Positions 1-48,318 of a stretch of DNA of 48,318 nt are shown here, piece after piece (positions within the stretch are counted from its first letter, which is position 1; each line of letters starts with the position of its first letter). Below the pieces are notes generated by a model. The model had not been told where the DNA came from. It did no database searches and was given only the letters and a program-made list of their open reading frames with translations. Made by a program: the position numbers and the translations under genes. Where the stretch lies: NCBI GenBank assembly GCA_902630465.1, contig CACOVJ010000001.1, forward strand, positions 1 through 48,318, in the 5' to 3' direction. The DNA is from an uncultured Alphaproteobacteria bacterium. GTDB lineage: Bacteria; Pseudomonadota; Alphaproteobacteria; HIMB59; GCA-002718135.

Positions 1-897
1 TCTATTATTTTTTTACCATTAACTATTATTTTTCTAAACAATATTATTTTTAGCAAAAGTAATAAAAAAATCTATGAAAGTAAATATGATGTGGAAATAT
101 TTCAATTAAACTTTAAAGTTGATAAACTCTTATTTAGTAAAGAAAAAAATATTGAAAAAATAATAGATCATATAAAAAATAGTGAAGCTGAAATCTTAAT
201 TTTTGCAGAAAACAATTATCCGTTCATAGTTAATAAATCTAGAATAGAAAAAATTCAAAGTATAATGAAGAAAAATCAAAACATTATCATTGGAGGCACA
301 AGAAAAAATAATGAAAATTATTTTAACTCAATGTTACACATTACATCTTCAAATATTTCATATTTTGACAAAAAAATACTGGTACCATTTGGAGAATTTT
401 TACCTTTAAGAAACTTATTTAGTTTTTTTGAACCTATTTCAGGTTCATTTGATTTTTCAAAAGGTAGGGAGAAAAGGCTAATAATATTAGATAGTGATTT
501 AAGTTTTATTCCAATTATTTGTTATGAAATAGCATTTTATTGGAAACTGATTAATAATATAAATTATGATAGTAACTTAATTATTAACATAACAAATGAT
601 ATATGGTTTGGAAAATATCTTGGTCCTTTCCAACATTTTTATCTAACTAAAATGAGAGCTGCAGAGTTTAATAAAACAATAATCAGAGTTTCAAATAATG
701 GTATATCAGGTATTTTTGATAATAAAGGAAGAATATTATTAAATATACCTTTGAATACACATAAGAATGAAAAATTAGAAATTAAATTAGAAAACAACAA
801 AAATTTCTATAAAACACATAACATACTGAGACTTTATTTTTTTTCTATCTGTCTTTTATTATTTTTATTTAATTTTAAAAAAAACAATGCATCTTAA
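1..897 (+). CDS. lnt: Apolipoprotein N-acyltransferase, C-terminal part (5' end outside window)
   Basis: Lnt transfers an acyl chain from phospholipid to the N-terminal cysteine of lipoproteins in the inner membrane. The frame is open from base 1, so the GTG at 91 is an internal Val codon and the gene is cut by the window edge. Visible parts are the end of a membrane helix (first ~16 residues), the nitrilase-like domain and a final C-terminal membrane helix. The catalytic triad is recognisable: Glu in IFAENNYPF, Lys in KKILVPFGEFLP and Cys in PIICYEIAF. The usual WPE before the catalytic Glu reads FAE here. The 3' end overlaps trmB by 11 bases. The family call is secure from the three motifs. 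Confidence 0.93.
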   Translation, partial: SIIFLPLTIIFLNNIIFSKSNKKIYESKYDVEIFQLNFKVDKLLFSKEKNIEKIIDHIKNSEAEILIFAENNYPFIVNKSRIEKIQSIMKKNQNIIIGGTRKNNENYFNSMLHITSSNISYFDKKILVPFGEFLPLRNLFSFFEPISGSFDFSKGREKRLIILDSDLSFIPIICYEIAFYWKLINNINYDSNLIINITNDIWFGKYLGPFQHFYLTKMRAAEFNKTIIRVSNNGISGIFDNKGRILLNIPLNTHKNEKLEIKLENNKNFYKTHNILRLYFFSICLLLFLFNFKKNNAS

Positions 898-1543
898 TAA
901 TTATAAAAATCGTTTATATGGTAGGACTAAAGGTAGGAGTAATAAAAAAATAGACATTGAAAATTATTCTGAATTAATTCAAAAATTTTCAGTATCTAAA
1001 TTAGATAATAATAAAAGTTATATTTTAGACATTGGATCTGGGTATGGAGAAACCAGTGTATTTTTTGCATCTTTGTATAAAAAAGATACCATAATAGCAT
1101 GTGATAAATACATTAATGGTAATTTCAATCTTGTTAATCAAATTCAAAAAAAAAATATAACTAATATTAGATTACATTCTGGTAATGTAATAGATATTTT
1201 AGAAAATAATAAAAAAAAAAAATTTTTCAGTTTAGTTTCAATTTTTTTTCCAGACCCGTGGCCTAAAAAGAAACACTATAAAAGAAGATTAATATCAAAA
1301 AGTTTTCTAGAAATACTGCATCCATTTATAAAAAATAAAGGAAGAATTTGTATTGTTACAGACTCTATTTCATATTCTAGATCTATTATAAATTGTATAT
1401 ATTCAACTAAACTCTATTATTGGTCTAATCAAAAAACCCAATACATTGATGTCAAGAATTATTATAATGTTGAGACTAAATATTACAAAAAGGCAATTAT
1501 TTCTGGTAGGAAGCCAATTTTATTTATTTTAACAAAAATATAG
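887..1543 (+). CDS. trmB: tRNA (guanine-N7-)-methyltransferase
   Basis: TrmB uses SAM to make m7G46 in the tRNA variable loop. The SAM-binding loop DIGSGYGE lies at about residues 48-55, and the family signature FPDPWPKKKHYKRR at 121-134. At 218 aa it is slightly short for the family. The ATG at 887 overlaps the lnt stop by 11 bases and no Shine-Dalgarno is visible, suggesting translational coupling. Residues 109-112 are four Lys codons forming a run of 12 A (1211-1222), a possible slippage site. A strong hairpin terminator follows the gene. In many alphaproteobacteria lnt is followed by metK, trmB and rimP; here metK and rimP are absent at this place. Confidence 0.95.
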   Translation: MHLNNYKNRLYGRTKGRSNKKIDIENYSELIQKFSVSKLDNNKSYILDIGSGYGETSVFFASLYKKDTIIACDKYINGNFNLVNQIQKKNITNIRLHSGNVIDILENNKKKKFFSLVSIFFPDPWPKKKHYKRRLISKSFLEILHPFIKNKGRICIVTDSISYSRSIINCIYSTKLYYWSNQKTQYIDVKNYYNVETKYYKKAIISGRKPILFILTKI

Positions 1544-1584
1544 ACTTGTATTTTTAAATAATTTTAATATAGACACATAATAAT

Positions 1585-1610
1585 AAGGTGGGTAATCCCA
1601 CCTTTTTTTT
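1585..1610 (+). terminator. Rho-independent terminator or attenuator upstream of nusA
   Basis: A perfect 8-bp stem, AAGGTGGG (1585-1592) and CCCACCTT (1597-1604) with a TAAT loop, runs into an uninterrupted T tract to 1610. It ends 6 bases before the nusA ATG at 1617 and occupies the place where a ribosome-binding site would lie. It can terminate lnt-trmB transcripts, act as a leader attenuator for nusA-infB, or both. Terminator-like leaders in front of rimP-nusA operons are known in proteobacteria. It is the only GC-rich hairpin plus T tract I found in the window. Confidence 0.85.
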
Positions 1611-1616
1611 ATAAAT

Positions 1617-3155
1617 ATGGCTAAAAAAAAATTTAATGTAATAAGAGAAGAGATGCTCCAAGTAGCAACAAATGTTGCGCAGGAAAAAAATATTGATCAA
1701 GATTCAGTGTTCTCTGCTATGGAGCAAGCACTAGAGAAAGCTGCTAGAGTCAAATACGGACAAGAGATTGATTTAAGGATAAATATTGACAGAGATACTG
1801 GTGATATAAAATTAAATTCATATCTCGAAGTTGTCGAAAATATAGATGAAGAATTTCAGTCTAGGCAGATATTATTAGACGATGCTAAGAAAAATAATCC
1901 AAATATAAATATTGGTGAGTTTATAATTAAAGAACTCCCACCAATTGAGCTCGGAAGAGTAGCTGCCCAAAACGCTAAAGGTGTTATTATACAAAAGGTT
2001 AGAGAAGCAGATAAGTCAAAACAGTATGATGAGTACAAGGATAAGGTTGGAGAAATTGCTGTAGGTATTGTTAAGAGAGTGGAATTTGGAAACTTAATAA
2101 TAGATCTAGGAAAAAGCGAAGCAATAATTAAGAGAGAAGAACTAATTCCTAGAGAAACTTTTAAAAATGGTGATAGAGTAAGGGCATATATTTACGAGGT
2201 AAAAAATGATGTTAAGGGTTACCAAGTTTTCTTATCTAGAACACATCCACAGTTTTTATCCAAGCTGTTTTTTCAGGAAGTACCAGAAATTTATGATGGT
2301 ATAATTGTTGTAAAAAGTGTAGCAAGAGATCCTGGGTCAAGAGCTAAAATTAGTGTGCATACTGAAGACTCAACCATTGATCCCGTCGGAGCTTGTGTTG
2401 GTATGAGGGGGTCAAGAGTACAAGCAGTAGTCAACGAACTTCAAGGAGAAAAAATCGATATTGTAACTTGGTCTGATAACCAAGCTACATTTTTAGCAAA
2501 TGCATTAGCTCCTGCTGAAGTAAGTAAGATTTTTCTATTTGAAGAGAAAAACAAAGTTGAAGTTGTTATTCCTGATGATCAGCTAAGTCTTGCTATTGGT
2601 CGAAAAGGTCAAAATGTTAAGTTAGCCTCAAATTTAACTAGTCTTGAAATAGATATTTTAACTGAAGAAGAGGAATCTGAAAGAAGACAACAAGAATTTA
2701 AAGAAAAAAGTTTGTTACTTTCAGAATCATTAGATGTTGAGGATGTTATTGCTCAGCTTTTAGTAACAGATGGCTATACATCAATTGAATCCATTGCAGC
2801 TGAAACTAGGGAAAACATTGAAAAAATTGAAGGTTTTGACGCTGAACTTGCAAATGAAATCTTAGAAAGAGCAACAAATTATCTTAAGGATCAAGAACAA
2901 GAAAATCAAAAGATTATAGACGAAAAAATTAAAGATGAAGACTTAAAAAATTTAGAAGGCATGAATAGCTCAATTTTAGCTGAACTTGCAAAATCTGATA
3001 TTTTGACAATAAATGATTTTGCTGATCTTGCATCATTTGAACTCATTGATAAAGAAGAAGGAATTCTTAGAAAATTAGAATTAGAAGAAGAAGTAGTCAA
3101 CAATATGATTATGAAAGCAAGAGAAAATTGGTTTACAGAAACAAACAAGGATTGA
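1617..3155 (+). CDS. nusA: Transcription termination/antitermination factor NusA
   Basis: NusA binds RNA polymerase and nascent RNA to control pausing, termination and antitermination. In order, the protein shows an N-terminal polymerase-binding domain (about 1-130), an S1 domain (about 140-205), KH1 with VGMRGSRVQAVV near 261, KH2 with AIGRKGQNVKLA near 325, and an acidic C-terminal helix-hairpin-helix region (about 365-505). Length 512 aa is normal for alphaproteobacteria. The ATG lies 6 bases after the T tract of the preceding terminator and has no Shine-Dalgarno, which is unusual for an operon head. rimP, normally just upstream, is absent. The end overlaps the infB leader, whose Shine-Dalgarno sits inside the nusA 3' end. 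Confidence 0.97.
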   Translation: MAKKKFNVIREEMLQVATNVAQEKNIDQDSVFSAMEQALEKAARVKYGQEIDLRINIDRDTGDIKLNSYLEVVENIDEEFQSRQILLDDAKKNNPNINIGEFIIKELPPIELGRVAAQNAKGVIIQKVREADKSKQYDEYKDKVGEIAVGIVKRVEFGNLIIDLGKSEAIIKREELIPRETFKNGDRVRAYIYEVKNDVKGYQVFLSRTHPQFLSKLFFQEVPEIYDGIIVVKSVARDPGSRAKISVHTEDSTIDPVGACVGMRGSRVQAVVNELQGEKIDIVTWSDNQATFLANALAPAEVSKIFLFEEKNKVEVVIPDDQLSLAIGRKGQNVKLASNLTSLEIDILTEEEESERRQQEFKEKSLLLSESLDVEDVIAQLLVTDGYTSIESIAAETRENIEKIEGFDAELANEILERATNYLKDQEQENQKIIDEKIKDEDLKNLEGMNSSILAELAKSDILTINDFADLASFELIDKEEGILRKLELEEEVVNNMIMKARENWFTETNKD

Positions 3156-3157
3156 AA

Positions 3158-5392
3158 TTGGATAAAGAAAAAGGAAATAAAAAAAAACCTCTAAAATTAT
3201 CATCTTCAGGAAGACTTCAAATTAGAAAAAACTTAGGACCTTCTGGTGATAAAATTTCATCTAGTGGTAATAAAAAAACAATTCAAATTGTTTTTAAAAA
3301 TAAAAATAATCAACAGAAAAAATCTTCAACTGCACAGTCAAATTTTAGAGGATCTTCAAGTTTAAGAACTCCACGACCAGCATCACAAGTATCTCCAAAT
3401 TTTGCTCCGGCAAGTAAGAACAAAGGTTTTGAAAATAAAAATAAAAAAAATACAGACAACAAAAAATCACAACCAAAAAAATCAACTTTAAAACCTATTG
3501 AAGATGAATTTAGTAAATTTGATGCAAAAAAGATATTAGAACAAGAGGAACAAGAATTTGATAAGTTTCCAAGTTTAGCTAAAATAAAAAGAGCTAGAGA
3601 AAGAGAAAGATTAAAAACTTCCGAATTAAATGAAACTAAAATATCAAGAGAAGTTTCAATACCCGATATAATTACAGTGCAAGAATTAGCTAATAGAATG
3701 GCTGAAAAAACTGCTGATGTTGTTAAAACTCTAATGAAGCTTGGTGTTATGGCTAATGCTACACAATCAATCGAATCTGACACAGCTCAATTAGTAGCTG
3801 AAGAATTGGGACATAAAGTCAGTATAGTAAAAGATGATGATGTTCTTAGTGAAATAGAGGATTACGAAGATGATCTAAATTTATTAAAAGATAGACCTCC
3901 AGTTGTTACAATAATGGGTCATGTTGACCATGGTAAAACTAGTTTGTTAGATGCTTTTAGGCAAACTAATATCGTTTCTGGAGAAGCAGGAGGTATAACT
4001 CAGCATATTGGAGCTTATCAAATAAACAACAATGACAAAAAAATAACTTTTATTGATACACCAGGTCATGCTGCATTTTCTAATATGAGAGCAAGAGGTT
4101 CTCAAACTACTGACATTATAATACTTGTTGTAGCTGCTGATGATGGGATTAAACCACAAACAATAGAGTCAATAGCACATGCAAAATCTGCAAATGTTCC
4201 ATTAATTGTAGCAATAAATAAAATAGATCTAGATAATTCAGATCCAGATAAAGTTAGAAATGAATTGTTGTCTCATGAAGTAATTGTAGAAAAACTTAGC
4301 GGTGAAGTTCTTGATATTGAAGTATCCGCAATTAAAAAATTAAACTTAGATAAATTAGAGGAGGCAATTCATTTGCAAGCTGATTTACTCAATTTAAAAG
4401 CTAATCCTAATAGATCAGCGAGAGGAGTTATTATTGAGTCCAAGTTAGAAAAAGGAAGAGGTTCAGTTGCTACAGTTTTAGTTCAAAAAGGAACTTTGAA
4501 AGTTAGTGATATTTTTGTTTCTGGAGCAGAATGGGGAAAAGTTAAGGCACTTATTAACGATAAAGGTGAAAATATAACATTAGCTGAGCCATCTGTTCCT
4601 GTAGAGGTTCTTGGTTTTGACTCTAACCCTTTAGCTGGAGATGACTTTATTGTAGTAGATAACGAGTCTACAGCTAGAAAAATTGCTGAATATAGATCTA
4701 GTAAAATACAAATTCAAAAAAATACTGTTGCAAAATCTAATGTAGAAGAAATGTTTGCCCAAATAAATAAAGGTGAAGAAACTATTCTTCCAGTCGTGAT
4801 TAAAACAGATGTACAAGGTTCAGCTGAAGCAATTGAAAATTCAATAACAAAGTTATCTACTGACGAAGTTAAAGTAAATGTAATCTTTAAAGGTGTTGGT
4901 GCCATTACTGAAAGTGATGTAACTTTAGCGGGATCTAGTAGAGGTTTTATAGTTGGATTTAATGTAAGGGCCTTACCACATGCTAGGGATATTGCAAAAA
5001 GAGATGGTGTCGATATTAGATATTATTCAATAATATATGAACTAATTGATGATATAAAAAATTTACTTACAGGATTGTTAAAACCAGATATTTCAGAAAA
5101 TATTACTGGCAATGTAGAGATTAGAGAAGTTTTCAATATATCAAAAGTAGGCAATATTGCTGGTTGTATGGTTAAAGAAGGATATATTTCTAGAAAATCA
5201 CAAATTAGGGTTTTACGTGATAGTGTTGTTATTCATAAAGGCCAAATCAGTAGTCTTAAAAGATTTAAAGAAGAAGTTTCTGAGGTTAAAACCGGTTTTG
5301 AGTGTGGAGTAATGATAGATAATTATAGTGATATTAAGGTTGGAGACGTTATTGAAACTTTTGAGGAAATTTCTACAAATAGAAAACTTTAA
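3158..5392 (+). CDS. infB: Translation initiation factor IF-2
   Basis: IF-2 is the GTPase that brings initiator fMet-tRNA to the 30S subunit and promotes subunit joining. The GTPase motifs are clear: GHVDHGKT near residue 253, DTPGH near 300 and NKID near 353, followed by the beta-barrel, IF2 and C-terminal fMet-tRNA domains. I chose the TTG at 3158 because AAGGA (3147-3151) lies 6 bases upstream and the protein then begins with the charged KKKPL...GRLQIRK segment typical of alphaproteobacterial IF-2. The frame is open further upstream (TTG at 3152 and 3128, the latter overlapping nusA by 28 bases). This start gives 744 aa, shorter than many relatives because the N-terminal linker is compact. 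The ylxR gene usually between nusA and infB is missing. Confidence 0.96.
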   Translation: MDKEKGNKKKPLKLSSSGRLQIRKNLGPSGDKISSSGNKKTIQIVFKNKNNQQKKSSTAQSNFRGSSSLRTPRPASQVSPNFAPASKNKGFENKNKKNTDNKKSQPKKSTLKPIEDEFSKFDAKKILEQEEQEFDKFPSLAKIKRARERERLKTSELNETKISREVSIPDIITVQELANRMAEKTADVVKTLMKLGVMANATQSIESDTAQLVAEELGHKVSIVKDDDVLSEIEDYEDDLNLLKDRPPVVTIMGHVDHGKTSLLDAFRQTNIVSGEAGGITQHIGAYQINNNDKKITFIDTPGHAAFSNMRARGSQTTDIIILVVAADDGIKPQTIESIAHAKSANVPLIVAINKIDLDNSDPDKVRNELLSHEVIVEKLSGEVLDIEVSAIKKLNLDKLEEAIHLQADLLNLKANPNRSARGVIIESKLEKGRGSVATVLVQKGTLKVSDIFVSGAEWGKVKALINDKGENITLAEPSVPVEVLGFDSNPLAGDDFIVVDNESTARKIAEYRSSKIQIQKNTVAKSNVEEMFAQINKGEETILPVVIKTDVQGSAEAIENSITKLSTDEVKVNVIFKGVGAITESDVTLAGSSRGFIVGFNVRALPHARDIAKRDGVDIRYYSIIYELIDDIKNLLTGLLKPDISENITGNVEIREVFNISKVGNIAGCMVKEGYISRKSQIRVLRDSVVIHKGQISSLKRFKEEVSEVKTGFECGVMIDNYSDIKVGDVIETFEEISTNRKL

Positions 5393-5407
5393 TGAATAAT
5401 AACTTTA

Positions 5408-5776
5408 ATGGAAACTCAAAGACAGATTAGATTTGGAGAGCTCATAAGATCACTAATTAGTGACTGTTTATTAAAAGAAGATTTCTTCGATGAAAATATA
5501 AATCCAACGGCAATAACCGTATCTTTTGTTAGAATGTCAAAAGATTTAAAAATAGCTAACATATATTTTATGCCACTTGGCGGCTTAAATAAAGATAAAA
5601 TCTTACAGAATCTTAACGACAGAAAATATATATTTCAAAAGTTTTTATCAAAAGCAAAAATTCATTCTAAATTTACACCCAAACTAACATTTTTCTTAGA
5701 CGATACATTTGATGAAGCAGAAAAGATTGAAAAACTATTAATGAATAAAAATGTTGTCAGAGATATTAAAGAATGA
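5408..5776 (+). CDS. rbfA: Ribosome-binding factor A
   Basis: RbfA is a small KH-fold protein that helps mature the 5' end of 16S rRNA in the 30S subunit. The N-terminus, with RQIRFGELIRSLISDCLL, and the central VRMSKDLKIANIYFMPLGG segment match the family; 122 aa is the usual size. It sits 15 bases after infB and its stop overlaps the truB start (ATGA), the standard nusA-infB-rbfA-truB order. No clear Shine-Dalgarno was seen, so coupling to infB is likely. Confidence rests on both sequence pattern and position. Confidence 0.93.
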   Translation: METQRQIRFGELIRSLISDCLLKEDFFDENINPTAITVSFVRMSKDLKIANIYFMPLGGLNKDKILQNLNDRKYIFQKFLSKAKIHSKFTPKLTFFLDDTFDEAEKIEKLLMNKNVVRDIKE

Positions 5777-6678
5777 AGAATATTCAAGGATGGATTAACT
5801 TATATAAACCAAAGAATTTAACTTCTTTCAAAGCCATAAATCAATTAAAAAAGAAATTTTCTATAGAGAAGATTGGACATGGTGGTACATTAGATCCTGC
5901 AGCGGAAGGCATATTACCAATAGCAGTTGGTAAGGCTACTAAACTTATTCCTTTTATTAAAATTAACCTCAAAATATATAATTTTGTTGTAAATTGGGGT
6001 TATCAAACAACAACAGATGATAGTGAAGGTGAAATATTATTTCGTTCTAATATTTATCCCACTCTTTCAAATATTAAGAAAAAAGTTAAAAATTATTTAG
6101 GCAATATCAATCAAATACCTCCAAAAGTATCTGCAGTAAAAATAAATGGTATAAGAGCTTATAAATTATTTAGACAAAAAAAATCTTTTGATATTCAATC
6201 AAAAAAAGTATTTGTTAAAGATTTAAAAGTTGTAAGACACGAAAAATTAAGAACACATTTTAGAATTGAATGTGGCAAAGGTTTCTATATAAGAAGCTTA
6301 GCTCGGGATTTGGCTCAAGACCTTGGTACTTATGGCCACATATCAGATCTGGAAAGAGAAAAAGTAGGTAAATTTACAAAAGAAACATCGATTTTACTGG
6401 ACGATTTACTTAAAATAAGACAAAGGCACGAAGAGATTAATTGTATCTTACCTACAATTTCAATGCTGGACGACATCTTGGCTTATGAAATTGAAGATCT
6501 TGATGATATTAAAGATTTGTCATTCGGAAGATCAATTAAAATTGATGAGAAAAAAATTATAAATTCTCAATCAATCTCTCTAGATAGAAAAGTAATTTTT
6601 TTATCAAAAAAAGGAGACATTGTCTCAATTGGCAAATTAGTTGGTAATTTGTTTAAACCAAACAAAATTTTATTATAG
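5773..6678 (+). CDS. truB: tRNA pseudouridine-55 synthase
   Basis: TruB converts U55 of the tRNA T-loop to pseudouridine. The catalytic motif GHGGTLDPAAEG gives the nucleophilic Asp as residue 41, and KINGIRAYKLFR and GFYIRSLARDL are further family blocks. At 301 aa it matches bacterial TruB. Its ATG overlaps the rbfA stop by 4 bases (ATGA). It is followed within 8 bases by rpsO, and the last codons of truB carry the rpsO Shine-Dalgarno. Confidence 0.96.
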   Translation: MKNIQGWINLYKPKNLTSFKAINQLKKKFSIEKIGHGGTLDPAAEGILPIAVGKATKLIPFIKINLKIYNFVVNWGYQTTTDDSEGEILFRSNIYPTLSNIKKKVKNYLGNINQIPPKVSAVKINGIRAYKLFRQKKSFDIQSKKVFVKDLKVVRHEKLRTHFRIECGKGFYIRSLARDLAQDLGTYGHISDLEREKVGKFTKETSILLDDLLKIRQRHEEINCILPTISMLDDILAYEIEDLDDIKDLSFGRSIKIDEKKIINSQSISLDRKVIFLSKKGDIVSIGKLVGNLFKPNKILL

Positions 6679-6686
6679 GAGTATTG

Positions 6687-6959
6687 ATGTCGATATCTAA
6701 AGAAGTTAAAATAAATTTAATTAATGAATTTTCTAAATCAGAAAAAGACACTGGTTCAACAAGCGTACAAATTGCCGTAATTAGTGAAAGAATTAAAAAT
6801 TTAACAGAGCATTTTAAAACTCATAAAAAAGATAATCATTCTAAAAGAGGTTTAGTTGCACTAGTTAATAAAAGAAAAAAACTACTTAACTATCTATCTA
6901 AAAAAAATAATTCTGAATATTTAGAATTAATAAAAAAACTAAATATAAGAGGTAAATAA
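6687..6959 (+). CDS. rpsO: 30S ribosomal protein S15
   Basis: S15 binds 16S rRNA early in 30S assembly. The sequence has the family pattern TGSTSVQIAVISERIKNLTEHF and the conserved KDNHSKRGL block. The ATG at 6687 is preferred over an in-frame TTG at 6684: TAGGAG at 6676-6681 is well spaced for 6687 and the product MSISKEVK is then 90 aa, close to the usual 89. Only 8 bases separate it from truB, so there is no room for a structured autoregulatory leader of the E. coli type. Confidence 0.96.
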   Translation: MSISKEVKINLINEFSKSEKDTGSTSVQIAVISERIKNLTEHFKTHKKDNHSKRGLVALVNKRKKLLNYLSKKNNSEYLELIKKLNIRGK

Positions 6960-6977
6960 AGAGGAAATAAATATATT

Positions 6978-9071
6978 ATGTTTGATATAAAAAATATAGA
7001 AATTGAATGGGCAGGAAGAAAACTTAAATTAGAAACTGGTAAGATCGCAAGACAAGCAGATGCTTCAGTAACTGCAACATACGGCGGTACTACTGTAATG
7101 GCAAATGTTGTAGCCGCTAAAGAAGCAAATCCAGACATGGATTTTTTTCCATTAACTGTAAATTATCAGGAAAAATATTATTCTGTTGGTAAAATTCCAG
7201 GAGGTTTTTTTAAAAGAGAAGCAAGACCAACAGAAAAGGAGACATTAGTTTCAAGGTTAATTGATAGACCAGTTAGACCACTGTTTCATAAAGATTTTAA
7301 AAATGAAACCCAAGTTACATGTACTGTGATATCACACGATCAAGAAAATGATTCGGATATAGTTGCAATGATTGCAGCTAGTGCAGCGTTGACTTTATCT
7401 GGATTACCATTTTTAGGACCACTTGGTGCAATTAAAATTGGTTATGTTGATAACGAGTTTATTATTAATCCAAGTAAAAGTGAATTACTAAATTCTAAAC
7501 TAGAATTAGTATTGGCCGGAACAAAAGAAGGTGTTCTTATGATTGAATCTGAAGCACATGAGCTTTCAGAGAAACAAATGTTAGATGCAGTAGTTCTTGG
7601 ACAAGAAAATTACAAAGCAGTTATAGAAGCAATTATTTCATTAGCGAAAATAGCTGCTAAAGAGCCATGGGAAATTAAGGAAAAAGATGAAGAAGTAAAA
7701 AATCTGCCATCAAAAATCAGTGACCAGTTTGAGAAAGAATTCATCGATGCTTATAAAATAATTGAAAAACAAAAAAGATCAGAAAAATTATCTTCTATAA
7801 GAAATGAAATATCTACTAAATTTGAAAGTGAGACACTTTCCTCAGTTTTAGTATCAGATGCAATTAAAAATGTAGAAAAAGATATTGTTAGAGGTGAGTT
7901 AATAAATAGTGGAAATCGAATTGATGGACGAGATACAAAAACAGTTCGCCCAATAGTATGTGAAACAGGAATTTTAGAGAGAACACACGGTTCTGCTTTA
8001 TTTACAAGAGGAGAAACACAAGCACTTGTTGTATCTACTCTTGGAACAGGGTTAGATGAGCAAAGAATTGATGCAATTGATGGAGAATATACTGAAAATT
8101 TTATGCTCCATTATAATTTTCCTCCATATTCAGTTGGTGAAGTAGGAAGAATGGGATCAACTAGTAGAAGAGAAATAGGTCACGGTAAATTAGCATGGAG
8201 AGCAATACACCCAATGTTACCTTCAAAGGAAAAATTTCCTTATACTTATCGAGTTGTATCAGAAATTACAGAGTCCAATGGTTCTAGTTCAATGGCTACT
8301 GTTTGTGGAACTTCTATGTCTTTAATGGATGCAGGAGTGCCATTAGAAAGACCTGTAGCTGGTATTGCAATGGGCTTAATTAAAGATGATAATAAATATG
8401 TAATATTATCCGACATTTTAGGCGATGAAGATCATCTAGGTGATATGGACTTTAAAGTAGCTGGAACATCCGAAGGCATAACTTCATTACAAATGGATAT
8501 AAAAATAACAAGTATAACAGCTGAAATTATGGAAGAAGCATTAGCGCAAGCTAAAGATGGGCGTTTCCATATATTAAGAGAAATGGCAAAGGCAATTGAA
8601 AAACCAAATCAATCAATTTCGAAATACGCACCAACAATAACTAATCTGCAAATAAATAAAGATAAAATAAGAGAAGTTATTGGAAAAGGAGGCGCAGTTA
8701 TTAGAGAAATATCTGAGACAACTGGTGCAAAAATTGAAATTAACGACGAAGGTTTAGTTAGTATTGCAGCCGTAGATCAAAAATCTGGCAATGATGCATT
8801 AGAATGGATTAAAGGTATAGTAGAAGAACCAGAGATTGGAAAAATTTATGAAGGTAAAGTAATAAAGATAATGGAATTTGGTGCCTTTGTTAATTTTATG
8901 GGGTCTACAGATGGACTGGTTCATATTAGTCAATTAAAGAATGAAAGAGTAGAGAAAGTTGAAGATGTTGTTAATGAGGGAGATATGGTTAAAGTGAAAG
9001 TACTAGATGTTGACTCAAGAGGCAAAATAAAACTTTCTATGAAAGCAGTTGAAGCAGAAGAAAAATCTTAA
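6978..9071 (+). CDS. pnp: Polyribonucleotide nucleotidyltransferase (PNPase)
   Basis: PNPase is a phosphorolytic 3'-5' exoribonuclease of mRNA decay, normally trimeric. Two RNase PH-like domains flank a helical linker; the second holds [20 protein letters not shown] and the conserved [19 protein letters not shown] block. A KH domain with [15 protein letters not shown] begins near residue 564 and an S1 domain (about 618-690) ends the protein. Length 697 aa is standard. GAGGA at 6961-6965 is 12 bases from the ATG, longer than ideal. rpsO-pnp adjacency is conserved across bacteria. The 3' end overlaps the next gene by 23 bases. Confidence 0.98.
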
Positions 9072-9804
9072 ATTACCTAAACTAATTGGACACAGAGGTG
9101 TTAGAGATCTGTGTCCAGAAAATACTATAGAATCTATTTCTAAGGCATTTGATATAGGTTTAAGTTATGTAGAAATCGATGTTAAGATTTCTAGAGATAA
9201 ATTTCCAATTTTACTACATGACGATACATTAGATAGAACAACTAATGGAAGTGGACTTGTAATTGATTATGATTACGAGAATATAAAAAAACTAGATGCG
9301 GGAAAATTTTTTTATAAAAAAAATACAAATATATTTGTTCCAAAATTAGAAGATATTCTAAATCTTTGTATTAATAATAATGTTAATTTAAATATTGAAT
9401 TAAAACCAAATAAAAATTTTGAAAAAGAAAATACTTATCAAATTTATAAACTTACAAAAAATATTAACGAAATAGATATTTTTTTCTCATCATTTGATAT
9501 GATTTCTATTTTAGAAATTTCAAATCTTTACCCTCAATCTTTTCGAAGTTTTCTACTAGATGATTTTAAAGAATATAATATTGATGATTTAATTAATTTA
9601 TCAATTAATAACGATTTAAAAATTTGTGGATTAAATATAGATCTTGTTACAGCTGATATTATTAAAAAAATTAAAGAATCAAATATTTCAATTACAGTTT
9701 ATTCAGATAAAAATATAAATTTATCTAACGCTAATGAGATTTTTTCCTTAGGTGTTGACAGTATTTTTATTGACAATCCTAAAGATTTATTGGGAAAATT
9801 TTAA
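9049..9804 (+). CDS. Glycerophosphodiester phosphodiesterase
   Basis: It probably hydrolyses deacylated phospholipid head-groups to glycerol-3-phosphate plus an alcohol. Family motifs are GHRG (His15, Arg16), PENTIESI (Glu24), the metal-binding pair in [10 protein letters not shown] (Glu42, Asp44) and [13 protein letters not shown] (His57). No signal peptide is present, so it is cytoplasmic, like UgpQ. The TTG at 9049 is the only usable start before GHRG and lies inside pnp, with a 23-base overlap implying coupled translation. Its stop TAA shares the TTAA at 9801-9804 with the stop of convergent fabI. Substrate specificity cannot be read from sequence. Confidence 0.88.
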
Positions 9805-10574
9805 AACTCATTGGGCATTCCAATAATATTATAACCACAATCGACATAATGTACTTCACCAGTAACTGCAGAAGATAAATTACTAACAAAGTATAAAGCA
9901 GATTTTCCGATTTCATCCAGTTGTGCATTACGTTTCAATGCTGAATGTTGTTCTGTAAATTTAAACACCTCCCTAGCATTATTTATTGCTGCACCAGCAA
10001 TTGTTCTCATAGGTCCTGCAGATATTGCATTAACACGAATATTTTTTGTGCCTAAATCTACACTCAAATATTTTACACTTGTTTCTAAAGCTGCTTTTGC
10101 AATTCCCATTAAATTGTAATTTGGTATCACTTTATTTGAGCCATAAAAAGTAAGGGTGAGAATACTTCCTCCATCATTCATTATAGGCTCAAAACTTTTT
10201 GCAAGACTAGTTAAAGAAAAACAAGATATATCCAAACAATTAATAAAATTATCCTTGGTAGTATCAATATATCTACCATTTAACTCTGACTTATCTGCAA
10301 ATGCAACAGCATGAATTATAAAATCAATCGTGCCCCATTCTTTTTTTATAATTTCTACAGATTTATTTATTGAGTCATTATTATTAAAATCACATTCTAT
10401 TAATATATTTGAATTAATTTCTTCAGAAAGTGGTTTCACCCTCTTAAATAATATTTCGTTTTGATAACCAATGGCTATTTCAGCACCATTTTCAGCTAGT
10501 TGTTTTGCTATTCCCCATGCAATTGAATGATTATTTGCAATACCAAATACCAACCCTTTTTTATTTCTAAGCAT
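9801..10574 (-). CDS. fabI: Enoyl-[acyl-carrier-protein] reductase (NADH)
   Basis: FabI reduces the trans-2-enoyl-ACP intermediate in the last step of each fatty-acid elongation cycle. It is a short-chain dehydrogenase-like protein with [13 protein letters not shown] near the N-terminus (nucleotide binding) and the Tyr153-x6-Lys160 active site in [13 protein letters not shown]. The residue matching Tyr146 of E. coli FabI appears to be Phe143 (LTFYG). Length 257 aa is typical. It is last in the fabA-fabB-fabI run and overlaps fabB by 8 bases. Its stop overlaps that of the facing phosphodiesterase gene. Confidence 0.95.
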
Positions 10575-11784
10575 GATATTTTGAAAATACTAATGTTGCA
10601 TTTGTGCCACCAAAACCAAAACTATTCGACATAACATGCTCAATTTCAACATCATTTTCTGTTTTTAAAAGAATATTACAATCCTTGGCATTATCATCAA
10701 GATTATCAATATTTGCAGAGCCACTAATAAAATTATTTTTCATCATCAATAAACTATAAATTGCTTCATGCACTCCAGTTGCCCCTAAAGAATGACCAGT
10801 TAAAGATTTTGTTGAGCTCATTTTAGGAATATTTGAACCAAAAACATTTTTGATTGCTTCTAATTCTTTTACATCGCCTATTGGAGTACTTGTTCCATGT
10901 GTATTTATATAATCAATTTTACCATCAATATTTTTTAATGCTTGCTTCATACATCTTTCTGCTCCTTCTCCAGAAGGCTGTACCATATCGTACCCATCTG
11001 AGGTTGCTCCATATCCAGTTATTTCACCATATATTTCAGCACCTCTAGCTTTTGCATGTTCTAATTCTTCAAGTACTAAAGTTCCACCTCCACCAGCAAT
11101 TACAAAACCATCTCTGTCCGCATCATATGCCCTTGAAGATTTGTTAGGAGTAGAATTATATTTTGATGACAAAGCACCCATGGCGTCAAATAAAATTGAT
11201 AAAGTCCAATGGAGTTCTTCACCTCCTCCAGCAAAAACAATATTTTGTTTTCCCATTTGAATTAGTTCGTACGCATTACCAATACAATGTGAACTCGTAG
11301 AACATGCTGAAGTAATTGAATAGTTAACTCCTTTAATTTTAAAAGGAGTCGCAAGAGTTGCAGAATTTGTACTAGACATTGCTCTTGGCACCATAAATGG
11401 TCCAATTTTTTTTGATCCCGAACTCTTTCCAATTTCAGAAGACTTAAATAAATTTTGTGTAGATGGACCACCTGAACCAACAATTATACCAGTCATTTCA
11501 TTTGAAATATCACTATCCTCTAGCCCTGAGTCGTCTATAGCATTTTTCATCGCAATATAATTGTAGGCAGCTCCATCACCCATAAACCTTAGTAATCTTC
11601 TATCAATTTCGTTGCTAATATTTATATTTGGTTTACCGTGCACAAGACTTCTAAAAGAAAACTCCTCATACTCTTCAGCACTTGTTATTCCAGATTTCAA
11701 ATTTTTAAGACTGTCTATAACATCCGATTGATTATTACCAATACATGATACTATACCTAAACCTGTTACTACTACTCTATTCAT
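10567..11784 (-). CDS. fabB: 3-oxoacyl-[ACP] synthase I (FabB type)
   Basis: This condensing enzyme elongates acyl-ACP with malonyl-ACP; beside fabA it is expected to extend cis-unsaturated intermediates. The thiolase-fold Cys-His-His site is visible: Cys161 in [10 protein letters not shown], His296 in INTHGTSTP and His331 in [12 protein letters not shown], with Lys326 nearby. It is 405 aa. It starts with ATG overlapping the fabA stop by one base (TAATG) and runs into fabI with an 8-base overlap. FabB rather than FabF is inferred from the neighbouring fabA. Confidence 0.95.
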
Positions 11785-12293
11785 TACTTATTTTCAGGTG
11801 AAAATAAACCGACTTTCATATCTTTAGCTTCATAAATTGTTTCACCATCTGCTTTTAAAACACCATCTCCAACACCTAAAATCAATTTTCTTAAAATAAG
11901 TCTTTTAAGAGATATATGGTAAGTTACCTTTTTAACTTTTTGTAATACTTGGCCAGTAAACTTAACTTCACCTACTCCCAAAGCCCTACCTCTTCCTTGT
12001 TGGCCTAGCCATCCTAAATAAAAACCAAGTAATTGCCACATAGCATCCAAACCCAAACAACCTGGCATAACTGGATCACCTTTAAAATGACATTCAAAAA
12101 ACCAAAGATTTTCTTTAATATCTAATTCTGCTATAACTTCACCCTTAGAAAATATCCCACCATCCTCATTTATTGACGTAATCCTATCAAACATTAACAT
12201 TGGGGGCATTGGAAGTTGTGCATTACCTTTTCCAAAAAGTATACCTTTTGCACAATCAATTAATTGATCGTAGGTAAAAGAATTTTGTTTCAT
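11784..12293 (-). CDS. fabA: 3-hydroxydecanoyl-[ACP] dehydratase/isomerase
   Basis: FabA dehydrates 3-hydroxyacyl-ACP and isomerises the C10 product, the branch point to unsaturated fatty acids. The family signature [20 protein letters not shown] is intact, with His69 in FECHF and Asp83 in GLDAMW corresponding to E. coli His70 and Asp84. At 169 aa it is the standard length. It heads fabA-fabB-fabI, and a 39-base gap from moeB may hold its own weak promoter. The triad makes anaerobic-type unsaturated fatty-acid synthesis likely in this organism. Confidence 0.96.
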
Positions 12294-12300
12294 AATTTTA

Positions 12301-12327
12301 ATTAAACTTTTTTTGTCTATTTATCAA
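12301..12327 (-). promoter_or_regulatory. Possible weak promoter for fabA-fabB-fabI
   Basis: Read on the minus strand, TTGATA (12327-12322) and TTTAAT (12306-12301) are 15 bases apart, short of the optimal 17. The -10-like box ends 7 bases before the fabA ATG, so a transcript from it would be leaderless or nearly so. The AT-rich background makes chance matches common; this is a suggestion only. Confidence 0.2.
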
Positions 12328-12332
12328 TTAAC

Positions 12333-13085
12333 TTAAATAGAATTTAAATAACAATCATGTTTACTTTTAATAATAATATTATCAATGCTTAGTTTTTTGC
12401 CATCAGAAATTGTCATTATATTAGTTTCATCCTTTAAATTTAAAGAAAAATTAATTATTTTTTGAGCTGCAATCAAACCCGCTAACCCTGCAGAAATACC
12501 CGAAATACCAACTACACTACACCTGGGAAGATCAACATCATCCTTGTTAGGAAATATGCAATTTAAACATAGATGATAATTTTTGTTTGAATTATTGAAA
12601 AATATCACTTGTAAATCATGTCTTAATGCTGAAGAATATAAAAAATTGATAGAGTTTTTTAGACAATATTCATTTAATAATTTAGAACTTAACCAATCAT
12701 CTGTTGCATCTACAATTATAGAACATTCTTTTAAAGAATTTAAATTTAAAGAATTAACATTCTCATCTATGGTATTAATTTTACAATCAGCATTTACTAA
12801 TATTAACTTACTTTTTGCTACATCAACCTTTTTTTTTCCAATATCATTTAAGTTATATAATATTTGCCTATTAAGATTACTTTTTTCAACAAAATCTCCA
12901 TCTACTAATAATAATTCCTTAATCCCAGAGTTTACCAAATATTGACTTAAGGGACATCCTATTCCTCCCATACCAACAATACCAATTTTTATTTTTGATA
13001 ATTTTTTTAGATTTTTCTCAGAAAATTCATTTAAAATAAATAATCTACTAAAAATTTCATATTCTTCTTCAGAGTAATTATTCAT
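12333..13085 (-). CDS. MoeB/ThiF-family sulfur-carrier adenylyltransferase
   Basis: An E1-like enzyme that should adenylate the C-terminal Gly-Gly of a small sulfur carrier (MoaD or ThiS type) for molybdopterin or thiamine synthesis. With the ATG at 13085 (4 bases after the coaBC stop) the protein is 250 aa and residue numbers match E. coli MoeB: nucleotide loop GMGGIG 38-43, Arg73 in NLNRQIL and Asp130 in DATDDW. The frame extends to 13130 but that start lies inside coaBC. Zinc ligands Cys173, Cys176 and Cys245 are present, but the fourth position reads Asn248. Cys189 matches the family's catalytic or thioester cysteine. Which carrier it serves cannot be told here. Confidence 0.85.
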   Translation of the reverse strand: MNNYSEEEYEIFSRLFILNEFSEKNLKKLSKIKIGIVGMGGIGCPLSQYLVNSGIKELLLVDGDFVEKSNLNRQILYNLNDIGKKKVDVAKSKLILVNADCKINTIDENVNSLNLNSLKECSIIVDATDDWLSSKLLNEYCLKNSINFLYSSALRHDLQVIFFNNSNKNYHLCLNCIFPNKDDVDLPRCSVVGISGISAGLAGLIAAQKIINFSLNLKDETNIMTISDGKKLSIDNIIIKSKHDCYLNSI

Positions 13086-13089
13086 AATT

Positions 13090-14259
13090 CTATATGGTGT
13101 TATAAATTTGTTTAATAATTTGCTTTGCACAATTTACTTTTGTCATTTTTTTAAATTTTTTTATCTGGTTTTTTGTAATTATTGATATTTGATTATAATC
13201 TGAACCAAATACTTTATTTTTATCATGAATCTTATTGTAAACAATCATATCACATTTTTTGTTTAGTAATTTTTTTTTTGCATTATTAACACCTCCTGTC
13301 TCTGCTGCAAATCCTACTAAAAATTTAGGCCTTTGAGTTTTACTTTTTCCAATTTTTTCTAAAATATCAATATTCTTTGAAAGACTAATATTTAATTTTT
13401 TATTTTTCTTTATTTTTGATTTATTGATATTTTTATTTTTGAAATCAGATACTGCAGCAGTAAAAATTCCTATATCAATTTTAGAAATTTTTTTAATTTT
13501 CTCATACATTTCGTCTGCAGATTTTATTTGAATAAATTTTAAATTTGGTGGAGGATCTAAATTTGTTGGTCCAGATATCAAGATTACTTTTGCACCATGC
13601 AAAACAAGTTGTGAAGCAATTTCATAACCTTGTTTTCCAGATGATTGATTTGATATAAATCTAACTGGATCAATCATTTCAATTGTCGGTCCTGCAGTTA
13701 CTAAACATTTTTTATTTTTTAATAAATTAATATTTTCTAATCTATTAATAATTCTATTAGCTATATTTTTTGAGTCATCAATTCTACCTAAACCATATTC
13801 TCCACATTTTAGGTTTCCAATTCTTGGACCAATAAATTCATTACCATTATTTTTTAATAATCTGACATTTTTTTTATTAATTTTATTATGCCACATGAAA
13901 CTATTCATTGCCGGTACAAATAAAATTTTTTTATTAGAAGCAAGTAATGTATTAGAAGCTAAATTATCACCAAAACCATTAGCAAATTTAGCTATAGAAT
14001 TAGCTGTAGCTGGACATACAACTATCATATCATTTTCTCTTGATAAATTAATATGAAGCATCTTATTTCTTCTCTCTGAGCTATCAGTGAAAAATCTATT
14101 TTTTACAATTTTTTTTATATGACTTATTTTTAAATACCTTTTTGCTTCCTCGGTTAATATACAGCTAATTTTAATATTGTTATTAAGTAGCATATTCATA
14201 ATTTCTTCACATCTTGAAGCTGCAATAGATCCAGTTATAATAAATAAAATTTTTTTCAT
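13090..14259 (-). CDS. coaBC: Bifunctional phosphopantothenoylcysteine decarboxylase/synthetase (CoaBC)
   Basis: CoaBC makes 4'-phosphopantetheine for coenzyme A: the C-terminal half joins cysteine to phosphopantothenate and the N-terminal flavoprotein half decarboxylates it. The CoaC half shows His69, the PAMNSFMWHN flavin/substrate motif (about 116-125) and the substrate-lid Cys152 in NLKCGEYG. The CoaB half starts near 185 with CLVTAGPTIEMIDPVRFISN and has FLVGFAAET. Length 389 aa is normal. The start overlaps the ubiE stop by one base (TAATG). ubiB and dut, often its neighbours in alphaproteobacteria, are absent here. Confidence 0.95.
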   Translation of the reverse strand: MKKILFIITGSIAASRCEEIMNMLLNNNIKISCILTEEAKRYLKISHIKKIVKNRFFTDSSERRNKMLHINLSRENDMIVVCPATANSIAKFANGFGDNLASNTLLASNKKILFVPAMNSFMWHNKINKKNVRLLKNNGNEFIGPRIGNLKCGEYGLGRIDDSKNIANRIINRLENINLLKNKKCLVTAGPTIEMIDPVRFISNQSSGKQGYEIASQLVLHGAKVILISGPTNLDPPPNLKFIQIKSADEMYEKIKKISKIDIGIFTAAVSDFKNKNINKSKIKKNKKLNISLSKNIDILEKIGKSKTQRPKFLVGFAAETGGVNNAKKKLLNKKCDMIVYNKIHDKNKVFGSDYNQISIITKNQIKKFKKMTKVNCAKQIIKQIYNTI

Positions 14260-14990
14260 TAGATTTTATAACCTATATGAATTGCAACTATACCATTAAA
14301 CAAATTAAAAAATTCAACATTTTGAAAACCACTAGTAATTAATGATTTACTAAGTTCTTCCTGTGATGGAAAAACATCTATACTTTCACTTAAATATTTG
14401 TAAGCAGATTTATCTTTTGCAATTATATCTCCTAATAATGGTATAATTTTTGATTTATATAATTTATATGATTTAGAAACTAAAGTTGATTTTGGACTAC
14501 TAAACTCCAAACAACAATATTTTCCACCTGGTTTAAGAACCCGATATGCCTCTTGCATAGATTTTTTGTATTCGGTTACATTTCTTAAACAGAATGAAAT
14601 TATATAATTATCAAATAAGTTACTTTCAAATTTAAGACTTTCTGCTCGTCCAACCACGTATTTTATATTTTTATTAGCTTTTAACCTCTTTTTACATTGG
14701 TTTAGCATTTCTTTATTTTGGTCTAATAAATACAACTTATTATTTAAATTTCTGTTTATTATTTCATTTGCTATGTCGCCGGATCCCGAACCAACATCTA
14801 AGATTATATCATTTTTCTTAATATCTATAATTTCAACAAATCTTTTTTTCCATAATCTGTGCATGCCTAAACTCATCAAATCATTCATTAAATCATAATT
14901 AGAAGCGACACTTGAGAATACATTTTGAACAAGTTTAGTCTTTTGTTTTGAATTAACTTTTGTATAACCAAAATTATATTGTTTTTTCAT
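14259..14990 (-). CDS. ubiE: Ubiquinone/menaquinone biosynthesis C-methyltransferase
   Basis: UbiE methylates the benzoquinol ring during ubiquinone synthesis using SAM. The sequence carries FSSVASNYDLMNDLMSLG (about 25-42), the SAM loop DVGSGSGD (65-72) and a downstream VLKPGGKYCCLEFS block. Length is 243 aa. The ATG at 14990 is on the opposite strand from the mutM ATG at 14992 with a single base between them, so its promoter must lie within mutM or the mRNA is leaderless. Later in-frame Met codons would remove conserved N-terminal sequence, so this start is likely right. Confidence 0.95.
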   Translation of the reverse strand: MKKQYNFGYTKVNSKQKTKLVQNVFSSVASNYDLMNDLMSLGMHRLWKKRFVEIIDIKKNDIILDVGSGSGDIANEIINRNLNNKLYLLDQNKEMLNQCKKRLKANKNIKYVVGRAESLKFESNLFDNYIISFCLRNVTEYKKSMQEAYRVLKPGGKYCCLEFSSPKSTLVSKSYKLYKSKIIPLLGDIIAKDKSAYKYLSESIDVFPSQEELSKSLITSGFQNVEFFNLFNGIVAIHIGYKI

Positions 14991-14991
14991 T

Positions 14992-15810
14992 ATGCCAGAA
15001 TTACCTGAAGTTCAGACCACTGTAAAAGGGCTTTATATTATTTTGAATCATCAAATAACTTATATTAAAATTCATACAAAAAAACTTCGTTTCAAAATAC
15101 CATTTGATATTAAAAAAAAATTACTAAACTCCAAAATATCTAATATTAGAAGAATTGCAAAATATATTATTATAGATTTAAATAATGAATATTCACTAAT
15201 TGTGCATTTAGGCATGTCTGGAAGATTAAAAGTTGTTTTTTCAAAGTACAATATAGTTAAGCATGATCATTTTATAATACATTGTAACAATGAGAGAAGT
15301 ATCGTTTATAACGACCCAAGAAAATTTGGATTTATAGATATTGTAAGAACAAAAGATTTACAAAAACGAAAATATATTATGAATCTTGGGATTGATGCTC
15401 TAAGTCTAGACCTTAAACCGTCTCTATTATATAAAAAAATATTTAAATCTGAGGTACCAATTAAACAAATATTGCTTAATCAAAAAATAATTGCTGGTAT
15501 AGGTAATATTTATGCTTCTGAAATCTTATTTGATGCTAAAATTTCACCGAAAGCTCTAGGTAAAGAATTGGAAATTAGTCTCATATCGAAACTAATTAAG
15601 TCTATAAGAAAAATATTAAAGAAAGCTATCAGATTAGGAGGGTCGAGTATTAGAGATTATAGGTCTAGTGATGGTACTTTAGGTAATTTCCAATCTAATT
15701 TTAAAGTATATAACAAAGAAGGTAAAATTATAGGAAATGACAAGGTAATAAAAATTGTACAGTATGGAAGGTCAACTTTTTATTGTCCAAATTTGCAAAA
15801 TATTAAATAA
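14992..15810 (+). CDS. mutM: Formamidopyrimidine-DNA glycosylase with degenerate zinc finger
   Basis: MutM/Fpg excises 8-oxoguanine and formamidopyrimidines and nicks the abasic site. The start is certain because the N-terminal Pro after Met1 is the nucleophile (MPELPEV); Glu3, Lys57 (RIAKY), HLGMSGRL, DPRKFGF and the helix-two-turn-helix NQKIIAGIGNIYASEILF are all present. The C-terminal finger is odd: the first CxxC is replaced by sequence around KEGKIIGNDK (242-251) and the last pair keeps only Cys265, its partner being Leu268. Arg260 of the finger loop (GRSTFYCP) is retained. So it is probably active but zincless. A -10-like TATATT (14975-14980) lies 11 bases before the ATG. Confidence 0.93.
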   Translation: MPELPEVQTTVKGLYIILNHQITYIKIHTKKLRFKIPFDIKKKLLNSKISNIRRIAKYIIIDLNNEYSLIVHLGMSGRLKVVFSKYNIVKHDHFIIHCNNERSIVYNDPRKFGFIDIVRTKDLQKRKYIMNLGIDALSLDLKPSLLYKKIFKSEVPIKQILLNQKIIAGIGNIYASEILFDAKISPKALGKELEISLISKLIKSIRKILKKAIRLGGSSIRDYRSSDGTLGNFQSNFKVYNKEGKIIGNDKVIKIVQYGRSTFYCPNLQNIK

Positions 15811-15828
15811 TATAATATTAAATATTAA

Positions 15829-15856
15829 TTGACTTAATTGATTTTAAATTTATAGC
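15829..15856 (+). promoter_or_regulatory. Predicted sigma-70 promoter of rpsT, giving a leaderless mRNA
   Basis: TTGACT (15829-15834) and TATAGC (15851-15856) are 16 bases apart. Transcription would start about 7 bases after the -10 box, which is the A of the rpsT ATG at 15863. No Shine-Dalgarno can be seen before that ATG. This is among the better promoter matches in the window. Confidence 0.5.
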
Positions 15857-15862
15857 ATGCAT

Positions 15863-16123
15863 ATGGCTAATCATGCATCTGCAAAAAAAAGATCAAGACA
15901 GACTAAAAATAGAACTTTAGTTAATTCTAAGTACCTTTCGAAGTTTAGAACTGCTCTAAATAAACTTAACGCCTCTATAGATGCTAAAAATGACCAAGAA
16001 ATTCAGAAATCCTTTAGCTCTGTCAACTCTATAATGGCTAAAGCACTAAAAAAGGGTATTTTTAAAAAAGAAAACATATCCAGAAAGTTATCCTCTCTAT
16101 CAAATAAAATTTCAAAAATTTAA
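15863..16123 (+). CDS. rpsT: 30S ribosomal protein S20
   Basis: S20 binds 16S rRNA at the base of the 30S subunit. The N-terminus MANHASAKKRSRQTKNR is the family pattern, which fixes the start at the ATG at 15863 rather than the in-frame ATG two codons earlier at 15857. The protein has 86 aa, is very basic and helical. mutM-rpsT-dnaA is a recurring alphaproteobacterial order. A long T-rich tract follows the stop, but I see no GC-containing hairpin that would make a classical terminator. Confidence 0.95.
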   Translation: MANHASAKKRSRQTKNRTLVNSKYLSKFRTALNKLNASIDAKNDQEIQKSFSSVNSIMAKALKKGIFKKENISRKLSSLSNKISKI

Positions 16124-16174
16124 TTTTTTTTTTATTTTTTTACTTTTCTTCTTGCTAAAAATACTTAAAGGGTG

Positions 16175-16205
16175 TTGACTATCTAAATTATTTTGGTGAT
16201 ATAAT
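16175..16205 (+). promoter_or_regulatory. dnaA: Predicted dnaA promoter
   Basis: TTGACT (16175-16180) and TATAAT (16200-16205) are separated by 19 bases, a little longer than optimal. The resulting leader would be about 60 bases and contains an inverted repeat, CGATTTTT (16217-16224) with AAAAATCG (16248-16255), and then a strong Shine-Dalgarno AGGGGG (16262-16267) just before the dnaA ATG. No DnaA-box cluster is visible here. Confidence 0.45.
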
Positions 16206-16270
16206 TTTACGACTTTCGATTTTTTTTCGTAAGATTTTAAAAAAAATAAAAATCGTCTATTAGGGGGACA

Positions 16271-17665
16271 ATGGACAATACATCTGAAACATTTGAAGAA
16301 AGTAATTGGTCCTCCTTAAAAAAAGATTTAAAAAAAACAGTCGGTGATACAGCCTTCAACAATTGGTTAAAACATCTTAATTACGTCTCAGTTGAAAGCA
16401 GTACAATTACATTTTCAGTCCCAACAAAATTTTTAAGAGACTGGATCGTAAACAATTATTCAGATAAAATAAAAAATACTTCTAAGAAATATATTGATAA
16501 AATTGACACAATAAAATTTGTTGTAAAGCCTAGTGGTGGTAGAATTGTTCCTGGAACTACACGTACAATTAAAAGCACAGATAATCATTGGAAGTCTACT
16601 TTAGATGTTAGATCAAATCAAAGTTCAACATATCCTAATGAATTCGGAGCTCCGCTTGATCCAAGGTTTACATTTGATAATTTTGTAGTTGGTAAACCAA
16701 ATGAGTTAGCATTTGCAGCGTCACAAAGAGTAGCTGAAGCAGATAAAATTACCTTTAATCCACTTTTTCTATGTGGAGGTGTTGGTTTAGGCAAAACTCA
16801 TTTAATGCATGCTATAGGTTGGAAAATAAAACAACAACAACCAGATAGAAAGGTAATATATCTGTCTGCAGAAAAATTTATGTATCAATTTGTTAGAGCT
16901 CTCAGATATAAGGATACATCAGCATTCAAAGAACAATTTAGATCTATTGATGTTCTTATGATTGATGATGTTCAATTCATAAGTGGTAAAGATAATACAC
17001 AAGAAGAGTTTTTTCATACATTCAATGCGCTAATTGAACAAAATAAACAAATAGTAATTTCAGCAGATAAATCTCCATCAGATTTAGATGGTGTTCAAGA
17101 AAGACTAAAGTCTAGACTTGGCTGTGGTCTTGTTGCTGATATACATCCAACCACATATGAGCTTAGACTTGGTATATTAATTGAAAAAGCACAAAAAAGA
17201 GGTGTTGAGATACCGCCTAAGGTTCTTGAATTTTTATCCCATCGAATAATATCAAATGTTAGGGAAATGGAAGGGGCCCTTAATAGATTAGTAGCTCATG
17301 GTACATTAGTGGGCACTCCTATTACAATTGAAACAGCACAACTAGTGCTTCAAGACCTATTAAAATCATCAAATAAGAAAATAACTATTGAGGAAATACA
17401 AAAAAAAGTTGCTGAACATTTTAACATAAGAATCACTGATATGCACTCACCTAGAAGGTCAAGATCAGTTGCAAGACCAAGGCAAATTGCTATGTACCTA
17501 GCAAAATCTATTACATCCAGATCTTTGCCAGAAATTGGTAGAAAATTTGGTGGACGTGATCATACAACTGTTATGCATGCTGTAAAAAAAATTGAAGAGT
17601 TAAAACTTTCTGATGTAAACTTTAATGAAGACCTTGAATTATTAAAAAGACTTATAGATTCTTAA
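16271..17665 (+). CDS. dnaA: Chromosomal replication initiator protein DnaA
   Basis: DnaA is the AAA+ ATPase that melts the origin and loads the helicase. It shows domain I (about 12-85), a short linker, an AAA+ domain with Walker A GGVGLGKTH near 168 and Walker B DVLMIDDVQF near 227, and domain IV with the DNA-binding signature GGRDHTTVMHA near 427. Length 464 aa is standard. A strong Shine-Dalgarno (AGGGGG) precedes the ATG, in contrast to most genes here. dnaN follows 24 bases later, then recF and gyrB, the ancestral replication cluster. Confidence 0.98.
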   Translation: MDNTSETFEESNWSSLKKDLKKTVGDTAFNNWLKHLNYVSVESSTITFSVPTKFLRDWIVNNYSDKIKNTSKKYIDKIDTIKFVVKPSGGRIVPGTTRTIKSTDNHWKSTLDVRSNQSSTYPNEFGAPLDPRFTFDNFVVGKPNELAFAASQRVAEADKITFNPLFLCGGVGLGKTHLMHAIGWKIKQQQPDRKVIYLSAEKFMYQFVRALRYKDTSAFKEQFRSIDVLMIDDVQFISGKDNTQEEFFHTFNALIEQNKQIVISADKSPSDLDGVQERLKSRLGCGLVADIHPTTYELRLGILIEKAQKRGVEIPPKVLEFLSHRIISNVREMEGALNRLVAHGTLVGTPITIETAQLVLQDLLKSSNKKITIEEIQKKVAEHFNIRITDMHSPRRSRSVARPRQIAMYLAKSITSRSLPEIGRKFGGRDHTTVMHAVKKIEELKLSDVNFNEDLELLKRLIDS

Positions 17666-17689
17666 ATTAATTTATCATATATTTAAGAC

Positions 17690-18805
17690 ATGAAGTTCCA
17701 GATTTCAAAAAACAAAATGTTTAATGGTTTATCACACTTGCATGGTATTGTTGATAAGAAGAATTCACTACCTATCCTATCAAATATTTTACTAGAGGTA
17801 AAAGACAATACTCTAGTTTTATCTTCTACTGATATGGATATCTCAATTGTTGAAAAGTTGGATTGTAATGTCCTCGAAGATGGAGCAACAACTATAAACT
17901 CTCAAATATTGTATGACATTGTAAGAAAGCTTGATGATAACACCGACGTAGAATTTATTTCAAACGATGGCAATATTCTTACCTTAAGGGCTAGTGGTTC
18001 AAGATTTTCTCTATCTTGCCTTCCAAAAGAAGATTTTCCAATAATTGACCAGCAAAATGATGGAACTAATATAAAAATAAATTCGAAAGATCTTTTTAAC
18101 TTAATAGATAAAACAAAATTTGCGATATCAAATGAAGAAACAAGATATTTTCTTAATGGTTTATATTTTAATCTATATACTATTGATAAAAAAACTAATT
18201 TAACTCTCGTAGGTACTGATGGTCATCGCCTAGCTAAATCTACACATTTGATTGAACAGTATATAGATCAAACTTTAGGTGTTATAATACCAAAAAAAAC
18301 AATAAATGAATTGTCTAAGTTACTTTCAGATATTAATGAAAATATAGAAATTATTATAAGTCCAAGCAAAATAATATTCTTCATAAACAACTTAGTTTTA
18401 ATATCAAAACTTATTGATGGAACTTTTCCTGACTACAAAAGGGTCATACCTTCAGAAAACAAAAATTCAGTTGAAATTAATAGAGAGCAATTATTATCTG
18501 CAGTTGATAGAGTTAGCACAATTGCTAATGAAAAATCACCAGTAATAAAGTTTAATTTAATGAAAAATATAGTTAACTTGAATACTATAAATAATGATAA
18601 CAGTACAGCAACAGAAGATATAAAATTAAATTACGATGGTGAGGAGTTTGAAATAGGTTTTAATTCTAAATACATAATGGATATAATAAATAATTTAGAA
18701 GATGAAACTATAGAATTAAAATTAAAAGATGGATCATCTCCCATTACTGCCGAACAAAAATCAAATTCAAATTTAGTTTATGTATTAATGCCAATGAGAG
18801 TCTAA
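17690..18805 (+). CDS. dnaN: DNA polymerase III sliding clamp (beta subunit)
   Basis: DnaN forms the ring that tethers DNA polymerase III to DNA. Recognisable blocks are the N-terminal LPILSNILLEVKDNTLVLSS, the central GTDGHRLAKS segment, and the C-terminal end VYVLMPMRV, where beta clamps typically end in MPMR-like sequence. Length is 371 aa, three clamp repeats as usual. It lies between dnaA and recF, 6 bases before the TTG start of recF, so the genes are likely cotranscribed. Confidence 0.97.
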   Translation: MKFQISKNKMFNGLSHLHGIVDKKNSLPILSNILLEVKDNTLVLSSTDMDISIVEKLDCNVLEDGATTINSQILYDIVRKLDDNTDVEFISNDGNILTLRASGSRFSLSCLPKEDFPIIDQQNDGTNIKINSKDLFNLIDKTKFAISNEETRYFLNGLYFNLYTIDKKTNLTLVGTDGHRLAKSTHLIEQYIDQTLGVIIPKKTINELSKLLSDINENIEIIISPSKIIFFINNLVLISKLIDGTFPDYKRVIPSENKNSVEINREQLLSAVDRVSTIANEKSPVIKFNLMKNIVNLNTINNDNSTATEDIKLNYDGEEFEIGFNSKYIMDIINNLEDETIELKLKDGSSPITAEQKSNSNLVYVLMPMRV

Positions 18806-18811
18806 GAAAAT

Positions 18812-22356
<3,545 letters not shown>

Positions 22357-22365
22357 AAAAATTCA

Positions 22366-23595
22366 ATGAATACAATATTGCTAGGAAATTTAATTAAGAT
22401 TAGATGGATTGCAATTTTTGGTCAACTACTTGCCATATTGTTTGTGGCTTTTGTACTCAAAATTCAAATTCCTTTCTTATATGCTTTTGTAATTATACTT
22501 ATTTCTATTACGATTAATTTTTATTCATATTTTGAGGAAAGAATTAATAAATCAATAAGTAATACGAAAGCATTTTTTTATTTACTATTTGATACTTTAC
22601 AACTTGGCATATTACTATTTTTAACAGGAGGTATAATAAATCCTTTCTCAATATTAATTTTAGCTCCTGTAATTACTTCTGCTTCTTATTTACCTGCATT
22701 ACTAACAGTGATTTTATCTTTAATTTCTATTATAATTATAATAATTCTCAGTTTTTACTTTATCCCTATAGATCTAGGTAAAGAGTTTATTCTCACTGAA
22801 ATATATACGTTTGGTCTTGTATCTTCACTAATAATCACTGTTATTTTTATAGCAATTTATGCATATCTTTTTGCAAGTTCATCTCGTAAAATTTCTAATG
22901 CCCTTTCCATTTCTAAATTACAAATACTTAATCAAAAAAAAATGTCTGAAGTAGGATCTTTAAGTGCTGCTGCAGCACATGAGCTTAGTACACCACTTAA
23001 CACAATATACCTAATTTTAAATGATTTATTAAAGGATAAAAAACTAAATGAAGATCAAAATATAATTAAAGATATTAAATTATTAAAATCTCAAGCCGAC
23101 AGATGTAGAGAAATATTACAAAAATTATCTAAAAATCCATTAAAATTAAAAGATAAATTTCTTAATAAAGTAAAATTTTCTGATTTAATAAAAATTAATT
23201 TTGAAAAATTCAATAATAATAAAAAATTAATTATATCTAAAAATATCCAAAGTGACGAACCTGAAATAACTTTTAAAGATGAAATAATGTATGCACTTGG
23301 AAATATTATTCAAAATGGAATTTTGTATGCTTATAAGACTGTCTCAATTGAACTATTCTATTCAGATAAAAGTATACTAATAAAAGTATCTGATGATGGA
23401 CCTGGTTTTTCTAAAGATATTCTTGATAAACTTGGTGAACCCTACATATCTAAAAACAGTAACGGAATGGGATTAGGTATATTTATTGCAAAAAATTTAA
23501 TAGAAAATATGGGTGGAAATATCAAATTTTATAATTCAAAACTTGGAAAACCAATTGTTGAAATAAGCTTTGATAACTCTATCTTAAGAATATGA
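22366..23595 (+). CDS. regB: Redox-sensing histidine kinase RegB/PrrB
   Basis: RegB senses the redox state of the respiratory chain and phosphorylates RegA. About six membrane helices fill residues 1-170, including the quinone-binding signature GGIINPFSILILAPV starting at Gly88. The phosphorylated His205 lies in AAAAHELSTPLNT, and Cys247 in the SQADRCREIL context matches the redox-active cysteine of RegB. A HATPase domain with DDGPGFS and GMGLGIFIAKNLIENMGG ends the protein. At 409 aa it is slightly shorter than Rhodobacter RegB. regA overlaps its stop (ATGA). senC, usually between or beside them, is not here. Confidence 0.92.
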   Translation: MNTILLGNLIKIRWIAIFGQLLAILFVAFVLKIQIPFLYAFVIILISITINFYSYFEERINKSISNTKAFFYLLFDTLQLGILLFLTGGIINPFSILILAPVITSASYLPALLTVILSLISIIIIIILSFYFIPIDLGKEFILTEIYTFGLVSSLIITVIFIAIYAYLFASSSRKISNALSISKLQILNQKKMSEVGSLSAAAAHELSTPLNTIYLILNDLLKDKKLNEDQNIIKDIKLLKSQADRCREILQKLSKNPLKLKDKFLNKVKFSDLIKINFEKFNNNKKLIISKNIQSDEPEITFKDEIMYALGNIIQNGILYAYKTVSIELFYSDKSILIKVSDDGPGFSKDILDKLGEPYISKNSNGMGLGIFIAKNLIENMGGNIKFYNSKLGKPIVEISFDNSILRI

Positions 23596-24119
23596 ATATG
23601 AAGTTGTTAATAGTAGATGATGATCTCCCTTTTAGAGAAAGACTAACAAGATCAATGGAAAAAAAAGGCTTTGAGGTAACCGCTTGCCAAGGCTTTAAGG
23701 AATCTCTTGATATTTTTAATAATACTAAATTTGATTATGCGGTAGTTGATATGAGGTTAGAAGATGGATCTGGACTTGAGCTAGTAAAAGAAATTCAAAA
23801 AATAAGCCCAGAAACCAAATCATTGCTCCTCACAGGTTATGGAAATATAGCAACTGCAGTTGCCGCTATTAAATCTGGCGCTATTGATTATTTGCCAAAA
23901 CCTGCTGAAATTGATCAAATATTTGATGCTTTAACAAATTCCAAGGAAGTTCTTCCCCCTCCACCAGAAAACCCTATGACTGCTGATAGAATAAGGTGGG
24001 AACACATTCAAAGAGTGTTTATACAATGTAAGCGTAATGTTTCTGAAACTGCTAGAAGACTTAGAATGCATAGAAGAACTCTTCAAAGAATTTTGAATAA
24101 GCATGCCCCAAGAGAATAG
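23592..24119 (+). CDS. regA: Redox response regulator RegA/PrrA/ActR
   Basis: RegA controls respiration, carbon and nitrogen metabolism genes in response to RegB. The receiver domain has the acidic pocket VDDD (8-11) and phosphoacceptor Asp53 (VVDMRLEDGSG). A proline-rich linker (PPPPENP) leads to a Fis-type helix-turn-helix with VSETARRLRMHRRTLQRIL (about 152-170), very highly conserved in this family. Length 175 aa is close to other RegA proteins. The start may be 23592 or the in-frame ATG at 23598. The last 17 bases overlap the following glycosyltransferase gene. Confidence 0.94.
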   Translation: MNMKLLIVDDDLPFRERLTRSMEKKGFEVTACQGFKESLDIFNNTKFDYAVVDMRLEDGSGLELVKEIQKISPETKSLLLTGYGNIATAVAAIKSGAIDYLPKPAEIDQIFDALTNSKEVLPPPPENPMTADRIRWEHIQRVFIQCKRNVSETARRLRMHRRTLQRILNKHAPRE

Positions 24120-25134
24120 TAAAAGCTTATCAATCGTTATTCCAGTTTATAATGAACAAAATTTTCTTCGCAAATTATTTGATGAATTAATTTTATATTT
24201 TAATAGTACAGATGTAGAAGTAATAACAGTTGATGATGGCTCAATAGACAATAGTCCTCAAATAATTAGTGAGTTCTTAAACTCAAACAAATATAAGTTT
24301 GATTTTAAACCAATAAGATTAGATATAAATTCTGGCAAAGGTAAAGCAATTCAAACAGGTATCAAAAAATCGATTGGAGAATATATACTTTTGCAAGACG
24401 CTGACCTTGAATTAGATACTAAAGACTCAAATGAAATGTATAACATGATTAAAAGTAATGATGATATTAAATGTATATTTGGAAGTCGTTATCTTTCAGG
24501 AAAATTAAAAAAAAACAACTATTTTTTTAATAATTTAGTAGGAAAAATAAATTCATTAATTTTTAATATTTTTTTTGCTCAATCATTGAGTGATGTTCAT
24601 TGTGGATTAAAAATATTACATCGTTCAGTAATAAAAAAAATCGATCTTACAATCAATGATTTTGGAATAGAAATTGACATTGCATCTCAAATTGTTCGGA
24701 ATAATTTTTTTATATATGAATATGGAGTTTCGTACTATTTTAGGACTAAAGAACAAGGAAAAAAAATTACATGGCTCGATGGTTTAAAATCTTTTTTTTA
24801 TTTATTTAAAGCTAGATATTTTGATAATACTACATCAACTAATATTTCTATTTTATATTCTTGCTTATATATGACTTATGTTGGTTCATTTTTTGGTATG
24901 GGTTTAGGAAAAACTTTATTTATGATATTTTTTTTTATAATTGGATCTATTCTTGGCATACATTTTAAGATCATATCTTCTTCAATTATTTTATTTTGTA
25001 TTTATCTTGGTTCATTATTTGGAAATGGAAATGGAACTTCTTTAGCTGTCTTGGTTTTTTTTATAATAGGAATAATTATCGCAAAATATGTTAAAAAAAA
25101 TTATTCAAAATCAATATTTGGAATTTATCTTTAA
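24103..25134 (+). CDS. Family 2 membrane glycosyltransferase, polyprenyl-phosphate type
   Basis: An N-terminal GT-A domain (about 8-240) resembles dolichyl/undecaprenyl-phosphate sugar transferases: IVIPVYNEQ, VDDGS (43-47) and the metal-binding QDADLELD (98-105). Three or four hydrophobic helices (about 250-335) anchor it to the membrane. It probably makes a lipid-linked sugar for envelope glycan, fitting the O-antigen ligase-like gene facing it. Sugar and acceptor are not predictable. The gene overlaps regA by 17 bases and its 3' end overlaps the convergent ligase gene by 24 bases. Confidence 0.85.
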   Translation: MPQENSKSLSIVIPVYNEQNFLRKLFDELILYFNSTDVEVITVDDGSIDNSPQIISEFLNSNKYKFDFKPIRLDINSGKGKAIQTGIKKSIGEYILLQDADLELDTKDSNEMYNMIKSNDDIKCIFGSRYLSGKLKKNNYFFNNLVGKINSLIFNIFFAQSLSDVHCGLKILHRSVIKKIDLTINDFGIEIDIASQIVRNNFFIYEYGVSYYFRTKEQGKKITWLDGLKSFFYLFKARYFDNTTSTNISILYSCLYMTYVGSFFGMGLGKTLFMIFFFIIGSILGIHFKIISSSIILFCIYLGSLFGNGNGTSLAVLVFFIIGIIIAKYVKKNYSKSIFGIYL

Positions 25135-26439
25135 TTTACTTAAACACAAACAAACCCCGATAATAAAAAATACTAATATACCATACCAATTTTTTATTAA
25201 ACTGCCTGTGGACATAATTGGCCAGAAAAGAATAATCAAAACAACAATAGAAAGTATTTTAAATTTTTGTTCACCATCATTTTTTTCAATAAGTACTATG
25301 ATTGTAAATAGATATATTAAAAATGTTGAAAAGACTATTAATCCACCTTCAGCTAACCACTGTATATATGTGTTATGAGGATGAGAGGCACAATTATAAT
25401 TAGTCATTAATTTATTATATTCATCAATTTGATTACATAAATATTCGAAATTACTTATACCTATTCCGGTTATTGGATTACTAACAAACATTTTATAAGA
25501 TAATAAATATATTTCACCATAAGCGGAGGTGTTAAAATTTTTAATAATTTTGAAAAAACTTGGTTGTATATCAATGATTTTTGAACAGATTTTATTCTTG
25601 TCTTCTTCGCAGTTAAATTTCTTTTCAATCTTTAATCCTTGGTGAAATTCATTTGAATCAATAACCTCAAAATCATTATAAAATGGATGATATTTATAAA
25701 TTGCAAATATTAATAATAATCCTAATATGCATGATGTTAGCACTGTTACTCTATAATTTTTTAAAAAAATTAATAAAATGATTAAAGCCAATGAAAATGT
25801 TGCCAAGGCCATTCTTTCTCCTGAAGCAAAGCATACAACTAAAATAGTTGTAAGGTAAATTGTATGAGCAAATTTGATTCTATTAAATTTTTTATTGTAA
25901 AGAAGGTATGCGTATCCTAACAAACCAAATTTTGAGAGATATGATCCAGGCACTAATTCATCACCAAATGGACCAGTAAGCCTTCCATACCAATTTGATT
26001 TAAAACCAATTAGGTCCTTACCAAACCCATTTTTAGAAGTATAGTTTAAAAATTGATATAAACTATCTATTGAAACAAAAATTACTGCCAAAAATATAAT
26101 TAATAATAAATAATTAAAAATCTTATCATTTATAAAAAAAAAATAGTAACAACAAATTGGAATTAGCAAATACCTTAAAAAAATTATAGAATCTTGAAAT
26201 GAATTTATTTTGTTAAATGAAAAAAAGCTTATAAAAATTAAACTAATCCAAAATATTAATGATACTTGAATAAATTTTTGTTTAAACAAACCATTATTTT
26301 TTTCCATAATGATCAACCAGATCATACCAAATATTGTACCAAATGTAATTATTAAGTCAGGAATTGCAGGACCCGTTATCAAAAAGATAGGAATTAAAAT
26401 AAATAAATAAGTAAAAATTTGTTTAATATTAATTTTCAT
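25111..26439 (-). CDS. O-antigen ligase/polymerase-like membrane protein (WaaL/Wzy family)
   Basis: A 442-aa polytopic protein with roughly ten to twelve hydrophobic helices and one large hydrophilic loop (about 230-350). The loop ends in HPHNTYIQWLAEGGLIVF (353-370), the His-containing motif typical of the Wzy_C/O-antigen ligase superfamily. It should transfer or polymerise an undecaprenyl-linked glycan at the periplasmic face. Ligase and polymerase are not separable by sequence alone. It starts inside the ABC ATPase gene (11-base overlap), and its last 24 bases overlap the facing glycosyltransferase gene. Confidence 0.82.
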   Translation of the reverse strand: MKINIKQIFTYLFILIPIFLITGPAIPDLIITFGTIFGMIWLIIMEKNNGLFKQKFIQVSLIFWISLIFISFFSFNKINSFQDSIIFLRYLLIPICCYYFFFINDKIFNYLLLIIFLAVIFVSIDSLYQFLNYTSKNGFGKDLIGFKSNWYGRLTGPFGDELVPGSYLSKFGLLGYAYLLYNKKFNRIKFAHTIYLTTILVVCFASGERMALATFSLALIILLIFLKNYRVTVLTSCILGLLLIFAIYKYHPFYNDFEVIDSNEFHQGLKIEKKFNCEEDKNKICSKIIDIQPSFFKIIKNFNTSAYGEIYLLSYKMFVSNPITGIGISNFEYLCNQIDEYNKLMTNYNCASHPHNTYIQWLAEGGLIVFSTFLIYLFTIIVLIEKNDGEQKFKILSIVVLIILFWPIMSTGSLIKNWYGILVFFIIGVCLCLSKLKINSKY

Positions 26440-27361
26440 TATTTTTTGTTAATTTAAGGAAAACATCTTCTAGGTCACTTTCAGATGTATTTATTTCTTT
26501 AAAATCTATTTTGTTTTTATTTATAACATCAATAATTGATTTAAGGTTTGTTTTATTTTTGTCATATTGTAAAATTAGTTCGTTCTCATTTTTAATTGGA
26601 TTATAAAACTTTAAGTCTTCTGGAATTTGAAATTTACCATTTATAATAAATGATACAGTCTTATTTGAAATAATCTTTAAAAGGTTCTGTTTTGAATCTT
26701 CTTTAATTTTCTTTCCGTAATTTATTATAGAAATATTATCACATAAATTTTCAGCTTCTTCTAAATAGTGAGTAGTTAAACATATAGTAGTTCCTAAATT
26801 ATTAATTTTTTTTATATAATTCCAAACAGATGATCTGATTTCTATATCCACACCTGCTGTTGGTTCATCTAAAATTAACATTTCAGGACTATGTACTAAG
26901 GCTTTTGCAATAAGTAATCTACGTCGCATGCCCCCAGACAATGTCCTTGCGTAGGCATGCCTTTGCTCATTTAATTTTAAGTTGTGAAGTATTTCATCTG
27001 TTTTCCTTTTACTTTTAGGAATTCCATAGAGACCTGCTTGTAACTCAAGTAGTTCCAGAGGTGAAAAAAAAGGATCAATATTAAGTTCTTGAGGTACAAT
27101 ACCAATTTTATATTTGCTTAATTTTGCATCTCTATCAATGTCTATTCCACAAATACTAACATTACCTGTATTTTTTTTAACTAGACCACCAAGTATATTA
27201 ATAAATGTTGATTTCCCAGCTCCATTAGGGCCTAATAAACCATGAATACTTCCTTTCTTAATCTGGATATTAAAATCAATAAGTGCTCTGATTTCCTTAG
27301 ATCTTTTAAAAAAAATCTTATTTACATTTTTTGCTTCAATTGAATATTTATAATCTGACAT
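26429..27361 (-). CDS. ABC transporter ATP-binding protein (ABC-2 exporter type)
   Basis: A complete single ATPase: Walker A GPNGAGKST (44-52), Q-loop in IVPQELNIDPFF (about 88-99), signature LSGGMRRR (141-148), Walker B LILDEPTAGVD (162-172) and switch His in TTHYLEE. The C-terminal 90 residues form an extra domain typical of drug or polysaccharide ABC-2 exporters such as the YadG group. No permease gene adjoins it, although such ATPases usually precede one; the next gene is an O-antigen ligase-like protein. The partner must lie elsewhere. The start is 31 bases from the divergent polA start. Confidence 0.88.
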   Translation of the reverse strand: MSDYKYSIEAKNVNKIFFKRSKEIRALIDFNIQIKKGSIHGLLGPNGAGKSTFINILGGLVKKNTGNVSICGIDIDRDAKLSKYKIGIVPQELNIDPFFSPLELLELQAGLYGIPKSKRKTDEILHNLKLNEQRHAYARTLSGGMRRRLLIAKALVHSPEMLILDEPTAGVDIEIRSSVWNYIKKINNLGTTICLTTHYLEEAENLCDNISIINYGKKIKEDSKQNLLKIISNKTVSFIINGKFQIPEDLKFYNPIKNENELILQYDKNKTNLKSIIDVINKNKIDFKEINTSESDLEDVFLKLTKNNEN

Positions 27362-27382
27362 TAATTTAAAATCTTATATATT
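27355..27382 (+). promoter_or_regulatory. Possible polA promoter in a 31-base divergent gap
   Basis: CTGACA (27355-27360) and TATATT (27377-27382) are 16 bases apart; the -10 ends 10 bases before the polA ATG, so the leader would be about 4 bases. The -35 lies within the first codons of the divergent ABC gene. The central TATATA block could also serve as a -10 in the other direction. The match is moderate in a very AT-rich background. Confidence 0.35.
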
Positions 27383-27392
27383 TAAATTTATA

Positions 27393-30134
27393 ATGAATAA
27401 AAAGAGCAGATTAATATTAGTTGACGGTTCTGCCTACATTTTTAGGGCATATTATGGGCTCCCACCTATGAATCGCTCAGATGGAACTCCAATAAACGCA
27501 GTTTTTGGTTTTACAAATATGCTTGTTAAACTTATCGAAGATTATAGTGACGATAAAATGATTGTGATTTTTGACGCTGCAAGACAAAATTTTAGAAATA
27601 AAATTTACAAAGAATATAAAGCAAATAGAGGAGAAGCTCCTGACGACTTAATACCTCAATTTCCATTAATTAGGGAATGTGTAGAGAGCTTTAATATACC
27701 TCAACTAGAAATGGAAGGTTTTGAAGCAGATGATCTAATTGCAACATATTCTGAGTTAGCAAAAGAAAAAGATATCGAGACCATTATTGTTTCTTCAGAC
27801 AAAGATTTGATGCAGTTAGTTAATGAAAGTGTAACTATGCTTGACCCTATGAAGAATAAAAAAATTGAAATAAAGGATGTAGAAGAGAAATTTGGAGTTA
27901 AACCTGAAAAAGTAATTTATATACAAGCACTCACAGGTGATAAAGTAGATAATATACCCGGGGCTCCTGGAATTGGTCCTAAGACAGCATCGCAATTAAT
28001 AAATGAGTTCAATGATATTGAAGGTTTGCTAAAAAATCTTGATAAAATTAAACAAGAGAAAAGAAGAAATATATTAATGGAATCAAAAAATGATATTAGA
28101 TTAAGTTTAGAGCTTGTAACACTAAAAAAAGATGTCAAAGTACCTGAGAGTATTAACAAAATCAGAACCTATAATGAATTAAAAAAAGAAAATAATAACA
28201 TCTTTGAATTCCTTAATGTTCAAGGCTTTAAATCAACATCTGAAAGATTAAAATCTAACAATTTTATATCTAACGAGAATGATAAGATAATTAAGAAAAA
28301 AGAAATAGAACCAAACTATCAATTAATTAATTCAAAGGAAAATTTTGCAAAAGTTTTAGAGGAAATTGAAAAAATTGGTATGTGTGCAATTGATACTGAA
28401 ACTAACTCACTCAATATAGAAAAAGCTAAATTAGTTGGAATATCACTCTGTTATAATGAAAACATTTCATACTATATTCCTATAAACCATACTACTTTAG
28501 ATGGTTCCAAAAAAATTGATAATCAGCTAGAGGAAAAATATGTAATTAATCATATTAATAAAATTTGTGAAAATGAATCAATCCTAAAAATTGGTCAAAA
28601 CATAAAATATGATATTAGAATTTTAAATAAGTACGGAGTTAATTTTAAAGCAATAGCTGATACAATGCTAATTTCCTACTCAATTGATAATGGCATTTAT
28701 AAGCATAATTTAGATGATCTATCATTTAACCACTTAAATCATACAACTATTAAATTTAAGGAAGTTGTTGGCACAGGAAAAAATGAAATTACTTTTGATA
28801 AAGTAACTATTGATAACGCAATTAATTATGCTGCCGAAGACTCTTTATTAACATTCAGACTATTTCAAAATCTTTATCCTCGTTTAATAAAAGAAAAGGC
28901 TAATTTTGTTTATCAAAATATCGATTTGCCCCTTGTAGAGGTATTATCTTCAATCGAAGCAAATGGAATAGAGGTAAATAAAAAGTTTTTAACAAACCTA
29001 AGCAATGAATTTGAAAACGAAAGTAAAAAACTTGAAAAGAATATTTACAAACTTTCAAAAGAAGAGTTCAATATCGGATCACCTAAACAATTAGGAGAGA
29101 TATTATTTGTTAATCTTAAAATATCTGGCGGTAAAAAAACTAAATCAGGAACATATTCTACAGATTCTTCAACTTTAAATAATTTAGCCTCAGATGGATT
29201 TGAAATTGCTCAACTAGTTCTTGATTGGAGAGAATTAACAAAACTTAAATCAACTTATACAGATGCTTTATTTAGATTAACAGATGATAAAAGTAGAGTT
29301 CATACATCATTTGGTTTAGCTAATACACTAACAGGTAGATTAAGCTCGACAGATCCCAATCTTCAAAATATTCCAATTAGAACTGAAAATGGAAAAAAAA
29401 TAAGAACAGCTTTTATTAGTGGCAAGGGAAAAAAACTAGTCAGTTTCGATTATTCTCAAATAGAATTGAGATTAGCTGCGGAAATTTCAGGAGATAAAAA
29501 TTTTATTAAAGCTTTTAAAAATGATGAAGATATTCATGCATCAACAGCCAAGGAAATATTTAATTTGAAAGATAGTCAAATAAACAATGATTATAGAAGA
29601 AAAGCAAAAGCAATTAATTTTGGTATTTTGTATGGCATTAGTCCATATGGCTTGGCTAAACAACTTGATATTTCAAACACAGATGCAAAAAACTATATAA
29701 ACGAGTACTTTAATAAATATCCAAATATTAAAAAATATATGGATCATCAAATTGATTTTGCCAAAACAAATCAATATGTAGAAACAATTTTTAAAAGAAA
29801 AATTAATATCAAGGGAATTTCAGATAAGAATTTTGCTGTTAGAGGTTTCGCAGAAAGACAAGCTATTAATGCTCCAATTCAAGGTAGTGCAGCTGATATT
29901 ATTAAGTTAGCAATGATTGAAATCCATAAAGAGATAAAACTTAAAAACATTGATGCAGAAATGCTTTTGCAAGTACATGATGAACTGATTTTTGAAGTAG
30001 AAAGTAAAAATTATGAAAATTTAGTAAAAAATGTAAAAAAAATTATGCAGTCAGTACATTTAAAATATAAAAATTTTTCAGTACCACTAACCGTTGATTA
30101 TGGTGCTGGAGATAACTGGGGCCAGGCGCATTAG
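27393..30134 (+). CDS. polA: DNA polymerase I
   Basis: PolA fills gaps and removes RNA primers. All three domains are present: a 5'-3' exonuclease (about 1-290, with FEADDLIATYS and SSDKDLMQLV), a 3'-5' proofreading domain with an intact AIDTETNSL, NIKYDIRIL and YAAEDSLLTF motif set (about 310-510), and the polymerase with motif A FDYSQIELRLAAEISGD near 685, motif B RRKAKAINFGILYG and motif C QVHDELIFE near 860. Length 913 aa is standard. Because proofreading motifs are retained, exonuclease loss, seen in some lineages, has not occurred. A small ArfA-like gene follows after 9 bases. Confidence 0.98.
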   Translation: MNKKSRLILVDGSAYIFRAYYGLPPMNRSDGTPINAVFGFTNMLVKLIEDYSDDKMIVIFDAARQNFRNKIYKEYKANRGEAPDDLIPQFPLIRECVESFNIPQLEMEGFEADDLIATYSELAKEKDIETIIVSSDKDLMQLVNESVTMLDPMKNKKIEIKDVEEKFGVKPEKVIYIQALTGDKVDNIPGAPGIGPKTASQLINEFNDIEGLLKNLDKIKQEKRRNILMESKNDIRLSLELVTLKKDVKVPESINKIRTYNELKKENNNIFEFLNVQGFKSTSERLKSNNFISNENDKIIKKKEIEPNYQLINSKENFAKVLEEIEKIGMCAIDTETNSLNIEKAKLVGISLCYNENISYYIPINHTTLDGSKKIDNQLEEKYVINHINKICENESILKIGQNIKYDIRILNKYGVNFKAIADTMLISYSIDNGIYKHNLDDLSFNHLNHTTIKFKEVVGTGKNEITFDKVTIDNAINYAAEDSLLTFRLFQNLYPRLIKEKANFVYQNIDLPLVEVLSSIEANGIEVNKKFLTNLSNEFENESKKLEKNIYKLSKEEFNIGSPKQLGEILFVNLKISGGKKTKSGTYSTDSSTLNNLASDGFEIAQLVLDWRELTKLKSTYTDALFRLTDDKSRVHTSFGLANTLTGRLSSTDPNLQNIPIRTENGKKIRTAFISGKGKKLVSFDYSQIELRLAAEISGDKNFIKAFKNDEDIHASTAKEIFNLKDSQINNDYRRKAKAINFGILYGISPYGLAKQLDISNTDAKNYINEYFNKYPNIKKYMDHQIDFAKTNQYVETIFKRKINIKGISDKNFAVRGFAERQAINAPIQGSAADIIKLAMIEIHKEIKLKNIDAEMLLQVHDELIFEVESKNYENLVKNVKKIMQSVHLKYKNFSVPLTVDYGAGDNWGQAH

Positions 30135-30143
30135 ATTTATTTT

Positions 30144-30272
30144 ATGCCTGTAAAAAAAAAAATTATGAAACGTAACCCCTATGCTCAAGATTTAAAATTG
30201 CCTAAATACAAGCAAAGAATAGTTAGAAGTAAAAAAATTTATACTAGAAAGGGAAGTAAAAAGGTTATTTAG
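30144..30272 (+). CDS. Small basic protein resembling alternative ribosome-rescue factor ArfA
   Basis: A 42-aa open frame, rich in Lys and Arg, lies between polA and the facing glutaredoxin gene. Its core follows the pattern A-x2-L-x2-P-x-[YF]-[KR]-Q-R-[IV]-x4-KK-x-Y-x-RKG, matching the conserved core of E. coli ArfA ([20 protein letters not shown]), which recruits RF2 to ribosomes stalled on nonstop mRNA. The ATG at 30144 is followed by an 11-A run (30152-30162); an internal ATG at 30165 is an alternative start giving 35 aa. The stop overlaps the grx stop. The assignment is by eye; it might instead be another small ribosome-associated protein. Confidence 0.62.
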   Translation: MPVKKKIMKRNPYAQDLKLPKYKQRIVRSKKIYTRKGSKKVI

Positions 30273-30508
30273 AAATCTTCATCAAAGGTATTCATTTCAA
30301 ACCATTTTTCAAGCTCATGATAACCTCCAATTTTTTCACCATTTAAGATTATTTGCGGAAAAGTTTTAGCATTTGGGAACTTTTCAAAAAAATCTTCTCT
30401 CGTATAATCTTTATCGAGCATATAAATCTTCGGATTATATTTAGCTAACCGTAGTTTAGCTCTATCACAGTAACCACAATTAGTTTTGGAATATATCTCT
30501 GCTTCCAT
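30269..30508 (-). CDS. Glutaredoxin
   Basis: A 79-aa thioredoxin-fold protein with the dithiol site CGYC (about residues 11-14), the cis-Pro segment TFPQIILNG and the GGYHEL glutathione-binding motif, all typical of GrxC-type glutaredoxins. Placed directly after nrdB with a one-base overlap (TGATG), it is the likely electron donor for ribonucleotide reductase. The ATG at 30508 is preferred over a TTG one codon upstream. The 3' end meets the small ArfA-like gene and the two stop codons overlap. Confidence 0.92.
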   Translation of the reverse strand: MEAEIYSKTNCGYCDRAKLRLAKYNPKIYMLDKDYTREDFFEKFPNAKTFPQIILNGEKIGGYHELEKWFEMNTFDEDF

Positions 30509-31497
30509 CAAAATGCTTCATCAAAACTTAAGGCTCTATCTGTTGGTCTTTGATATTCGGACACTCTTTTTTCAAAAAAGTTAGTGACATTCTGTACGTC
30601 TAAAGCTCTCATAAAATCGAATGGATTTTCGGTTTTAAACACTCTATCAAACTCAAATAAATCTGCGATTCTATCTGCAACAGCTTCGATATATTGACAC
30701 ATTAAATCAGCATTCATACCAATTAAGTCCACTGGGAGCGCATCTTTTACAAATTCTTTTTCAAAGGCAACTGCTTCTCTAACAATTTCCTCAAACTGTG
30801 ATTGAGGCACATCTGAGGGAATTAAAGATAAATCACTAATATCCGCATCAGTTAATGTTCTATTATTAAACTTGTCTCTTAAAGTTCTAAACATTAACGA
30901 TGAGAAGCTAAAGTGCATTCCCTCATCTCTTGCAATCCAATCATTTGATAAAGCTAAACCAGGAAGTAAACCTCTTTTTCTGAAATAATATATTGCACAG
31001 AAAGAACCTGCAAAAAATAAACCTTCAACCAATCCAAATCCTATTAATCTAGTTAGTAGATTTTGACTACCATTAAGCCATTTTGATACCCATTGTGCCT
31101 TGTGGTTAATGCATGGTACATTTTGTATTGCATCAAAAAGCATATCTTTCTCTTTACTATCTTTTACATAAGCTTCAATTTGAAGACCGTACATTTCTGC
31201 ATGAATTGACTCATTCAACATTTGCATTGAGATAAAACATCTAGCTTCAGGTATTAGTATTTCTTTGTAGAACCTACTTGCTAAGTTTTCATTAATCATT
31301 GCTTCAGAGTTAGCAAAATAAGCAAGTACATGTTTTATAAAGTGCTTTTCACCATCATTTAAAGTTTCAAGATCTCTTAAATCATCTTGTAATGATACTT
31401 CTTCAGTTGTCCAAAAGGCTTGAATATGTTGTTTATATCTGTCCCAAATTTCTTGGTTTTTTATTGGAAATATTGATTTTACACCTTTTGATATCAT
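30508..31497 (-). CDS. nrdB: Ribonucleoside-diphosphate reductase, beta subunit (class Ia)
   Basis: NrdB carries the di-iron tyrosyl radical used by NrdA to make deoxyribonucleotides. The sequence resembles the eukaryotic-like branch: Asp39 in FWTTEEVSLQDD, then NESIHAEMY with ligands Glu96 and His99 and the radical Tyr103. Second-half ligands are in the VEGLFFAGSFCAIYYF and RDEGMHFSF regions. The C-terminus, ending in SFDEAF, would bind NrdA. Length is 329 aa. A clear Shine-Dalgarno AAGGAG (31505-31510) precedes the ATG, 15 bases after nrdA. Confidence 0.97.
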   Translation of the reverse strand: MISKGVKSIFPIKNQEIWDRYKQHIQAFWTTEEVSLQDDLRDLETLNDGEKHFIKHVLAYFANSEAMINENLASRFYKEILIPEARCFISMQMLNESIHAEMYGLQIEAYVKDSKEKDMLFDAIQNVPCINHKAQWVSKWLNGSQNLLTRLIGFGLVEGLFFAGSFCAIYYFRKRGLLPGLALSNDWIARDEGMHFSFSSLMFRTLRDKFNNRTLTDADISDLSLIPSDVPQSQFEEIVREAVAFEKEFVKDALPVDLIGMNADLMCQYIEAVADRIADLFEFDRVFKTENPFDFMRALDVQNVTNFFEKRVSEYQRPTDRALSFDEAF

Positions 31498-31512
31498 TCT
31501 ATTACTCCTTCT

Positions 31513-34266
31513 TTATGCACTGCATGTTTCACAATCTTCTGGTTCATTGTTTTGTTTTATAGCAGTATTTATATAAGCATCTTTAGCTGCTTTTTCAGAT
31601 GAAACTGTAACTTTTACAGCATCAACCGCTGATCTACTTCTTAGATAATACATTCCTGTTTTAAGACCTTTCTTCCATGCATACATATGCATTGAATTAA
31701 CTTTTCCAAATGTAGGTGTTGAAAGCCAAAGGTTCATTGATTGGGTTTGATCAATAAATGGCGCTCTATCTGCAGACATATCTATAACTGTTTTTTGTGA
31801 CACTTCCCATACTGTTTTATAAACTTCTTTTAGTTCAGTTGGGATTTCGTTTATGTTCTCTACAGATCCGTTTTCTAAGATTATTTTGTCTCTCATCTCT
31901 TTATTCCACAGTCCTCTTTGAGAAAGTTCATTAACTAAATATCTATTCACGAGAAGGAACTCTCCTGAAAGTGTTTGCCTTTTATATATATTGGAGGTTT
32001 GTATCTGGAATGTTTCAGTATTGCCTAATATAATACCCGTTGACGCAGTTGGCATACAAGCTGTGGTTAAAGAGTTTCTAACACCATGCTTTTTAATTTT
32101 AGTTCTTAGTGTATCCCAATCCCATTTTGACGATGGGTTAACATTCCATAAATCAAATTGGAACTTACCCTCGGAAATTGGTGAATTTTTAAATGTTTCG
32201 TAAGCCCCTTTTTCTTTTGCTAATTCGCATGAGGCTTCCAAAGCACCAAAGTAAATTGTTTCAAAGATTAGTTTATTTATTTCTTTTGCATCTTCAGACT
32301 CATAAGCTATCCCCATTTTGAAGTAGACATCTGCAAGTCCTTGTATCCCTAAACCTATTGGCCTATGTTTATTATTAGATCTTTCCGTTTTATCAGTTGG
32401 ATAAAAATTAATGTCAATTACTTCATCTAAGTTTTTTGTAGCTAATTTTGCAGTTTCATAGAGAGCATCATAGTCATATACTAATTTTTTATCTGATTTT
32501 TTTACAAATTTTGGCAGAGCTATAGAAGCTAAGTTACATACTGATGTTTCATTCTTATCAGAGTACTCGACTATTTCTGCACATAGGTTAGATGATTTAA
32601 TGACGCCAATGTTTTTTTGGTTAGACTTATTATTTATAGAGTCTTTGTATAGCATATAAGGTTGTCCTGTTTCTATCTGTGCTTCTATAATTTTAGACAT
32701 AAGATCTCTTGCTTTAATTTTTTCTAAATGCTTCATTTCATTTTCATACTTTGTGTATAGTTTTTCAAACTCATCACCATACACATCTGAAAGACCCGGA
32801 CATTCATGCTCACTCATAAGTGTCCATTCTTCATCATTTTCTACTCTTTTCATAAATAAGTCTGGTATCCATAATGCGTAAAACAAATCTCTTGCCCTAA
32901 ATTCTTCAGCGCCTGTATTTTTTCTAAGTTCAAGAAATTTTTCAATATCAGCGTGCCAGGGCTCTAAGTAAACTGCAAAAGAACCCTTTCTTTTACCTCC
33001 ACCTTGATCAACTGATTTAGCAGTCTCATTAAATATTTTGAGAAATGGAATAAGGCCATTAGATTTACCATTTGTTGATTTTATTCTACTTCCACTACCT
33101 CTTATATTGTGAGCGTGCATTCCTATACCGCCTGCGGTTTTAGATATTAGAGCACAATCTTTAATAGTATTAAAAATACCTTCGATAGAATCATCTTCCA
33201 TACCTATTAAAAAGCACGATGATAATTGCTGCATCTTTAATCCACTATTAAACAGTGTTGGAGTGGCATGTGTGTACATGCCACCAGATAAACTGTTATA
33301 AGTTTCTTTTATTTTATCAATATTAAACTCATTACCGGTAACTGTTAAAGTTACTCTCATCCATAAATCTTGAGGTCTTTCAATTGTTTTATTATCAAAT
33401 TTTAACAAATAAGCTCTTATTAGCGTTGTAAGTGCAAAATAATCAAATGTGTAATCTTTGTCATAGTCAATTACTGATTCTATTGCGTCAGCATTTTCCA
33501 TCACTTTTTTATAATAATCTTCTCTCAATAAGCCATCGTCATATAAGTTCTTTGTAGCTATTATGAAACCTGGAGTTTCTTTATGAAGAGAATTAACTTT
33601 TATCCTTGCCGCAAGGTAAGAATAATCAGGATGTTCTACTGTTAAAGCTGCTGCTGTTTCAGCTAGATAAGTATCAATTTCAACAGAACTAATATCACTA
33701 TACAATCCGGGAACAGCTTTTTGAACAACAACAATAGGATCAATATTTAAACCAGTCGATAGAACAGAAACTCTATTGGTAATTTTATCAAGTGAAATTG
33801 GTTCTTTACTTCCATCTCTTTTAGTTACCATCATCGAGGAAGCTTTTTCTCCAACTTGTTCTTTTAGTTTTTTAGTGTGGTACCTCGATGCTGCTCTTTG
33901 TTCTCTATATAAAACATATGCTCTAGCAACTTTATGATGCTCATCCCGCATAAGGGCTAGTTCCACTTGATCTTGTATATCTTCAATGTGAATCATGTCT
34001 CCATCAGCAATCCTTCTTGTCAGAGCTGATACGACTTTATGGGTCAAAGCTTCGACGGTTTTATGAATTCCGTCTTGTTGTTCTTTTTCTTTATTTTTAT
34101 CATTCCTAATTTTTGTTTGTGCTAAGAATGCTTTTTTAATAGCATTCGAAATTTTATCAGATTTGAAAGGAGTAATAGCTCCGTCACGACGCACAACACT
34201 TAAAGTTAAAATATTTACACTTTTTTCTTCTGAGATTTTTACTGATACCTGTAGATTGTCTGCCAT
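31513..34266 (-). CDS. nrdA: Ribonucleoside-diphosphate reductase, alpha subunit (class Ia, two ATP-cones)
   Basis: NrdA holds the active site that reduces ribonucleotides. Two successive ATP-cone regulatory domains are visible, one with VVRRDGAITPFKSDKISNAI (about 24-130) and one with VTKRDGSKEPISLDKI (about 147-235), explaining the 917-aa length against ~760 in E. coli. The catalytic core has LSSCFLIGM, the NLCAEIVEYSD active-site loop (Asn, Cys, Glu) and SVCNLASIALP, and a C-terminal CETC that shuttles electrons from glutaredoxin. It heads nrdA-nrdB-grx, and NrdR-box-like sequences lie 39-85 bases upstream. Confidence 0.97.
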   Translation of the reverse strand: MADNLQVSVKISEEKSVNILTLSVVRRDGAITPFKSDKISNAIKKAFLAQTKIRNDKNKEKEQQDGIHKTVEALTHKVVSALTRRIADGDMIHIEDIQDQVELALMRDEHHKVARAYVLYREQRAASRYHTKKLKEQVGEKASSMMVTKRDGSKEPISLDKITNRVSVLSTGLNIDPIVVVQKAVPGLYSDISSVEIDTYLAETAAALTVEHPDYSYLAARIKVNSLHKETPGFIIATKNLYDDGLLREDYYKKVMENADAIESVIDYDKDYTFDYFALTTLIRAYLLKFDNKTIERPQDLWMRVTLTVTGNEFNIDKIKETYNSLSGGMYTHATPTLFNSGLKMQQLSSCFLIGMEDDSIEGIFNTIKDCALISKTAGGIGMHAHNIRGSGSRIKSTNGKSNGLIPFLKIFNETAKSVDQGGGKRKGSFAVYLEPWHADIEKFLELRKNTGAEEFRARDLFYALWIPDLFMKRVENDEEWTLMSEHECPGLSDVYGDEFEKLYTKYENEMKHLEKIKARDLMSKIIEAQIETGQPYMLYKDSINNKSNQKNIGVIKSSNLCAEIVEYSDKNETSVCNLASIALPKFVKKSDKKLVYDYDALYETAKLATKNLDEVIDINFYPTDKTERSNNKHRPIGLGIQGLADVYFKMGIAYESEDAKEINKLIFETIYFGALEASCELAKEKGAYETFKNSPISEGKFQFDLWNVNPSSKWDWDTLRTKIKKHGVRNSLTTACMPTASTGIILGNTETFQIQTSNIYKRQTLSGEFLLVNRYLVNELSQRGLWNKEMRDKIILENGSVENINEIPTELKEVYKTVWEVSQKTVIDMSADRAPFIDQTQSMNLWLSTPTFGKVNSMHMYAWKKGLKTGMYYLRSRSAVDAVKVTVSSEKAAKDAYINTAIKQNNEPEDCETCSA

Positions 34267-34304
34267 TCAATTTCTATCCATTATTAAAAATTTATTGTCG
34301 AAAA

Positions 34305-34351
34305 ACACAATATGTAGTGCCGCCGAGAAAGGACAATACAACATTTGCTCA
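34305..34351 (-). promoter_or_regulatory. NrdR-box pair and candidate nrdA promoter
   Basis: ACACAATATGTAGTGC (34305-34320) fits the NrdR consensus (acaCwAtATaTwGtgt) closely. A weaker copy, ATACAACATTTGCTCA (34336-34351, 9 of 16 bases like the first), starts exactly 31 bases away, the three-turn spacing usual for NrdR pairs. On the minus strand, TTGTCC (34336-34331) and a -10-like box at about 34313-34308 form a candidate promoter overlapped by box 1, as expected for repression by NrdR when dATP is high. nrdR itself is not in the window. Confidence 0.65.
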
Positions 34352-34420
34352 ATATCGCAATAAGAACAAAACATGAACATAAATCTTTTTTTAAATAAGT
34401 CAATCTATTATTTAATTGAT

Positions 34421-34476
34421 ATTTAGGTAAGACAAACAAGTTATTGAATTATTTACATTTACTTATTAACCTAAAT
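34421..34476. repeat. Inverted repeat in the nrdA-chvI intergenic region
   Basis: ATTTAGGT (34421-34428) and ACCTAAAT (34469-34476) form perfect 8-base inverted arms about 40 bases apart, in the 288-base region between the divergent nrdA and chvI starts. This is the largest non-coding stretch of the window. It could be an operator pair or a long-range hairpin, or chance in AT-rich DNA. Apart from this, the NrdR boxes and the promoters, I see nothing else there. Confidence 0.3.
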
Positions 34477-34514
34477 CACATTTTATTAAATAATAAGACT
34501 GTGTCATTTTTTCT

Positions 34515-34543
34515 TTGAACTTAAATTAGCCATAAATTATTAA
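34515..34543 (+). promoter_or_regulatory. Predicted chvI promoter
   Basis: TTGAAC (34515-34520) and TATTAA (34538-34543) are 17 bases apart. The -10 ends 11 bases before the ATG at 34555, so the leader would be only about 5 bases; no Shine-Dalgarno is visible. Confidence 0.4.
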
Positions 34544-34554
34544 TAAAATGTTAT

Positions 34555-35265
34555 ATGGCAAGTATAGCATTAGTAGATGATGAACAGTCGATTCTAACAT
34601 CTGTATCACTATCCCTTGAAAGTGAAGGATTTAAAGTTGATACATTTCTAAATGGGGTAGAAGCATTAGCAGCATTAGAGACTAAATCATATGACCTTGG
34701 GTTATTTGATATAAAAATGCCAAAAATGGATGGTAATGAATTACTAACAAAAGTTAGGTCAAGTAAAATTAATAACTTAAAAAATCTACCAATTATTTTT
34801 TTAACATCAAAAGATCATGAACAAGACGAAATTATAGGTTTAAGAATGGGTGCGGCTGATTACATAAAAAAGCCTTTTTCTCAAAAATTACTTAATGAAA
34901 GAATCAGAACAGTACTGAGGATTCATAATAATAGATTTAATGATAAAAATAATAATTATAAAAAACAAAATTATGTAAGAGGAGATCTAGTGCTTGATGA
35001 TGATAAACAGTTATGTTTTTGGAAGGGAAAAGAAATTGAACTTACTGTTGCAGAATTTAATCTAATTAAGTCACTTTCACAATATCCTGGTGTAGTCAAA
35101 GATAGAAATCAGCTGATGGACACTATGTATGGAGACACAATATATGTTGATGACAGAACTATTGACAGCCATATAAAAAGACTTAGAAAAAAATTTAAAT
35201 CTTATGATCAATCATTTGATCAAATAAGAACTAGATATGGGTCTGGATATTCTTGGCGTGATTAA
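34555..35265 (+). CDS. chvI: Response regulator ChvI (OmpR family)
   Basis: ChvI is the DNA-binding partner of the envelope/acid-stress kinase ChvG in alphaproteobacteria. The receiver domain starts IALVDDEQSILTSVSLSLE, with phosphoacceptor Asp52 in FDIKMPKMDGNELL and the conserved Lys in IKKPFSQ; these strings are very like rhizobial ChvI. A winged-helix domain (about 140-236) ends with VDDRTIDSHIKRLRKKF and TRYGSGYSW. Length is 236 aa. It starts with ATG close behind a predicted promoter and overlaps chvG. Confidence 0.93.
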   Translation: MASIALVDDEQSILTSVSLSLESEGFKVDTFLNGVEALAALETKSYDLGLFDIKMPKMDGNELLTKVRSSKINNLKNLPIIFLTSKDHEQDEIIGLRMGAADYIKKPFSQKLLNERIRTVLRIHNNRFNDKNNNYKKQNYVRGDLVLDDDKQLCFWKGKEIELTVAEFNLIKSLSQYPGVVKDRNQLMDTMYGDTIYVDDRTIDSHIKRLRKKFKSYDQSFDQIRTRYGSGYSWRD

Positions 35266-36970
35266 ATATAGATTTTTTGTTTTATCAAACTATAAATTAA
35301 CTAACCAACTTTTATTAATAAATTTAGTTTCAGCTTTTCTTGGTCTAATAATTATCATTGTAATAAACTTATATCTAATCAATTCTGATAGAAATATTGA
35401 TAATAAAATAAATGATACAAAAAACAAATTACAATCAACTACTTTTTTTTTAGAAAATAACTCGATAGCGCGAATTCCGCTTTTTAAAAGCTGCAGAATA
35501 AATAATCTAATAGATGAAAGTTGCAGAACAGAAAATTTAAATCAAAAAATCACTTTATCAGATTTAGAATTAGAACCTACAAGTGCTCAACAGTATATAA
35601 TTAAAAATTATTTAGATACTGATGTAAATATTAGTATTTATAACAATAATATGATAGAAATTATAAATTCTGCCACATTGTTTGTTGGTTCAAAAAGTGC
35701 TTCAAATATTAAATTTTTGGAAATAAATGAAAACGAAGAAAATAAAGAAAAACCAATAAATAATTATCAATATCATTACATAAATTTATTTAATATTATT
35801 TACTCGAAGTTAATTAGAGAAAAATTTACGAAAGATATCGTAAAAAAAAAACATAATATTAAAATATTCAAAGAAACTAACAAAAAAAGAAGATTAATTA
35901 CTCACAAATATATTGATAGAGATAATAATATAATTAATATTTTTTCATCACCTATAATTAATAATAACAAAGTTTTTGGAATTATAATAGCCTCTTTACT
36001 GATTGAAGAAAAAAATGATGAACTTGCTTTTACATCTTTTATACTTTTTAATTTTTATATTTTGTTCATATTAATTTCAATATTTCTGTCACTTTTTTTT
36101 ATAAGGGATTTAATTGTGCCACTTAAACAACTATCATCACTAACTTTAATGGAAAGAAAAAAAATTAGAAATAATCTAAAATACGAATATCCTAAAAGAA
36201 ATGATGAAATAGGCATTTTATCAAATGAGATACAAAAAATGTCAAATGATCTTAACTTACAAATAGCCCAATTAGAAAAATTTACATCAGATGTAGCCCA
36301 CGAACTTAAAAATCCCCTAACTGCAATAAAGTCTTCAAGTGAATTTTTACTCAATAAAAACATTAGTGAACAAAATAAATTAAAAGTGATCAAAAATTTT
36401 AATAAAGAAGTAAATAGAATGAATAGATTAATTTCAGATATATCAAATTTTTCAAAGACAATTTCAGAAATAGAGTCAGAAAATTTTGAATTAATTAATG
36501 TTGATAATTTTTTAGAGAAATTTGTCTCAAGCTATTCAGTTAATCAAAAAAATATAAAATTGGTTTTAGAGAAAAATGCCAAAAATTCCTTTGTTTTATT
36601 AAATAAAGATAAATTTATACAAGTACTAATTAACATGATTGATAACAGTATATCATTGTTAAAAAACAACAAAAAAATTTTGATAAAATCAAAACAGATT
36701 AATAAAAAATTCTTGGAATTAAAAATCTATGACCAAGGTAAAGGAATAGATTTTAAAGATAAAGATAAAATTTTTACCAGATTCTATACTGATAGAGATG
36801 AACATAGATTGAATCACTCAGGCTTAGGTCTGTCGATTTCAAAAGAAATTATTAACTCTTTTAATGGCACACTGGAATTAACAGAAAGTGACAAATTAGA
36901 CTTTAGGGGTGCTTGTTTTCTTATAAAATTACCGCTAAGTAATAATAATAATTTTCAAAACAGGGATTGA
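35237..36970 (+). CDS. chvG: Sensor histidine kinase ChvG
   Basis: An inner-membrane kinase: first membrane helix about 24-48, a long periplasmic sensor region (about 50-260), second helix about 262-288, HAMP-like linker, His355 in [17 protein letters not shown], and a HATPase domain with [11 protein letters not shown] and [17 protein letters not shown]. Pairing with chvI supports the name. The ATG at 35237 lies inside chvI (29-base overlap); a GTG at 35258, overlapping the chvI stop by 8 bases, is an equally plausible start. In many alphaproteobacteria hprK and PTS genes follow; here ahcY follows at once. Confidence 0.88.
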
Positions 36971-36972
36971 TA

Positions 36973-38262
36973 ATGAATGAAGACTTCAAAGTTAAAGATA
37001 TTAGTTTAGCCGACTTCGGTAATAAAGAAATAGCAATTGCTGAAACAGAAATGCCAGGCTTAATGGCACTAAGAGATGAATATAAAGATACCAAACCATT
37101 AGAAGGTGCTAGAATAGTAGGTTGTTTACATATGACAATTCAAACAGCTGTTTTGATAGAAACCTTAGTTTATCTTGGAGCTTCAGTTAGGTGGAGTTCC
37201 TGCAATATATTTTCTACTCAGGATCACGCAGCTTCAGCCATTGCAGCTAAAGGCATACCTGTTTTTGCATGGAAGGGTATGACTGAAGAAGAATTCTGGT
37301 GGTGTATAGAAAAAACTTTAGAAGGTCCTGATGGATGGAAACCAAATATGATCCTTGATGATGGAGGTGATGCAACCAAAATTATACATGAAAAATATCC
37401 ACAAATGCTTGAAGACATTTTAGGATTATCAGAAGAAACAACAACTGGCGTTCACAGGCTAAAAGAGATGGAAAAGAAAGGTCTACTAAAAGTCCCAGCA
37501 ATAAACGTTAATGATTCAGTAACTAAATCTAAGTTTGATAACTTATATGGTTGTAAAGAAAGTCTTGTAGATGGAATTAGAAGAGGAACAGACGTTATGA
37601 TGGCAGGTAAAGTTGCAGTTGTAGCTGGCTATGGTGATGTTGGCAAAGGATCAGCAGCAAGTTTAAGGGGTGCTGGCGCAAGAGTTTGTGTGACTGAAAT
37701 TGATCCAATAAATGCATTACAAGCAGCAATGGAGGGATACGAAGTAGTCACTATGGACGAAGCTTGTGAATATGGTGATATATTTGTAACTGCAACTGGA
37801 AATCTAGATGTTATTACCCAAGATCATATGAGAAAAATGAGAGACAGAGCAATTGTTTGTAACATTGGTCATTTTGACAATGAGATACAAACAGAATCAC
37901 TTCAAAATTATAAATCAGATGAAATTAAACCACAAGTTAGAGAAGTTGAGTTTCCAGATGGTAAAAAAATATTACTATTGTCCGAAGGAAGACTTGTCAA
38001 CTTAGGTAATGCTACCGGCCATCCTAGTTTTGTAATGAGTGCTTCATTTACTAATCAAGTCTTAGCTCAAATAGAACTTTGGAAAAACTCAAATAATTAT
38101 GAAAATAAAGTATATGTTTTGCCAAAACATTTAGATGAAAAAGTAGCATCATTACATTTGAAAAAAGTAGGAGCCAAACTTACAGAATTAACTGATAAAC
38201 AAGCTGAATACATTGGTGTAAGTAAGGAAGGTCCATTTAAAGATAATACATATAGATATTAG
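36973..38262 (+). CDS. ahcY: Adenosylhomocysteinase
   Basis: AhcY splits S-adenosylhomocysteine to homocysteine and adenosine, relieving product inhibition of methyltransferases. Recognisable blocks include the N-terminal [18 protein letters not shown], the NAD-binding [19 protein letters not shown] near 218, and the C-terminal [10 protein letters not shown]. The ATG at 36973 is chosen over a TTG at 36967 because AGGGA (36962-36966) is 6 bases upstream; the product is then 429 aa. It is 2 bases after chvG and 8 bases before metK, so the two SAM-cycle genes are coupled. No SAH or SAM riboswitch fits in the gap. Confidence 0.97.
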
Positions 38263-38270
38263 GAGTTAAC

Positions 38271-39440
38271 ATGAATAGATCATATTTATTTACGAGTGAG
38301 TCAGTATCAGAGGGGCATCCAGACAAAGTTTGTGACAGAATATCTGATATGGTAGTTGATACTTATTTATCTTCAGGCGATCCTCAAACAAGAGTAGCTT
38401 GTGAGACTCTAACAACAACTAATAAAGTAGTTTTAGCTGGTGAGGTTAGGGGGCCTTCAGTTTCAAAAGATAAGATAATTTCACAAGTTAGAGATTGTAT
38501 TAAAGATATTGGGTATGAACAAGATGGTTTTCATTGGCAAAATTGTGATATTGATAGTTTTCTTCATGAACAGTCATCAGACATTGCAATGGGAGTTGAC
38601 TCTGGCGGTAATAAAGATGAAGGTGCAGGAGACCAAGGGATTATGTTTGGCTTTGCATGCAAAGATACTGAGTCATTAATGCCAGCTCCAATTCACTATT
38701 CACATCAAATTTTATATAAAATGGCTCAAGCTAGAAAAGAAGGCTCAGCAAGTGGACTAGAACCAGACTCTAAAAGTCAGGTAACAATGCTTTATGAAAA
38801 CGGTAAACCAACAAAGGTTACTTCATTAGTTATTTCTTCTCAGCATAAAGAGGGACTATCTCCTCAAGATGTCAAAGAAATAGTCAAACCATATATTTAT
38901 GAATGCATTCCTAATGAGCTACTAGAAGGACTTAAAGACGAAGAATTCTACGTAAACCCTACTGGTAATTTTGTGATTGGAGGCCCAGATGGTGACTCTG
39001 GATTAACTGGTAGAAAGATTATTGTGGACACTTATGGTGGCGCAGCACCTCATGGTGGTGGAGCCTTTTCTGGCAAAGACCCTTCAAAAGTAGATAGATC
39101 AGCTGCATATGCAGCTAGATATTTAGCAAAAAATATTGTAGCTGCAGATCTTGCTGATCAATGCACAATTCAATTATCTTATGCTATTGGCGTTTCAAAA
39201 CCACTTTCAGTATATGTAAATACTAATGGGACAAACAAAGTCGATGAAAAAAAAATTGAAAAATCTATTCAAGATTTATTTGACTTAAGTCCAAGAGGTA
39301 TAAGAGAGCATCTTAAATTAACTAATGCCATTTATGTTCCAACATCTGCCTATGGACATTTTGGAAGAGAGCCGACAAATAACGGACATTTTACATGGGA
39401 AAAAACTGATTTGGTTGATGCTCTTAAAGGGATTGCATAA
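38271..39440 (+). CDS. metK: S-adenosylmethionine synthetase
   Basis: MetK makes SAM from methionine and ATP. Family signatures are [17 protein letters not shown] near the N-terminus, [16 protein letters not shown] (about 123-138), and the glycine-rich phosphate loop [19 protein letters not shown] (about 262-280). Length 389 aa is standard. A good Shine-Dalgarno AGGAG (38262-38266) precedes the ATG. Position beside ahcY forms a SAM-recycling pair; in many alphaproteobacteria metK instead lies between lnt and trmB, where it is missing here. Confidence 0.97.
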
Positions 39441-39445
39441 ATAGA

Positions 39446-39895
39446 TTGCTGAGCTTAGAGAATCAAATCTTAAATATCTCAGAAACAAAATTACTTGCCT
39501 CAAAATTTTGCAAAAGTCTAAAAGTAGGCGATGTGTTGTTATTAAAAGGAGATTTAGGTGTTGGCAAAACTACTTTTTCAAAATTTATAATTTGCAGTTT
39601 ATACAAATTAGGAAATTTGACAGAACCTAGTTCAATAACAAGTCCAACCTTTCCCATAATGTTATCTTATGAATTAGAAAATTATGAAATTCACCATTAT
39701 GATCTTTATAGGATAAAAAGTTTAAAAGAATTAGATGAATTAGATTTTTTTGAAAACATACAAAATTCAATAACATTAATTGAATGGCCTGAATTATTAA
39801 TTAATTTACCATTTAAAAATAAACATTATCTAATAAACTTTGATATATTCTCTGAAACAAAAAGAGTTATTAATATTAAGTATTTTGAAAAATAA
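39446..39895 (+). CDS. tsaE: tRNA threonylcarbamoyladenosine ATPase TsaE
   Basis: TsaE is the ATPase that cycles the TsaB-TsaD complex making t6A37 in tRNA. Walker A GDLGVGKTT (35-43), the SSITSPTFPIMLSYE segment, HHYDLYRI and LIEWPE are all typical. It has 149 aa and starts at a TTG (39446) 5 bases after metK, as no ATG lies in a suitable place. It is followed 2 bases later by amgK; the tsaE-amgK-murU order is conserved in alphaproteobacteria. Confidence 0.93.
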   Translation: MLSLENQILNISETKLLASKFCKSLKVGDVLLLKGDLGVGKTTFSKFIICSLYKLGNLTEPSSITSPTFPIMLSYELENYEIHHYDLYRIKSLKELDELDFFENIQNSITLIEWPELLINLPFKNKHYLINFDIFSETKRVINIKYFEK

Positions 39896-39897
39896 AT

Positions 39898-40818
39898 ATG
39901 GGTCTTTTTTTTCAAAATTTATATGAAATCAAAGGAGGTTTATCTAAAAAGAAAGTATTTAGAAAAAAAGAAAAAAATTACAATAAGATAATAATTGATT
40001 TTTCTAGAGATAAAAAAGAATTTCACGATTTTTTAAATGTATATAATATTTTACTAAAAATAAATATTGCTATACCAAGAATTTATGAAGTTCATTTAAA
40101 CAAACATTTTATTATCATGGAAGATTTTGGTGATAATACTTATGATAAAGTTATTAAGAAGAAAGAAATTTATAATTTATTAAAATTAGCAGTAGATAGT
40201 CTAATTATTATACAAAATTCTATAACTAGCTATGATTTATGTCATTTGGAAAAATATAAATTTAATAATTTAATGAAAGAAATAAGTGAATTTGTAGATT
40301 ATTATTTGCCATATAAAAAAATTAACAACTTTGATAAAAGTCATTTTTTTGAAATTTGGGAAAAAAATTACAATAGTCAAAATTTTGATTTTAATTATTT
40401 TGCTCATAAAGACTTTGAGCTAATAAATATATTTTTATTACAAAACAATAATTCAAAATTGAAGTGTGGTATAATAGACTTTCAAAGTGCATTTAGAGGC
40501 TTTGCCGGTTGGGATCTTTTCTCTTTACTTGAAAATTCTAGAATAAATTTTACAAGTCAGTATAACGAAGAATTTATAAAATACTTTTATGAAAATATAA
40601 GTTTTCAATCAGATTTTACCTCATTCAGAGATCAATATTATATCTTAAATTTAGCTAGACAGACACGTTTACTTGGAAGATGGGTCAAGATTTCATATCA
40701 AGGAAATAAAAATTATTTAGATTATATATATTCAACAAAAAGCAGACTAATTTCCAGTCTAGTAAATATTAAAGATGAGAATTTAAAAAAAATTTATGAA
40801 GAGGTTTTATCAATTTAA
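39898..40818 (+). CDS. Aminoglycoside-phosphotransferase-family sugar kinase, AmgK-like
   Basis: In this position the gene matches AmgK, the anomeric N-acetylmuramate/N-acetylglucosamine kinase of peptidoglycan recycling. The kinase fold is supported by IIMEDFGDNTY (hinge), catalytic Asp in FAHKDFELINIFLL (about 167-180) and metal-binding GIIDFQSAFRGFAGWDLFSLL. In the catalytic loop the second His of the usual HxDxHxxN pattern reads Glu. The C-terminal RQTRLLGRW block is typical of the family. It is 306 aa, 2 bases after tsaE, and overlaps murU by one base. Confidence 0.82.
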   Translation: MGLFFQNLYEIKGGLSKKKVFRKKEKNYNKIIIDFSRDKKEFHDFLNVYNILLKINIAIPRIYEVHLNKHFIIMEDFGDNTYDKVIKKKEIYNLLKLAVDSLIIIQNSITSYDLCHLEKYKFNNLMKEISEFVDYYLPYKKINNFDKSHFFEIWEKNYNSQNFDFNYFAHKDFELINIFLLQNNNSKLKCGIIDFQSAFRGFAGWDLFSLLENSRINFTSQYNEEFIKYFYENISFQSDFTSFRDQYYILNLARQTRLLGRWVKISYQGNKNYLDYIYSTKSRLISSLVNIKDENLKKIYEEVLSI

Positions 40819-41498
40819 TGCAAGAAATTTCCTTATTAATACTGTGCGCGGGTTTTGGTAAGCGAATGTTAGATTTAACCACTACAACACCTAAGCCATT
40901 ATTAAAAATAAAAAATAAAATATTATTAGGTAACACAATTAATTTTTTTAAAGATATTGGTTGTAATGAAATTTTTATCAATACGCATTACTTACATAAA
41001 AATATTGAAGAATACATAATAAGAAACTTTAGTACGGAAAATATAAGTACAATTTACGAGCCCTCAATTCTTGGTACAGGCGGAGGAGTCAAAAATATTT
41101 TTAATTATACTAAAAATAATAAAATATGCGTCGTTAATTCTGATATATTTTGGATACCTGAAAATAAAAAAGATATTAAAAATTTTTTAAAAAATTCCAA
41201 TGATGTATCTTATTGCAAAATCTTATTATCAAAAAATGATACGTTTTATGGATTAAAAAAAAAATACGGTGATTTCAATATTAAAAATGGTACAGTTTCT
41301 AAATGGAATAAAGGAAATGATATTTTAATTTACTCTGGTATTCAAATTGTATCAAAAAATATTTTTAAACAAACTAAAAAAAAATTTTCAATGAATAATA
41401 TTTGGGATCATCTTATTACTGATAAAAAGTTAAATGGTGATTTTATGTCAACAAAAATTTTACACATTGGGGATAAAAATTCATTTCACCAATTTTAA
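40818..41498 (+). CDS. Nucleotidyltransferase, MurU-like (N-acetylmuramate-1-phosphate uridylyltransferase)
   Basis: A GT-A nucleotidyltransferase with the N-terminal signature LCAGFGKRMLDLTTTTPKPL, in which the common AAGxGxRM pattern reads CAGFGKRM. Other blocks are INTHYLHKNIEEYI, GTGGGVKNIF and the metal site VVNSDIFW. At 226 aa it is the size of MurU. Directly after the AmgK-like kinase (TAATG overlap), it most likely completes the AmgK-MurU route from MurNAc to UDP-MurNAc. addB and addA commonly come next in alphaproteobacteria, but here trxA follows after 47 bases. Confidence 0.82.
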   Translation: MQEISLLILCAGFGKRMLDLTTTTPKPLLKIKNKILLGNTINFFKDIGCNEIFINTHYLHKNIEEYIIRNFSTENISTIYEPSILGTGGGVKNIFNYTKNNKICVVNSDIFWIPENKKDIKNFLKNSNDVSYCKILLSKNDTFYGLKKKYGDFNIKNGTVSKWNKGNDILIYSGIQIVSKNIFKQTKKKFSMNNIWDHLITDKKLNGDFMSTKILHIGDKNSFHQF

Positions 41499-41511
41499 TT
41501 TTCTTTTTAAC

Positions 41512-41538
41512 TTGAATAACATTTTAAAGTTCTTAAAT
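41512..41538 (+). promoter_or_regulatory. Possible weak trxA promoter
   Basis: TTGAAT (41512-41517) and TTAAAT (41533-41538) are 15 bases apart in the 47-base gap before trxA. The -10-like box ends 7 bases before the ATG. The spacing is short and the match weak. Confidence 0.25.
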
Positions 41539-41545
41539 TAAGAAT

Positions 41546-41866
41546 ATGTCTACAACACAAACAAATGATGAAAACTTTGATAAAGATATTTCTTCTCAAA
41601 GTGTGCCAGTCATAGTAGATTTTGGTGCTGATTGGTGCGGTCCCTGTAAGCAACTTGACCCAATTTTAGAAGATATAGCCGCTGAAAACAGTGATAAATT
41701 GAAAGTATTTAAAATTAATATTGATGAAAACCCTATGACCCCTCAGAAATTTGGTGTTAGAGGGATTCCAACAATAATGCTTTTTAACGAAGGCAAATTG
41801 ATCGATCAGAAAGTTGGGAGCCTTCCCAAATCCGCTCTAGAGGCATGGATAAAAGCTAATTTATAA
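41546..41866 (+). CDS. trxA: Thioredoxin
   Basis: A single-domain cytoplasmic thioredoxin of 106 aa with the active site WCGPC (30-34), the conserved VDFGADW strand, cis-Pro in VRGIPTIMLF and the C-terminal GSLPKSALEAWI. It reduces protein disulfides and can support ribonucleotide reductase. trxA facing folC is the usual alphaproteobacterial order. The last 11 bases overlap the 3' end of folC on the other strand. Confidence 0.95.
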   Translation: MSTTQTNDENFDKDISSQSVPVIVDFGADWCGPCKQLDPILEDIAAENSDKLKVFKINIDENPMTPQKFGVRGIPTIMLFNEGKLIDQKVGSLPKSALEAWIKANL

Positions 41867-43118
41867 GCTCACTTCGAATTTTTCCAACTAAATATAATGA
41901 TCCAGTAATTAAAAATACCTTTTTATCATACGTTGTTATTATTCTAAGTGCTTCTTTTAAATTTTTAACTTCCCTGTGATTAATTGATAAAGCATTACAG
42001 TTTTCTGCAATTTGATTTGATGAAAACGCATTATTTTCGTTAGGTATTTTAATAGCAAGTAAACTAGAAATATCACTTTTAATTAACTTTAAAAACATAT
42101 CCATTTTCTTGTTATTTAACATTCCAAATAAAACAACTGGCTTCAAATTTTTATCTTTTAAAAATTGACTTAATTTTTTTGCACCATCTATATTGTGTGA
42201 TCCGTCTAGGATAATTATTTTATTATTATATTTTAGTATTTCTAATCTTCCTGGCCAATCAGTTTCTTTAATTGCAATACTAATCTTTTTAAAGTTCATT
42301 TTAAATCCATTCATGCTCAAAATTTCTGAAAATGCCAATGCAACTGATGCATTCTCTATTTGATGAGCACCATTTAATTTAGGTCTGCTTATTTTTTTGA
42401 TTGTATTTTTAAACTTGAATACAAAGTTATTTTTTTTTACTTTACCAATTTTGTATTCTTTTCCATATGTATAAACATTATTAGTATTAATTAACTTATT
42501 ACTAATAAACTTCGTCACTTCACTAGTTTGCTTGCTAATTATTACAAATTTACTTTTTCTAGTAATGCCTAATTTTTCTTTTGTAATTTTTTTTATTGTA
42601 TTTCCTAAATACTCTTCATGGTCATAACTAATTGGTGTTATGATACTACATAATTTTTTAGGAATAATATTTGTTGCATCCAATCTTCCACCTAGGCCAG
42701 TTTCAAGAATTAAAAATTCAGAATTTGTTCTTTGAAATAAAAAAAAAGCAGCTGCAGTGGTAATTTCAAAAAAAGTAATTGGGTTATTTTCGTTTATTTT
42801 TTTTACAAACTCTAGTGTATTAATTAATTTTTTTGTACTTACATGATTATTATTTAGTACTATCCTTTCATTAAAATTGGACAAATGAGGGGATATATAT
42901 GCATCACATGAGTATCCATTTTTAATTAAGATATTTCTTATAAAACTTTGAACAGAACCTTTACCATTTGTTCCAGCAATATGAATAGTCTTTGGTAAAT
43001 CTAAGTGGGGATCACCAAGTTTCTGCAGTAAAGTTTTAAGTCTATCTAAAGATAAATCTATATATTTTGGATGTAACTTTAAAAGTTCATTTAATAATTT
43101 ATCTTTTTTAGATTTCAC
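41856..43118 (-). CDS. folC: Folylpolyglutamate/dihydrofolate synthase
   Basis: FolC joins glutamate to dihydropteroate or folates. The Mur-ligase fold is shown by the P-loop IAGTNGKGSVQSFI (about 48-61), SPHLSNFNERI, ETGLGGRLDATNI and the C-terminal domain beginning near residue 290 with KIIILDGSHNIDGA. Length 420 aa is normal. The start is GTG at 43118, 3 bases after the accD stop; no upstream ATG fits. Its final 11 bases overlap trxA convergently. Confidence 0.94.
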   Translation of the reverse strand: MKSKKDKLLNELLKLHPKYIDLSLDRLKTLLQKLGDPHLDLPKTIHIAGTNGKGSVQSFIRNILIKNGYSCDAYISPHLSNFNERIVLNNNHVSTKKLINTLEFVKKINENNPITFFEITTAAAFFLFQRTNSEFLILETGLGGRLDATNIIPKKLCSIITPISYDHEEYLGNTIKKITKEKLGITRKSKFVIISKQTSEVTKFISNKLINTNNVYTYGKEYKIGKVKKNNFVFKFKNTIKKISRPKLNGAHQIENASVALAFSEILSMNGFKMNFKKISIAIKETDWPGRLEILKYNNKIIILDGSHNIDGAKKLSQFLKDKNLKPVVLFGMLNNKKMDMFLKLIKSDISSLLAIKIPNENNAFSSNQIAENCNALSINHREVKNLKEALRIITTYDKKVFLITGSLYLVGKIRSELIN

Positions 43119-43121
43119 TTA

Positions 43122-43964
43122 TTATGATATGTGTTGCAAAACTTTATGTAGAGTTTGTCTTAGTTCTTTTCTATGAACTACTATATCAACCATTCCATGT
43201 TCTTTTAAATATTCTGCTTTTTGAAAATCGATTGGCAATTCTTCTCTAATTGTGTCTTGAATTACTCTTTTTCCTGCAAAACCTATCGTTGCTCCTTTTT
43301 CTGCAATTGTTATATCTCCCAGCATTGCAAAAGATGCAGTAACTCCACCAGTTGTTGGCTCAGTTAATATAACGATGTAAGGTATTTTATTTTCATTGAG
43401 CATATCTACAGCTGCAATGGTTCTTGGCATTTGCATTAAACTTATTATGCCTTCCTGCATTCTTGCACCTCCTGATGATGTAACTACAACATAAGGTAAT
43501 TTCTTTTCAATTGACAATTTAGCTCCTTTTACTATTGCACCACCAACAGCTCTTCCCATAGATCCGCCCATAAACTCAAAATTCATCAATCCTATTATTA
43601 ATTCTATGTTTTCTATTTTACCTTGCAAAAGAATGAACGCATCTTCTCTTTTTGTTTTTTTTCTATATTCTTTAAGTCTATCTTTATACTTTTTTTTGTC
43701 TGAAAAATTCAAAGGATCATCAGAAATTCTATCTAATTCAATTTCATTATAATCGTTATTATTAAAAAATAATTTTATTCGATCTTCAGCGGTCATTCTA
43801 AAATGATAACCACAATTTATACAAACCCTTAAATTTTGATTTAGATCTTTATGATGTATCATACTTCCACATGATAAACAGTTATTCCATAATTTTTCAG
43901 GAACATCCCGTCTTTTGACTAAAGACGATAGTTTTGGTTTAACAAAATTGGTCAACCAATTCAT
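43122..43964 (-). CDS. accD: Acetyl-CoA carboxylase carboxyltransferase, beta subunit
   Basis: AccD is half of the carboxyltransferase that produces malonyl-CoA for fatty-acid synthesis. A four-cysteine zinc ribbon is intact: Cys29, Cys32, Cys48 and Cys51. The crotonase-fold core carries FEFMGGSMGRAVGGAI, VTSSGGARMQEG and LTEPTTGGVTASFAMLGD. Length is 280 aa. The ATG overlaps the trpA stop by four bases (ATGA). trpA-accD-folC is a widely conserved order in proteobacteria. Confidence 0.97.
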   Translation of the reverse strand: MNWLTNFVKPKLSSLVKRRDVPEKLWNNCLSCGSMIHHKDLNQNLRVCINCGYHFRMTAEDRIKLFFNNNDYNEIELDRISDDPLNFSDKKKYKDRLKEYRKKTKREDAFILLQGKIENIELIIGLMNFEFMGGSMGRAVGGAIVKGAKLSIEKKLPYVVVTSSGGARMQEGIISLMQMPRTIAAVDMLNENKIPYIVILTEPTTGGVTASFAMLGDITIAEKGATIGFAGKRVIQDTIREELPIDFQKAEYLKEHGMVDIVVHRKELRQTLHKVLQHIS

Positions 43965-44755
43965 ATCTTTGTTCCTTGTTTTAAGTTATAGATAAATTCA
44001 TCAATCTTTTTTAACATTAAATCTCTATTACTTAAATTTTCCTCAATTATTTTAATAATACTAGATCCTACAACCGCTCCATCTGCGATTTTACAAATAT
44101 TGTTTACATCTTCAACATTCTTTATACCAAAACCTGGAATAACTGGTAAACTTGTATGATTTTTAATGAAGCTTATTGATTTTTTCAATTCGTCAATGTT
44201 TGCCGATTTTTGACCTGTTGTGCCCATTACACTAACATAATACAAAAACCCACTAGCATTTTTAAGTATTAATTTAAGTCTATTTTCATCAGTGGTTGGT
44301 GTAATGAGCCTTATTAAATCTATGTCATTCTGTTTTAACTCAATTATTAAATCTTCATCTTCTTCAGGTTGCAAATCTACAATTATTAAACCATCAACTC
44401 CATTAGCAGCACAACTTTTAACAAAATTTTTTACTCCATAGTGTAAAATTACATTGTAGTATCCCATTAGAATAACTGGTAAGCTCTTATTTAAGATCTT
44501 AAGATTTGATACTAATTTAAATATACTATCTAAATCAGTACCATTTTTTAGTGACCTATTACTTGATAATTGAATAGTTGGTCCATCGGCCATAGGATCT
44601 GAAAATGGCATACCAATTTCTATAATATCTACATCATTTTTTACTAATGTATTTATTATTTTATTGCTTGTTTCTAAATCAGGATCACCGCCAGTAACAA
44701 ATGTAACTAATTTTTTAGTTTTATTTTTAAAAATTTGATTTAAAACTTTTGTCAT
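43961..44755 (-). CDS. trpA: Tryptophan synthase alpha subunit
   Basis: TrpA cleaves indole-3-glycerol phosphate to indole, passed to TrpB. The TIM-barrel catalytic residues are Glu46 (DIIEIGMPFSDP) and Asp57 (MADGPTIQ). The phosphate-binding part near the C-terminus has VIPGFGIKNVEDV and GAVVGSSIIK. Length 264 aa is typical. It starts one base inside the trpB stop (TAATG) and overlaps accD by four, so trpF-trpB-trpA-accD are translated as one coupled unit. Confidence 0.97.
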   Translation of the reverse strand: MTKVLNQIFKNKTKKLVTFVTGGDPDLETSNKIINTLVKNDVDIIEIGMPFSDPMADGPTIQLSSNRSLKNGTDLDSIFKLVSNLKILNKSLPVILMGYYNVILHYGVKNFVKSCAANGVDGLIIVDLQPEEDEDLIIELKQNDIDLIRLITPTTDENRLKLILKNASGFLYYVSVMGTTGQKSANIDELKKSISFIKNHTSLPVIPGFGIKNVEDVNNICKIADGAVVGSSIIKIIEENLSNRDLMLKKIDEFIYNLKQGTKI

Positions 44756-45963
44756 TAAATTTTAATATTTAATTCATCAGCAATAGTAAAAATATCTTTA
44801 TCACCTCTGCCACACATGTTCATAACAACTACTTTTTCTTTACTATAGTTTTTAGCAATTTTTCTTAGTACTGATAAAGCATGAGATGGTTCTAAAGCAG
44901 GTATAATACCTTCAAGTTTGCAACAATATTGAAATGCTTCTATTGCTTCTATATCTGTTGCAGACATATATTTTACCCTGTTTTCTTCATACAAAAATGC
45001 ATGTTCTGGTCCTATACCTGGATAATCTAATCCCGCAGATATGGAATGAGCTTCCTGAATTTGACCTGATTTTGATTGTAATAAATATGTTTTATTTCCA
45101 TGTAAAACCCCTGGTTTGCCCCCAGTTAAACTTGCTGCATGTTTATCTGTTTGTATGCCATGACCTGCAGCTTCTACTGCTATCATCTCTACTTTATCAT
45201 CATCTAAGAATTCATGGAATAGCCCTAAAGCATTAGAGCCTCCACCGATACATGCCATAAGTAAATCAGGCGATTTACCTTCTACTTTTCTAAGCTGACT
45301 TCTTACTTCCTTTCCTATAATAGATTGAAAATCTCTTACCATTTCTGGATAAGGATGTGGACCAGCAGCTGTTCCAATTATATAAAAAGTATCTTTCACA
45401 TTACTTACCCAATCTCTTAATGCTTCATTCATAGCATCTTTTAGTGATTTTGAACCAGTGGTAACACTTTTAATTTCAGCACCAAGCAGCTTCATTCTAA
45501 ATACATTTGGAGATTGTCTTTCAATATCTTTTTCACCCATATAAACTACACATGGCAATCCAAATAACGCACAAACTGTTGCAGTCGCCACCCCATGCTG
45601 CCCAGCCCCTGTTTCTGCTATAATCCTTTTTTTACCCATTTTTTTTGCTAATAGTATTTGTCCCATACAATTATTTATTTTGTGAGCGCCTGTATGATTT
45701 AATTCATCTCTTTTGAAATATATTTTTGGTCCGTTAAGATCTGCAGTTATTCTTTCAGCAAAAAATAAAGGGCTTGGCCTACCTATATAGTTTTCCAAAT
45801 AGTAGGTAAATTCTTCGAGAAACTCTTTATCATCTTTAATTTTATTATAGCACTCTTCAACTTCAAGTATTAATGGCATTAAGGTTTCAGATACATATCT
45901 TCCACCGAAGTTACCAAAATACCCTTTTTTATTTGGATAATTCTTGTATGAATTTTTAAGCAT
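44755..45963 (-). CDS. trpB: Tryptophan synthase beta subunit
   Basis: TrpB is the PLP enzyme condensing indole with serine. The PLP lysine is Lys95 in [15 protein letters not shown], and the phosphate-binding loop [15 protein letters not shown] and [12 protein letters not shown] are intact. Length 402 aa is standard. It begins with ATG 8 bases inside the trpF end. trpE, trpG, trpD and trpC are not in the window, as is common in alphaproteobacteria where they form another operon. No leader-peptide attenuator is seen. Confidence 0.98.
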
Positions 45964-46585
45964 TATTAAATGAATCCATCAAATTATTTATAGTGTGATT
46001 ATCTTTAATACCAGTTATTTTTTCCACACCTGAAGATAAATCTATTCCATAAGGCTTTATAACCAATTTTACTGATTTAATATTACTTATATTAATACCG
46101 CCTGAAAGAAACCAGGGTTTATTAATTTTAATATCCTTAATAATCTGCCAATCAAATTTTTTAGCATTTCCACCGGGTAATTCTTTTTTCTTTGGCTTGT
46201 AATCAAATAAAAAAAAATCAGCATTACTAAACTTTACTATTTTTTTTAAATCATTTTTTTTACTTATAGAAATTTTTTTAATTATTTTTGTATCTAATTT
46301 TTTAAGGGATTTAATATAATCATCATCTTCATCACCGTGCAACTGGACATACATTAGTTCCAAATCTTTTATTATTTTTTTTATATATGATATTTCTTCA
46401 TCAACAAAAACACCTACGCCCTTTATATTCATTTTTTTCGAAAGTTTCTGAAGCTCATACGCTTCATTTAAGTTAATATTTCTGGGACTTTTTTTGTAAA
46501 AAATCATACCAAAAAAATCTACCTCTTTTTTTTCACAAATCAAAAGAGTCTCTTTTTTTCTAATACCACAAATTTTAACAATCAT
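45956..46585 (-). CDS. trpF: Phosphoribosylanthranilate isomerase
   Basis: TrpF isomerises N-(5-phosphoribosyl)anthranilate in tryptophan synthesis. The small TIM barrel begins KICGIRKKE, where the Cys is the general base, and has [20 protein letters not shown] and IDLSSGVEK with the catalytic Asp. At 209 aa it is the usual length. It lies 2 bases after pyrF and overlaps trpB by 8 bases. Confidence 0.95.
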
Positions 46586-46587
46586 TT

Positions 46588-47271
46588 TTATATTGTATCA
46601 TTAATTTCTTTTAGAGCTTTTAAGGGATTTGCAGACTTTGTTATAGGCCTACCAATAACTAAATAATTTGCACCTAAGTCTATTGCGTTTTTTGCACTCA
46701 TTGTTCTTTTTTGATCGTCTTTGTCTTTATTTATACCTTGCATTCTAATACCTGGTGTAACAATCAAAAATTTTTTACTAACAAGATTTCTTATTATTTT
46801 TACCTCCTTAGGACTACATACTACTCCATCTAATTTTAGTTTTTCTGCATTTTTTACAAAACTTTTTACCAAAGTCTCAATTTTAATTTTGTTATAATAT
46901 TTTTTTGTTTGGTCTTCATTTAAGCTTGTGAGTATTGATACTCCAAGAATTTTGGTATATTTACGATCTTGCAAGCTAGCTCTCATCATTTCATCCCCAC
47001 CTGATATATGTACTGTTGTTAATAATGGCTTTAGTTTATCAATAGCTTTTATCCCTTGTCTTACTGAATTAGGAATATCATGTAACTTTAGATCTAAAAA
47101 AATATTAGGACAAATTTTTTTTATTTTTTTGTATCCTTCAATTCCATAATTAAAAAAAAATTCATAACCGATTTTGAATGCAAATGCTTCGGATTTACAT
47201 TTAACAACAATATTTTTTATTTTAATAAAATTGTTACCATCAAGAGCAACAATAACTTTTTTATGATTCAT
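46588..47271 (-). CDS. pyrF: Orotidine 5'-phosphate decarboxylase
   Basis: PyrF forms UMP in the last step of de novo pyrimidine synthesis. The catalytic set is clear: Asp11 (VALDGNN), Lys33 (FKIGYEF), and the DLKLHDIPNSV motif with Asp60, Lys62 and Asp65; the phosphate-gripping TPGIR is also present. Length is 227 aa. Its start overlaps the ihfB end by 11 bases and trpF follows 2 bases later. Confidence 0.96.
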   Translation of the reverse strand: MNHKKVIVALDGNNFIKIKNIVVKCKSEAFAFKIGYEFFFNYGIEGYKKIKKICPNIFLDLKLHDIPNSVRQGIKAIDKLKPLLTTVHISGGDEMMRASLQDRKYTKILGVSILTSLNEDQTKKYYNKIKIETLVKSFVKNAEKLKLDGVVCSPKEVKIIRNLVSKKFLIVTPGIRMQGINKDKDDQKRTMSAKNAIDLGANYLVIGRPITKSANPLKALKEINDTI

Positions 47272-47557
47272 TATCTATTTTAGAATTTATTCGATTATGA
47301 AGTGTTTTTCCAATTTTAAAATGTAATTTGAATGACTTTTCTTTAAAAACTCTTTCATTTGTTCTAGGATTTCTCACATATTTTTCCTTGTTCAATTTAC
47401 GACTAATGGTGCCAAATCCTCTAATCTCAATATTTTTGCCTTCTTTTAATGATGAAATTATTTTTTTTATAAAAATATCAAATAAATTTTCGATATCTTC
47501 TGTTGATAAATTTTCATATTTTAAAGAAAGTTTATCTATAATTTGAGATTTTAACAT
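47261..47557 (-). CDS. ihfB: Integration host factor beta subunit
   Basis: IHF bends DNA as an alpha/beta heterodimer and helps compact the nucleoid. The 98-aa HU/IHF fold includes EIRGFGTISRKLN and the DNA-inserting arm tip RNPRTNERV, then FKIGKTLHNRIN. The position directly after rpsA is the standard location of ihfB in proteobacteria, favouring IhfB over HU. It starts 5 bases after rpsA and overlaps pyrF by 11. Confidence 0.93.
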   Translation of the reverse strand: MLKSQIIDKLSLKYENLSTEDIENLFDIFIKKIISSLKEGKNIEIRGFGTISRKLNKEKYVRNPRTNERVFKEKSFKLHFKIGKTLHNRINSKIDNES

Positions 47558-47562
47558 TAGTT

Positions 47563-48318
47563 CTACTTTTTAAGTACTGAACCTAATATATCTCCTAGTG
47601 AAGCTCCAGATGCGCTGGATCCATATTTTGAAAGTGCCTCTTTTTCATCTTGAATTTCAAGTTCTTTTATAGATAAATTTAAAACTCTCATTTTGTTATC
47701 TATTGAAATAATAACAGAGTCCACATTCTCACCGTTCGCGAACCTGTCAGTTTTTTGTTCGTTCTTATCTTTTGATAAATTCATTTTTTTAATATAGCCA
47801 AAAACTTTATTTTCACTGTCTAGCTCAACCTTGATACCTTTTTCATCAATTTCAGAAATTTTACCAGTAACTTTAGTTTTTAGAGGGTTCTTCTTTAAAT
47901 ATTCTTGGATTGGATCATTGTTTAAATGCTTAACTCCAAGGCTAATTCTCTCTTTATCAACATTAATGTCCAATATTTTAACTTTAATTTTATCACCCTT
48001 TTTCAAATTTTTTAAAATTGAGTCACATTCTTTTTCGTCCCAACTTAAATCGGAAACATGGACCATACCATCTATTTCATCATGTACTTTTACAAAAATT
48101 CCAAAGTCTACGACATTGACTATTTCTGTTTCAAAGGAGTCATTGATGTTATAATTTTCTTCTAGCTTCATCCACGGATTATCTTTCATTTGTTTTAGAC
48201 TACAATTAATTCTTTTTTTATCATCATCAATTTCTAGAATTTTAACTTCTACAATATCATTCAAGTTTACAATTTTTGATGGGTGTGGAGGCTTTTTTAA
48301 CCATGTTAACTCACTAAG
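47563..48318 (-). CDS. rpsA: 30S ribosomal protein S1, C-terminal part (5' end outside window)
   Basis: S1 binds mRNA on the 30S subunit through repeated S1 domains. The frame stays open to the right edge, with LSELTWLKKPPHPSKIV before the TTG at 48264, so that TTG is internal and the gene is truncated by the window. The 251 visible residues hold the end of one S1 repeat, one full repeat with VDFGIFVKVHDEIDGMVHVS, a more divergent last repeat, and the Ser/Gly-rich tail GASLGDILG usual in alphaproteobacterial S1. It heads the rpsA-ihfB-pyrF-trpFBA run as seen here. Confidence 0.95.
   Translation of the reverse strand, partial: LSELTWLKKPPHPSKIVNLNDIVEVKILEIDDDKKRINCSLKQMKDNPWMKLEENYNINDSFETEIVNVVDFGIFVKVHDEIDGMVHVSDLSWDEKECDSILKNLKKGDKIKVKILDINVDKERISLGVKHLNNDPIQEYLKKNPLKTKVTGKISEIDEKGIKVELDSENKVFGYIKKMNLSKDKNEQKTDRFANGENVDSVIISIDNKMRVLNLSIKELEIQDEKEALSKYGSSASGASLGDILGSVLKK

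Follow-up and report, generated by a model that had tools for sequence, protein, structure and literature searches.

The window, by which we mean the whole analysed stretch of 48,318 nucleotides, comes from an uncultured alphaproteobacterium whose genome assembly comprises 1.02 Mb in 54 contigs and is 77% complete. Near one end of it the order is lnt, trmB, a hairpin, nusA, infB, rbfA and truB (Table 1). Because rimP is absent (see below), nusA is the first gene of the operon. The trmB product is a diverged TrmB, judged by its score relative to the cut-off, and the trmB ATG overlaps the end of lnt.

Table 1. Position and supporting evidence of the features around the nusA leader
Feature	Position	Strand	Evidence or remark
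trmB (tRNA guanosine-46 N7-methyltransferase), upstream gene	887-1543	+	TIGR00091 E 1.1e-24, 86.9 bits, below the curated cut-off of 112.65
-35-like CTTGTA, one base past the trmB stop	1545-1550	+	CTTG in 67/67 distinct f1 rows
-10-like TATAGA, 17 nt past the -35 hexamer	1568-1573	+	TATA in 67/67 distinct f1 rows
Predicted transcription start	1579-1582	+	Placed from the -10 position
Putative terminator/attenuator hairpin AAGGTGGG-TAAT-CCCACCTT, rimP-leader type, GGG...CCC core	1585-1604	+	Sequence, fold, comparison
T8 tract	1603-1610	+	Exactly 8 T in 69/70 measured f1 rows, 9 in one
Six-base spacer up to the start codon, no Shine-Dalgarno	1611-1616	+	Sequence
nusA, 512 aa, first gene of the operon	1617-3155	+	TIGR01953 E 2.6e-123
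infB (IF-2) ORF, true start uncertain	3128-5392	+	TIGR00487 E 1.2e-235
rbfA	5408-5776	+	TIGR00082, 55.8 bits, over the cut-off of 51.15
truB	5773-6678	+	TIGR00431 E 3.9e-64
rpsO-like ORF	6684-6959		Named by reading only
pnp-like ORF	6978-9071		Named by reading only

The 20-nt hairpin, spelled AAGGTGGGTAATCCCACCTT, has a perfect stem of eight pairs (1585-1592 with 1597-1604; five G-C and three A-U) and the four-base loop TAAT. Two of the eight T of the adjoining tract are also paired in the stem, and between the tract and the nusA ATG at 1617 lie the six bases ATAAAT. The sequence-only reading, which had noticed a hairpin and T tract ending six bases before this ATG, was confirmed in its coordinates, in the eight pairs and in the T tract. 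As RNA, the 20-mer folded with -12.7 kcal/mol (z -3.5), and none of 200 shuffled sequences was equally good. A terminator filter (stem of at least 6 pairs, at least 4 of them G-C, loop of 3-8, at least 6 T in 8) was applied to the window and 15 further stretches of the same genome (L221-L235), amounting to 335,385 bases or about a third of the genome. Seven hits were obtained, two of which were the nusA-leader locus, on both strands, and by energy the leader hairpin was the fourth of the seven. As a terminator the hairpin is good, but it is not the best. Judged from the sequences, it is not a chance structure, and the comparative evidence is decisive.

The pattern AGGTGGGN{3,6}CCCRCCTTTTT was found once each in 67 of 81 genomes (the window's own and 80 relatives), whereas the reversed pattern, used as control, was found in none of the 81. 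A NusA match was present in the same 67 genomes and missing in the same 14, and in all 67 the pattern shared contig and strand with the NusA match and preceded it by 8-29 nt. A hairpin missing from close relatives that possess nusA had been named as evidence against the initial interpretation; every genome with a NusA match in this set carried it. The 67 genomes cover two families, f1 and f2, and the NusA of f2 is 54-57% identical to that of the window. For f1, a set of 80 loci was used except L074, L077 and L079, which start inside nusA, and L102, L103 and L105-L109, which belong to other alphaproteobacteria; this left 70 rows plus the window. L085, with a five-base loop, was outside the counts of tract, spacer and promoter regular expression (70 rows) and included in the count of distinct promoter rows (67) and in the identity count (71); the set for hairpin pairing consisted of 73 rows (the 71, L129 and L130). 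With an anchored script the GGG...CCC hairpin and T-tract were found before nusA in 73/73 f1 rows and in 18/18 f2 rows. The arms and T8 (24 nt) had a mean identity between rows of 96%, compared with 54% at the four-fold degenerate sites of nusA (71 f1 rows).

No Shine-Dalgarno sequence was found between the T-tract and the nusA ATG (1611-1616). Its absence had been noted in the sequence-only reading; the observation holds, but it is ordinary in this genome, since SD-like 4-mers stand ahead of 26 of 278 ORFs (at least 90 aa, crude calls, own-genome stretches) and of 24 of 278 after one shuffle. The missing Shine-Dalgarno was therefore rejected as an unusual feature. The genome apparently starts most of its genes without SD-like 4-mers, their frequency in the window and L221-L235 being about that of the shuffle. 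In one f1 sub-clade (L086-L089, L091, L092, L096, L097) the T8 is followed by GGTGA or GGTAA, and a hairpin A-U pair is replaced by G-U; an SD-like site seems to have been gained or kept there.

Models of RimP had no match in the window's genome and 40 relatives, ten of these genomes being at least 90% complete (RimP_N, PF02576, 0/41; RimP_C, PF17384, 0/41); among 14 control genomes, 10 gave a match. Of 144 genomes spread over the class, 126 had a RimP_N match and 140 a NusA match. Two families outside the window's order, f84 and f122, also had no RimP_N match (0/61). When genomes with readable upstream DNA were picked by NusA alone, the GGG...CCC hairpin and T-tract preceded nusA in 13/13 of f84 and in 10/10 of f122, and all of 20 f84 loci selected through the motif had NusA directly downstream. 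The exact f84 pattern was present in 28 of 37 f84 and in none of 24 f122 genomes; among the nine f84 genomes without it, four with readable upstream DNA had a hairpin variant, two had a partial nusA and three had no NusA match. The partial nusA genes of L214 (f122), L240 and L241 (f84) lack the start. Loci L181, L189, L194 and L197 have the f84 pattern on both strands (A-tract before, T-tract after), and there the hairpin might in addition halt transcripts that arrive from the side of nusA.

Of 28 rimP-bearing genomes sampled, 18 have a hairpin with a T-tract at a distance of 47-251 nt upstream of the RimP_N match, in many of them in the form GGGTGGGCC...GGCCCGCC. The same scan, whose hits were compared by eye with the positions of RimP_N, gave 14 hits elsewhere in these 28 stretches (up to about 2 kb). 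No hairpin was found before rimP in the other ten genomes, three of which have under about 330 bases upstream. By the anchored script, 11 of these 28 genomes have the GGG...CCC type, which in ten includes UGGG. The 144-genome set contained 11 genomes outside the window's order with nusA and without a RimP_N match. The leader was present in three (G136, G162, G192) and was not found in eight (G087, G096, G099, G122, G139, G201, G203, G222), several of which are drafts; near nusA, G096 shows no more than a weak hairpin, different in sequence, and the contig of G203 provides fewer than 500 upstream bases. Since eight of these 11 show no leader before nusA, it appears to be dispensable in some lineages. 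Four genomes of the class sample rated 96-97% complete (G147, G156, G189, G190) matched neither NusA (TIGR01953) nor RimP_N.

The hairpins of the four rimP-less families (f1, f2, f84, f122) were compared by pair counts with the anchored script; a MAFFT alignment of the hairpins left the loops ungapped. GGG on the 5' arm and CCC on the 3' arm were present in 29/29 f84 rows, which represent 27 genomes (L191/L211 and L196/L213 are duplicates) and 20 of which were fetched with the motif itself, and in 9/10 f122 rows, the tenth (L202) being assigned by eye. UGGG stands on the 5' arm in all four families (rows of the anchored script), with A or G opposite the U. Four further f84 genomes were read: three have U opposite the U, and one (L238) has CGGG. 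GGG...CCC thus forms the firm core, a preceding U not being present in every genome. The two pairs lying further out than this U are G-C/G-C in f1 and f2, A-U/G-C in f122 and A-U/A-U in f84 (one G-U), and the loops of f1 and f2 read TTAT, ATTT, TAAT and the like. The sequence-only reading had proposed to look for compensatory changes in relatives; by these pair counts, the outer pairs differ between families on both sides while pairing is kept. The comparison also fits a constraint on the sequence of the 5' arm that would go beyond structure.

The genes upstream of the hairpin differ between families. In G136 and G192 the nearest long upstream ORF has the opposite direction, so that the hairpin is not the terminator of that ORF, and at the f84 loci L186 and L215 the upstream ORF reads, by eye, as MetK and not as TrmB. 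Because the upstream genes in other families are different or opposed, the hairpin seems to travel with nusA, and its retention in rimP-less bacteria suggests that it is tied to this gene. The role of trmB terminator, also ascribed to it at the outset, does not explain why it is kept in general, and a generic trmB terminator was judged unlikely.

Upstream of the hairpin, CTTG-N19/20-TATA was present in 67/67 distinct f1 rows. CTTG (1545-1548) and TATA (1568-1571) were invariant among these sequences, most positions between them varied, and in four of the rows the spacer was one base longer. A regular expression requiring CTTGA and ATATA (or ACTATA) matched 62 of 70 f1 rows, at a distance to the hairpin of 12-14 or 22-25 nt according to sub-clade; the remaining eight, including the window, have CTTGT. 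In family f122, all 10 rows have CTTGA-N19-TATA/TAAA, with 26-31 nt between its end and the hairpin, and f84 has TTGA with a TA-rich -10, only partly regular. In f2 no more than about 16 nt lie between the upstream gene's stop and the hairpin, and a promoter, if any, would therefore lie inside trmB. Before other genes CTTG-N(16-20)-TATA is rare (five hits over 105 regions, too sparse for genome-wide enrichment), so that the case for the window promoter is one from conservation. It is probable that nusA is transcribed from a promoter of its own ahead of the hairpin, and the hairpin would therefore begin the nusA transcript; with a predicted start near 1579-1582, the terminated RNA would be about 30 nt long. 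This corrects the earlier proposal that nusA is reached by read-through: the hairpin would probably be carried by transcripts of nusA itself and not solely by those that continue from trmB, since the conserved promoter-like pair 1545-1550/1568-1573 stands between the trmB stop and the hairpin. An alternative -10 nearer to the hairpin, CATAAT (1576-1581), would place the start inside the 5' arm, but it was rejected, as the matching positions vary in relatives. At the f84 loci L182-L187 a block AAGTTAYCTGG, with variable surroundings, was observed 6-7 nt before the 8-base 5' arm; it is possibly an extra leader element or part of a promoter.

The window hairpin resembles the rimP-leader, described in the available part of Naville & Gautheret 2010 (PMC2965389) as a terminator with GGGc(...)gCCC that lies 4-130 nt before the gene, for which no antiterminator is visible and whose effector was proposed to be RimP or, as the authors thought likelier, NusA. 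Like the rimP-leader as described there, it is short, with a G-rich 5' arm, a C-rich 3' arm, a GGG...CCC core and a U-stretch, it has no antiterminator and it stands at the head of a nusA-infB operon. An intrinsic-terminator hairpin with U-stretch is common to both, the location in a leader being predicted in the window from the promoter-like motif upstream. Its distance of 6 nt to nusA, with infB and rbfA next, is within the range of 4-130 nt before the first gene. It differs from that description (PMC2965389, as far as available) in that rimP was undetected in the window's genome and the leader, rimP having been lost, directly abuts nusA; moreover, the c-g pair inside GGG...CCC is lacking in the window (U1593, U1596), whereas C...G is present in f84 rows. 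The sequence-only reading had referred to terminator leaders known from rimP-nusA operons and supposed that here such a leader would act on nusA itself; the comparison supports that the hairpin is a leader element of this kind in the nusA operon.

In Streptococcus agalactiae, RNA-seq showed that transcription in front of rimP-nusA stops 31 nt downstream of its start, and negative feedback by NusA was suggested for this terminator (PMC4448216, available part); there termination was measured and lies before rimP, whereas in the window it is predicted, at about 30 nt, and lies before nusA. In E. coli, too, according to sources available in part, terminators precede the operon and NusA reportedly controls the operon to which it belongs, but there rimP is preceded by metY, three promoters and two terminators, and the operon contains RNase III sites. 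Covariance models of Rfam (release 15) gave no gathering hit, and no rimP-leader family was among the 18 hits at E <= 10; the best family at the site, Termite-leu (E 0.0049, 23.4 bits), was rejected, its gathering score being 51. In the literature searched, the matches listed included no report of a leader kept and abutting nusA after the loss of rimP, and no title on a nusA leader or on rimP loss in SAR11 or HIMB59. The available main text of a survey of structured RNAs in Pelagibacter (PMC2704228) does not mention nusA, rimP, trmB or infB. The kind of element is already known; what appears to be new is its retention next to nusA after the loss of rimP, in at least two orders.

The sequences establish the conservation, single copy and position of the hairpin, the promoter-like motif, the absence of a rimP match and the persistence behind other upstream genes; the start site, termination and NusA as effector are inferred. 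We consider it fairly probable that the hairpin is a leader attenuator of nusA-infB-rbfA-truB, of the rimP-leader kind, which came to stand directly before nusA after the loss of rimP and whose likeliest sensor is NusA. RNA polymerase would start at the promoter just behind trmB, transcribe about 5 nt and then the UGGG...CCCA hairpin with U8, and would either stop after about 30 nt or cross six bases into the nusA start codon. Plentiful NusA would cause more pausing and termination at the hairpin, and with scarce NusA the polymerase would read through, so that NusA would set the level of its own operon in a feedback exerted directly on nusA through premature termination. The hairpin is perhaps a brake put by NusA on its own operon. 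NusA-dependent terminators are often described as weak, and the clean stem and perfect U8 of the window terminator count against such dependence.

The leader is too short for an antiterminator partner, and therefore the choice between termination and read-through must fall to a trans-acting factor or to the polymerase. Only gene order and literature single out NusA in this role, and the same attenuator could respond instead to NusG, Rho, polymerase speed, nucleotide supply or a product of the operon (IF2, RbfA). We hold such an effector to be rather unlikely, given that the leader was kept beside nusA after rimP loss in four families, that among the products of the operon NusA is the termination factor and that, according to sources available in part, feedback of E. 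coli NusA on this operon has been reported.

Two further explanations are each improbable in our estimate. The hairpin might simply end the lnt-trmB transcript and insulate nusA, which would then be expressed by read-through or from another promoter. It is on the same strand as trmB, it is a good hairpin with a T8, and the scanned stretches contain few comparable terminators; yet the promoter-like motif is before the hairpin and not after it, in other families the hairpin stands behind a MetK-like ORF or an ORF of opposite direction, primary sequence and not pairing alone has been kept, and there is a single copy per genome. Alternatively, the hairpin and U8 might act on the finished mRNA, the 5' stem protecting against decay and the U-tract serving as a landing site for the ribosome (S1) in place of a Shine-Dalgarno sequence, which this genome hardly uses; the U8 ends 6 nt before the AUG in 54 of the 70 measured f1 rows. 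However, some f84 loci have AGGAGG-like sites after the T-tract, with a variable spacer, and one f1 sub-clade has GGTGA or GGTAA after the tract, and both still keep the hairpin and T-tract. A hairpin running into T8-T9 is, moreover, the signature of a terminator.

Starting from the preferred reading, a NusA-sensing attenuator, we tentatively propose a more specific picture, which we regard as possible but somewhat doubtful: after the loss of rimP these streamlined bacteria would have retained the leader as a minimal NusA thermostat, with a transcript of ~30 nt consisting of one hairpin and U8, and NusA as the sole input. The GGUGGG 5' arm, which does not vary within f1/f2, rows with a U-G pair included, would serve polymerase-bound NusA as recognition site, and NusA, not RimP, would be the effector of the rimP-leader in bacteria generally. 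For experiments the window offers a very small construct, in which -35 to AUG takes up about 73 bases. The 2010 paper, in its available part (PMC2965389), left undecided whether RimP or NusA reads the rimP-leader. The leader without rimP, in at least two orders (those of the window and of f84), is a natural deletion that can serve as a test of RimP versus NusA; it would argue against RimP as the effector, and the rimP-less genomes that carry the leader point to NusA.
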